IMG/VR virus record: IMGVR_UViG_3300046499_000185
Span: 1-39,595 of that record
Direction: 5' to 3' (one strand)
DNA: 39,595 bases
DNA from: a virus
Under the pieces are notes generated by a model. That model was not told the DNA's origin. It saw only the letters and a program-made list of their open reading frames with translations, and made no database searches. Position 1 is the first letter of the stretch; each line of letters begins with the position of its first letter. Both the position numbers and the translations under genes were made by a program. Shown here in pieces: positions 1 to 39,595 of the stretch.

Positions 1-1
1 G

Positions 2-271
2 AACCGGCGCAACGAACTGCTCACCCGGCACCGGTCCCGGCAGTCCGTCATCGAGTCCGTGCAGGTCACCGAGGAGAACGCCGCCGCCGTCGCCCGCATG
101 GTCAACGGCAAGGTCTACCTCGGCGGCACCGGCCCGCTCGCCATCTACTTCCACTGCTGCAACGGCCGGGCCAAAGCCGGCTGGGGCGACTGGATCATCC
201 ACACCCCCAAGGGCTTCGCCGTCATGACGAACGCCGAGTTCACCACCCAATACGAAGGAGCAGAACAATGA
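2..271 (+). CDS. Small 'GDWI' family phage protein, 5'-truncated by window edge (paralogue 1 of 3)
   Basis: The reading frame is open from the first bases, so the true start is probably outside the window; an internal GTG at 59 is possible. The visible part has the family layout: a start resembling 'ESVQVT', a variable middle, then GDWIIHTPKGFAV and an aromatic end (FTTQY). The two genes directly downstream share this layout, so this is the first of three tandem paralogues. The family is common in actinophages and its role is unknown. The stop overlaps the ATG of the next gene by 4 bases (ATGA), so translation is probably coupled. Confidence 0.75.
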   Translation, partial: NRRNELLTRHRSRQSVIESVQVTEENAAAVARMVNGKVYLGGTGPLAIYFHCCNGRAKAGWGDWIIHTPKGFAVMTNAEFTTQYEGAEQ

Positions 272-576
272 GCACCACCGTCAACGCCAGCCCCATCCAC
301 AGCATCGTCGAGGCCACCCAGTACAAGGCCACCCCGGAGTCCGCATGGGAAATCATGGCGATCCTGCGCGCCGGTGCCGCCGCCGCGAACAACAGCACCA
401 TCCAGCTCAGCTACAGCGAGAACCCCGGCCAGCCCAGCGGCCTCTACCTCTACATCGACGGCAACGGCTACAACCTCACCGACGGTGACTGGCTCATCAA
501 GGACGACCTGCTGTTCTCCGTCTGCCCCGCGCAGAACTTCGCCGCCCGCTACGCCACGGAAGCAGCGCTGTCCTGA
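268..576 (+). CDS. Small 'GDWI' family phage protein (paralogue 2 of 3)
   Basis: This 102-residue protein has no signal peptide or membrane segment. It begins with a short polar leader and the family motif VEATQYKATPESAW. A beta-rich middle leads to DGDWLIKDDLLFSVCPAQNFAARY. The GDW(L/I)IKD...F...F..RY block matches the genes on either side and marks a small phage family of unknown function, found in many tailed phages. The start is supported by an upstream GAAGGAG ribosome site and by the ATGA overlap with the previous stop. The gene overlaps the next start by one base. Three adjacent diverged copies point to old tandem duplication. Confidence 0.85.
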   Translation: MSTTVNASPIHSIVEATQYKATPESAWEIMAILRAGAAAANNSTIQLSYSENPGQPSGLYLYIDGNGYNLTDGDWLIKDDLLFSVCPAQNFAARYATEAALS

Positions 577-908
577 TGCCCGCCCCGATCACCGTCATGC
601 CCCGGCAGGACCGGGTCGAAGCCCTCCAATTCACCGGGGGTCCGCAGTCCGCATGGGATCTTGGCCACTGGATTCAGAGCCATGCGCCGGATACGTCCGC
701 GTCACGGAACGTCTGGATTGAATACAGGCAGGAGCTGAACGCCCCGTCCATGTTCCGCCTTGCCATCGGGGACGACAGCTACGAAATGCGCCGCGGCGAC
801 TGGATCGTCAAGGACGGCAACCTGTTCTCCATGGTCCGCTCCGCCGACTTCAGCCTCCGGTACGTCACCCCGATCGACAAGATCAAGCTCGAAGCGGGGA
901 TGCTCTGA
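576..908 (+). CDS. Small 'GDWI' family phage protein (paralogue 3 of 3)
   Basis: This 110-residue protein carries the clearest family signature: an N-terminal RVEALQFTGGPQSAWDLGHW segment, then RRGDWIVKDGNLFSMV and DFSLRY. It differs most from its neighbours in the middle and has a short extra C-terminal tail. The function is unknown. Its ATG sits on the last base of the preceding stop codon, and its stop (TGA) overlaps the ATG of the next gene, so the cluster is tightly coupled. A role as a small cytoplasmic or virion accessory protein is only inference. Confidence 0.85.
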   Translation: MPAPITVMPRQDRVEALQFTGGPQSAWDLGHWIQSHAPDTSASRNVWIEYRQELNAPSMFRLAIGDDSYEMRRGDWIVKDGNLFSMVRSADFSLRYVTPIDKIKLEAGML

Positions 909-1084
909 TGGCCCGGCCCCGTCTCGGCTCCGCCGCCAAGGCCACCGTCGGCTCCGTCAGGCTGAAGCCCGCGGAAGCCGCTGAACTCCAGCGGGACTTC
1001 GGCGCCGACACCGTCAGCGAAGCACTCCGGGCGCTCGTGAACGCCCATTTCGACGCCAAGAAGAAAGCAGAACCCGCCGCATGA
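908..1084 (+). CDS. Small ribbon-helix-helix-like protein
   Basis: This is a 58-residue basic protein. The segment VGSVRLKPAEAAELQRDFG followed by TVSEALRALVNA looks like the strand-helix-helix pattern of Arc/MetJ-type DNA-binding proteins: a short strand, a first helix, a turn, then a helix beginning with a Ser/Glu-Ala pattern. If so, it would bind DNA as a dimer and could regulate this operon. The assignment rests on pattern alone. The ATG overlaps the previous stop and the TGA overlaps the next ATG, which supports it as a real coupled gene despite its small size. Confidence 0.7.
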   Translation: MARPRLGSAAKATVGSVRLKPAEAAELQRDFGADTVSEALRALVNAHFDAKKKAEPAA

Positions 1085-1323
1085 GGCTCCTCGTCTTTGC
1101 CAAAGACCTCAACGACTTCAAGGCGTGGTGCTGGGACCGGCAGATTCCGCTGACGCACGCCACCTATGTGCATCGCGTGGACCAGTTGCACGGCGTGAAC
1201 TGGCGCAACGCCCGGATCGCCCGCACTGTGAGCGCCAGCCTGCACCCCAACAGCGCCGACATCGAGTCGTACATCTCCAGCCACCCCTCGCTCGCCCCTG
1301 CCCAGAAGGCGGCCCGCGCATGA
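1081..1323 (+). CDS. Hypothetical protein
   Basis: This 80-residue protein of unknown function starts MRLLVFAKDLNDFKAWCWDR and ends in an Ala-rich basic tail. It has one aromatic N-terminal patch and no membrane segment or recognised motif. It overlaps its neighbours on both sides by four bases (ATGA junctions), so it belongs to the same translationally coupled set as the ribbon-helix-helix-like gene and the ParB-domain gene. It could be a partner of either, but nothing in the sequence shows this. Confidence 0.75.
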   Translation: MRLLVFAKDLNDFKAWCWDRQIPLTHATYVHRVDQLHGVNWRNARIARTVSASLHPNSADIESYISSHPSLAPAQKAARA

Positions 1324-1901
1324 GGGCCGTGCGTTTCGCGAAGGGCGTCCAGCCGCTCCTCGTGCCCATCGAACAGGTCCGCCAGCACCCGGAAAACCCC
1401 AACAACGGAGACGATGAGGCGGTCATGGAGTCCGTGCAGGTCAACGGCTTCTACACTGCCGTCACCGCCGACCCCACCACCGGCTACATCATCGCCGGAA
1501 ACACCCGTTACCGGGTGCTCCACGCCCTCAATGCCACCCACATCCCTGTCATCTGGGAGGATGTCGACGCCGACGGCCAGCGGCGCATCCTCGTGGGCGA
1601 CAACAAGCTCGGCAAGCTCGCACGGATCGACGATGCGGCGCAGGTGGAACTGCTGAAGAAGCTTCAGGAGACCGAACTGGGTCTGATGGGTTCCGGCTTC
1701 ACCGACGAGACGTTCGCGAAGTACCTCAACGACCTCGAACTGCTGAACTCAATGCCCATGGGCGACGGATTCGGGCAGGGCCAGCCCGCCCTGAACGGCA
1801 TCTATCAGGTGGTGTTGGAGTTTGAGGACGAGGACAGCCGGGATGAGGCGTTCGCCTACCTTCACGAGAGCTACAGCAACGTCAGGACGGTGAACCTGTG
1901 A
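1320..1901 (+). CDS. ParB/sulfiredoxin-fold domain protein
   Basis: This is a 193-residue protein. Residues 14-75 carry the ParB N-terminal pattern: VPIEQVRQHPENPN, then AVMESVQVNGFYTAV, and the nucleotide-binding-like IIAGNTRYRVLHAL (GNTRYR at 60-65). ParB-fold proteins bind CTP or act as DNA-binding or nuclease-like proteins; phage copies are often found near the terminase, where their role is unknown. The C-terminal 90 residues are acidic and not recognised. The ATG at 1320 is chosen because it overlaps the previous stop; a longer frame extends upstream but would overlap the preceding gene heavily. Confidence 0.8.
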   Translation: MRAVRFAKGVQPLLVPIEQVRQHPENPNNGDDEAVMESVQVNGFYTAVTADPTTGYIIAGNTRYRVLHALNATHIPVIWEDVDADGQRRILVGDNKLGKLARIDDAAQVELLKKLQETELGLMGSGFTDETFAKYLNDLELLNSMPMGDGFGQGQPALNGIYQVVLEFEDEDSRDEAFAYLHESYSNVRTVNL

Positions 1902-2458
1902 CCGCGAAGAAGGACATCGAGCCGATCCCGGGGTCCGTGAAGGCTATCGACGCCGCCATCGAGAAGGGGAAGGACCCCAACGCTGATCTGAACGCGGCCG
2001 ACAAGTCCGCAACGAAGGCGAAAGCGGCGCTGGCCCTAAAGCTCGGCGGCGCCAGCCACACCCAGATCGCCGAACAGCTCGGCTACTCCTCTGCCGCCCG
2101 GGCGCGGGCCGCCATCGAGCGCCTGCTGGCCGCCAGCGCGGACTCGGCCGAGGACCGGGACATGATGCGGGAGCTGATCGGCCGCCGTCTGGACCGTCTG
2201 CTCCAATCCACCATGGGCAAGGCCGTGGACCCGCGCGAGAAGGACCACCTCGCGTACAACGCGCGCGCTCTGGCCATCGTGGACCGGCAGGCGAAGCTGT
2301 GGGGCGTGGATGCGCCCACGCAAATCCAGTTCACCCCCACCGACCAGCACATCGAGGCGTACGTCGCGAAGATCAGGCCCCTCGCGGAGGCCGATGTGGC
2401 GGGCGAGGAAGCGGACATCTTCGACGCCGAGGTCATCGAGGACGAGGAGGACGACTGA
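1898..2458 (+). CDS. terS: Candidate terminase small subunit
   Basis: This is a 186-residue protein starting with GTG, whose bases overlap the previous stop (GTGA). Residues 43-78 form a likely helix-turn-helix (ALALKLGGASHTQIAEQLGY followed by a basic helix). A helical middle (AEDRDMMRELIGRRLDRLLQ) and a strongly acidic C-terminus follow. This plan (DNA-binding N-terminus, oligomerising centre, acidic tail) is that of small terminases, which recognise the packaging site and hand DNA to the large subunit. The position about 0.8 kb before the large terminase agrees. A different HTH regulator cannot be excluded. Confidence 0.65.
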   Translation: MTAKKDIEPIPGSVKAIDAAIEKGKDPNADLNAADKSATKAKAALALKLGGASHTQIAEQLGYSSAARARAAIERLLAASADSAEDRDMMRELIGRRLDRLLQSTMGKAVDPREKDHLAYNARALAIVDRQAKLWGVDAPTQIQFTPTDQHIEAYVAKIRPLAEADVAGEEADIFDAEVIEDEEDD

Positions 2459-2844
2459 TGGCGAATCCGCACCCCGGACTGCGCGGCTTCGCCGACCCGG
2501 AACGTGAAGGCTGGCAGGAGCGGGCGCTGGAGCGGGTGCAGGCCCGGCAGAAGAAGACGAAGCGGAACACCGAACGGAAGAACGGCATGTTCCTGTTCTT
2601 CGACGACGGCTTCCGCGCCCTGCTGGACGAGGCCGCGCGCCGGAGGAACATCTCCATGACCGGCTATCTGCGCCGGGCCGCCGCCGCGATGATCGCCTTC
2701 GACCTCGGCATCAGCATCACGGAGGTGCTGAAGTTCACCGCCCACCCGGCCGGGTACGGGGAGCCGGGCGGCGGGGCGCAGAAGCATCCCTACGACACCG
2801 GCGAAGGCCGCGGCAACTGGCAGATCAGAAGCCTCGAACCGTAG
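2458..2844 (+). CDS. Hypothetical protein, possible RHH-type DNA-binding segment
   Basis: This is a 128-residue basic protein. The ATG at 2458 overlaps the stop of the candidate small terminase. The N-terminal third is a charged helix (ALERVQARQKKTKRN). Residues 43-90 (MFLFFDDGFRALLDEAARRR, then ISMTGYLRRAAAAMIAF) resemble a strand followed by two helices, as in ribbon-helix-helix folds; the match is weak. It lies between the candidate small terminase and the nuclease-like gene, so a role in packaging or its control is possible but unproven. Confidence 0.65.
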   Translation: MANPHPGLRGFADPEREGWQERALERVQARQKKTKRNTERKNGMFLFFDDGFRALLDEAARRRNISMTGYLRRAAAAMIAFDLGISITEVLKFTAHPAGYGEPGGGAQKHPYDTGEGRGNWQIRSLEP

Positions 2845-2891
2845 GGTGCGCCTGACGGAGTTGACGGTAGCGGCCACTTAGCATTGGTGGC

Positions 2892-3230
2892 ATGTATGAA
2901 TATTCCGCTACCGTCCTCCGCTGGGTCGACGGCGATACCGTTGACCTCCGTGTCGACCTCGGCTTCAGGATGTTTGCGGAGACGCGCTTCCGCCTCTACG
3001 GCATCGACACCCCCGAACGGGGGCAGAAGAACCATGGGGAGGCGACCGCGCTCGCCAATACCCTCGCCCCGATCGGCGCAGAGGTGCACATCTCCACCTA
3101 CCCGGACGCCGACAAGTACGGCCGCTGGCTCGCCGTCATCACCAACGGGACCATGAGCGTCAACGACAGCCTCGTCGGTTCCGGCCTCGCCGTCCGCTAC
3201 TTCGGCGGGACTAAGGGCGTCGCAGTCTAA
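2892..3230 (+). CDS. Thermonuclease-like (SNase) protein
   Basis: This 112-residue protein is a compact match to staphylococcal nuclease-type proteins. Residues 13-16 are DGDT, 33-42 are FRLYGIDTPE and 74-80 are DKYGRWL. Residues equivalent to the catalytic Arg35, Asp40, Glu43 and Arg87 of the family are all present (R34, D39, E42, R78), so it should be active as a calcium-dependent nuclease. It has no signal peptide, so it acts in the cytoplasm. It sits between small and large terminase and overlaps the latter by one base. There is no good Shine-Dalgarno sequence before the ATG; a TAGCAT box 8 bases upstream may give a leaderless transcript. Confidence 0.85.
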   Translation: MYEYSATVLRWVDGDTVDLRVDLGFRMFAETRFRLYGIDTPERGQKNHGEATALANTLAPIGAEVHISTYPDADKYGRWLAVITNGTMSVNDSLVGSGLAVRYFGGTKGVAV

Positions 3231-4759
3231 TGGCGCCGCGGGCGAAACCGCTCGACCCGAACGAGTGGAAGAAGTGGGACCAGAAGTCCAAGGACAAGTT
3301 CCTCGCCCGGCTGATGGACGCCGAGCGGCCCAAGCGCGTCTGGTACTGCAAGCGCGGCCGCAGGTGCGACGGTAAGCCCCATCAGGGCTACGACTACCCC
3401 CACGCCCGCGGTGACCAGTGGCCCCCGGCCGGGACCAACTGGCTGACATGGCTCCTGAAGGGCGGGCGCGGCTCCGGCAAGACCCGCTCCGGCGCCGAAT
3501 GGGTGCGCTACATGTCCGGCCTCCACGAGCGCGGCTCCATCATCGGCCCGACTGTCGGGCACGTCCGTTCCGTCATGGTCGAAGGCGACTCCGGCCTGCT
3601 CGCCGTGTTCGCGAACGCCAAGGTGTCCGCCGTGTTCGAGCCGTCCAAACGGCAGATCACCATTCCCTGTGAGTGCAAGCCCGGCGGCATCCTGCCCCTG
3701 CACCTGAACGGGCACATCATCCAGCTCTTTACCGGTGACGAACCGGAGCGGCTCCGCGGCCCCCAGCACGCCTACGTGTGGCTGGACGAACCGGCCCACT
3801 TCAAGCTCATCGACGCGGTCTGGGACAACATGATGTTCGGCCTGCGCCTCGGCAAGCGCCCCGTCGTGCTGTGCTCCACCACCCCGCTCCCGACGAAGTG
3901 GATGAAGACCCTCATCGCCGAGGAGGACACCGTCTCCGTCACGGTCTCCACCTACGCGAACATGGACAACCTCGCCCCCTCCTTCAAGAAGGTGATGCTG
4001 AAGAAGTACGAGGGCACCCGGCTCGGACGGCAGGAACTCCACGGCGAGGTGCTCGACGACATCAAGGGCGCGCTGTGGACGTGGGCGATGATCGAGGAAG
4101 ACCGGGTCGTACCGAGCGTGGACGAGGAGGGCAACCTCGTCGGGGGCGTCACGAAGGAGGACATGGACCGCATCATCGTGGCCATCGACCCCGCGGGCAC
4201 CTCCTCGAAGAAACGTGACGAGACAGGCATTGTCGTGATCGGCAAGAAGGGGAACCAGTATTACGTCCTCGCCGACTACTCGGACCACTACACCCCGGAC
4301 GGCTGGGCGAAGAAGGCGTGGTACGCCTACGACCTGTGGGAGGCGGACCTGATCGTCGCGGAAAAGAACTACGGCGGCGAGATGGTGCTCTCCACCCTGC
4401 GGAACGTGCGCGAGGACGGCAAGGTCGACCTCGTCACCTCCCGGCGCGGCAAGGAACTGCGCGCCGAACCGATCGTCGGCCTGTACGAACAGCACCGGGT
4501 GCACCACACCGGCCTGTTCCCGGAGCTGGAACAGCAGATGTGCGAGTGGGTTCCCGGCGCTTCCGATTCCCCTGACCGGGTCGATGCGTTGGTGCATGGC
4601 ATCCAGAAGCTCTCGGAGGGTGGGGGTGCCGCCTCGGTGGCCATCCCGTCCGGCCCGATTGGACGCCCGCCGCTCGGAAAAGCCGGGGGCATTGGACGGC
4701 TTACTTTCTCCGATCTGGCCGACTCTGTCGCTTTACGCGGAGGACACAGCGCGGCGTAG
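3230..4759 (+). CDS. terL: Terminase large subunit
   Basis: This is a 509-residue packaging motor protein. The ATPase half has Walker A GGRGSGKT (residues 78-85) and a Walker B ending in YVWLDE (182-187), followed by the coupling segment LCSTTP (214-219). The C-terminal RNase H-like nuclease half has IIVAIDPAG (Asp320), LIVAEKNYGG (Glu378) and a final SPDRVDALVHGI. All key residues are intact. It forms a ring on the portal vertex, pumps DNA into the prohead and cuts concatemers. A Cys/Arg-rich segment near residues 40-48 is unusual but has no assigned role. The ATG overlaps the stop of the nuclease gene by one base. Confidence 0.96.
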   Translation: MAPRAKPLDPNEWKKWDQKSKDKFLARLMDAERPKRVWYCKRGRRCDGKPHQGYDYPHARGDQWPPAGTNWLTWLLKGGRGSGKTRSGAEWVRYMSGLHERGSIIGPTVGHVRSVMVEGDSGLLAVFANAKVSAVFEPSKRQITIPCECKPGGILPLHLNGHIIQLFTGDEPERLRGPQHAYVWLDEPAHFKLIDAVWDNMMFGLRLGKRPVVLCSTTPLPTKWMKTLIAEEDTVSVTVSTYANMDNLAPSFKKVMLKKYEGTRLGRQELHGEVLDDIKGALWTWAMIEEDRVVPSVDEEGNLVGGVTKEDMDRIIVAIDPAGTSSKKRDETGIVVIGKKGNQYYVLADYSDHYTPDGWAKKAWYAYDLWEADLIVAEKNYGGEMVLSTLRNVREDGKVDLVTSRRGKELRAEPIVGLYEQHRVHHTGLFPELEQQMCEWVPGASDSPDRVDALVHGIQKLSEGGGAASVAIPSGPIGRPPLGKAGGIGRLTFSDLADSVALRGGHSAA

Positions 4760-4805
4760 ACGACATTGCCCGGGAACCGTATGACTGCACGGTACTCTCG
4801 TAAAC

Positions 4806-5117
4806 ATGGTGGATGTCATTGCTATTGTCGCGGCTGTAATCGTCGGGACCTTCTCCGTTGCCAGACTTACTCGCCTCGTTACTCAGGACACCTTCCCGCC
4901 TATCGCCGCTCTGCGTGTGAAGTGGGATGACCTGACCGAGGGGAGTGGCTGGAACACCCTTTTCCATTGCCACTGGTGCATGGCGCCGTGGCTCACTTTG
5001 CCCATCGGAGCATGGGGTTACCTCTCGGGACTCCACATTTCGTGGTGGCTATTCAATGGCTGGATGGCCGCGGCCTACGTCGCCGCAATGATTGTAGAAC
5101 GAGACGAGGTCGAATAA
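4806..5117 (+). CDS. DUF1360-like small membrane protein
   Basis: This 103-residue protein begins with a hydrophobic segment (VDVIAIVAAVIVGTFSVARL). The family signature LTRLVTQDTFPPIAALR follows, then CHWCMAPW and a second hydrophobic region near residues 60-97 (probably two helices). The RLTRLVTQD plus CxxC-x3-W pattern is that of DUF1360 proteins, which occur in Bacillus and in many phages, often close to terminase and portal; the function is unknown. It is one of few structural-arm genes with no ribosome site; TACTCT at 4793-4798 is a possible -10 box for a leaderless transcript. Confidence 0.75.
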   Translation: MVDVIAIVAAVIVGTFSVARLTRLVTQDTFPPIAALRVKWDDLTEGSGWNTLFHCHWCMAPWLTLPIGAWGYLSGLHISWWLFNGWMAAAYVAAMIVERDEVE

Positions 5118-5120
5118 CGG

Positions 5121-6980
5121 ATGGCACGGACCCGCAAGGCGGAGGTTGCTAAGCCCGCGAACACATTGGTGGCATCAGCCGCGCGAATGGACAGCGGCAA
5201 CGCCTTCAAGAACTTCTCCCGCATTGCGCGGTCGACGGCATGGCAGCCCGAGGCGTGGATTTTCTATCACACCATCGGCGAGTTCCGGTACGCCTGCGAC
5301 CTGCAAGGCTCCCTCATCAGCCGGGCCGTGCTGTTTGTGTCCCGCGAAGTCGACGGAAAGCCGGTCCCGGAACCGGGCGGCACTGCCGTCGACATCCTCG
5401 GGAACTTCTTCACCGACGCCGACGGGCGCGCGGAGATGCTCCGGCTCGCTGGCATCCACCTTGCCGTCGCCGGAGAGTTCTTCATCGTCGGCTACACCGA
5501 CCCGGAAACCGGGGAGGATGTGTGGCAGGTCGTCGCCGCGACCGCCATTAAGCGGCAGGGCGAGGACGGTCCGTGGTCCGTCAACAACATCCTCATCGAC
5601 GTGGACCCGGAGCGCGTTTACGTCAGCCGCATCTGGCGGCCGGACCCCGAGAACACCGAACTGGCGATGTCCCCGACCCGGTCTGTGCTCTCGATCCTCG
5701 GCGAAATCCACCGCCTCACCGAACACGTCGCCGCACAGGTCGACTCCCGCCTCGCCGGGGCAGGCATCCTCCTCATGCCCTCGGACATGCAGTTGCCGAC
5801 CCCGCCCGCCACCGACGGTACCGAAGCCCGGAGCGCGAGCAACGCCGACGAACTCATGGCGATCCTCCAAAGGGCAATGTCCGCGTCGATCCAGAACCGC
5901 GGCGACGCATCCGCCATTGTCCCCATCGTCATCACGGCACCGGCCGAGGCGATTGCCGCCGTCCAGCACATGACCTTCTGGTCTGAACTGGACGCGCACG
6001 CCATCGAACTGCGCACCGAAGCGATCCGCCGCCTCGCCCTCGGCATGGACCTCCCCCCGGAAATGCTCCTCGGCATGGGGCAGGGCAACCACTGGGCCGC
6101 GTGGCAGGCCGACGAGTCCGCGATCAAGGCACACTCCGAACCGCTCCTGAAGATCATCACCACCGCGCTGACCACCGGCTACCTGCGCTCCGTCCTCCGT
6201 GACGAGAAGGTGGCCGAGAATGAAATCCGCCAGCTCTCCATCAAGGCCGATACCTCCGACATGCGCCTGCGGCCCAACCGGTCCAAGGAAGCGATGGAGA
6301 TGTACGACCGGGGCGAGCTGTCCGGCAAGGCGTTGTTGCGCGAGACCGGCTTCGACCCGTCCGACGCGATGACTGACGACGAGCGCGCCGCATGGTTCCT
6401 GCGTAAGGTCGCCGCCGGGTCCACCACCCCCGAACTGGTCGAGGCCGCGCTCCGTGCGCTAAAGGTCCCGATCGGCGACATCCCCAAACCGGTCGACGCC
6501 CCGGCCGACACCACGACCGAGGCCCGGCCCGTCCCGTCGCTGAAGGACCACCCGGTGCAGGACATCCCGGACCAGCAGAAATCCGAGGACCGCAAGCAGG
6601 CCCGCGCCGAAGGCCGGGTCCCCTCCGCCGACATCGCCCGCAAGGCGTCCCTGATTGCCGCCGCCGACCAGATCGTGGTCCGGGCGCTGGAGCGGGCCGG
6701 GAACAAGCTGAAGAACCGGATGCAGGTGAAGCCGACATGCGCGGCCGCGGACATCTACAAGTTCGTCGCCATCGAGGGACAGGACGACGCCGACTTCCTG
6801 CTCTCCGACGGGTTCACCGCCCTGCCGGGACTCGCCGAACGGTGGGGCGTGGACGCGGGATTGCTCGGCGGGGCATTGGGCATTTATTGCTCGAACCTCC
6901 TCCGGCACCAGAAGGCCCACACCTATGACGCGCTGACTGCCGCCATCGAACACCTGACGACCTTGGAGAGTGCCGCATGA
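5121..6980 (+). CDS. Portal protein
   Basis: This is a 619-residue protein placed between large terminase and the MuF/protease gene, the usual portal position. It has the length and features of siphoviral portals: an N-terminal segment with a tryptophan-rich wing start (TAWQPEAWIFYHTIGEF), the stretch LAGIHLAVAGEFFIVGY, a long helix near IHRLTEHVAAQVDSRLAG, and the sequence LDLPPEMLLGMG-like (GMDLPPEMLLGMGQGNHWAAWQ is split here as GMDLPPEMLLGM then NHWAAWQ). It would form the 12-subunit ring through which DNA enters and leaves the head. The last 150 residues are charged and may reach into the head. The stop overlaps the next ATG (ATGA). Confidence 0.92.
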   Translation: MARTRKAEVAKPANTLVASAARMDSGNAFKNFSRIARSTAWQPEAWIFYHTIGEFRYACDLQGSLISRAVLFVSREVDGKPVPEPGGTAVDILGNFFTDADGRAEMLRLAGIHLAVAGEFFIVGYTDPETGEDVWQVVAATAIKRQGEDGPWSVNNILIDVDPERVYVSRIWRPDPENTELAMSPTRSVLSILGEIHRLTEHVAAQVDSRLAGAGILLMPSDMQLPTPPATDGTEARSASNADELMAILQRAMSASIQNRGDASAIVPIVITAPAEAIAAVQHMTFWSELDAHAIELRTEAIRRLALGMDLPPEMLLGMGQGNHWAAWQADESAIKAHSEPLLKIITTALTTGYLRSVLRDEKVAENEIRQLSIKADTSDMRLRPNRSKEAMEMYDRGELSGKALLRETGFDPSDAMTDDERAAWFLRKVAAGSTTPELVEAALRALKVPIGDIPKPVDAPADTTTEARPVPSLKDHPVQDIPDQQKSEDRKQARAEGRVPSADIARKASLIAAADQIVVRALERAGNKLKNRMQVKPTCAAADIYKFVAIEGQDDADFLLSDGFTALPGLAERWGVDAGLLGGALGIYCSNLLRHQKAHTYDALTAAIEHLTTLESAA

Positions 6981-9448
6981 TCCGCACCGCCACCCTCGCG
7001 CTGTCCACCGAGACGTTCGCCGCGGGCCGCAAGAAGTACCTCACCGACACTGACGGCCAGCTCCGACCGCACGTGAAGGACGCCCTACTCCGGCTGGGCC
7101 TGCCCGGCTGGGAAGGCCAGATCGTCAACGCCGCGCTCGACGTCTTCGACGTCACCGCCCGATCCGAGGTCGACGAATGGTCGCAGGTCCTCGACGACAT
7201 GCGGGACGCGTTCGCGCAGGAACTCGGCGACGCGCTGAAGAAGACGAAGGCCACCGCGAACCGGGACGCCCAGACCGACACCGTCACCCGCTGGGTCTCC
7301 ACCATGGCGGTGAACGCCGCGACCGAGGCGGCCACCACCGCCGACACCTCCGAGCATGTCGGGCTGGAATGGATCACCATGCACGACGACAGTGTGCGCT
7401 CCCAGCACAAGGAGGCCGAGGGGCAGACCGTCCCGACCGGCCAGCCGTTCACCGTCGGCGGCGAGCACATGTACTACCCGGGCCAGCCCGTCGGCGACCC
7501 GTCCAACTGGATCAACTGCCGCTGTGTCGCCCGGCCTACCATGCTCGAAGGCGACTCTGCCTCCATCACGGCCAGCGCCGATCCGCAGGACGGGGACGTC
7601 TCCACCACCTGTGTCATCGTCGCCCTGCCTGCCGAGAACGACCCGGTGTCCGCCGCGTCCTCCGAGGCCGACGGCGCGCACTGCACCCTGCTGTTCCTCG
7701 GGGACTGCTCCTCGCTGGACAAGGCTGAGCTGACCAAAGCGCTGGAAACCTTTGTTGGCAAGGGCGTCACGCCCATGACGGAAAACGTTTCCGGCCGGGG
7801 CACTCTCGGGAAAAACTCCGCCGACGTGGTGCTGATCGACGGCGCCTCACTGGTGAACATCCGCGACGGCCTGCTCAACATGGAGCCGATCTGGACCTAC
7901 TGGGAAGCGGTCGAGCAGTTCCCCACATGGGTTCCCCACGTCACCCTCGGCTATCCCGAAACCCCCGCCGCCGGGGACTTCTCCGGGGAGTCCATCACCT
8001 TTGACCGCCTCGCCCTCTGGTACGGCGAGGACCGCACCGCCATCTATCCCCTTGGAGAAACCATGAGCAAGACAGAAGCATCCGTCATCCACGCGGAAGA
8101 CGAGGCGTTCACACAGGAAGTCGCGGACGCCGCCGTTGAGGTGTTCGGCGGAACCGCCGGACCCGAATCCGTTCCGGTCCCATCCCCCGATCAGGAGCAG
8201 TTCGCGGAGGAAACCCCATGGCACGGCGTCCTCGCCCCCGAGGGCACTCCGTCCGGGGACGGCCGCCAGTTCGCCGCGGGCGCGCTGACCAACCGCGACC
8301 TGCCCCTGCCGCTGAAGGCCATGTTCGTCGACGACGAGGGCCACAAGGGTTCCGTTATCGTCGGCCGGATCGACAACATCTTCCGCGACGGCAACCTCGT
8401 CAAGGGCGAAGGCGTGTTCGACAACAGCCCCGAGGCCGACAAGGCGAAGGGCATGGTCGAGCGCAAGATGTGGCGCGGCGTGTCCGTCGATGTCGACGCC
8501 GCCGAGCTGTCCGTGGACGTGGAGGAGAACGACGCTCAGGTCACCGAGTTCTCCGCCGCCCGGATCGCCTCCGCCACCATGTGCGCGATCCCCGCGTTCG
8601 CCGAAGCCTACGTCGCCCTCGGCACGTGGGCCGACGCCCCCGGCAACGAGACCGCCCCGGAGGTGTCCCCGGACGCCCCGGTCGATCAGAAGATGGCGTC
8701 GGTGTCGCTGGTCGCCTCCGCCGCCCCGAAGCTCAGCGCCGACGCGTTCCGCAACCCCAACCTCACCGAGGAAACCCCGCTCACCGTCACGGAGGACGGG
8801 CGCGTCTTCGGGCACCTCGCCGGGTGGGAGACCTGCCACATCGGCTACGAGGTGTGCACCACCGCTCCCCCGTCGCTGACGGACTACGCCTACTTCCTCA
8901 CCGGTCAGGTCTTCACCGACGCCGGTCCCGTGGCGGTCGGCCAGATCACCCTTGGCGGCGGGCACGCCGACGGCCAGTTCGGAATCCGGGCCGCGGTTGC
9001 GCACTACGACAACACCGGCAACGCCGTTGCGGATGTGACCGTGGGCGAGGACGAGTTCGGCATCTGGTTCGCGGGCCAGCTCCGTGATGGCGTCAGCGAC
9101 AGGGACATCCACACTCTGCGCGCGACCGGCGTTTCCGGCGACTGGCGCGAGGTGCGGGTCCGCGGGAACGCGTCGATGGAACTGATCGCGGCCCTGTCGG
9201 TGAACGTGCCGGGCTTCCCGATCGCACGCTCCCGGGCAACGTACGCCAACGGGCGCCAGCTTTCCCTCATCGGCCAGCCTGTTCAGGCCCGCAAGGTTGA
9301 AGTTCTGGACTCCGCGTTCGTTGCCAAGCTCGACGCCTACACCGCCATGAAGGCGCGGGAGGCCAAGGTCAACAAGCTCCGCACACAGGTGCGCGCCGAT
9401 CTGGTCGCATCCATCAAGTCCGAAGTACAGAAATTGGGAGGCAAGTAA
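6977..9448 (+). CDS. MuF-like / 2H phosphoesterase-like / capsid maturation protease fusion
   Basis: This is an 823-residue protein with three parts. Residues 1-190 are MuF-like: WITMHDDSVRSQH at 132-144 and a terminal NWINCRC at 178-183. Residues 210-330 look like a 2H phosphoesterase: HCTLLFLG at 235-242 and HVTLGYP at 321-327 give two H-x-T-L motifs 86 residues apart, the spacing seen in LigT-type enzymes. Residues 412-550 are the capsid maturation protease type found in actinophages: WHGVLAPEGTPSGDGR, VGRIDNIFRDG and RGVSVDVD with Ser503 as candidate nucleophile. The remaining 270 residues are beta-rich and end in a coiled-coil. The MuF and protease parts would act in prohead assembly and maturation; the enzyme in between is unexpected and may be carried in the virion. 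Confidence 0.88.
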   Translation: MIRTATLALSTETFAAGRKKYLTDTDGQLRPHVKDALLRLGLPGWEGQIVNAALDVFDVTARSEVDEWSQVLDDMRDAFAQELGDALKKTKATANRDAQTDTVTRWVSTMAVNAATEAATTADTSEHVGLEWITMHDDSVRSQHKEAEGQTVPTGQPFTVGGEHMYYPGQPVGDPSNWINCRCVARPTMLEGDSASITASADPQDGDVSTTCVIVALPAENDPVSAASSEADGAHCTLLFLGDCSSLDKAELTKALETFVGKGVTPMTENVSGRGTLGKNSADVVLIDGASLVNIRDGLLNMEPIWTYWEAVEQFPTWVPHVTLGYPETPAAGDFSGESITFDRLALWYGEDRTAIYPLGETMSKTEASVIHAEDEAFTQEVADAAVEVFGGTAGPESVPVPSPDQEQFAEETPWHGVLAPEGTPSGDGRQFAAGALTNRDLPLPLKAMFVDDEGHKGSVIVGRIDNIFRDGNLVKGEGVFDNSPEADKAKGMVERKMWRGVSVDVDAAELSVDVEENDAQVTEFSAARIASATMCAIPAFAEAYVALGTWADAPGNETAPEVSPDAPVDQKMASVSLVASAAPKLSADAFRNPNLTEETPLTVTEDGRVFGHLAGWETCHIGYEVCTTAPPSLTDYAYFLTGQVFTDAGPVAVGQITLGGGHADGQFGIRAAVAHYDNTGNAVADVTVGEDEFGIWFAGQLRDGVSDRDIHTLRATGVSGDWREVRVRGNASMELIAALSVNVPGFPIARSRATYANGRQLSLIGQPVQARKVEVLDSAFVAKLDAYTAMKAREAKVNKLRTQVRADLVASIKSEVQKLGGK

Positions 9449-9450
9449 CC

Positions 9451-9600
9451 ATGGCATGTGGTGCATGCGGCAGTAGCAAGGTGAAGGCGCAGACCTACAC
9501 GTGGACGTCCGCTGACGGGAAGACCACGCAGTCTTTCCGGACTGAAGTGGAAGCCAAAGCAAAGAAGGCCCGCTCCGGCGGGGATTACAAAGCCTCGTAA
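9451..9600 (+). CDS. Small virion-region protein with MACGACG start
   Basis: This 49-residue protein is supported by GGGAGG 9 bases before its ATG. It begins MACGACGSSK, followed by a short two-strand part (AQTYTWTSADGKTTQSF) and a basic end. Tiny proteins with an N-terminal Cys-Gly-rich start and an 'adult' part resembling a hairpin are frequent immediately before or after capsid genes in actinophages; the function is unknown. It lies between the protease fusion and the major capsid gene. Confidence 0.75.
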   Translation: MACGACGSSKVKAQTYTWTSADGKTTQSFRTEVEAKAKKARSGGDYKAS

Positions 9601-9615
9601 TTCGCGCGACACGCG

Positions 9616-9632
9616 CACAATCGACGATTGTG
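9616..9632. promoter_or_regulatory. 17-bp perfect palindrome upstream of the capsid gene
   Basis: The sequence CACAATCGACGATTGTG reads the same on both strands around the central A at 9624. It lies in the 146-base gap before the major capsid gene, one of the longer gaps in the rightward arm. A protein binding site (operator) is the simplest reading; an 8-bp stem with a one-base loop is less likely as RNA. Confidence 0.5.
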
Positions 9633-9635
9633 TAC

Positions 9636-9687
9636 CGGCCTACGTCTAGGATTTGTCTCAGTAGGACACTTTCCGAGCCGTAGGCCG
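9636..9687 (+). promoter_or_regulatory. Inverted repeat in capsid gene leader
   Basis: CGGCCTACG at 9636-9644 is complementary to CGTAGGCCG at 9679-9687, with a 34-base A+T-richer loop. In RNA this would form a stem-loop in the leader of the major capsid gene, about 60 bases before its start. It has no U-tract, so it is not a typical terminator. It may stabilise the capsid mRNA or mark a processing site. Confidence 0.4.
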
Positions 9688-9746
9688 TGTGTCGCCCACT
9701 AAATGTTCCACCCCACACGTCACTACGTCTCAATTAGGAGAGAGTC

Positions 9747-11414
9747 ATGGGTAAGTTCAAAGCCCCTGAAGACATCAAGGCACTCGACACGGCCGCACTC
9801 GCCGCCGCTGTCGATGAAGCACTCGCCGAGTTCGCCGAGTTCGCCGACATCCCCGATGCCGAAGTAACCGACGAGCAGTTCGCTGAACTGCGCACCCTCG
9901 GCGACTTCGCCAAGGCCGGTCGCGCCGAGCTGGACGAGCGTCAGGTGGCCTCCGAGGCCCGCGCCGCCGAACTGGCCGCACTCCGCGGCGAGCTGGCGAT
10001 GAAGCCGAAGGAAGGCTCCCCCGCCGAGGAAGCGGACGAGACCCCCGCCGAGGAACAGGCCGAGGACGAGAAGGCCAAGAAGGCCGCCGCTCAGGTCGTT
10101 GAAGCTTCCGCCAAGCGCACCAGCTTCGCCTCCAAGGCCGCTTCCGCCTCCGTCGCCCCGAAGGCTCCCGCCAAGCGCGGCTCCCTCACCGCGGCCGCCG
10201 AGGTTTCCGGCTACGCCACCGGCCACAAGTTCGAGAACTTCTCCGACGCCTCGTCTGCGATCCTCTCCAAGCTTCAGTCGATGCCGACCGCGATCCCGAA
10301 CCACCAGTCCCGCGCTGGCATCCTCGTGATCGACTCCGCACAGTCGGAGTTCACGCAGGCGAACCCCAACTTCCAGAACCGCGACCTCGAACTCCTGCTC
10401 GCCGCGGGCAAGGAATCCAGCCTGAAGGGCGGCTCCCTCGTGGCCGCCGGTGGCTGGGGTGCGCCGTCCCAGATCGCGCTCGACTTCTGCGAACTGGAGA
10501 ACGTCGACTCCCTGATCCAGCTCCCCGAGGTGACCATCACCCGCGGCGGCGTCCAGTACACCAAGGGTCCGACCCTCGCCGACGTGCTGGGTTCCGCCAC
10601 CGGTTTCTGGGACATGGATGAAGCGACCGCCGAGGCGGGCACGGAGGAGAAGACGTTCCTGCGTCCGTCCGTTCCGGGCTTCGTCGAGAAGCGCCTGAGC
10701 GCCGTGGGCATCGGCCTCGAAGCCGGCCTCCTGCTCCGTCAGGGCTGGCCCGAGGTCATCGACCGTCACGCCACCCTGCTGACCGTCGCGCACCAGATCA
10801 AGATGGCCCGCAAGTCCATCCAGCTCATTCAGGGCTTCACGGGTGCGGCCACCGCGATCAGCAACGCCTTCGGCAACGCGTTCGACATCTTCCACATCCT
10901 CGAACTGCTGGCCGTCGGCGAGCGCCAGCGCCTCTCGATGTCTGTGAACCAGACCCTCGAAGCACTGATCCCGCACTGGGTGAAGGCCGTCGTCCGCGCC
11001 GACCTCGCCCAGCGTCAGGGCGTCGACACCCCGTCCGTGACGGATGCTCAGATCGACTCCTACCTGACCGCCCGCGGCATCAAGGCGCAGTGGATCACCC
11101 AGTATCAGGAAATCCCGCTGGACCCTACCACGGGTCTTGCGCTGTCCTACCCCGACACCGTCGAGGTCATCTTCTACCCGGCCGGTTCGTTCGTCCGTGG
11201 TGTTGCGCCGGTCATCCAGCTCGACACCATCTACGACTCCACCAACCTGAAGAAGAACGACTACCTGCACCTGTTCATGGAGCAGGGCGTTCTGATGACC
11301 AACCCGTGCGGCGACGGTCACCGCGTTTCCTTCCCGCTCTACGCCAACGGCCGCCGCGCCAACGTGCAGGGCACCGACGCTAACGACAACCTGTTCAACG
11401 CTCCTGTCGCGTAG
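9747..11414 (+). CDS. Major capsid protein with N-terminal scaffolding domain
   Basis: This is a 555-residue protein with a clear AGGAGAG ribosome site. Residues 1-165 are Ala/Glu/Lys-rich and predicted helical, like the delta or scaffold domain removed by the maturation protease. The rest is a capsid-type fold: a long loop region, the spine-helix-like LLRQGWPEVIDRHATLLTVA, KMARKSIQLIQGF, and a C-terminal beta part with VEVIFYPAGSFVRGV and DTIYDSTNLKKNDYLHLFME. The length is that of HK97-fold capsid proteins with a fused scaffold. Its position after the protease agrees. It forms the icosahedral shell. Confidence 0.92.
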   Translation: MGKFKAPEDIKALDTAALAAAVDEALAEFAEFADIPDAEVTDEQFAELRTLGDFAKAGRAELDERQVASEARAAELAALRGELAMKPKEGSPAEEADETPAEEQAEDEKAKKAAAQVVEASAKRTSFASKAASASVAPKAPAKRGSLTAAAEVSGYATGHKFENFSDASSAILSKLQSMPTAIPNHQSRAGILVIDSAQSEFTQANPNFQNRDLELLLAAGKESSLKGGSLVAAGGWGAPSQIALDFCELENVDSLIQLPEVTITRGGVQYTKGPTLADVLGSATGFWDMDEATAEAGTEEKTFLRPSVPGFVEKRLSAVGIGLEAGLLLRQGWPEVIDRHATLLTVAHQIKMARKSIQLIQGFTGAATAISNAFGNAFDIFHILELLAVGERQRLSMSVNQTLEALIPHWVKAVVRADLAQRQGVDTPSVTDAQIDSYLTARGIKAQWITQYQEIPLDPTTGLALSYPDTVEVIFYPAGSFVRGVAPVIQLDTIYDSTNLKKNDYLHLFMEQGVLMTNPCGDGHRVSFPLYANGRRANVQGTDANDNLFNAPVA

Positions 11415-11421
11415 TGAATGA

Positions 11422-11456
11422 TCCGCTGGGGCGGTGCGGCCCATCGCCCCAGCGGA
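11422..11456 (+). terminator. Hairpin after major capsid gene (attenuator or terminator)
   Basis: TCCGCTGGGGCG at 11422-11433 pairs perfectly with CGCCCCAGCGGA at 11445-11456 across an 11-base loop. No U-tract follows. It lies 8 bases after the capsid stop and just before a strong ribosome site, so it probably reduces read-through or protects the 3' end of the capsid mRNA. Confidence 0.6.
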
Positions 11457-11485
11457 ACCCTTCCACCACCGAAAGGAGGTAGGCC

Positions 11486-12238
11486 ATGACTACACCGAAG
11501 ATTCTGATTGACCCCCCCGCCGTTGACCCGGCGGTCGGTGGTCTGCTTGGCGTGGCGAATGTCATCCCCGACAGCTCGCTTGCGTATCACGGGGTCAAGC
11601 ACCGCAAGGTGCTCGACGGTCACACCCGCACCGTTCCCGCCGAGGGCACGGACAAGACGTTCGACCAGCTCGCCTACGAGGACGGCGTCGAGTTCGCTAC
11701 CTACCGCGGGCTGGAGGTTGCCCTCCTGCTGGGTGAGGACCCTGCGGCGCTGGCCAAGGATGCGTTCAGCGCGGGGGAGACCTACGCGGTGGAAGCGGCT
11801 GTGCAGGAACTCCTGCTCAACCCGGAAGCTGTGGACATTACCCCGGTCCCCGGCACCGGCATCACCAGCGCGAAGGCGGCCCTCGGCCTGCTGGAACAGT
11901 GGATCGGCGAGAACTACACCGGCAAGCCGCTGATTCAGACGAACCGGCTCGGCGTCGAACTCCTGTTCGACCGCATCCCCGGCGTTGAGTCGATCACCAC
12001 CGTCAACGGCACCCCCGTTGTCGGCTGTGCAGGCTTCTCCGCAGACGGCCCCGGCGGGCTTACCGCGGATGCCAACGAGGTGTGGGTGTACGTCACCGGC
12101 CAGATCAACCTCTGGCAGGGCAACCTGACCGTCCAGTCCGCACCGGCCACCGCCCAGAACCGGGACTTCGGTCTCGCGGAACGGGCCTACGCCGCCACCA
12201 ATTCCGGCCCCGCCGCCGCCATCCTGTTGAAGTTCTAA
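11486..12238 (+). CDS. Head structural protein, second capsid-type candidate
   Basis: This is a 250-residue protein preceded by AAAGGAGGT, the strongest ribosome site in the window, so high expression is likely. It is rich in short strands and small residues, with no membrane or cysteine motifs. The C-terminal part (ELLFDRIPGVESITTVNGTP, then EVWVYVTGQINLW) looks like a capsid-type beta domain. A gene at this position is sometimes a second capsid subunit (pentamer type) or a decoration protein in actinophages; which applies cannot be told here. It directly follows the major capsid gene and hairpin. Confidence 0.75.
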   Translation: MTTPKILIDPPAVDPAVGGLLGVANVIPDSSLAYHGVKHRKVLDGHTRTVPAEGTDKTFDQLAYEDGVEFATYRGLEVALLLGEDPAALAKDAFSAGETYAVEAAVQELLLNPEAVDITPVPGTGITSAKAALGLLEQWIGENYTGKPLIQTNRLGVELLFDRIPGVESITTVNGTPVVGCAGFSADGPGGLTADANEVWVYVTGQINLWQGNLTVQSAPATAQNRDFGLAERAYAATNSGPAAAILLKF

Positions 12239-12249
12239 GGAGAACCGCC

Positions 12250-12597
12250 ATGTCTGTCACCAACATCAACACCCTGAACGAGGGGGAGGCGTTCGTCGAC
12301 GGCCGCTCCCCGGAAAAGGCCGCCGAGCTTCTCGAACTGGCCGACGCCGCCGGTCTGAAGGGCACCGTCCACACCACCTCCCACGGCTACATCGTCCCCG
12401 CCAGCATCCTTGCGGGCAAGGGCAAGCACGCCGAGGAATCCGCAGAACAGTTTGACCCGTCCAAGGCCACCATCGAGGAAGTCCAGGCTTACCTCGACGG
12501 TGCCGACGACGCCGAGCGGGAGCGTGTGCTCGCCGCCGAAGCAGAGGGGAAGGGACGCAAGGCCCTCGCCCCCGCAACCCCCGAGGGAGCTAAGTAA
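12250..12597 (+). CDS. Hypothetical head-region protein
   Basis: This 115-residue protein has AAGGAG before the ATG at 12250; the open frame extends upstream only inside the previous gene. Residues 7-55 form a small mixed domain (EAFVDGRSPEKAAELLELAD, then HTTSHGYIVPASIL). Residues 70-105 form a small helical domain (TIEEVQAYLDGADDAERERV) of a kind often present in capsid-neighbour proteins. The Lys/Ala-rich tail resembles those of head accessory proteins. A role in head completion is inferred from position only. Confidence 0.75.
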   Translation: MSVTNINTLNEGEAFVDGRSPEKAAELLELADAAGLKGTVHTTSHGYIVPASILAGKGKHAEESAEQFDPSKATIEEVQAYLDGADDAERERVLAAEAEGKGRKALAPATPEGAK

Positions 12598-13490
12598 TGT
12601 CGCAGTCCAAGAAGGTTTCCTTCCTCCGCGGTAAGCGGTTGCGGGCCACCGCGCTCGACGTGAGCGGCGTGCCGTTCTACGGCGAGTCCTCCGTTGTCGT
12701 CACCAAGGGTGTCGTCACCCTGACGTACACCACGAACACCGACGCCGGTAACCCCATCAGCGTCCCGAACATGAACGGCGAGGCCTGCATCAACGAGACC
12801 GCCGTTCCGACCCTGACCGGGTACGGCGTCGAAGCCGACTTCTGCGACGTCGACTTCGCTCTGCTGGAACTCCTCACCGGGCAGAAGGTCTACGTCGACG
12901 ACAACGGCCTCGTCATCGGCATCACGGAGTCCACGGGCGTCGACATGGCGGCGGTGAACTTCGCGCTGGAGATGTGGCTGGGTTCGTCCAACCCGGGCGA
13001 GTACGGCTACGTCCTCACCCCGTTCCTGTCCGGCGGCGTCGTCAGCGACATCGCCGTGGCAAACGATGCCATCACCTTCAAGGTCACCGGCATGCAGACC
13101 AAGAACGGCACCGGCTGGGGCAAGGGTCCGTACAAGGTCGAGAAGGTCGGGGGTGTCGATTCCGTCATGCGTGAAGCCATGAACGCGAACGACCACCGCC
13201 GCATCTTCACGACCACGGTTGCGCCTCCGGCGATCTACGCCGGTTCCACCCCCCTGCTGGACTCGGCCGATCCTGCCGTGACTTCGCTGACGGCCACGGC
13301 CACCGGCAAGTCCGTCGCGATCGCACCGACCCCGGCCGGTACGGACCCGATGTGGTACGACTTCGGCGACGGCACGTGGGACTACGCGGAGACCGGAAGC
13401 TACACGCACGTGTACGCGACCGCCGGGACGTTCACCATCACCGGGCACCGCGGTTCGACCACCGCGACTGCGACCGTCACCACGACGTAG
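12597..13490 (+). CDS. Major tail protein with C-terminal PKD-like domain
   Basis: This is a 297-residue protein. Residues 1-205 match actinophage major tail proteins: KKVSFLRGKRLRATALDVSG, VPFYGESSVVVTKGVV, GYGVEADFCDVDFALLELLTG and FALEMWLG. It forms the tail tube. Residues 213-297 form a separate immunoglobulin-like domain of PKD type, with YDFGDG at 254-259 and SYTHVYATAGTFTITG after it. Such domains often decorate tail tubes and bind weakly to cell surface sugars. Its position before the head-tail connector genes, rather than after them, is less usual. The ATG overlaps the preceding stop (TAATG). Confidence 0.88.
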   Translation: MSQSKKVSFLRGKRLRATALDVSGVPFYGESSVVVTKGVVTLTYTTNTDAGNPISVPNMNGEACINETAVPTLTGYGVEADFCDVDFALLELLTGQKVYVDDNGLVIGITESTGVDMAAVNFALEMWLGSSNPGEYGYVLTPFLSGGVVSDIAVANDAITFKVTGMQTKNGTGWGKGPYKVEKVGGVDSVMREAMNANDHRRIFTTTVAPPAIYAGSTPLLDSADPAVTSLTATATGKSVAIAPTPAGTDPMWYDFGDGTWDYAETGSYTHVYATAGTFTITGHRGSTTATATVTTT

Positions 13491-13506
13491 TAGCGCCCCG
13501 AGGAAG

Positions 13507-13539
13507 CTGGCGGGGGTCGGTCTGTCCGGCCCCCGCCAG
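13507..13539 (+). terminator. Strong hairpin after major tail gene
   Basis: CTGGCGGGGGTCGG (13507-13520) pairs with CCGGCCCCCGCCAG (13526-13539) over 14 positions with one G-U type mismatch and a five-base loop. Only a weak U-poor tail follows (AGAGCCTTATCC). It probably terminates or dampens transcription after the highly expressed head and tail-tube genes. Confidence 0.65.
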
Positions 13540-13571
13540 AGCCTTATCCCCGCCAAACAGAAAGGGCGCTG

Positions 13572-14396
13572 ATGTTCAAGCAGACAATCACCCCGAACCC
13601 CAACAGTCCCGCAGAGGAGGGGATGTGCCTTCAGTATGTGCGGCAGACCTTCAACCTCCCGGTCCGCTACGGCAGTGCCACGGAAGCGTGGAACAACTCC
13701 GCATCCAAGCACACCGACCGGAACTTCCCGGCCGGTGTCGCACACCCGGTCTGGTACGGGCTGGCGTCCAACGTCAACGGCCACGTCGTGCTCCGCATGG
13801 CGGACGGCAGTGTGTACTCGACGTCGGACTACAACCCCAACCCGGTCCACCACCACCCGTCACTGGCCGACCTCGAAGCCTATTACGCCAAGTACGGCGT
13901 GCCGCTGACGTACCGCGGATGGACCGAAGACGTGGCCGGATACACGGTCATCGCCCCCGTTACCCCCACCCCAGAGAAGGATGAACTCGACATGGCAAAC
14001 GCTCAGGACCTTGCGGACGCAATCTTCAACAAGCGGTTCACGAACGCCAACGGCAAAGGCGACGTCACCCTCGGCCAGATCGTCGCTTGGTACGACGCAA
14101 ACCGCGCCAATGACATCGACGGCATCTTCGCCAAGCAGTTCAACCGCGAAGGCGGCCAGAAGGGCGTGACCAACCTCGGCTCGACCGTGGCATGGCTGGA
14201 CGCGAACCTTCAGAAGATCGTCTCCGCCGAGGCGTCGCAGAACGCGCAGATCACCAACCTCGTCGGTGCCATCGCGGCACTCGCGAAGGGTCAGCCGTTT
14301 GATCAGGCGAAGCTCCTCGCCGGGATTCAGGCCTCGGCCGCCGCCGGGGTCAAGGACGCCATCTCCTCGATCGACACCACTGTCACCCTGAAGTAA
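13572..14396 (+). CDS. Candidate endolysin (CHAP/NlpC-like cysteine peptidase)
   Basis: This is a 274-residue protein. Residues 10-90 look like a papain-like peptidoglycan peptidase: EGMCLQYVRQTF with candidate nucleophile Cys19, NASKHTD-like region, VWYGLASNVNGHVVLRMADG with candidate His71, then VYSTSDY. A linker rich in Pro and Thr leads to residues 140-274, a helical segment (DLADAIFNKRF, LGQIVAWYDANR, GQPFDQAKLLAGIQASAAAG) that recurs at the C-terminus of actinophage lysins and tail proteins. It probably cleaves peptide cross-links in the cell wall at lysis. It lies in the middle of the virion genes, far from the holin candidates at 29.4-30.6 kb, so a virion-associated lysin is the alternative. 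Confidence 0.65.
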   Translation: MFKQTITPNPNSPAEEGMCLQYVRQTFNLPVRYGSATEAWNNSASKHTDRNFPAGVAHPVWYGLASNVNGHVVLRMADGSVYSTSDYNPNPVHHHPSLADLEAYYAKYGVPLTYRGWTEDVAGYTVIAPVTPTPEKDELDMANAQDLADAIFNKRFTNANGKGDVTLGQIVAWYDANRANDIDGIFAKQFNREGGQKGVTNLGSTVAWLDANLQKIVSAEASQNAQITNLVGAIAALAKGQPFDQAKLLAGIQASAAAGVKDAISSIDTTVTLK

Positions 14397-14406
14397 GGAC
14401 ACCGCC

Positions 14407-15036
14407 ATGACCGTCGTCCACGCACAGATCATGAGGCCGGATGCGTCCGGTGTGCTCAAACCCGCCCGAGGTTATCTGCGCTGGACGGCGGTCCGTGGCT
14501 GGTCCGCCGCCGGGAACGCGCTGGTGCTCCCGCTCCCGTTCCGGGTGAAGCTGGTCAGCGGCGCCGCGTCCGTGGACGTGGAGCACACCGGCCCGGACTG
14601 GGCATGGGAAGTCACTTACGAACTTGCCGGGCTTCCGCACGACACCAAGCTCTACGCGGTGCCGGACTCCGCCTCCCCGGTGGAGCTGTCCGCGCTGACC
14701 GAAGTCCAGCCGCTCCCGGGCACTCCGGCCAAGCCCCTGCCGGAGAACTGGTCACTGACCCTCGCCGACGCCATCAACGCCGCGGTCGGCCCCGCTGTTG
14801 CCGCCGCCATGGGCGCGGGGATCGACGCTTCCGTGCAGTCCGCTGTCGCCGCCGCTGTCACTTCCTCCGTCTCATCGTCCGTGGCCGCCGCGCTGGCCGA
14901 CGCTCCCCGCACCGTCACGGTCCTCACCGGCGCCGAGGCCCGGCCCGCCACCACCGGGGTCGTCTCGTGGATCGGCGGCACCGTCCAGCCGGTCAACATG
15001 GCGAGCGGTGACCTCTGGTTCAAGGCAGTTCCGTGA
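14407..15036 (+). CDS. Putative virion decoration or fibre protein
   Basis: This is a 209-residue protein with AAGGA before the ATG. Residues 1-95 are strand-rich with regular hydrophobics (VLPLPFRVKLVSGAASVDVE, WAWEVTYEL), like a small immunoglobulin or carbohydrate-binding fold. Residues 115-165 are an Ala/Ser/Val-rich helix suited to trimerisation. A short C-terminal part follows (VVSWIGGTVQPVNMASGDLW). This plan resembles short head fibres or tail appendages. The exact place in the particle is unknown. Confidence 0.65.
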   Translation: MTVVHAQIMRPDASGVLKPARGYLRWTAVRGWSAAGNALVLPLPFRVKLVSGAASVDVEHTGPDWAWEVTYELAGLPHDTKLYAVPDSASPVELSALTEVQPLPGTPAKPLPENWSLTLADAINAAVGPAVAAAMGAGIDASVQSAVAAAVTSSVSSSVAAALADAPRTVTVLTGAEARPATTGVVSWIGGTVQPVNMASGDLWFKAVP

Positions 15037-15680
15037 CGAACTACAGCCTGTTCCAGTCCAACCCAGGCGTCCAGCCGACATGGTCCGATCATGATGCTGT
15101 CACGCTCGCCACCCAGTTCACCGTCACAGGCCCGGCATGGCTGACCGCGATCCGCTACCCGCACCCGGTCGCCACCACCGAGTTCGCCCAGCGCACCGCC
15201 GTGCTCTACCGGCTCGTCGACCCGGGCTGGGGTGTCGTCGTGGTCGGCCCGCTCACCATGCCGGTCCCGGTCGCCGGGGAGTGGTGCACCGTGGAACTCC
15301 CGGCGCCGTACCCGCTCGAACAGGGTTACAGCTACCGGGTCGCCATCCTCCACCCGGGCGGCATGTACCCGGCCATCGGGGCCTACTTCAAGGACGGCCC
15401 CGGCAGCACCGATCAGGACTTCGGGCCACTGCACGTGCCATCCATGGACCACGTCGAATACTTCAATCAGGGTTCATTCCACTACGGCGACGTCCTCGAC
15501 TTCCCCGGCGCCTCCTTCAACGGTGCGTCCTACTTCTCCGACGTTGTCGTCTCCGATACCGACCCGTCCATCGTCATTCCCCCTCCCGCCACCGAAACAG
15601 TCTTTGGCTTCGACGGCACCGCCTACCGCGTTTTCACTCTTTCCGCCGGGACACTGGCTGAGGTAAACCCCACCCCCTAG
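15033..15680 (+). CDS. DUF4082-like beta-sandwich virion protein
   Basis: This 215-residue protein has a GTG start that overlaps the preceding stop (GTGA). Residues 20-175 resemble DUF4082, a sandwich domain attached to carbohydrate-active proteins: ATQFTVTGPAWLTAIRYPHP, a middle WCTVELPAPYPLEQGYSYRV, and FNGASYFSDVVVSDTDP, the end of the domain. The last 35 residues form a separate short strand-rich tag (TVFGFDGTAYRVFTLSAGT). It is likely a surface protein of the particle that binds host sugars. It pairs with the gene before it. Confidence 0.7.
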   Translation: MTNYSLFQSNPGVQPTWSDHDAVTLATQFTVTGPAWLTAIRYPHPVATTEFAQRTAVLYRLVDPGWGVVVVGPLTMPVPVAGEWCTVELPAPYPLEQGYSYRVAILHPGGMYPAIGAYFKDGPGSTDQDFGPLHVPSMDHVEYFNQGSFHYGDVLDFPGASFNGASYFSDVVVSDTDPSIVIPPPATETVFGFDGTAYRVFTLSAGTLAEVNPTP

Positions 15681-15693
15681 AAAGGTCCGCACC

Positions 15694-16440
15694 ATGGACG
15701 CTTGGCCGATCGACTGGCCCGCCAGCATCGACGTCACCACCCTCGACCCGGACGCTGTCGCGCTGGCCGAGAAGTACGCCGCGGCAACCCTCCGGTTCCT
15801 CACCCTGAACCGGGTCGGCGGCACCCCCATCACCGTCATGCCGTGCGGGCGCACCTGCCGGGCGCCGCTGATGCGGTCGTCCATGTTCATGCCCGTCCTG
15901 TTCCCCAGCTACTTCCTCGCCTCCGCTCAGGACCTGCGCTCCTGCGGTTGCTCCCTCGGGTGCATCTGCTCGCAGGTCAAGTACGTCCTGCTGGAGGCCC
16001 CGGTCGGGCGGATCGACGAGGTGAAAGTCGGGGGCGTGGTGCTGGACCCCTCCACCTATCACGTCGAGGACGGCAACAAGCTGGTCCGCAACGACGGCTC
16101 CCTGTGGCCCGCGTGCGGCGGGAGGGACTTCACGGTCACCTACCTGAACGGCTACGAGGTCGACAGCATGGGCCAGTTCGTCGGCGGCCTACTCGCCGAG
16201 GAGTTCATCAAGGCGCTCACCTCCGACAAGAAGTGCCGCCTGCCCAGCACCATCACCACGATGGCCCGGCAGGGCATCAGCTACCAGCTCACCCGCGGCA
16301 TGTTCGTCGACGGTGTCACCGGCATCCCCGAGGTCGACGCCTACGTGGTGCTGTGGAACCCGGCAGGCCTGCGCGTCCGGCCCGCGGTCTACTCCCCCGA
16401 CCTGCCCACACAGCGCCACATCACCTTCGGAAGCTGGTAA
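15694..16440 (+). CDS. Head-to-tail adaptor
   Basis: This 248-residue protein is of the actinophage adaptor type. A cysteine-rich N-terminal half (CGRTCRAP, then SCGCSLGCICSQVKYVLL) is followed by APVGRIDEVKVGGVVLDPST, VTYLNGYEVD, a helical AGLLAEEFIKAL-like segment and CRLPSTITTMARQGISYQL. Adaptors sit below the portal ring and join it to the neck. The six clustered cysteines are part of the family and may bind a metal or form disulfides in the finished virion. GAAAGG precedes the ATG. Confidence 0.82.
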   Translation: MDAWPIDWPASIDVTTLDPDAVALAEKYAAATLRFLTLNRVGGTPITVMPCGRTCRAPLMRSSMFMPVLFPSYFLASAQDLRSCGCSLGCICSQVKYVLLEAPVGRIDEVKVGGVVLDPSTYHVEDGNKLVRNDGSLWPACGGRDFTVTYLNGYEVDSMGQFVGGLLAEEFIKALTSDKKCRLPSTITTMARQGISYQLTRGMFVDGVTGIPEVDAYVVLWNPAGLRVRPAVYSPDLPTQRHITFGSW

Positions 16441-16443
16441 CCC

Positions 16444-16932
16444 ATGCACGCCTACGAGATGGGCAACATCCTCCTCGCCAACCTCGTCGTCGCCCTGCGC
16501 GACCGGGGGATCGAGCCGACCTGCTCCACCGCGCTGTATCACGGCGACTCGGTGACGCTGGACTACGCGGACTGCGGCGGGATGGCGTGGGTGCGGCTGG
16601 TCACCTCCGGACCGTCACAGAACTTCCCCAACGTCACGCAGGGTGTCGCCGCCTGCGCGATGACGCTGGCGCACACCTTCGAGATTGGGGTCATGCGTGC
16701 GGCGCCACTGGCCCGCGCCCTGCTCGCCGACTCCGGCATCGACCTGCCGGATGATGAGGAGAACTCGGAAGCGGCGGAGCTGGCGCTCAAAGACATGGAG
16801 GCGATGTGGGCGGCCATTCAGGCGTCAACCACCGACATCGAGCTGATGGCCCCCGGGACGTACACCCCGGTCGGGCCGGTCGGCGGGGCGCTGGGCGGCA
16901 CATGGTCCGTGACGGTCGGGGATGATGACTGA
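16444..16932 (+). CDS. Probable tail terminator or neck protein
   Basis: This is a 162-residue protein. The segment TALYHGDSVTLDYADCGGMAW, then RLVTSGPSQNFPNV and FEIGVMRAAPL, matches the pattern of actinophage tail terminators (small beta core, conserved Cys-Gly turn, FP, then a strand with GV.R..P). A helical stretch and a Gly-rich tail follow. It would cap the tail tube and join it to the head. A head-tail stopper is the alternative. It lies between the adaptor and the gp10-like protein. Confidence 0.6.
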   Translation: MHAYEMGNILLANLVVALRDRGIEPTCSTALYHGDSVTLDYADCGGMAWVRLVTSGPSQNFPNVTQGVAACAMTLAHTFEIGVMRAAPLARALLADSGIDLPDDEENSEAAELALKDMEAMWAAIQASTTDIELMAPGTYTPVGPVGGALGGTWSVTVGDDD

Positions 16933-17417
16933 TGCCTACCGCATTTGTCCGGGTGCACGAGGCGGCCGTCCAGTCGTTCCTCGCACCCGGACAGCCGGTG
17001 GACACGCTGGTGCACAACACGGCAAGGCATACGCGGGCGTTCGCCGTCGAGCACATCAACAACCGTACGGGCAAGCTCGCGGCCAGTATTCAGGTCAACC
17101 GGCCCAGCCGCACCGGGGCGTACACCAACTCCTCGCTGGTGGTGGCGCTGAGCAAGTACGCGCGATACGTGCATGAGGGCACGGGCCGGATTTACCCGAA
17201 GGCCGGGAAGCTCCTGACCATCCCGAAGCAGAACTACGGGCACGGCGGCGGCGGCAACCCGTCCGGCGGCGAATTGCGGACCATGTACCGGAGGGCCGGG
17301 GGCAAGCAGGCGTTCCCTGACGGCGCACCGTTCTTCACGCGCGCGTCCATCTCCGGGCAGAGGGCCAATCCATTCCTGCAAAAGGGCCTTGCAGAGGCTA
17401 TGGCACTGCTTCGCTGA
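16932..17417 (+). CDS. HK97 gp10-like neck / tail-completion protein
   Basis: This is a 161-residue basic protein. It has the marks of the HK97 gp10-like family: NNRTGKLAASIQVNRPSR, a strand-turn, KYARYVHEGTGRIYP, and a C-terminal FTRASISGQRANPFLQKGLA. Family members act in head-tail joining or tail completion. The ATG overlaps the stop of the previous gene. A Gly-rich loop (GHGGGGNPSGG) in the middle is longer than usual. Confidence 0.82.
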   Translation: MPTAFVRVHEAAVQSFLAPGQPVDTLVHNTARHTRAFAVEHINNRTGKLAASIQVNRPSRTGAYTNSSLVVALSKYARYVHEGTGRIYPKAGKLLTIPKQNYGHGGGGNPSGGELRTMYRRAGGKQAFPDGAPFFTRASISGQRANPFLQKGLAEAMALLR

Positions 17418-17513
17418 CACGTCGCGCCTTCCGCGGATCATTACCACCCCCCGGTACGCTGATACTGGCCGTGCAATCGGCCACTCCGGGAGACTGAAAT
17501 ATAGGAGAAGTAC

Positions 17514-17948
17514 GTGAAAGATTTTGTAACCGCCGTAGTTGCTGAAGACGAAGCCGACGACGGCGCGATCAGCTTCAAGCACAACGGCACCGAGGTGACT
17601 TTTTTCAAGCCCTCCGAGGGTCAGGAGATTATGCTCCTCGCCATGGGCGGCCGGGGCATGAACCAGAGTGCTGTCGCCAACTTCATCCACCTGTTCTTCG
17701 AGCTGATGGACGAAGACACCCAGCTCTATTTCCGCGACCTTCTGATGGATCGCAAGAGCGGGTTCGGCGTTTACAGCGAGGGCGGCATCTTCGACATCTG
17801 GGAGGGCCTCATGGAGGAGTGGTCGGGAAAAGATTCCGAGAAGCCGTCCGACTTGCCTCCGTCGCGGCGTACAACTGGACGCAAATCGACGGCCACTACT
17901 CCGGTCAAGGCGTCAACCTCCTCGCGCTCCCGCTCCCGCGCTTCCTAA
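17514..17948 (+). CDS. Tail assembly chaperone (short form)
   Basis: This 144-residue protein starts with GTG after a good TAGGAGAAG site. It lies directly before the tape measure, the conserved place of lambda G-type chaperones. The first 106 residues are acidic and well-behaved (VTFFKPSEGQEIMLLAMGG, FIHLFFELMDEDTQLYF). Past the slippery site the frame becomes Ser/Arg/Thr-rich and low complexity, typical of a short tail read only in the unshifted product. It would bind the tape measure during tail assembly. Confidence 0.88.
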   Translation: MKDFVTAVVAEDEADDGAISFKHNGTEVTFFKPSEGQEIMLLAMGGRGMNQSAVANFIHLFFELMDEDTQLYFRDLLMDRKSGFGVYSEGGIFDIWEGLMEEWSGKDSEKPSDLPPSRRTTGRKSTATTPVKASTSSRSRSRAS

Positions 17949-18085
17949 ATGTCATCTACAACTGGGCAATGACGCACCAAAGCGACGAAGACGCACGCAG
18001 GTGGGCCGAATCGCTGAACGATCCACTCCCCGGGGACACCGATGAGATGGAAGAAAACGAAATTGACCAGCTCAAAAATCTATAA
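17514..18085 (+). CDS. Tail assembly chaperone, -1 frameshifted long form (G-T type)
   Basis: Ribosomes slipping back one base at GGGAAAA (17825-17831) join residues 1-106 of the short form to a second frame ending with TAA at 18083-18085, giving about 190 residues. The added part (FREAVRLASVAAYNWTQIDG, then FLNVIYNWAMTHQSDEDARR) is the typical T-like half. The second frame has no ribosome site or credible start of its own. Phage tails need both forms at a fixed ratio. Confidence 0.85.
17825..17831 (+). promoter_or_regulatory. -1 ribosomal slippery site GGGAAAA
   Basis: In the zero frame the heptamer is read G GGA AAA, the X XXY YYZ form that allows tandem -1 slippage of both tRNAs to GGG and AAA. 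It lies in the overlap of the two chaperone frames, exactly where a shift preserves both reading frames. Confidence 0.88.
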
Positions 18086-18112
18086 GCAGTAACGAATGAA
18101 GGGCAGGTCACC

Positions 18113-21100
18113 GTGGGCATTGGACGCGAGGTAGCTTCCGCGTACATCAAGGTCCATGGTGACCTGTCCGATTTCCGGCATGACCTCGACAAGGCCGGGC
18201 CGATCACCGAGAAGGCGGCCCGCAAGAACGCCGAGAAGTTCGCTGACGCGTGGGGCAAGAACCTCGAAAAGCGCGTCAACGACAAATGGGAAGGCATCAT
18301 CAGCGCGATGGGTTCGGACAAGGCGTCCGACTGGCAACGCGCGTTCTCCCACTTCGACTCCACCGGCCTCGACGACGCCCAGCAGAAGGTCCTCGACTTC
18401 GCCAACAACATGCGCCAGCTTGGCAACCTCACGTCTGAGGAATACGCCAAGATGAAGAAGGCCGTCATCGGCCAGATCGGCGTGATGAAGGACGAGGAGA
18501 AGGCGCAGAGGGACCTCAACGAGCAGACCAAGGAAGCTATCCGCCTGAACGATGCGATGGCCGAGGGCGAGCGGCGTGCCGGGGAAATCCGCAAGAAGCA
18601 GTACGACGAGGCCAGCGCCGAAAACGACGCCTACGACGGCCGCCGCCGCAAGACCATGGAGGAGGCGATCCGCGAGAACGAACGCTGGTCGCGCACCCTC
18701 GACGGCATCCGCAAGAACAACGCCATCAAGGACATGGAGTCGGACTTCCGCAAGCTCGCGGAGACGATGAACAGCAACGACATGGCGAAGTTCGCCAAGT
18801 CCTTCGACAACCTGCATCAGGCCCGCGCCCGCATCTACGACGTCACGGCCGCCATGGAACAGCAGGGCCGGATGTCCCGGGAGCAGTCGGAGAAGATGCA
18901 GAAAGACATCAACGACTACATCGACCGGATCAACGCTGAGGTGAAGGCGGAGAAGGACGCCGCCGACGAAAAGTCGAGGATCACCCGTGACGCCCTCGAC
19001 GAGACGAACCGGCTCCGCAACGCGCAGGACAGGTACAACGCCTCGCTCTCCGGCATGGCCCGGAACATCCACTTCCAGAAACTGGAGTCGGACTTCCGCA
19101 ACCTTGCCGCGGCGATGGACTCCAACGACTGGTCGCACTTCGCCCGCGGCGCCGACGACGTCGAGCACATGCGCCGGAACATCGCGAACACCGCCGCGGA
19201 GATGCACCGCCTCGGCCGGATGAGCGACGACGAGTTTAAGCACATCATGGACAACGTCCACAACGTCACCGCCACCTTCAAGAGCATGGAGCGCGACGGC
19301 TCCGGCATGTTCGCCAGCCTGCGCGACGGGGCGTCCCGCTTCGGGTCGGCCATGGGCGCCGTCGGCAATGCCACCCGCGGTATGCGCGAACACCTTCAGG
19401 GCTTCGCGGGCCTGAACGTCTTCGGCGACATGATCGAGGGGGGCCTGGAGTTCCTCCACAACCTCGACCGCATCGCGGTGTCCTCGGCGAACCTGTCACT
19501 GAAACTCTCGGCCATGGCCTCCATCGGCGGTTCCGCGCTGGCCGGGCTGTTCGTCATCGCCGACGACCTCGGCAAATCCCTCGGCGGGATCAGCGCGCTC
19601 CTGCCCGCATTCGCGACAGGCTTCGGCTTCATGGCCTACGTGGGCATGTCGGCGTTGCAGGGCATGGGAAAGAAGTACAAGAAGGAAATCGAGGCGTGGA
19701 AGGAAAGCCTCCTCGACACCCTGAACAAGGGCCTCCAGCCTGCCATGGACCGGTTTTCCACCGTCATGCTTCCGACGCTGAAGAAGAACCTCAACCTTGT
19801 GGCCGCCGCGGAGGGCCGCCTGTTCGGCGCGATCCTCGACGGGATCACCAAGAGCGCCGGGTCCAAGGGCATGACGGCGATGTTCAAGCGCATGGATGAC
19901 GCGATGGACAAGTCCCACGCCGGGGTAAAGTCCTTCATCAACGCGTGGGTTACCCTCGGCGCGGCCGGAACGAAATACTTCGACCGCTTCGCCACATGGT
20001 TCAACAAGCTCGGCGCGTCCTTCGACGCGTTCATCACCAAGGCGGACAAGTCCGGGCAGATCGACAAGTGGATCGAGCGCGGGATCAAGGGCTTCAAGGA
20101 CCTTGGCCGCACTATCGACGGCACTTTCGGCATCTTCAACGCGATCGCCGACGCCGCCCGCAAGGCCGGGTCCGGCGGGCTGTCCGAGTTCGCCGACAAG
20201 CTTCAGGCCGCGGCGAAAGCGATGCAGGAAACTGGCTTCCAGAACACCCTCGCGACCCTGTTCCGCGGTTTCCGTGACGAGGTCGGGAAGATCGGCGACG
20301 CCATCGCGGGCCTTGGCCCGGCCATGCAGTCCGTCATGCCATCCATTGCGACCGCGCTGGGCAACCTCGGTACCGGCATCGCCGCGATCATCAAGGACGT
20401 CGGCGACATCCTGTCGAATCCGCTGGTCCAGCAGGGCATCAGGGACTTCACTGGCGGCATCTCCACCGCGATCGGCCTGCTCGAACCGGCGGTGAAGCCG
20501 TTCGCCGACTCGATCGGGAACATGCTCACCCTGCTGGGCAAGATCGTCGAATCGGTCGCGAAGATTGCCACCGCGTTCACCGTCAGCGTCGGCCCGGTCC
20601 TCGACAGCATGTCCAAGAAGGTCCAGACCCTGCTGGACCCGCTCTCGGCCGCCGCCACCAATGCCATCACGGTGCTGACTCCGGTCATCGGCGCCATCGA
20701 CAAGTACATCGTCGCCCCGCTGGTCTCCGCGGTGCACTCGGCCCTGCTCCCGGCAATCGGCGACTTCATCGGCAAGGCCGGTCCGTTCCTGCAAAAGGTC
20801 GTCACGGACCTCGGCCCGTCCTTCACCACCCTCGCCAAGGATGTCCTGCCGAACGTGCTGAAGTTCGCCGGGGAACTCCTCGACCCGCTGGGGAAGCTGT
20901 TCGACCTGTTCACCCCGACGCTGAATGATGCGCTGAAGAAGATCGGCACCAGCTTCGGCACCCTCGCCTCCGCCATGCGGATCGCCAAGGGCGAGGCGCG
21001 GCCCGAGGACTGGGGCATCCTGTTCCACGGGTTCAGCACCGAAGGGCTGGATCAGTCCATCAAGGACACCCAGACGAAGATCGAGCACGTCCAGCACATG

Positions 21101-22957
21101 AACTGGGGCGAAATCTTCCAGCAGTTGCTCACCGGCGACATGTCCCTCGGGCTGGCCGGGATCGGCGCGAAGTTCGGGGAGTTCGGCTCCAACACCCTGT
21201 TCCCCTTCATGTCCCAGCAGATCGGTCAGCTCATCAACGCCGTCGGCGTCCTGTTCGGCGGACCCGGCGACCCGAAGCTGAACGCGCTCTCCGACAAGGT
21301 CGACGAGTGGATTGCCGGGGCGTTCGGGAACCTGTTCGACAACATCCTCCCGGACCTGCAAAAGAGCAACGAGAACCTGTCGCACACGATCACCACCGCG
21401 CTCGATAGCTGGTGGGGCGGAATCAAGGGCATGTTCCAAGACTGGTTCAAGTCCACCTTCGGCTTCGGCAACGACTCCTCCAAGACGCCCGGAGCGGACA
21501 TCACCGGTTCCGGCATGGGCGGCGGCGGGGCGGGCGGCAAGGGGTCCGGCGTCATGGGCAAGATCACCGAGGAGATGCTCGGCAACGCGACGGACCCGAA
21601 GCAACCGGTCACCGACTGGTTCACCGGATTCCAGTCCAACCTCAATGACAACATGGCCTCCCTCGGTGCCGCCATTGGCCAGATGGGCGCTGGCCTCATG
21701 GAGGCGTGGAACGGTTTCTGGTCCGGCTTCGGCTCCGTCGTCGGCCCGATCTGGGACGGCATCATCCAGTGGATTTCCGGGGCGCTGGGCAACATCGGCA
21801 CCGCCATCGGCGGATTCATGGGGAACATCGGCACGATGTGGAACGGCTTCTGGGGGCAGGTCGGGCAGACCGTCAGCCAGATTTGGTCCCAGATCAGCGG
21901 CTGGATTTCCGGTGCCGTCGGCGGAATCGTCGGCAACATCTCCTCCTTCATCGGCACCGTGTCCGGTATCTGGAACGGCTTCTGGGCCGGGGTCGGGGCG
22001 ACGGTCTCCTCGCTCTGGGCGCAGGTCACCGGCTGGATTTCCGGCGCGGTCGGACAGATCATCGGCAACATCTCCTCCTTTGGGAGCACGGTCGCCGGAA
22101 TCTGGAACGGCCTGTGGTCCGGTGTTTGGGGAAGGGTCAGCAGCATCTGGTCCCAGATCACCGGGTGGATCAGCGGACAGGTCGGCGCGATCATCGGCCG
22201 GATCGGCGGCTTCGGCGGCACCATCATGGGCATCTGGAACGGCATCTGGTCCGGGGTCCAAGGCTACGTCCAAGGCGCATGGTCCGGGATTGTCGGCGCC
22301 GTCTCCGGCGGCGTGAACAACGTCATGGGCTGGATTCGGGGACTGCCGGGCCAGATCAGCGGCGCGCTGTCCGGGCTGTGGGGCCTGCTCACCGGCGCGG
22401 GCGACGCGATCATGGGCGGCTTCCTCAACGGCCTCACCTCCGCATGGAACAACGTCACGAACTTCGTCGGCGGCATCGCCGGATGGATCGCGGCGAACAA
22501 GGGTCCGATCAGCTACGACAAGACCCTGCTCGTGCCAGCCGGTCAGGCGATCATGGGCGGTCTGGAATCGTCCATGAAGGGCGCGTTCGGCCCGGTCATG
22601 GACTTCGTCACCTCGATGGCGGGCATGATGGCCGGGGCGTTCGACAAATCCGAGATGTACGTCGCCGGACAGAACGCCTCCAGCGGCCTCGCCGACGGCC
22701 TGCTCGCGAACAAGTCCAAGATCACCGCCGCGTACGCCAACCTCGGGACGTTCGCGACCGGGGCCAGCCTCGGGTCGATCAACGTCACCGGCACCCCGGG
22801 TGCCGACCGGTCGTCAGGTACTCCGGGCAAGTCCGTCACCCTCGGCCCCGGCGCGGTCAGCCTGCAAGTCACCACGGCCGCAACGGACCCGAACATCGTG
22901 GCCAGCAAGGTCACCGATTCTCTCGACGACGCGTTCGCGCGCTTCACCTCCATCTAG
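18113..22957 (+). CDS. Tape measure protein
   Basis: This 1614-residue protein is the longest in the window and starts with GTG. Residues 1-400 are charged and coiled-coil-like, with a repeated 65-residue block. Residues 460-515 are hydrophobic (SLKLSAMASIGGSALAGLFVI and LPAFATGFGFMAYVGM). A middle helical part follows, then five Trp-rich 44-residue repeats at 1199-1418, each starting WNG(F/L/I)W. The C-terminus is Gly/Ser-rich. It runs down the tail tube and sets tail length; at about 1.5 A per residue this gives roughly 240 nm. It also helps DNA cross the membrane. Confidence 0.93.
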   Translation: MGIGREVASAYIKVHGDLSDFRHDLDKAGPITEKAARKNAEKFADAWGKNLEKRVNDKWEGIISAMGSDKASDWQRAFSHFDSTGLDDAQQKVLDFANNMRQLGNLTSEEYAKMKKAVIGQIGVMKDEEKAQRDLNEQTKEAIRLNDAMAEGERRAGEIRKKQYDEASAENDAYDGRRRKTMEEAIRENERWSRTLDGIRKNNAIKDMESDFRKLAETMNSNDMAKFAKSFDNLHQARARIYDVTAAMEQQGRMSREQSEKMQKDINDYIDRINAEVKAEKDAADEKSRITRDALDETNRLRNAQDRYNASLSGMARNIHFQKLESDFRNLAAAMDSNDWSHFARGADDVEHMRRNIANTAAEMHRLGRMSDDEFKHIMDNVHNVTATFKSMERDGSGMFASLRDGASRFGSAMGAVGNATRGMREHLQGFAGLNVFGDMIEGGLEFLHNLDRIAVSSANLSLKLSAMASIGGSALAGLFVIADDLGKSLGGISALLPAFATGFGFMAYVGMSALQGMGKKYKKEIEAWKESLLDTLNKGLQPAMDRFSTVMLPTLKKNLNLVAAAEGRLFGAILDGITKSAGSKGMTAMFKRMDDAMDKSHAGVKSFINAWVTLGAAGTKYFDRFATWFNKLGASFDAFITKADKSGQIDKWIERGIKGFKDLGRTIDGTFGIFNAIADAARKAGSGGLSEFADKLQAAAKAMQETGFQNTLATLFRGFRDEVGKIGDAIAGLGPAMQSVMPSIATALGNLGTGIAAIIKDVGDILSNPLVQQGIRDFTGGISTAIGLLEPAVKPFADSIGNMLTLLGKIVESVAKIATAFTVSVGPVLDSMSKKVQTLLDPLSAAATNAITVLTPVIGAIDKYIVAPLVSAVHSALLPAIGDFIGKAGPFLQKVVTDLGPSFTTLAKDVLPNVLKFAGELLDPLGKLFDLFTPTLNDALKKIGTSFGTLASAMRIAKGEARPEDWGILFHGFSTEGLDQSIKDTQTKIEHVQHMNWGEIFQQLLTGDMSLGLAGIGAKFGEFGSNTLFPFMSQQIGQLINAVGVLFGGPGDPKLNALSDKVDEWIAGAFGNLFDNILPDLQKSNENLSHTITTALDSWWGGIKGMFQDWFKSTFGFGNDSSKTPGADITGSGMGGGGAGGKGSGVMGKITEEMLGNATDPKQPVTDWFTGFQSNLNDNMASLGAAIGQMGAGLMEAWNGFWSGFGSVVGPIWDGIIQWISGALGNIGTAIGGFMGNIGTMWNGFWGQVGQTVSQIWSQISGWISGAVGGIVGNISSFIGTVSGIWNGFWAGVGATVSSLWAQVTGWISGAVGQIIGNISSFGSTVAGIWNGLWSGVWGRVSSIWSQITGWISGQVGAIIGRIGGFGGTIMGIWNGIWSGVQGYVQGAWSGIVGAVSGGVNNVMGWIRGLPGQISGALSGLWGLLTGAGDAIMGGFLNGLTSAWNNVTNFVGGIAGWIAANKGPISYDKTLLVPAGQAIMGGLESSMKGAFGPVMDFVTSMAGMMAGAFDKSEMYVAGQNASSGLADGLLANKSKITAAYANLGTFATGASLGSINVTGTPGADRSSGTPGKSVTLGPGAVSLQVTTAATDPNIVASKVTDSLDDAFARFTSI
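18287..19276 (+). repeat. Three diverged 65-residue repeats in the tape measure N-terminus
   Basis: The segments at residues 208-272 (nt 18734-18928) and 324-388 (nt 19082-19276) align without gaps: both start ESDFR(K/N)LA, continue SND and FA, and reach Q/L-GRMS, then an amphipathic helix. A weaker third copy lies at residues 59-125 (nt 18287-18487; LGNLTSEE at the equivalent of GRMS). The spacing of the clear pair is 116 residues. Confidence 0.7.
21707..22366 (+). repeat. Five 132-bp Trp-rich repeats in the tape measure gene
   Basis: Repeats start at 21707, 21839, 21971, 22103 and 22235, exactly 132 bases (44 residues) apart. Each begins with WNG(F/L/I)W and carries a central tryptophan (often IW or LW); the first three also share WISGA and the second to fourth share QxxGWISG. 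The last copy degenerates after its first half. Confidence 0.85.
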
Positions 22958-22966
22958 GAAGGCACC

Positions 22967-24202
22967 ATGTACTACGGCTGGCTTGAATACGGCGGAATCG
23001 AACTGATCAACGCCGCCCGCGCGAAGGCATACATCGACAACCACCTGCCCGTTCTCGACGTGCAGGCCAACGTCACGGGGCTGAGGGAGGCGCGCGGGGA
23101 CGTCGCCTACACCTCCCCCGCGGCGGACAACGCCCCTTGGTACAAGCCGGGCCGGGACGCGACCGGCCGGTTCTACGGGCTGTTCCCCGCCACCCTCACC
23201 GGGGCCGACGATTCGTCCCGGTCCGTCACCACGATCGAACTCGCCGGGGACGGCGCGACGCACGCGAAGCCGCGGTACGGGTCACGGGAAATCCGGGTCA
23301 CCGCCATCGCGTTCGCGGAGGATTCCGAGGCGATGTCCGAGGGCCTCGCATGGGTCCGTGACGTGCTCGCCACCGGGGAGTGCGCGGCGAACACCGGCTC
23401 GTGCACCGACAACGACCTGCGGCTGTACTCGAACCTGCCCACCGACGGCCTGCTGGACAACCACATGCTCCGGTCCTTCCTGCGCGTGGAGGTCCTGAGC
23501 AACCTCTCCGTCACCAAGGAGTGGGGATCGAGGGTGTCGTTCGTGGGGCAGACCTCGTATGTGGCGAAGGCGGTGGAGTTCATCTTCAGCGCCGGGATGC
23601 CGTGGGCGTTCACCGAGAAGCAACTGGTCGGCTCCCTCGACATGGGCACCGGGACGTGGTCGTTCGCGGACCCGGACGGGGAGGACTGCTACAGCATCAA
23701 CAACGCCTACGCCTCGTTCGTGAACGACCCGTTCTACACCTCCATCACCTTGCCCCCGGCCCCGCCGACGGTGAAGCCGCCGAACATCATCAAGCCCTCC
23801 TCGTGGCGGCGCCGCTCCCTGACGATCACCCAGTCCGAGGTGGACCGCTGGGGCCGGGTCGCGCCGGTCGTGACCGTGTCGGCCGGGGACGCCGGGCTGT
23901 CGACACTCCGGGTGCGCTTCTACGGGAACGGGGTGTCCTCCGGGTGCGGGTTCGAGGGCGAGTACCTGATTTCGTACGTCCCGCCGAACTCCACGATGGT
24001 GCTGGACGCGATGCGCCGGGACGTCACCATCACCCGGGCCGACGGCTCGAAGGTCCCGGGCGGGCACCTTGTCTACGGCTCCGACGGCCTGCCGATGAAG
24101 TGGCCCTCACTGGGGTGCGCGGCCACCTACGTCATGGTCGCCGACCTGCTCCCGGGCCAGTCCGGCATCACCGTCCTGCTTGAATCCTCCGTGAGGGAAT
24201 AA
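22967..24202 (+). CDS. Distal tail (Dit-like) minor tail protein
   Basis: This 411-residue protein follows the tape measure directly, with GGAAGG before the ATG. It starts MYYGWLEYGGIELINAARAK, a usual opening of actinophage distal tail proteins, and is beta-rich throughout with several Trp/Phe strands (REIRVTAIAFAEDSEAMSEG, VRFYGNG). It probably forms the ring that ends the tail tube and holds the tip. Eight-residue Pro-rich linker PPAPPTVKPP separates an N-terminal ring part from a C-terminal sandwich. Confidence 0.75.
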   Translation: MYYGWLEYGGIELINAARAKAYIDNHLPVLDVQANVTGLREARGDVAYTSPAADNAPWYKPGRDATGRFYGLFPATLTGADDSSRSVTTIELAGDGATHAKPRYGSREIRVTAIAFAEDSEAMSEGLAWVRDVLATGECAANTGSCTDNDLRLYSNLPTDGLLDNHMLRSFLRVEVLSNLSVTKEWGSRVSFVGQTSYVAKAVEFIFSAGMPWAFTEKQLVGSLDMGTGTWSFADPDGEDCYSINNAYASFVNDPFYTSITLPPAPPTVKPPNIIKPSSWRRRSLTITQSEVDRWGRVAPVVTVSAGDAGLSTLRVRFYGNGVSSGCGFEGEYLISYVPPNSTMVLDAMRRDVTITRADGSKVPGGHLVYGSDGLPMKWPSLGCAATYVMVADLLPGQSGITVLLESSVRE

Positions 24203-24205
24203 CCG

Positions 24206-25303
24206 ATGCCTCTTTCCTGCGCCCAGCACACCGCGTTCATCTACGACCGGGGCGGGTTCCGGCAGATGGTGAAGCTGGACCCGCTGACCCGGGTCCGGTG
24301 GGAGCGCCGCCGCGACGACATCTCCACCGCCTCCGTGCTCCTGTCCACCCCGGGCAAGAAGTGCGCCGAACAGCTCGCGCTGGTCGAGGCCGGGCGGCAT
24401 GAGCTGGTGATTTTCCGCGGCACCCAGCGGGTGTGGGAGGGGCCGATCACCCGCGTCGCCTATCAGGGGGCCAGCGTGGAGTTCTTCGCCTCCGACGTGA
24501 TGTGGTACGTGAACCGGACGGCGATGCGCGGCGAGTACGACAACCGCTACCCGAACACCGGCTACACCATCGACCGGGTGAAGCGTGTCATGGACGTGGA
24601 GATGGCACGGAAGGAGGCGCTGGACCCGCCGTACAACGTCCTGCCGAACGTGCAGTACATTTACGACACCCCGCGCACCGACTCCAAAACGGCCGCGCAC
24701 ACCCTGCCGTACCAGATGACCGTGTTCGACCACGTGGACCAGTACGCGGCCAAGGGCGGGCTGGACTACACGGTCATCGGCCGGTCCATCCTGTTCTACG
24801 ACGTGCACCAGAAGATCGGGCAGACGGCGATGGTCACACAAAACGACTTCCTCGGCGACCTTGTCATCACCCAGTACGGTGCGGAACTCGGCACCCAGAT
24901 TTATATTTCCGACGGCAAGGGACATCACGGTTCCTACGGCGCCGTCGACCCTTACTACGGGGAGTGGGAATGGGTGCAGGACGCATACAACGAGAACACC
25001 GGCTCCGCTCCGAACGCTACGGACCCTACGGTCGGTGAGATGAACTCTCAGGCGTCGCGCATCTGGTCGCAGTCGAAACTGCCCCCCATTGTCGTCCGTG
25101 TGCCCGACAACACCACCATCAACCCGGCCGGTGTGCTGAGTGTCGCCGACCTTGTGCCGGGCGTGTGGGTACCTCTCACCGCCAGCCTGCCGGGTCGTAC
25201 CCTCTCGCAGATGCAAAAGCTGGATACGATGTCGGTTGAGGAGAGTGCGAGCGCCGACGAGACAATTACCGTGGTGCTGTCCCCCGCTCCACAGCCTGAT
25301 TAG
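24206..25303 (+). CDS. Tail hub / baseplate-type minor tail protein
   Basis: This is a 365-residue protein resembling the Gp37/Gp27-like hub proteins of actinophages. It opens with a short strand part (FIYDRGGFRQMVKLDPLTRV), then W-rich VEFFASDVMWYVNRT and a conserved-looking DYTVIGRSILFYD. It has no membrane segment. It comes after the distal tail protein and before the large tail protein, where the tail hub is expected. It links the tail tube to the tip. Confidence 0.75.
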   Translation: MPLSCAQHTAFIYDRGGFRQMVKLDPLTRVRWERRRDDISTASVLLSTPGKKCAEQLALVEAGRHELVIFRGTQRVWEGPITRVAYQGASVEFFASDVMWYVNRTAMRGEYDNRYPNTGYTIDRVKRVMDVEMARKEALDPPYNVLPNVQYIYDTPRTDSKTAAHTLPYQMTVFDHVDQYAAKGGLDYTVIGRSILFYDVHQKIGQTAMVTQNDFLGDLVITQYGAELGTQIYISDGKGHHGSYGAVDPYYGEWEWVQDAYNENTGSAPNATDPTVGEMNSQASRIWSQSKLPPIVVRVPDNTTINPAGVLSVADLVPGVWVPLTASLPGRTLSQMQKLDTMSVEESASADETITVVLSPAPQPD

Positions 25304-25321
25304 CAGAGGAAGGGACAGCCA

Positions 25322-28300
25322 GTGTCCATGCAACACCCCCGGGACCTCCGGGAATGGCAGAAGTTCGTCGAACGTGAACTGAAGGAAGCCCGCCGGAGCG
25401 GCTCGACCCTCGCACTGGCCGCCGCCGAAAAGACCGCGGCCGACTTCACCGACGCGCTCAACCAGTACAAGGGTCTGGTCCCGGCCCCGCCGATCGAGAT
25501 GAACTACCAGACGGCGGTCTACACCGACATGCGGGGATTCCAGCGGGCGCGGCTCATCGCGGACTTCCCGGACGTCGTCTTCGCCATGACCGGCGAGGAC
25601 ATCAGCGTCACCTCGTACGAACTCTCCGGCCAGCTACAGGGCACCGACCCGGCCGGTCCGTGGCAGACCCTCGCGTCCTCCTCCGAGTCCTCCTTCTATG
25701 TCAACGGCTTCATCCCCGGGGAGCAGTGGAGCTTCCGCATCCGGGCGGCCAGGGGCACCTTCGTCCAGTCGGGCACGTGGTCCGAGGAAACGCTGGTCAC
25801 CTTCGTCGAGGACACCACCCCGCCGCCGATGCCTTCGGACCCGGTCGTCACCACCACGCTCGGCACGACGAAGGTCGCGTGGGACGGGAAGGCGACCGGC
25901 GGCGCGGACATGCCGATCGACTTCGACCACATCGACATCGCGTTCGGCCTCGCCACCGCGCCGACGGACATCATCGACACGCTCGCGTACGCCGGGTTCA
26001 TCATGGTGCCGAAGTCCGCCTACAACACCCCGCACTACTTCCGGTTCCGTGCCGTGGACACGTCCGGGAACATCGGCCCGTGGTCCGTGCAGGCCACCGC
26101 CATCCCCGTCCCGCTCGTGGACGAGGACCTGATCCTGTCCGAAATCGACGCCGCGCACACCACCATCATCAACATCGGCGGGGACGCGATCCTCGACGGC
26201 GCCATCCTCAACGCAAAGCTGGGCGACAACGCTGTCACGCAGGCCAAGCTCGCCCAGACCATTCAGGACAACATCGCCTCCGGCGTCGGCGCGGCCAACG
26301 CCATCCCCGGGATCAACACCAACATCAGCTCCCTGCAAACCTCAGTAAACGGCAAGAACACCATCTCGCGGCAGACCACGACACCTCTGGTCACCGCAGG
26401 GTTCGTCAACGGGGACCGCTGGGAACAGTGGTCCACGCTCGCGGCAGGCGGGAAACTGCTCGCAACGTGGCGGTTCGACGGCACCCAGTGGCTCGCCGAA
26501 TCCATCGACCCGACCTACCTGCCGCAGGTGGACATCGGGTCGGGCACCTTCGGCTCACTCAACGGTTCCCGGCTGGTCACCGACAGCGTCGGCGCGAAAG
26601 CCATCATCGTCGGGGACTTCACGAACCTCGCCATCGGCTCCGACTTCGAGGACGCGACGGCGGTGCCGTGGACCCTCGCCGGAACCCACACCCTCTCCAC
26701 CACGCAGAAGAAATCCGGGACCACGTCACTGCGCCTCGCCCCGGTCGCCAGCTCCGCCAACCCGGACAAGTCCGTCTTCACCGGGGACATGCGGGTCAAG
26801 GAAGCCGAGCAGTGGTACTTCCGGCTACAGGGCTACGTCGACGCCACCTTCAACGGGGCGACGAACACGAAGCTGAGGATCGGGGACCAGAACAACACCG
26901 CGCTGGGCACCATCACCGTCACGGGAATCACCCCGGCGACGTGGACCATGCTGGATGCGACGGTCACCGTCCCGGCCGGGGTCACCTCGCTGACCGTGCA
27001 GTTGTGGAGCGACAACACCGCCGGGTACGCCTACGTCGATGACATCCAGATCAGGCGCGTCTCCGAGCCGTCGCTGATCCAGAACCTCGGCGTGGAGAAG
27101 CTGACCGCGTCGACCGCGTCCATGGGACAGGCCGTCATCGACAAGCTGTGGAGCGACGTCGTGAACTCGCGGAAGATCACCACCTCGATGCTGTCCGTCT
27201 CGGACATGACCAACTTCGCCCCGTCCTACCGGGACTCCCCGAACGACTGGTCGATGGACGGCGGGATGACGAGCGGCACGACCGGCATCGCGGCGTCCGT
27301 GGACGGCTACCGGTTCACCTCCATCGCCAGCTCCGGGTCCTCCCGTGCGCTGGGACCGATGCAGTTCGTCCGGCCCGGCGACGAACTCTACGGCGAGGGC
27401 ACCGCATACCGCGGCGGCGGCCCGTCCACCGACGCGATTTACGTCCGCTACTACTTCTACGACAAGAACAAGGCGTACATCACCAGCGGTGGCACCGAGC
27501 TGGACGGCTCCGCGCAGATCAACAACCCGGCGTCCGGGGCGACGGGCAAGATCAAGGCCGTCGTGCCCTCTGGGGCCATGTACGCCCGCATCGTCGGCAC
27601 GATCAACAACACCACCGGCGCGGACCTCGGCATCTACAACATCCGCGGCTACCGCCGGACCGGCACGGTACTGATTCAGGACGGCGCGGTCACCGCCTCG
27701 ACGATTGCGGCCGACGCGGTCACCACCTCGGCCATCAAGGCGCTCGCGATCACCTCGGCGAAGATCGACGTGAACACCCTCACCGCGGACACCGCATGGA
27801 TCGGCACCCTGCGCGGCGGGGTCCTCATCACCGATGCCGTGACGACGTCGATGCTGAAGGCGGACGCGATCACCGCCAAGCACACCATCACGGGTGCGAC
27901 AATCCAGACGACGACGACCGTGAACCGCGGCCTGAAGATGACCTCGACCGGATTGCAACTGTTCGACGCCACCGGGACAAAGACCGTGGACCTGAACGCG
28001 AGCACCGGCTATGCCACGCTCACCGGACGGTTGCGGACCGCCGCGGACGGCAATCCCGGCGCGGTGCTGATCCCTCCGGTGGAGTCCGATGACGGCAGGA
28101 CCATGGCGCTGTGGCTCGCCGCGGACGTTGCGTCGCTGGTCGGCGGCGTCACCGCCGGTGTGTGGATGTCCAACCCGGCAACGTCGTCCACGGCGGGCAA
28201 GATCAACATTCGCGGCCAGCAGTACGGCGGCATCACGCTGTGGGACGGGGTGGAGTTCGCCACGAACACCGCCTCACTGCCGCAGTTCTTCTCCAACCAC

Positions 28301-28915
28301 GGCGCGGGCCTACAGATGACCGCGTACAACGGCACCCTCTACATGGCGGGGTCCGGCGGTGAGGCCCGGGTCAGCGCGCTCTACAACGTGGTGATCAACC
28401 CCGGCGGCACCAAATACTTCAACATGCTCCGCGGCGGCGTGGCGTACAACGCCTCCATCTCCAACGCGGCAAACCTGTTCCTCCAAACCGACGGGAACGT
28501 CTTCAAGTCCACGTCGGCCTCGAAGTTCAAGATTCTCCCGGAGGTGATGAGCCTCGATGACCGGCTCCTCGATGAGGTCGCGGTCAAGGACTGGATCGAC
28601 AAGGGCAGTGCCGAGCGGTACGCGGACACCTTCAACCAGCCCCGGCCGTGGACGGAACAGCAGGACCGGGAGTTTCAGGCGCTGAGCATTGCCCGCGTCC
28701 CGGGCGCGATTGCCGAGGACGTGGTGGCGGCCGGGGGCGAGGCGTTCGTCGGCCGTGATCTGAACGGGGAGCTGGAGTCGCTGATGTATGAGCGGCTCGC
28801 GCTGGCCCGGACGGAGATTCTGAAGCACCGGGTCGCGAAGCAGGCCGACAGCATTGAGTACCTGCTGGAGAAGGTCGCGGAGCTGGAAGCGCGCCTCAAC
28901 GCACTACCGGCCTGA
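25322..28915 (+). CDS. Large minor tail protein with fibronectin-like, sugar-binding-like and S74 chaperone domains
   Basis: This is a 1197-residue protein starting with GTG (ATG at 25328 is an alternative); GGAAGG precedes it. Residues 60-260 contain fibronectin-III-like strands ending YFRFRAVDTSGNIGPWSVQA. Residues about 425-580 and 600-790 are two beta-sandwich parts resembling carbohydrate-binding modules (FEDATAVPWTLAGTHTLS, YAYVDDIQIRRVS). Helical and receptor-binding parts follow. Residues 1060-1197 match intramolecular chaperone (S74) domains: SASKFK at 1065-1070 and the later GAIAEDV, ending in a coiled coil. The domain helps the trimer fold and is cut off. It is the best candidate for host binding. 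Confidence 0.82.
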   Translation: MSMQHPRDLREWQKFVERELKEARRSGSTLALAAAEKTAADFTDALNQYKGLVPAPPIEMNYQTAVYTDMRGFQRARLIADFPDVVFAMTGEDISVTSYELSGQLQGTDPAGPWQTLASSSESSFYVNGFIPGEQWSFRIRAARGTFVQSGTWSEETLVTFVEDTTPPPMPSDPVVTTTLGTTKVAWDGKATGGADMPIDFDHIDIAFGLATAPTDIIDTLAYAGFIMVPKSAYNTPHYFRFRAVDTSGNIGPWSVQATAIPVPLVDEDLILSEIDAAHTTIINIGGDAILDGAILNAKLGDNAVTQAKLAQTIQDNIASGVGAANAIPGINTNISSLQTSVNGKNTISRQTTTPLVTAGFVNGDRWEQWSTLAAGGKLLATWRFDGTQWLAESIDPTYLPQVDIGSGTFGSLNGSRLVTDSVGAKAIIVGDFTNLAIGSDFEDATAVPWTLAGTHTLSTTQKKSGTTSLRLAPVASSANPDKSVFTGDMRVKEAEQWYFRLQGYVDATFNGATNTKLRIGDQNNTALGTITVTGITPATWTMLDATVTVPAGVTSLTVQLWSDNTAGYAYVDDIQIRRVSEPSLIQNLGVEKLTASTASMGQAVIDKLWSDVVNSRKITTSMLSVSDMTNFAPSYRDSPNDWSMDGGMTSGTTGIAASVDGYRFTSIASSGSSRALGPMQFVRPGDELYGEGTAYRGGGPSTDAIYVRYYFYDKNKAYITSGGTELDGSAQINNPASGATGKIKAVVPSGAMYARIVGTINNTTGADLGIYNIRGYRRTGTVLIQDGAVTASTIAADAVTTSAIKALAITSAKIDVNTLTADTAWIGTLRGGVLITDAVTTSMLKADAITAKHTITGATIQTTTTVNRGLKMTSTGLQLFDATGTKTVDLNASTGYATLTGRLRTAADGNPGAVLIPPVESDDGRTMALWLAADVASLVGGVTAGVWMSNPATSSTAGKINIRGQQYGGITLWDGVEFATNTASLPQFFSNHGAGLQMTAYNGTLYMAGSGGEARVSALYNVVINPGGTKYFNMLRGGVAYNASISNAANLFLQTDGNVFKSTSASKFKILPEVMSLDDRLLDEVAVKDWIDKGSAERYADTFNQPRPWTEQQDREFQALSIARVPGAIAEDVVAAGGEAFVGRDLNGELESLMYERLALARTEILKHRVAKQADSIEYLLEKVAELEARLNALPA

Positions 28916-28925
28916 AAGGGGAAGA

Positions 28926-29150
28926 ATGGGTCGGATGGAGACAGAGCAGATTCAGAAGACCCAATTCATCGTCAACCACTACCAGCAGTTGCTCGCGAAC
29001 GAGCAGTTGCAGACGGCAAGCCTGTCGGCGGACCTTCAGATCACCAAGCGCAAGCTGGACGAGGCGCTGGAGAAGCTGGCGCGCTACGAGGCCGCGCCGG
29101 AGAACCAGACCGCTGATCCGGTCGATAAGCCGGTCGCCAAGCGCCGCTAG
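28926..29150 (+). CDS. Small coiled-coil protein
   Basis: This 74-residue protein has an AAAGGGGAAG ribosome site directly before the ATG at 28926. It is almost all helix: QFIVNHYQQLLANEQLQTAS and KRKLDEALEKLARYE have heptad-like hydrophobics. The tail is basic and disordered. It is the last gene before the terminator and may be a small tail-associated or assembly protein; the role is unknown. Confidence 0.78.
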   Translation: MGRMETEQIQKTQFIVNHYQQLLANEQLQTASLSADLQITKRKLDEALEKLARYEAAPENQTADPVDKPVAKRR

Positions 29151-29160
29151 GCAGACGGTA

Positions 29161-29195
29161 AAAAACCCGCCGGGCATCGTTCCCGGCGGGTTTTT
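29161..29195 (+). terminator. Strong intrinsic terminator of the structural operon
   Basis: AAAAACCCGCCGGG (29161-29174) pairs perfectly with CCCGGCGGGTTTTT (29182-29195) over a 7-base loop, and a run of six T lies at 29191-29196. It lies 11 bases after the coiled-coil gene and closes the large rightward operon. Confidence 0.93.
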
Positions 29196-29332
29196 TCGTG
29201 CCCGATTCGCGCAACACGGAATATGTATACGGCTTCGTGGGGAAAATGTGCCAGGGGGCGGGACTTATCCACCATAAAATGACAGCAGGCATCACCCTGC
29301 CACCCCCTTATAGAGCACAGAGGACAGCATCA

Positions 29333-29368
29333 ATGACAGCACCACAGGCATCCCGGAGGGCGGGGTGA
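29333..29368 (+). CDS. 11-codon leader peptide overlapping membrane-protein start
   Basis: A short frame starts ATG at 29333, encodes MTAPQASRRAG and stops with TGA at 29366-29368. AGAGGA lies upstream. The stop overlaps the GTG start of the membrane protein (GTGA). Such coupling would make translation of the next gene depend on that of the leader. Whether the peptide itself does anything is unknown. Confidence 0.4.
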   Translation: MTAPQASRRAG

Positions 29369-29676
29369 TCAGGTATCTGGGAGCGGAAGTGGGATTTACG
29401 ATTCCGACCCAGTTAGCCGAGATGACCCCCACCGGGCTGTTGATTACCCTCGTTGCGCTCGTCATTGTTTCGATGTTCCGCGGATGGCTTTCACCCAAGC
29501 CCCACGTTGACTTCCTCACAAAGCGAATCGAAACCCAGCAGGAAACGATCGACGTCCTCACGGCCACCAATGGCGTGCAGGCCCGCACCATCGACAAGCA
29601 GACCGCCGTCGGCGAAACCGTCGTCCGCGTCATGTCCGCCGTGCAGGAGGCCCACGCTGAAGGTGAAACAAAATGA
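29365..29676 (+). CDS. Membrane protein, holin or lysis accessory candidate
   Basis: This is a 103-residue protein with GTG start. It has one transmembrane helix (residues 23-40, GLLITLVALVIVSMFRGW) after a short outer part and a cytosolic coiled-coil (TKRIETQQETIDVLTATNG). One-helix proteins with coiled-coil tails occur in actinophage lysis cassettes. It is the first of four genes after the terminator, and three of these encode membrane proteins. GGAGG precedes the start. Confidence 0.75.
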   Translation: MIRYLGAEVGFTIPTQLAEMTPTGLLITLVALVIVSMFRGWLSPKPHVDFLTKRIETQQETIDVLTATNGVQARTIDKQTAVGETVVRVMSAVQEAHAEGETK

Positions 29677-29894
29677 CTAAGTGGCGCAACCCTTTCCGTC
29701 TCGGACACACCCTGCGCAAGAACGCGGAAGCCGCAGAGGCCAGCAACCTCGCCGCCAAGCGTCGGCACGAGGTCGCGCTGGAAAAACTGCGCCGCGCCGA
29801 AGGCCTCGCCGACACCCTCGGCGACATGGACCGCCGGAACCACTACTCCCAATCCCTCACGAAATCGTACAAACGCAAAGAAGGGCTGGCGTGA
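29673..29894 (+). CDS. Small basic helical protein
   Basis: This 73-residue protein starts with MTKWRNPFRLG and continues as one Ala/Arg-rich helix (AEAAEASNLAAKRRHEVALE) with a basic Lys-Arg tail. The ATG overlaps the stop of the membrane protein by four bases. Similar small charged proteins sit beside holins in actinophages; the function is unknown. Confidence 0.75.
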   Translation: MTKWRNPFRLGHTLRKNAEAAEASNLAAKRRHEVALEKLRRAEGLADTLGDMDRRNHYSQSLTKSYKRKEGLA

Positions 29895-30256
29895 TGGCTC
29901 AGCTAATCCTTATCAACTCGCTCCTGATCGGGCTGGTGTCCGCCACGGCACTCACCGTCATGATCTACTGGCACCGCGCCACCTTGGGCGCATGGCGGGC
30001 CTACGCCGCGGGCCGGACCCAGATGCACCTGCTGGCGATCATCTTCTTCATCACGGCCAACGCCGCGGTGCAGACCATCATCCCCCTCCCGCTGATGGTG
30101 AAGGTGGCCTTCTACTTCGGCCTCTATATCGTGTTCGCGGTTGCGCTGGCCCGGGTCGGGCTGAACATCCGGGCCGAAGTGACCCGCGGCCGCCGCGAGG
30201 ATGCCATGGCCCTCCACCCCTCCACACCCCTCACGAAAGAAGAAGCTCATGACTGA
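29894..30256 (+). CDS. Membrane protein with three predicted helices
   Basis: This is a 120-residue protein with hydrophobic stretches at residues 3-24, 46-64 and 67-90 (LILINSLLIGLVSATALTVM, LLAIIFFITANAAVQTII, VKVAFYFGLYIVFAVALA). A charged cytosolic tail ends it. It lies between the small basic protein and the two-helix protein; ATG at 29894 shares bases with the previous stop. Holin, holin partner or a membrane protein that changes host defence are all possible. Confidence 0.78.
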   Translation: MAQLILINSLLIGLVSATALTVMIYWHRATLGAWRAYAAGRTQMHLLAIIFFITANAAVQTIIPLPLMVKVAFYFGLYIVFAVALARVGLNIRAEVTRGRREDAMALHPSTPLTKEEAHD

Positions 30257-30590
30257 ACCCGTGTACGACCCGACTCCCGCATCCGCCACGCCCGGCCCGG
30301 ACCACCGCGCCCCCGACGTGGTCACCACCGCGCCGTCGAAGGCGTTCTGGCGCACCGCGCTACAGGTCGGCCCCGTCGCCCTGCTGTCCCTCGTGGTGAT
30401 CCTGCCGTCGATCATTCAGGACGTCGTGGACCAGTTCGGGGCGCACCTGCCGGAGAACTTCCGGGTGTGGCTGACCGGCTTCGCCGCGGTCCTGACGCTG
30501 ATCGCCTCGATCATCGCCCACGTCATGGCCCGCCCTGACGTCATCGCGTGGACCCGCAAGTACGTCCCGTTCTTCGCGCCCACCAAGTAA
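30249..30590 (+). CDS. Two-helix holin candidate
   Basis: This is a 113-residue protein. A proline-rich, disordered N-terminus (residues 1-32) is followed by two hydrophobic helices (VGPVALLSLVVILPSIIQDV and FAAVLTLIASIIAHVMA) and a basic end with aromatic residues. This is the form of many phage holins, which make holes that let endolysin reach the wall. It overlaps the previous gene by eight bases. No endolysin lies beside it; the candidate is at 13.6 kb. Confidence 0.75.
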   Translation: MTEPVYDPTPASATPGPDHRAPDVVTTAPSKAFWRTALQVGPVALLSLVVILPSIIQDVVDQFGAHLPENFRVWLTGFAAVLTLIASIIAHVMARPDVIAWTRKYVPFFAPTK

Positions 30591-30625
30591 AGTTTCCGGC
30601 AGAGTCTCCCTGCCGGAGAAACAAA

Positions 30626-30661
30626 GAAAGCCCCCGCTGACTTCCACCAGCGGGGGCTTTC
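30626..30661. terminator. Bidirectional terminator between the two transcription arms
   Basis: GAAAGCCCCCGCTG (30626-30639) pairs with CAGCGGGGGCTTTC (30648-30661) over an 8-base loop. The T-run on the right ends the rightward operon; the A-rich left side gives a T-rich tail for the leftward one. It lies where the arms meet. Confidence 0.9.
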
Positions 30662-30667
30662 TGTATG

Positions 30668-30683
30668 TGACGACCGGTCGTCA
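30668..30683. repeat. Palindrome copy 1 (TGACGACCGGTCGTCA)
   Basis: A perfect 16-bp palindrome. The last three bases are the complement of the RusA-like gene's stop codon (30681-30683), so the stop lies inside the site. The same 16 bases occur at 33760, 35217 and 37591. Confidence 0.9.
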
Positions 30684-31103
30684 GTCCTCGATCACTTCGA
30701 GGCGGCAGTCGAACCGGAAGAAGTCCTTCCGGCCGGACTTCTCCCCGGACCCCGTGAGGTGAGGCCCGTCGAAGTAGGCGTCGGAGTCGTCGATCAGGCA
30801 CCCCCGGGCGGGGAGCCGCTTCTGGCCCTTCACCACCGGGGGAACATCCACCATCCCGTCAACGTACGCCTTCATCGTCGGGTAGTAGTTGGACGCGTCG
30901 GCGCTGGCCGCGGTCGGGTAGGACACCCGCACGGTCAGCTTCACCTTCTTGAACCGTTTGCCCAGCTTCTTGCCCGCCTGCTTGCCGAGGATTTTCAGGT
31001 CGGCCTTGATCTTGTGGCCGGTGCCCCAGTGCGGGAGGCGGTTCTGGTTGAGCACGAGCGACTTGTGAATCCATTGCTCCCACTCGATCACCTCACCGCT
31101 CAC
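30681..31103 (-). CDS. RusA-like Holliday junction resolvase
   Basis: This 140-residue protein starts with GTG (31103) that overlaps the previous stop and has GGGAGGGG upstream. It carries the RusA pattern: ADASNYYPTMKAYVDGMVD with D69, N72, K78 and D82, then CLIDDSDAYFDGP with D105 and D106. These carboxylates bind the metal that cuts four-way junctions. It is the last gene of the leftward arm and would resolve recombination intermediates made by the annealase and nuclease genes upstream. Length is close to RusA (about 120 residues). Confidence 0.82.
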   Translation of the reverse strand: MSGEVIEWEQWIHKSLVLNQNRLPHWGTGHKIKADLKILGKQAGKKLGKRFKKVKLTVRVSYPTAASADASNYYPTMKAYVDGMVDVPPVVKGQKRLPARGCLIDDSDAYFDGPHLTGSGEKSGRKDFFRFDCRLEVIED

Positions 31104-31324
31104 CGCTTCATCCCCTCCCAGTCGGCGTCCCGCCATGCCTGACGGAAATTGCGGGCGGCGATGATGACGCAGACGAAGAACCACGCCGGGGCGCCGAACA
31201 TCATCCGGGCACCTTTCCGCCGCGGCACCGGGCCTCGCGCATCCACATACGTCACGAACCCGAACAGGAAGGTCACCGCGGTGCCGATCCCCCAAACGAT
31301 CAGCACCGCGGTCAAGGCGATCAT
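31100..31324 (-). CDS. Small two-helix membrane protein
   Basis: This is a 74-residue protein. It has an N-terminal hydrophobic segment (IALTAVLIVWGIGTAVTFLF) and a second (APAWFFVCVIIAARNF), with a basic loop between (RGPVPRRKGAR), which should face the cytosol. The ATG overlaps the previous stop by four bases. The function is unknown; it is the only two-helix membrane protein in the leftward arm and could alter the host membrane or exclude other phages. Confidence 0.78.
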   Translation of the reverse strand: MIALTAVLIVWGIGTAVTFLFGFVTYVDARGPVPRRKGARMMFGAPAWFFVCVIIAARNFRQAWRDADWEGMKR

Positions 31325-31518
31325 GCCTTCACCGCCGGACAGTCCTTCGCGTTGTGCATCTGCCGGATCGTGCGCCCTTCCTTCCATGGGTGCTGGATGC
31401 ACTCGGCGTCGATCAGGGTGCTGTCGACCAGCCCGCAGGGCGCCTTCCCGCAGGGGCAGGCGTCCTCCATCATGGTGCCGGTGAAGGACCGGCCGATGTG
31501 CGCGGCCCATGCGTCCAT
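31321..31518 (-). CDS. Small Cys/His-rich protein
   Basis: This 65-residue protein has ACPCGKAPCGLVD (C21, C23, C28), C40-IQHP with H43, and a conserved-looking end TIRQMHNAKDCPAVKA (H55, C60). These could bind zinc. Its short size and the RQMHxAxDCPA end recall small proteins of other actinophages; the function is unknown. The start overlaps the previous stop (ATGA), and the frame upstream is only a shadow of the preceding gene. Confidence 0.72.
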   Translation of the reverse strand: MDAWAAHIGRSFTGTMMEDACPCGKAPCGLVDSTLIDAECIQHPWKEGRTIRQMHNAKDCPAVKA

Positions 31519-31829
31519 CAGCGCAACCCCCTCATTAGTTTCTGCATCCTGATCCGCTCCATGTTGTCCGTGATGATGACATCCTCGACGCCGGGCCAGT
31601 CGCAGACCTCCAGCGCCTCCGCGGCGGTCAGCACTTCGAGCGCGCCGTCCTTGAATACCAGCGGCTCGATGTGGGCCGTTGACACGGCACCGGCACCGTA
31701 GAGGTACTGGCACTCCGTCCCGCCCACCACCGCGATCTGGCCGTACCTGATCCGGCCGAGCTTGGAGTTGCCGTCGCGCCAGCCGGGCCAGTAGCGGACA
31801 GGCGTGTTTTCTGGCAATGCGTCCTGCAT
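31518..31829 (-). CDS. Hypothetical protein
   Basis: This 103-residue protein is not recognised. The start at 31829 is chosen because GGAGGAAA lies just before it and the ATG overlaps the previous TAA; an upstream ATG at 31844 lacks this. It opens with a strand-rich half (VRYWPGWRDGNSKLGRIRYG, then GAVSTAHIEPLVF), resembling a small SH3-like barrel, and closes with a helical part. No motif or membrane segment is present. Confidence 0.72.
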   Translation of the reverse strand: MQDALPENTPVRYWPGWRDGNSKLGRIRYGQIAVVGGTECQYLYGAGAVSTAHIEPLVFKDGALEVLTAAEALEVCDWPGVEDVIITDNMERIRMQKLMRGLR

Positions 31830-32134
31830 TACTTTCCTCCCCATTTCCGTTTGTCGTTCAGCAGTGTCGGGTCATGCGGGATGTTCGGCGGCGGCGCCAG
31901 CGGGGCGAACGCATCCCGCATCTGGTTGCCGACGCTGACCGCGGCGCTGGCCATCGACGCGAACGCATCCATGAGCGGCCCGAACCCCGCCTTGACTGCC
32001 GTCACGGCGTGCTCGAAAGTGCGCTCGTGTTTCTGCCGGGCCTCCTTGGCACGGAACTGGTCCACCGCCACCGCGAGGTATTCGCAGTCCGGGCACCAGT
32101 AGTGCCAGCACGCCTTCCTGTGCTTGGTGATCAT
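31829..32134 (-). CDS. Small protein with C2H2-like metal motif
   Basis: This 101-residue protein has C14-PD-C17 and H36, H42 after an 18-residue spacer, plus C9, in HYWCPDCEYLAVAVDQF and KHERTFEH. This could be a zinc finger. An Ala-rich helix (VTAVKAGFGPLMDAFASMAS) and a Pro-rich end follow. It may be a DNA- or protein-binding accessory protein. ATG overlaps the stop of the lipoprotein gene. Confidence 0.72.
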   Translation of the reverse strand: MITKHRKACWHYWCPDCEYLAVAVDQFRAKEARQKHERTFEHAVTAVKAGFGPLMDAFASMASAAVSVGNQMRDAFAPLAPPPNIPHDPTLLNDKRKWGGK

Positions 32135-32532
32135 TTACTAAGGTTCAGTTCGAGGTCGGGGATGATCCCTTCCGGCTTCAAGATCACGCGGGTGTGGTAC
32201 TCGCTGACGTTGATCGGGGCCTCCTGCGTGGAGACCCAGGCGACGTCGGTGGACTTCCCGAGGTACTGCTTGCGGAAGTCGTTCTCCGCGTACTTGCACA
32301 TCGCGATGATGGCATCATCGGTGCGCTCGATGGAACAGCGCCCCTCGACGTAGAACAGGTACTTGTCGGTGCGGGTGTTGATCCCGACGATCTTGCGCTG
32401 GACCTCGAAGTTGTCGGCGGCGGTGGAGGTGTTCTTCGACGCGGTGTCGGCGGCGGAGCAGGAGTTGCCCATCAGAAGCAGGCCGACGAGGGGGAGGGCG
32501 AGAAGGGTGAACGCTTTCTTGGGGAGCTTCAT
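32131..32532 (-). CDS. Phage beta-sandwich lipoprotein
   Basis: This 133-residue protein begins with a lysine-rich start and a hydrophobic signal (KAFTLLALPLVGLLLMG), then NSC with Cys25 as likely lipid site, although the -3 to -1 residues (Gly-Asn-Ser) are a weak lipobox. The rest matches a family widespread in actinophages: AADNFEVQRKIVGINTRTDK, YLFYVEGRCSIER, and VILKPEGIIPDLELNLS. Such phage lipoproteins are often suggested to block superinfection at the cell surface, as other phage lipoproteins do; that is inference. The leader GAAAGAGGTCTCACC recurs before the nuclease gene. Confidence 0.8.
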   Translation of the reverse strand: MKLPKKAFTLLALPLVGLLLMGNSCSAADTASKNTSTAADNFEVQRKIVGINTRTDKYLFYVEGRCSIERTDDAIIAMCKYAENDFRKQYLGKSTDVAWVSTQEAPINVSEYHTRVILKPEGIIPDLELNLSK

Positions 32533-32552
32533 TTAGGTGAGACCTCTTTCGT

Positions 32553-32783
32553 TTAGGTGATGTGTTGCGGGTACGGCACGTTGCCGTCCCCGTCGTGGCG
32601 GCCGGGGACGAGGAAGGTGACCTCGACCCAGCCGCGGATGGACCAGTCGATGTTCACGATCCTGCCCTGCCCCAGCGCCGAGGCGGGGATCGTGTCGGAG
32701 AAGGACCCGATGTACTCGGGTTCCTCCACGGTGGCATCCGTCCGGTAGACGGTGCGCATCAGGTGGAAGTGCTCAGCCGCCAT
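32553..32783 (-). CDS. Hypothetical protein
   Basis: This 76-residue protein is strand-rich (HLMRTVYRTDATVEEPEYIG, then GRIVNIDWSIRGWVEVTFLV) with no motif or membrane segment recognised. The ATG at 32783 lies eight bases inside the previous gene; a longer frame begins upstream, but that part is a shadow of the zinc-ribbon gene. Regular alternation suggests a small beta-barrel. Confidence 0.7.
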   Translation of the reverse strand: MAAEHFHLMRTVYRTDATVEEPEYIGSFSDTIPASALGQGRIVNIDWSIRGWVEVTFLVPGRHDGDGNVPYPQHIT

Positions 32784-33165
32784 GACGGCTGTCCCAGCCC
32801 TCGTCCGGGTCCACGTCGTCGGGCAGGGTGTCGGTGGTCTGGGTGACCCCGCACCGGGGGCAGTCCCATTCGGCCGCCTCGGAGACGGGCAGTTCCAGCT
32901 CCCCGGTCCAGTCGCACTCGTAGGTGCCCTCCTTCTTGTGCCGGTCCACCGTCCCGGCGGTGTGTCCAAGCTGGAACAGTAGCGCGGCGCGCGTCGTATT
33001 CGGATCGTCGATCAGGTTCTTCAGCGCGGCCAGCCTGTCCTGCACCAGATGGACCGGAACGACCAGCGCCTCCTCGGTGGTGCACTCGACCTCGATCAGC
33101 GTCTCGGAGGGGTTGAAGTGCGGGTGGGCGTCGGTGACCCCGGCGGGGTAGTTCTCGTTGCTCAT
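32773..33165 (-). CDS. Protein with C-terminal zinc-ribbon-like motif
   Basis: This 130-residue protein starts at ATG 33165, which overlaps the previous stop. Residues 20-80 form a mixed helical region (LVQDRLAALKNLIDDPNTTR). Residues 80-110 hold YECDWTGEL and WDCPRCGVTQ (C84, C102, C105), similar to a zinc ribbon with one ligand not identified. The end is acidic. Similar proteins occur in actinophages with unknown role. Confidence 0.73.
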   Translation of the reverse strand: MSNENYPAGVTDAHPHFNPSETLIEVECTTEEALVVPVHLVQDRLAALKNLIDDPNTTRAALLFQLGHTAGTVDRHKKEGTYECDWTGELELPVSEAAEWDCPRCGVTQTTDTLPDDVDPDEGWDSRHGG

Positions 33166-33395
33166 GCGTCCACCGCCAGCCGCAGAGTCAGCACCCGGTC
33201 CGGGTTGACCTCCACCCGGTTCGGCTCCTTCACGCCCATCCACACCTCTTTGAGGAGGTGCTTGGTGACGAGGTCACGGACGGTCATGTCCGGGTCGATA
33301 ACGAGGGCTTTCGTGACGTCCTGTGCGTGGTCGCCCATGTTGACGCCCGTCTCGATGAGCAGGGCGTTGATGTGCAGGTCGGGTGTGTCGCTCAT
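33162..33395 (-). CDS. Hypothetical protein
   Basis: This is a 77-residue protein. The start at 33395 is preferred because AGAGGA lies at the right distance; an in-frame ATG at 33437 overlaps the previous stop and would add 14 residues. It begins MSDTPDLHINALLIETGVN and continues with TVRDLVTKHLLKEVWM and a strand end (VLTLRLAVDA). No family was recognised. Confidence 0.7.
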   Translation of the reverse strand: MSDTPDLHINALLIETGVNMGDHAQDVTKALVIDPDMTVRDLVTKHLLKEVWMGVKEPNRVEVNPDRVLTLRLAVDA

Positions 33396-33433
33396 GATTC
33401 CTCTTTCAGGTAGGGGTTGCGTGCTTGGGTCGC

Positions 33434-33739
33434 TCATACCCAGTTGTCCGGCTTCGCGGTGTGCATGTCCGTGTAGCTGGGGGCGTCGCCGGGGTCGGTG
33501 ACAAGGTGCTCGCCCTGATCGAACGGGCCGTCCTCGTCCTCGCGCGGCTCCGCCCCGTCGTTCTGCCAGTCGATGTAGTCGGCGGCGAGGTTGTTGTAGC
33601 CGAGGTCGTGCAGGTTGCGGGTGACGTCGGTGTCGTTGATTCCCTGCTTGTGCAGGTTGTCGAACTCCTCGAACATCTGGTCGACGTGCCTGCGGACGAT
33701 GTTCTCGACGGCGAGGTGCGCTTCACTGTTTTCCATCAT
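33434..33739 (-). CDS. Hypothetical acidic protein
   Basis: This 101-residue acidic protein has two possible ATGs (33739 or 33736); GAAAGGA just before favours the second. Residues 10-45 form a helix (VENIVRRHVDQMFEEFDNLH). The segment TDVTRNLHDLGYNNLAADYIDW and an acidic disordered tail follow. Its leader starts after a palindrome and contains CTACCAACCGAAAGGAACC, a motif found before other genes of this arm. Function unknown. Confidence 0.72.
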   Translation of the reverse strand: MMENSEAHLAVENIVRRHVDQMFEEFDNLHKQGINDTDVTRNLHDLGYNNLAADYIDWQNDGAEPREDEDGPFDQGEHLVTDPGDAPSYTDMHTAKPDNWV

Positions 33740-33759
33740 GGTTCCTTTCGGTTGGTAGC

Positions 33760-33775
33760 TGACGACCGGTCGTCA
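33760..33775. repeat. Palindrome copy 2 (TGACGACCGGTCGTCA)
   Basis: Identical to the copies at 30668, 35217 and 37591; here it extends to 18 bp because C and G flank it. The stop codon of the two-module zinc protein (33773-33775) forms its right end. Confidence 0.9.
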
Positions 33776-34234
33776 GTTCGGGGAATACGGGTTGCGGGGC
33801 CGGGTGGACGTGCCGCGGATGCGGGACAGGAACCGGTCCAGTCCCGCCTGCATGGTCTCCACCGACGCCTGTGTCGGACCGCCCTTGACGCAGGCGTAGC
33901 ACCGCAGGCCGCCGTTGGCCTCCCGGCGGCGGGTGCCGGGAAACGCGGACTCCGGGGCGCGGGCCGGGCGGGTCTTCCACCCGCACCCCGGACAGGCCAG
34001 CACCGCATACAGCGGGTCCTCCGGGTGCCGTCCGGCCATCAGCGCATACCAGCACCCGATGCACCGGTGCTCGCTGTACTCCATCAGGGTGTTGGGGAAC
34101 TCGGCGCTGGTCCGCCGGTACGGGCGCAGGGTGTTCCCGCACCGGCCCTCGCAGGTGTACGAGTCGGTGTTCCCGCGCTTGCGGCGCCGCTCCTCCATCA
34201 CGTGCAGGGTGCCTTCGGAGAGGAGGTCGTTCAC
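33773..34234 (-). CDS. Protein with two zinc-binding modules
   Basis: This 153-residue protein starts with GTG (34234) that overlaps the previous stop; ATG at 34198 is an alternative. Module one has CEGRCG (C28, C32) and HRCIGC (C58, C61), with RTSAEFPNT between. Module two has CPGCGW (C81, C84) and RCYAC (C112, C115), with ESAFPGT between. Both share an R-x-FP-x-T centre and look like treble-clef folds. The next gene upstream has one such module with the same spacing as module one. A basic end follows. DNA or RNA binding is possible. Confidence 0.75.
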   Translation of the reverse strand: MNDLLSEGTLHVMEERRRKRGNTDSYTCEGRCGNTLRPYRRTSAEFPNTLMEYSEHRCIGCWYALMAGRHPEDPLYAVLACPGCGWKTRPARAPESAFPGTRRREANGGLRCYACVKGGPTQASVETMQAGLDRFLSRIRGTSTRPRNPYSPN

Positions 34235-34578
34235 CGGGACACCCGGCCCCGGCTGAACTGCTCCATCCCGGCCAGCGACCCGCGGGACTTGCGCGCCTCC
34301 CGCCGGGCCATGAACTGCTGAAGACCCGTGAGGGTGTGCGCCAGCCGGTCCTCGGCGACGTTGGGTTTCTGCACGAGTTCGCCGACGACGCGGCGGTCGG
34401 CGTTCACGCACCGGTTGCAGTGGGTCATGTTGGCGCGGACGACGGTTCCGGGGAAGTCGGCGGCTTTCATCCGGGCCAGCCGGGTCCAGCGCCCGCAGGT
34501 CCCTTCGCAGAGCTTGACCCGGGGGTCGGCTTTCGTTTCCTCGGAGACGGGGTTGTTATCGGGGATCGTGTTTCTCAT
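34231..34578 (-). CDS. Protein with one zinc-binding module
   Basis: This 115-residue basic protein has CEGTCG (C24, C28), then MKAADFPGT and HCNRC (C54, C57). The Cys spacing C-x3-C-x25-C-x2-C is identical to module one of the next gene downstream, so the two are paralogues. A helical and basic C-terminal half (HTLTGLQQFMARREARKSRG) suggests nucleic acid binding. GGAAAG precedes the ATG. Confidence 0.76.
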   Translation of the reverse strand: MRNTIPDNNPVSEETKADPRVKLCEGTCGRWTRLARMKAADFPGTVVRANMTHCNRCVNADRRVVGELVQKPNVAEDRLAHTLTGLQQFMARREARKSRGSLAGMEQFSRGRVSR

Positions 34579-34593
34579 GAGACCGGGTCTTTC

Positions 34594-34821
34594 CTACTTG
34601 GTGATTTCGTGGAGGCGGGAGGCGCCGATGTCGGTCAGCGCAAGGGCGAGCTGGGCCTCGCGGCCGGACGGGAAACCGACGGACCCGGGGACGGTGTCAC
34701 CGTCAAGCCGGTAGGCGATCTGGTCCGTGCCGATGTACCAGAGCATCGGGTTGCCGGTGGCGAACACGGTGATTTCGGTGTTGTCGGAATCGACGTTGTA
34801 GCGGGGTCGTTCTGATGTCAT
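34594..34821 (-). CDS. Hypothetical protein
   Basis: This is a 75-residue protein with an AAAGGA ribosome site 8 bases before the ATG. It is strand-rich in its first part (YNVDSDNTEITVFATGNPML and QIAYRLDGDTVPGSVG) and ends in a short helix (EAQLALALTDIG). No motif or membrane segment was recognised. It starts a new stretch after a hairpin terminator. Confidence 0.72.
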   Translation of the reverse strand: MTSERPRYNVDSDNTEITVFATGNPMLWYIGTDQIAYRLDGDTVPGSVGFPSGREAQLALALTDIGASRLHEITK

Positions 34822-34844
34822 GACGGGTTCCTTTGCTTGGTAGC

Positions 34845-34880
34845 GGCGCGGGGGGCCTCATCGCTGAAGCCCCCCGCGCC
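34845..34880 (-). terminator. Hairpin terminator in the leftward arm
   Basis: GGCGCGGGGGGC (34845-34856) pairs with GCCCCCCGCGCC (34869-34880) over a 12-base loop. It lies between two leftward genes, 15 bases after the stop of the upstream one. No clear T-run follows on the leftward strand. Confidence 0.7.
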
Positions 34881-34894
34881 AATGCGGGTTCTGG

Positions 34895-35179
34895 TTAGTC
34901 GGCGGCCGGGACGGGCTGGACGTTGTCCTTGACCATCTGCTCGCACCCGTCGGCGACGACGTGGAGCATCGCGCCGAGCTGGGACAGGTCGTAGCCGGTG
35001 GCGGTGACGCTGATCGGCATGAGGTCCTCGGCGCCTCCCTCGACGTCCATCACGATCATGATGACGGGGTTGGGGTTCTCGTCCCGGTTCAGTTCGCCGA
35101 GCTTCACGTCGAGCGCCATCCGCAGGTGGACGTGGTCTTCGGTGCAGTCGGCGACGGGGAGGGGGCGGTTCGCGGTCAT
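34895..35179 (-). CDS. Hypothetical protein
   Basis: This 94-residue protein has AAAGAGAA before its ATG. It opens with a strand-rich part (DHVHLRMALDVKLGELNRDE, VIMIVMDVEGG) and continues with SVTATGYDLSQLGAMLHVVADG, which looks like a helix on a small mixed domain. It was not recognised. It lies just before a hairpin terminator and just after a palindrome. Confidence 0.72.
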   Translation of the reverse strand: MTANRPLPVADCTEDHVHLRMALDVKLGELNRDENPNPVIMIVMDVEGGAEDLMPISVTATGYDLSQLGAMLHVVADGCEQMVKDNVQPVPAAD

Positions 35180-35216
35180 GGGTTCTCTTTCTGGTTGGGT
35201 GGTGCTGGCTGGAAGG

Positions 35217-35232
35217 TGACGACCGGTCGTCA
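35217..35232. repeat. Palindrome copy 3 (TGACGACCGGTCGTCA)
   Basis: Identical to the copies at 30668, 33760 and 37591. The stop codon of the gene to its right (35230-35232) forms one end of the palindrome. Confidence 0.9.
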
Positions 35233-35448
35233 GAAGACGGCGCCGTCGGCGAGGGATTTCAGGCCCTCGACGGTCAGGTTCGGGACGTTCATGGTGTGGC
35301 CGTGCCGGAACTGGATGTGGACGTGGGGGTTGCTGACGTAGCCGGGAGGCATGTTCTTGACGTCCTGCGCCGGGACGTCGTAGGCGAACGCGACTTCGTC
35401 GGTGTTGATCAGCACCCCGTTGAAGACGACGTGCTTGGATGCGGTCAT
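35230..35448 (-). CDS. Hypothetical protein
   Basis: This 72-residue protein is strand-rich (VVFNGVLINTDEVAFAYDVP and HVHIQFRHGHTMNVPNLTVE) and His-rich near the middle. It has no membrane segment. The frame ends in the palindrome at 35217-35232. Its length and pattern recall small antiparallel sheet proteins. Function unknown. Confidence 0.72.
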   Translation of the reverse strand: MTASKHVVFNGVLINTDEVAFAYDVPAQDVKNMPPGYVSNPHVHIQFRHGHTMNVPNLTVEGLKSLADGAVF

Positions 35449-35455
35449 GGTCTGC

Positions 35456-35692
35456 TCATTTCTCTGGTGGGTGGTAGCCGACGTTCCGCAGGTCGGCGAC
35501 GAGGTTGCGGTACGCGCGGTGGTCCGAGCTGGTGAAGTGCGCCCCGGCCGTCGCCCCGTTCTCGCCGTAGAACATGATCCCGGACTTGGTCATCCGGTAG
35601 CGGAGGTCGGACTTGATGGCCGCGGCGATGATTCTGCGCATGTCCCGGTTGCTGATCCCGCGCAGTCTCCTGATGTCGTTAGCGTGGCTCAT
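35456..35692 (-). CDS. Hypothetical protein, weakly HicA-like fold
   Basis: This is a 78-residue basic protein. An N-terminal helix (SNRDMRRIIAAAIKSDL) is followed by two strands (YRMTKSGIMFYG, AGAHFTSSDH) and a final helix (AYRNLVADLRNVGYH). The helix-strand-strand-helix order and size recall dsRNA-binding HicA-type toxins, but the usual glycine-serine-histidine at the active site is not at the expected place. It overlaps the gene upstream by 14 bases. No antitoxin lies next to it. Confidence 0.65.
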   Translation of the reverse strand: MSHANDIRRLRGISNRDMRRIIAAAIKSDLRYRMTKSGIMFYGENGATAGAHFTSSDHRAYRNLVADLRNVGYHPPEK

Positions 35693-36002
35693 CTGGACGA
35701 CCCAGCAATTCCCGGTTGCGCCGTTCCGCGTAGTGCGGGAAGCACAGGTAGGCGGCGTCCTCCCCCTCGGTGCGGATGTAGGCGGCCTGCCTGATCTGGC
35801 CGCCGGTACGCATATGGTCGTGGACGCACTCGATGCAGGACGCTTTGACCGGGGACCGGTAGCGGGCGTACCTGATCCCGGCGTCCTTTTCCTGCTGGGC
35901 TTTGGAACGTTCCCTCGGGGCTTTCTCCTCGGGCTGGTCGAAGACGGGCAGGACCACGTCGACCCATTCCTGCGGGGTGGTTTTCTTCGGCAACAAGCTC
36001 AC
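35679..36002 (-). CDS. Small zinc-binding protein (CxxC/CxxH)
   Basis: This is a 107-residue basic protein with GTG start overlapping the previous stop. C56-IE-C59 is followed by C87-FP-H90 after 27 residues, with H61 and H63 close by. The same CxxC...CxxH layout is present in the gene directly upstream, so the two may be paralogues or share a treble-clef fold. A helical N-terminus (TPQEWVDVVLPVFDQP) precedes the metal site. Function unknown. Confidence 0.74.
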   Translation of the reverse strand: MSLLPKKTTPQEWVDVVLPVFDQPEEKAPRERSKAQQEKDAGIRYARYRSPVKASCIECVHDHMRTGGQIRQAAYIRTEGEDAAYLCFPHYAERRNRELLGRPDEPR

Positions 36003-36322
36003 GATGCGGCGGAACCTTTCTCGATGCTGTAGACGGCATCGAACAACGGCTGGTTGTCGATTGCGTCGAAGTGCTCCTCGCACACCGCCGTCCCGCCGGA
36101 CACGGTGTACGCGTCACGGTCCCCGGCACTGGCAAGGATGCACACCGCACACTTCAGCCCGGCCCCGGGGATTTCCGGGCGGGCCTCGATGTTCGCGATG
36201 GCGGTGCCCAGTGCGGGCCACTCCGCGACGATGCGCTCCCGGATGCCGCGCTGGTGGACGCTGTGCGGACCGGGGTTGTTCCACACCCGCACCAGCTCGT
36301 TGATCTGTTGTTGCGTGGTCAC
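35999..36322 (-). CDS. Small zinc-binding protein (CxxC/CxxH)
   Basis: This is a 107-residue protein with GTG start overlapping the stop of the nuclease gene. C58-AV-C61 and C81-EE-H84 are 19 residues apart, similar to the gene that follows. The first 50 residues are helical (INELVRVWNNPGPH, RERIVAEWPALGTAIANIEA). Binding to DNA, or to the nuclease upstream with which it is coupled, is possible. Function unknown. Confidence 0.74.
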   Translation of the reverse strand: MTTQQQINELVRVWNNPGPHSVHQRGIRERIVAEWPALGTAIANIEARPEIPGAGLKCAVCILASAGDRDAYTVSGGTAVCEEHFDAIDNQPLFDAVYSIEKGSAAS

Positions 36323-37398
36323 TTGCCCATCAGCTCCTCAATGGTCTGTTTCTTCGGTGCCCGTTTCGGCTTCGCTTCCGGTGCCGTGACGGGGGTGATC
36401 GACAGCTTGTAGTACCCGGCGCGGGTCGAGGCCTTCATCTCCACCGGGTTGACCCACGTGTTGCGGATCAGGTGTTGGCCGGTGGACCCGGCGACCCCGG
36501 CGAGCGCGGTCTTGTAGCCCTTCTCCAGCGCCTTCGCCTTCTCCATCAGGGCTTTGCGCTCCTCGAACATTTCCACGGCGGCGAACACGGCCGGGTCCTC
36601 CAGCAGGCCCTCGACGTCGGTGTCCGTCCCGCGGCAGACGGTGGCGTATTCGCACCAGTTCCAGCAGAACTCGCGCGGCATGTCACGGGAGGCGTCCTCG
36701 CCGTGGGCGACGGCGTACTTGACGTCGTTGATCCACTCGTCGATTTCGGCCAGCACGTCCGGGTTGTAGAACTCCCCGATGCAGTAGGTTTCCTGCGACT
36801 GCGCGGACCGGTCGAAGAACACGTCGGCAATGAAGATCGGCTGGGCCGGGTCAAGGTGCCCGGCGTCGATCATCATGGCCGCGTACTGGTGGAGCTGGAA
36901 CCGTTGCTGAAGCGACTGGCCGTTGCGTTTGATCGCCTCCATCTCCGCCTTCGACTTCAGGTCCCACACGCCCTGCATGAACAGTTCCGGGCCGTCGTAG
37001 TCGGCGTCCTCCAGCGAGGCCAGGATGTCCTCGACGGACGCCCCGGCGCTGGCGGGGATGACCACGTCGGGGTGGCCGGGCAGTTCCCCGCCGGACGGGA
37101 TGCGGAACACGCCCTCGGCCTGAAAGAGCCAGTCGGGGTGTTCCTTCTGAAGCTGGTCCTCGACGGCTTTGCCGAGGACGGTGCCCATGAACGCGGCGGT
37201 CTTGTCGCGGACGTCGGAGAACGGGGTCTGCTTGGTCAGCAGGGCCGCGTACTGTCGGCAGTGCCCGATGTTGGAGGACCCGAGCCGGAAGTCCTGTTGT
37301 TGCTTGGACCGGTCGGTGTTGTTGGACGCGTTCTGGATGGCGTTGTGGACGGCGTCCGCGGCGGCCATTTCCAGTGCGTTCATTTCTGCGGCTGGCAT
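36319..37398 (-). CDS. Cas4/RecB-like exonuclease
   Basis: This is a 359-residue protein of the PD-(D/E)XK type. D111 lies in PGHPDVVIP, D146-LK-S-K150 in VWDLKSKAEM, and QLHQYAAMM (168-176) fits the QhxxY motif. C47 in IGHCRQYAALL, and C245, C249 and C255 in FCWNWCEYATVC, would be the four cysteines of an iron-sulfur cluster, as in Cas4 and AddB nucleases. It probably resects DNA ends and feeds the Rad52-type annealing protein encoded upstream. AGAAAGG precedes the ATG. The leader before it includes the structured region 37429-37544. Confidence 0.85.
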   Translation of the reverse strand: MPAAEMNALEMAAADAVHNAIQNASNNTDRSKQQQDFRLGSSNIGHCRQYAALLTKQTPFSDVRDKTAAFMGTVLGKAVEDQLQKEHPDWLFQAEGVFRIPSGGELPGHPDVVIPASAGASVEDILASLEDADYDGPELFMQGVWDLKSKAEMEAIKRNGQSLQQRFQLHQYAAMMIDAGHLDPAQPIFIADVFFDRSAQSQETYCIGEFYNPDVLAEIDEWINDVKYAVAHGEDASRDMPREFCWNWCEYATVCRGTDTDVEGLLEDPAVFAAVEMFEERKALMEKAKALEKGYKTALAGVAGSTGQHLIRNTWVNPVEMKASTRAGYYKLSITPVTAPEAKPKRAPKKQTIEELMGK

Positions 37399-37428
37399 GG
37401 TGAGACCTTTCTGGCTGGTAAGTGAATC

Positions 37429-37544
37429 CGGTATGGCCCGCAGGCGGGGTCGTTGCTGTCCTCGCTCCGAAGACGCTCTCCCGCCTTCACTCCCGGCAAC
37501 GGCGTATGCCGGGGGGAAGCGGGCGGTGTTGACGGGCCATACCG
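37429..37544 (-). ncRNA. Structured element bounded by a 12-bp inverted repeat
   Basis: CGGTATGGCCCG at 37429-37440 is exactly complementary to CGGGCCATACCG at 37533-37544. On the leftward strand the interior contains CCCGGCA and TGCCGGG with an eight-base loop, and an outer CCCGC/GCGGG stem with a bulge that extends it by TTC/GAA. There is no open frame of note. A CATAAT box lies just upstream on the same strand (37548-37553), so a transcript could begin at the stem. It may be a small RNA, a leader of the nuclease gene, or a DNA element such as an origin. Confidence 0.45.
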
Positions 37545-37556
37545 AAAATTATGGGC

Positions 37557-37585
37557 GGCACCCCCGACAATTCATCGGGGGTGCC
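37557..37585 (-). terminator. Terminator after the annealase gene
   Basis: GGCACCCCCGA (37557-37567) pairs with TCGGGGGTGCC (37575-37585) over a 7-base loop. On the leftward strand it is followed by GCCCATAATTTT, a short A/T-rich end. It separates the Rad52-like gene from the structured element. Confidence 0.8.
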
Positions 37586-37590
37586 GGGGG

Positions 37591-37606
37591 TGACGACCGG
37601 TCGTCA
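37591..37606. repeat. Palindrome copy 4 (TGACGACCGGTCGTCA)
   Basis: Identical to the copies at 30668, 33760 and 35217. Here it lies one base beyond the TAA stop of the Rad52-like gene (37608-37610), so the stop is not part of it. A terminator hairpin follows within 6 bases. Confidence 0.9.
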
Positions 37607-37607
37607 G

Positions 37608-38495
37608 TTACTCGTGCTGGCCGTCGGCGGCGGCGTACGCCTCAGCCTCGGCGGAGTAGTCCGGTTCGAGGACCGCGGCGGGGCCTTCCTGCACGGCGAG
37701 CGCCGTGTTGTAGTCGACGCCCTCCTGTTCCAGCGGGCGGGGTCCGCCGTTCGCGGCGTCCACCTTCGCCCTCGCGCTCATCGCCTGATTGAGCAGGGCC
37801 ACGTTCGCGTCGCGCTGTTCCTGCGTCATGCCCTCCGGCAGAGGCCGGTTGGCGAACCGGTCCCCGGCCTGACCGTGGACGATGCTCTGAAGCGCGGCGA
37901 CCTCCTGCTCGGGGGTCTGCGGCTGGGCCTGCGCCGCCGGGTTGTCCAGCTTTACGTGCCCGGGCCACAGCATTCCGCGCTGGTGCGGCTCGAAGATGTT
38001 CTTCACGACGTCCCCGGTGTTGCCCTTGTTGTAGAGGCTCAGGCCGAACTGGGTGCCGAGGTTGATCGCGCACCGCTTCAGCGCATCCGACTCGGCGGTC
38101 TTCATCGCGAAGTCGGCGACCTCACCGATCTGCGAGCCGGACTGTGAGGACACAGCGGTCTCGGTGTAGGTGGCGCCGAGCTGGTGGATATAGAGCCGGA
38201 TCGTCGCGGAGCACATCACGACCCATGCGGCGTTGCCGCCCGCCTCGGCCTTGGTCATCACCTTCTCGATCTTCGACTCGACGATGTCGGAGGAGAACCC
38301 GCCAAAGCCGAAGACCTTAATGAGGGTCGCCTTCACGTCCCACGCTTCAAGGTAGGACAGGGCCGGGCCGGACCCGGCACCCTTCCGGGAGGAGACGCGG
38401 GCGGGGCGCAGGTCGCCCATCAGGGCGGTGAGCTGGTCGAAGGTGAGGGGCCGGAGTTCGTGGGTGTAGCGGGGAAGTTCTTGGCTGGTAGTCAT
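37608..38495 (-). CDS. Rad52-type single-strand annealing protein
   Basis: This 295-residue protein has a core (residues 15-160) of Rad52/Rad22 type: ALSYLEAWDVKATLIKVFGF, GGFSSDIVESKIEKV, an AWVVMCSATIRLYIHQLG strand part, and KTAESDALKRCAINLGTQFG followed by LSLYN. The last 130 residues are disordered and acidic. It would pair complementary single strands and work with the nuclease encoded downstream. The ATG at 38495 has no ribosome site; a GATAAT box 6 bases upstream points to a leaderless transcript. Confidence 0.87.
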   Translation of the reverse strand: MTTSQELPRYTHELRPLTFDQLTALMGDLRPARVSSRKGAGSGPALSYLEAWDVKATLIKVFGFGGFSSDIVESKIEKVMTKAEAGGNAAWVVMCSATIRLYIHQLGATYTETAVSSQSGSQIGEVADFAMKTAESDALKRCAINLGTQFGLSLYNKGNTGDVVKNIFEPHQRGMLWPGHVKLDNPAAQAQPQTPEQEVAALQSIVHGQAGDRFANRPLPEGMTQEQRDANVALLNQAMSARAKVDAANGGPRPLEQEGVDYNTALAVQEGPAAVLEPDYSAEAEAYAAADGQHE

Positions 38496-38500
38496 GTCTC

Positions 38501-38529
38501 ATTATCTCATTTCTGTAAACGAAAACCAA
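38501..38529 (-). promoter_or_regulatory. Promoter of the annealase gene (leaderless)
   Basis: On the leftward strand, TTGGTT (38524-38529) and GATAAT (38501-38506) are 17 bases apart. The -10 box ends 6 bases before the ATG, so transcription would begin at or next to the start codon. Confidence 0.65.
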
Positions 38530-38548
38530 GGACATTGCCTGTCCATGG
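38526..38548. promoter_or_regulatory. Candidate operator overlapping the -35 box
   Basis: CCA-A-GGACA-TTGCC-TGTCC-A-TGG is a 23-bp dyad; arms match except for one A-A pair. It covers most of the -35 box of the annealase promoter, so a bound regulator could block it. Confidence 0.45.
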
Positions 38549-38594
38549 CGTGGCTCACACCGAACCACTGTGCGGCTCTCCAAGGTCCTCCAAA

Positions 38595-38626
38595 GGTGCG
38601 GGTGGGACAATCACCCCACCCGCACC
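38595..38626 (-). terminator. Hairpin terminator after the dUTPase group
   Basis: GGTGCGGGTGGG (38595-38606) pairs with CCCACCCGCACC (38615-38626) over an 8-base loop. It is located after the stop of the small protein at 38646 on the leftward strand. A short TTT follows. Confidence 0.72.
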
Positions 38627-38645
38627 CCAAAAGGCCGGGAGACGG

Positions 38646-38846
38646 CTACTCAGCCAGCGCCGCGGTGGCGATGTCGCCCGAGGCCAGCAGGAACTTTTCC
38701 CGGTTGAACCCGGCGGCCGTCGTCTCGATCGCATCTGCCGTGACGTGGACCATCGCGGACCACACCGGGTACTGCACCGAGTTGACCGGCGGGCGCTGGT
38801 CGCGGAACTTCGCGGCGAGCTTGACGTAGAACCGGCGGCTCAGCAT
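38646..38846 (-). CDS. Hypothetical protein
   Basis: This 66-residue protein starts at the ATG overlapping the previous TGA (38844-38848), with AGGGG about nine bases upstream; an upstream ATG at 38873 has no such site. It reads LSRRFYVKLAAKFRDQRPPV, then WSAMVHVTADAIETTAAGFN, and ends in a short helix. No family was recognised. It lies between the DUF7352-like gene and a terminator. Confidence 0.7.
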   Translation of the reverse strand: MLSRRFYVKLAAKFRDQRPPVNSVQYPVWSAMVHVTADAIETTAAGFNREKFLLASGDIATAALAE

Positions 38847-39121
38847 CAGCGTGCCCCTTCCATCAGATGCCACACGAAGGTGCCGCTCTGCACGGTCCCC
38901 ACATAGGCCCAGCCGTCCTCGACCTCGGAGCCGGTCCCGAGAACCTGCACCCGCAACTCGGCCGGATCGTCGTCGGAGCGGTAGTTCTCCATCGTCCAGA
39001 TCGTCAGGCGCCCGTGTTGAATCTGGAAATCCAGAATCTGCGCGCCGGGGCCGCGGACCTCAATAACCTGCGGCCCGTCAGTCAGTTCGATCTGGTGCTT
39101 GTAGATCACGCGCCGCGCCAT
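38846..39121 (-). CDS. DUF7352-like phage protein
   Basis: This 91-residue protein matches a small phage family: YKHQIELTDGPQVIEVRGPG, AQILDFQIQHGRLTIWT, then VQVLGTGSEVEDGWAYVGTV and a final FVWHLME. It is mostly strands and may form a small beta-barrel; the role is unknown. The ATG overlaps the stop of the dUTPase gene, so both are translated together. A longer frame upstream is a shadow of the dUTPase gene. Confidence 0.8.
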   Translation of the reverse strand: MARRVIYKHQIELTDGPQVIEVRGPGAQILDFQIQHGRLTIWTMENYRSDDDPAELRVQVLGTGSEVEDGWAYVGTVQSGTFVWHLMEGAR

Positions 39122-39558
39122 CAGTTCACCCCGGTCGAGCCGAAGCCGCCCGCACCGCGCTCGGAGTCCGGCAGGGTCAGGACGTCCTCGAAGTCCACGG
39201 ACACCACCGGCTGGATGACAAGCTGGGCGATCCGGTCCCCGGGGTAGACGTCGAAGCCGTTGACGGGATCGGTGTTGTGCAGGATGGCCTTGACCTCGCC
39301 CCGGTAGCCGGAGTCGATGACGCCGCCGAGGACGTCGATGCCATGCCGCACGGCGAGGCCGGAGCGCGGCTTGATGTAACCGACGTAGCCCTCGGGGATG
39401 GCAACCGCGATGCCGGTCCCGACCAGCTTGCGCTCGCCCGGCCCGATGTACGTTTCCTCGGTGGAGGACAGGTCGTAGCCCGCATCCCATTTCCGGGCCT
39501 GCGCCGGGAACTTTGCTTGGTACTCGACAGACGTCGGTACGGTGATTGTTTCAGACAT
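39121..39558 (-). CDS. dut: dUTP diphosphatase (dUTPase)
   Basis: This 145-residue trimeric dUTPase splits dUTP to dUMP and pyrophosphate, keeping uracil out of phage DNA. All five motifs are intact: DAGYDL (25-30), KPRSGLA (63-69), GGVIDSGYRGE (78-88), GDRIAQLV (107-114) and the arm RGAGGFGSTG (134-143). Length is normal. It is the first leftward gene in the window; AGAGAAAG lies upstream of the ATG. Confidence 0.95.
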   Translation of the reverse strand: MSETITVPTSVEYQAKFPAQARKWDAGYDLSSTEETYIGPGERKLVGTGIAVAIPEGYVGYIKPRSGLAVRHGIDVLGGVIDSGYRGEVKAILHNTDPVNGFDVYPGDRIAQLVIQPVVSVDFEDVLTLPDSERGAGGFGSTGVN

Positions 39559-39595
39559 GAGTGATTCGCTTTCTCTTACTGGTGTTGGTAGCTAA
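39559..39595 (-). promoter_or_regulatory. Leader of the dUTPase gene
   Basis: On the leftward strand this stretch reads TTAGCTACCAACACCAG followed by TAAGAGAAAG and the ATG. TAGCTACCAAC resembles the leaders of other genes in this arm. No promoter is visible within the remaining bases. Confidence 0.5.

Follow-up and report, generated by a model that had tools for sequence, protein, structure and literature searches.

A 2H phosphoesterase domain as an apparently exchangeable module of a viral MuF-protease head protein

Profile searches, conservation among relatives and structure prediction confirm that the 823-residue head protein of an actinobacterial virus contains, at residues 209-361, a 2H phosphoesterase domain whose catalytic motifs are intact and whose enzymatic activity is predicted. 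The protein is encoded by a virus fragment from IMG/VR, which we analysed over its whole length of 39,595 bases (hereafter the window). As judged from sequence comparisons, the domain is an accessory module that has been gained, lost and moved among related viruses. We propose, at a probability a little under one half (about 0.45), that it is an exchangeable cargo of the head protein, which would be packaged, delivered into the host and there hydrolyse a phosphodiester alarm signal made by that host.

The genes for the terminase large subunit (TerL), the portal, the 823-residue head protein and the major capsid protein follow one another in an Arthrobacter-type siphovirus arrangement, and the nearest named phages are the Arthrobacter phages AWGoat and SilentRX, with 77% identity across 14-16% of the window's first 25 kb. 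The features on which the following discussion relies are these:

3230..4759, + strand: terminase large subunit gene, TerL (Pfam Terminase_6N, 2e-16)
5121..6980, + strand: portal protein gene, overlapping the MuF-2H-protease gene by 4 bases (PHROG 776, 7e-150)
6977..9448, + strand: head protein of 823 residues, composed of MuF, 2H, S78-type protease, second protease-like domain and C-terminal helix (open reading frame, profiles and model)
6977..7549, + strand: MuF portal-binding part, residues 1-191 (Pfam Phage_Mu_F match at 97-185; PHROG 2468)
7550..7600, + strand: low-confidence linker before 2H, residues 192-208 (pLDDT <50)
7601..8059, + strand: predicted 2H phosphoesterase domain, residues 209-361 (profiles, conservation, fold)
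7679..7687, + strand: catalytic motif 1, H235-C-T237 (H and T invariant in 60 relatives)
7937..7945, + strand: catalytic motif 2, H321-V-T323 (H and T invariant in 60 relatives)
8060..8206, + strand: low-confidence linker after 2H, residues 362-410 (pLDDT <50 at 362-409)
8207..8644, + strand: S78-type prohead protease domain, residues 411-556 (weak Pfam S78 match at 456-547; fold; S503 invariant)
8729..9286, + strand: second conserved domain, residues 585-770 (head-maturation-protease PHROG 18402; AHYDNTG...SGDWR motifs)
9747..11414, + strand: major capsid protein gene (PHROG 777, 1e-137)

The MuF part was matched by PF04233 at E 3.9e-6, with 28.0 bits against a cut-off of 29.6 that relatives exceed (43.5 and 31.6 bits), and by PHROG 2468, head morphogenesis, at 2.3e-19; the gene sits directly 3' of the portal gene. 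In the full-length model the 2H domain forms a well-predicted bead between the low-confidence linkers 192-208 and 362-409, and residues 409-563 fold like herpesvirus maturation proteases and T4 gp21 (Z about 10). The C-terminal domain, residues 585-770, has no Pfam match; its motifs (GGHA...AHYDNTG...SGDWR, with H676 and S720 invariant) make it look like a second S78-like protease lobe. The first-pass annotation had placed a 2H-like domain inside a MuF/protease head protein, and this is indeed the layout, 2H lying between MuF and the S78-type protease. The interval then given, 7605-7965, was right as to location and too short as to extent, the domain running from 7601 to 8059. Elsewhere in the window, the last 130 residues (1040-1173) of a large tail protein (25322-28915) match PHROGs 1786 and 19653, both named minor head protein.

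The identity of the domain rests first on its motifs. HCTL (235-238) and HVTL (321-324), 86 residues apart, stand exactly where they had originally been reported and are the sole HxT/S-hydrophobic motifs in the 823 residues. Two HxT/S-L motifs spaced by 60-110 residues arose in 0.1% of shuffles of the whole protein. Conservation is stronger evidence than this statistic: none of H235, T237, H321 and T323 varies among 60 aligned relatives, and the family carries a conserved signature of its own (SSE, RGxLG, QxPxWxPHxTxGYP and FDR). Searched alone, the window domain matched Pfam 2_5_RNA_ligase2 (PF13563) at 0.0026, with 18.3 bits, below the gathering cut-off of 27 bits; its matches to 2H-SAK (0.0051) and LigT (0.026) were likewise under the curated cut-offs, and PHROG 2659, 'RNA ligase', was matched at 4.9e-9; the 2H matches cover roughly residues 224-333. 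Seven relatives pass the 27-bit cut-off of 2_5_RNA_ligase2, reaching 41.1 bits at most. Against the PDB, the family profile gave the avian poxvirus cGAMP phosphodiesterase as its top match (E 1.3e-6), with archaeal LigT-like proteins at about 1e-5, and in the profile alignment both motifs fall on the HxT sites of PH0099.

The predicted structure agrees with this assignment. A comparison with LigT, CPDase and Acb1 had been put forward in the first-pass annotation as the way to check the LigT-type 2H reading; the AlphaFold model of the domain (mean pLDDT 90.4, pTM 0.84) has the bilobal 2H core, and about 140 of its residues superpose on those of solved 2H enzymes at Z 12-13. The best match is TT0787 (1iuh; 143 residues aligned, 3.1 A, Z 13.1), and about 140 residues are also aligned with Arabidopsis cyclic phosphodiesterase (Z 12.9), YjcG (12.9), Usb1 (12.1), E. 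coli LigT (11.8) and rotavirus VP3 (11.4). A chance occurrence of the motifs is ruled out by conservation, model, fold matches and shuffles together, and a decayed domain in the window virus by the intact motifs and the conserved homologues.

The resemblance to the phage anti-CBASS protein Acb1 that had been raised at the outset holds for the shared 2H fold; however, sequence and predicted fold are nearer to LigT/CPDase. Indeed, Acb1 aligns over fewer residues (Z 9.1), as does the poxvirus enzyme (Z 8.6-8.8), and the Acb1 profile reached E 0.19. The Pfam family (PF23474) gave no match to the window at E 1, and one distant relative matches it weakly (0.0033). That the domain is Acb1 itself is ruled out by the missing profile match in the window and the lower fold similarity.

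The fold matches admit other substrates. The Arabidopsis enzyme (1jh6), which is in the top three with 21% identity, acts on ADP-ribose 1'',2''-cyclic phosphate (Appr>p), and a metabolite of this kind, from NAD or tRNA-splicing chemistry, might be the substrate here too. However, several other 2H enzymes tie with 1jh6, and we noticed no Tpt1/KptA or NAD genes in the window, which leaves a metabolite substrate very improbable. An attack enzyme, an RNase resembling Usb1 that cuts host RNA upon entry, has Usb1 among the best fold matches in its favour and is one of two proposals made by Iyer et al. 2017 (PMC5512222). Yet the identity to Usb1 is just 7%, the fold similarity is tied with that of LigT and a toxin/immunity arrangement was not seen, and we regard this role as unlikely.

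The healing of RNA ends deserves more weight. Here the enzyme would act early in infection, opening the 2',3'-cyclic phosphates left where defence nucleases have cut tRNAs of the host or the phage. The closest profile family is TIGR02258, RNA 2',3'-cyclic phosphodiesterase (16 of 19 members match it, the best at 6.3e-9), the top fold matches are LigT/CPDase-type enzymes and many relatives are annotated 'RNA ligase'. However, the curated cut-off of TIGR02258 is far off (17.2 versus 65.7 bits), and healing requires a ligase partner, whereas neither an RNA ligase nor a polynucleotide kinase nor a tRNA is annotated in SilentRX between 3.0 and 65.2 kb, and the window is without tRNA. Iyer et al. 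2017 likewise found no case in which 2H versions of this kind were linked to an RNA ligase (PMC5512222). Simple RNA repair is less favoured because of this missing linkage and of the missing partners in SilentRX, and appears rather unlikely to us. We rank the destruction of a nucleotide alarm first and RNA-end healing second; what counts against the alarm reading is that the domain is nearer to LigT/CPDase, which process RNA 2',3'-cyclic ends, than to Acb1.

Relatives are widespread in actinophages. Tblastn found them in 140 phage records (Gordonia, Microbacterium, Arthrobacter, Streptomyces, Rhodococcus, Curtobacterium and Mycobacterium), and 205 came from IMG/VR, of which 80 were kept; two scans of GTDB contigs, made to find relatives in prophages of bacterial genomes, yielded none. 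Their architectures, assigned with profiles built in this analysis, are varied. The window shares MuF-2H-S78a-S78b with most Arthrobacter and Microbacterium relatives, and MuF-S78a-2H-S78b occurs in two others (L067 and L068). The Gordonia phages Phinally and GTE6 have S78b-2H, Curtobacterium phage Kithara has 2H-S78a-S78b without MuF, and Microbacterium phage Rasputia has portal-2H. In Rhodococcus phage ReqiPoco6, Gordonia phage Kenosha and Streptomyces phage Rainydai, a gene next to TerL encodes 2H and, after it, a DUF7211 motif. In two contigs (L005 and L037) portal, MuF and 2H share one 1014-aa open frame cut by the contig end, which suggests a portal-MuF-2H fusion, or else a frame error.

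This 2H domain is present in many actinophage genes named 'RNA ligase', frequently inside a head-protease protein. The name is probably misleading, and no ATP-dependent ligase domain was found in the relatives so labelled that we scanned; this suggests that, for many of these genes, 2H phosphoesterase domain of a head protein would be the better annotation. Mass spectrometry of virions has been published for the Gordonia phages GTE6, GMA2 and GMA6 (PMC4524720). A 'phosphoesterase' seen by mass spectrometry in virions of Thermobifida phage P318 was set aside as a parallel, since its gene lies in a replication cluster and no link to 2H was shown.

The DUF7211 motif, HYGVKGMKWGVRR, recurs within a contig, where several ORFs in the neighbourhood of TerL and portal bear it (L117, L116, L201, L212 and L216). 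It follows 2H domains, and it flanks a GNAT acetyltransferase in Streptomyces phage Bilo (L116) and in L201, where the flanked acetyltransferase adjoins 2H. The window has no such motif, and the string KGMKWG was not mentioned in the literature that we searched. The motif may be a head-targeting tag. A broader reading, plausible though doubtful, is that one 2H lineage is a mobile cargo on at least five actinophage head carriers (MuF-protease, protease, portal, combined, and the DUF7211 gene beside TerL) and that HYGVKGMKWGVRR targets its carrier to the head as the MuF fusion does.

How freely does the domain come and go? In a search seeded with the C-terminal protease-like domain only, MuF-S78a-S78b ORFs were found 34 times without 2H and 11 times with 2H in the slot between MuF and S78a; empty slots mostly measure 27-76 residues. 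On a tree of the C-terminal domain, built from 62 rows by a quick method and showing long branches, the presence of 2H changes at least 13 times, and the best-supported branches force 4 of these changes. When relatives without 2H were searched for a different named enzyme in the MuF-S78 slot, nothing convincing came up apart from a divergent 2H and an intein-like insert. Three contigs (L132, L134 and L135) have a gap of 397 residues between MuF and protease, with a weak match to an intein splicing domain (5.8e-5, below the cut-off).

The most direct view of an exchange, here an exact replacement of 2H, is given by L043 (4326-7373) and L127 (ORF from 2730). Their DNA is 92% identical up to the last MuF residue; 2H then follows in one and a disordered linker rich in Ser, Ala, Thr and Pro in the other, after which the DNA is again 83% identical, although both are assemblies of one metagenome, with some chance of an assembly artefact. 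No remnant of 2H was detected at the swap site in any frame. From this swap and from the relatives lacking the domain, the head protein therefore appears able to work without 2H.

These comparisons also bear on a structural or assembly role of 2H in the head, with enzyme activity incidental. In all MuF-fused relatives 2H does belong to the head protein. However, close relatives lack it or have a disordered linker in its place, 2H is found on unrelated carriers and the catalytic residues never vary, so that we hold a structural role to be quite improbable. Of five close pairs, four show a dN/dS for 2H above those of MuF and the two protease domains (0.24-0.65 versus 0.14-0.45), and the fifth shows one above those of the protease domains, not of MuF; the catalytic residues are fixed despite these higher values. 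This fits an accessory effector, and relaxed constraint would give the same pattern.

We return to the packaged enzyme hydrolysing a host alarm, with which the free gain, loss and movement of 2H fit. An enzyme domain fused to MuF within a head gene cluster, as found here, is the arrangement of the packaged MuF effectors, or polyvalent proteins. SPP1 gp7, a MuF protein, is targeted by the portal into the procapsid, is dispensable for assembly and helps to start infection (PMC6316719). By our proposal, the MuF part would bring the protein to the portal, within the procapsid; head maturation would fall to the prohead protease domains on that chain, which could also release 2H at the disordered linkers; and the enzyme would enter the host with the DNA or just after it, to hydrolyse a host-made phosphodiester, for example an alarm signal in the form of a cyclic or 2'-5' oligonucleotide. 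Packaging, release, injection, substrate, benefit and anti-defence role are all inferred here. If packaged, 2H would be at work before any phage gene is switched on, a timing well suited to countering defences that rely on rapid nucleotide alarms. Nature already supplies a near-identical pair for comparison, one virus with 2H and one lacking it; the domain is also present in cultured phages of Arthrobacter and Microbacterium, so that packaging and function can be tested directly.

Among known systems, the LigT/TIGR02258 enzymes (E. coli LigT, TT0787 and PH0099) share the two HxT motifs and the bilobal 2H fold (Z 11.8-13.1). The window domain differs from them by its 15-19% identity in structural alignment, its place in a head protein, its score below the family cut-off and its own signature. 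Acb1 of phages T4 and FBB1 has the same fold and an HxT/HxT tetrad (PMC9117128), but is a stand-alone protein of lower fold similarity, whereas the window 2H is a head-protein domain. The avian poxvirus 2H enzyme (9bkq/9ciw), which cleaves cGAMP (PMC11410667), gave its top profile match around the second HxT motif; it too is a stand-alone protein, from a eukaryotic virus, and its fold similarity is below that of LigT.

Another parallel is that of Microbacterium phages Percival and Goodman, where MuF is fused to a VIP2 toxin domain that their close relative Floof lacks (PMC7302621). There too an enzyme domain rides on MuF in the same host group, but VIP2 is an ADP-ribosyltransferase and not a 2H enzyme; in the passages that we found, the MuF-protease fusion of cluster EG is described without mention of a 2H domain (PMC7302621).

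Finally, the idea of a packaged MuF-2H or portal-2H effector is already published. Iyer et al. 2017 reported fusions of 2H to the portal or to MuF, for which they suggested a role as RNase or in degrading signals (PMC5512222), and a 2022 survey repeats the proposal and argues for packaging and injection (PMC9503650). We did not find described the placement of 2H inside MuF-protease chains, the natural swap or the move onto a DUF7211-tagged carrier, as these appear from our sequence comparisons. What the published fusions share with the present protein is a 2H domain on a head protein and a proposed function, namely packaging, injection and the breakdown of RNA or nucleotide signals. Here, however, 2H is placed after MuF and ahead of a prohead protease of two domains, and in the relatives it lies between or after protease domains, on portals and in the DUF7211 gene, with a near-identical pair to document its apparent exchange.
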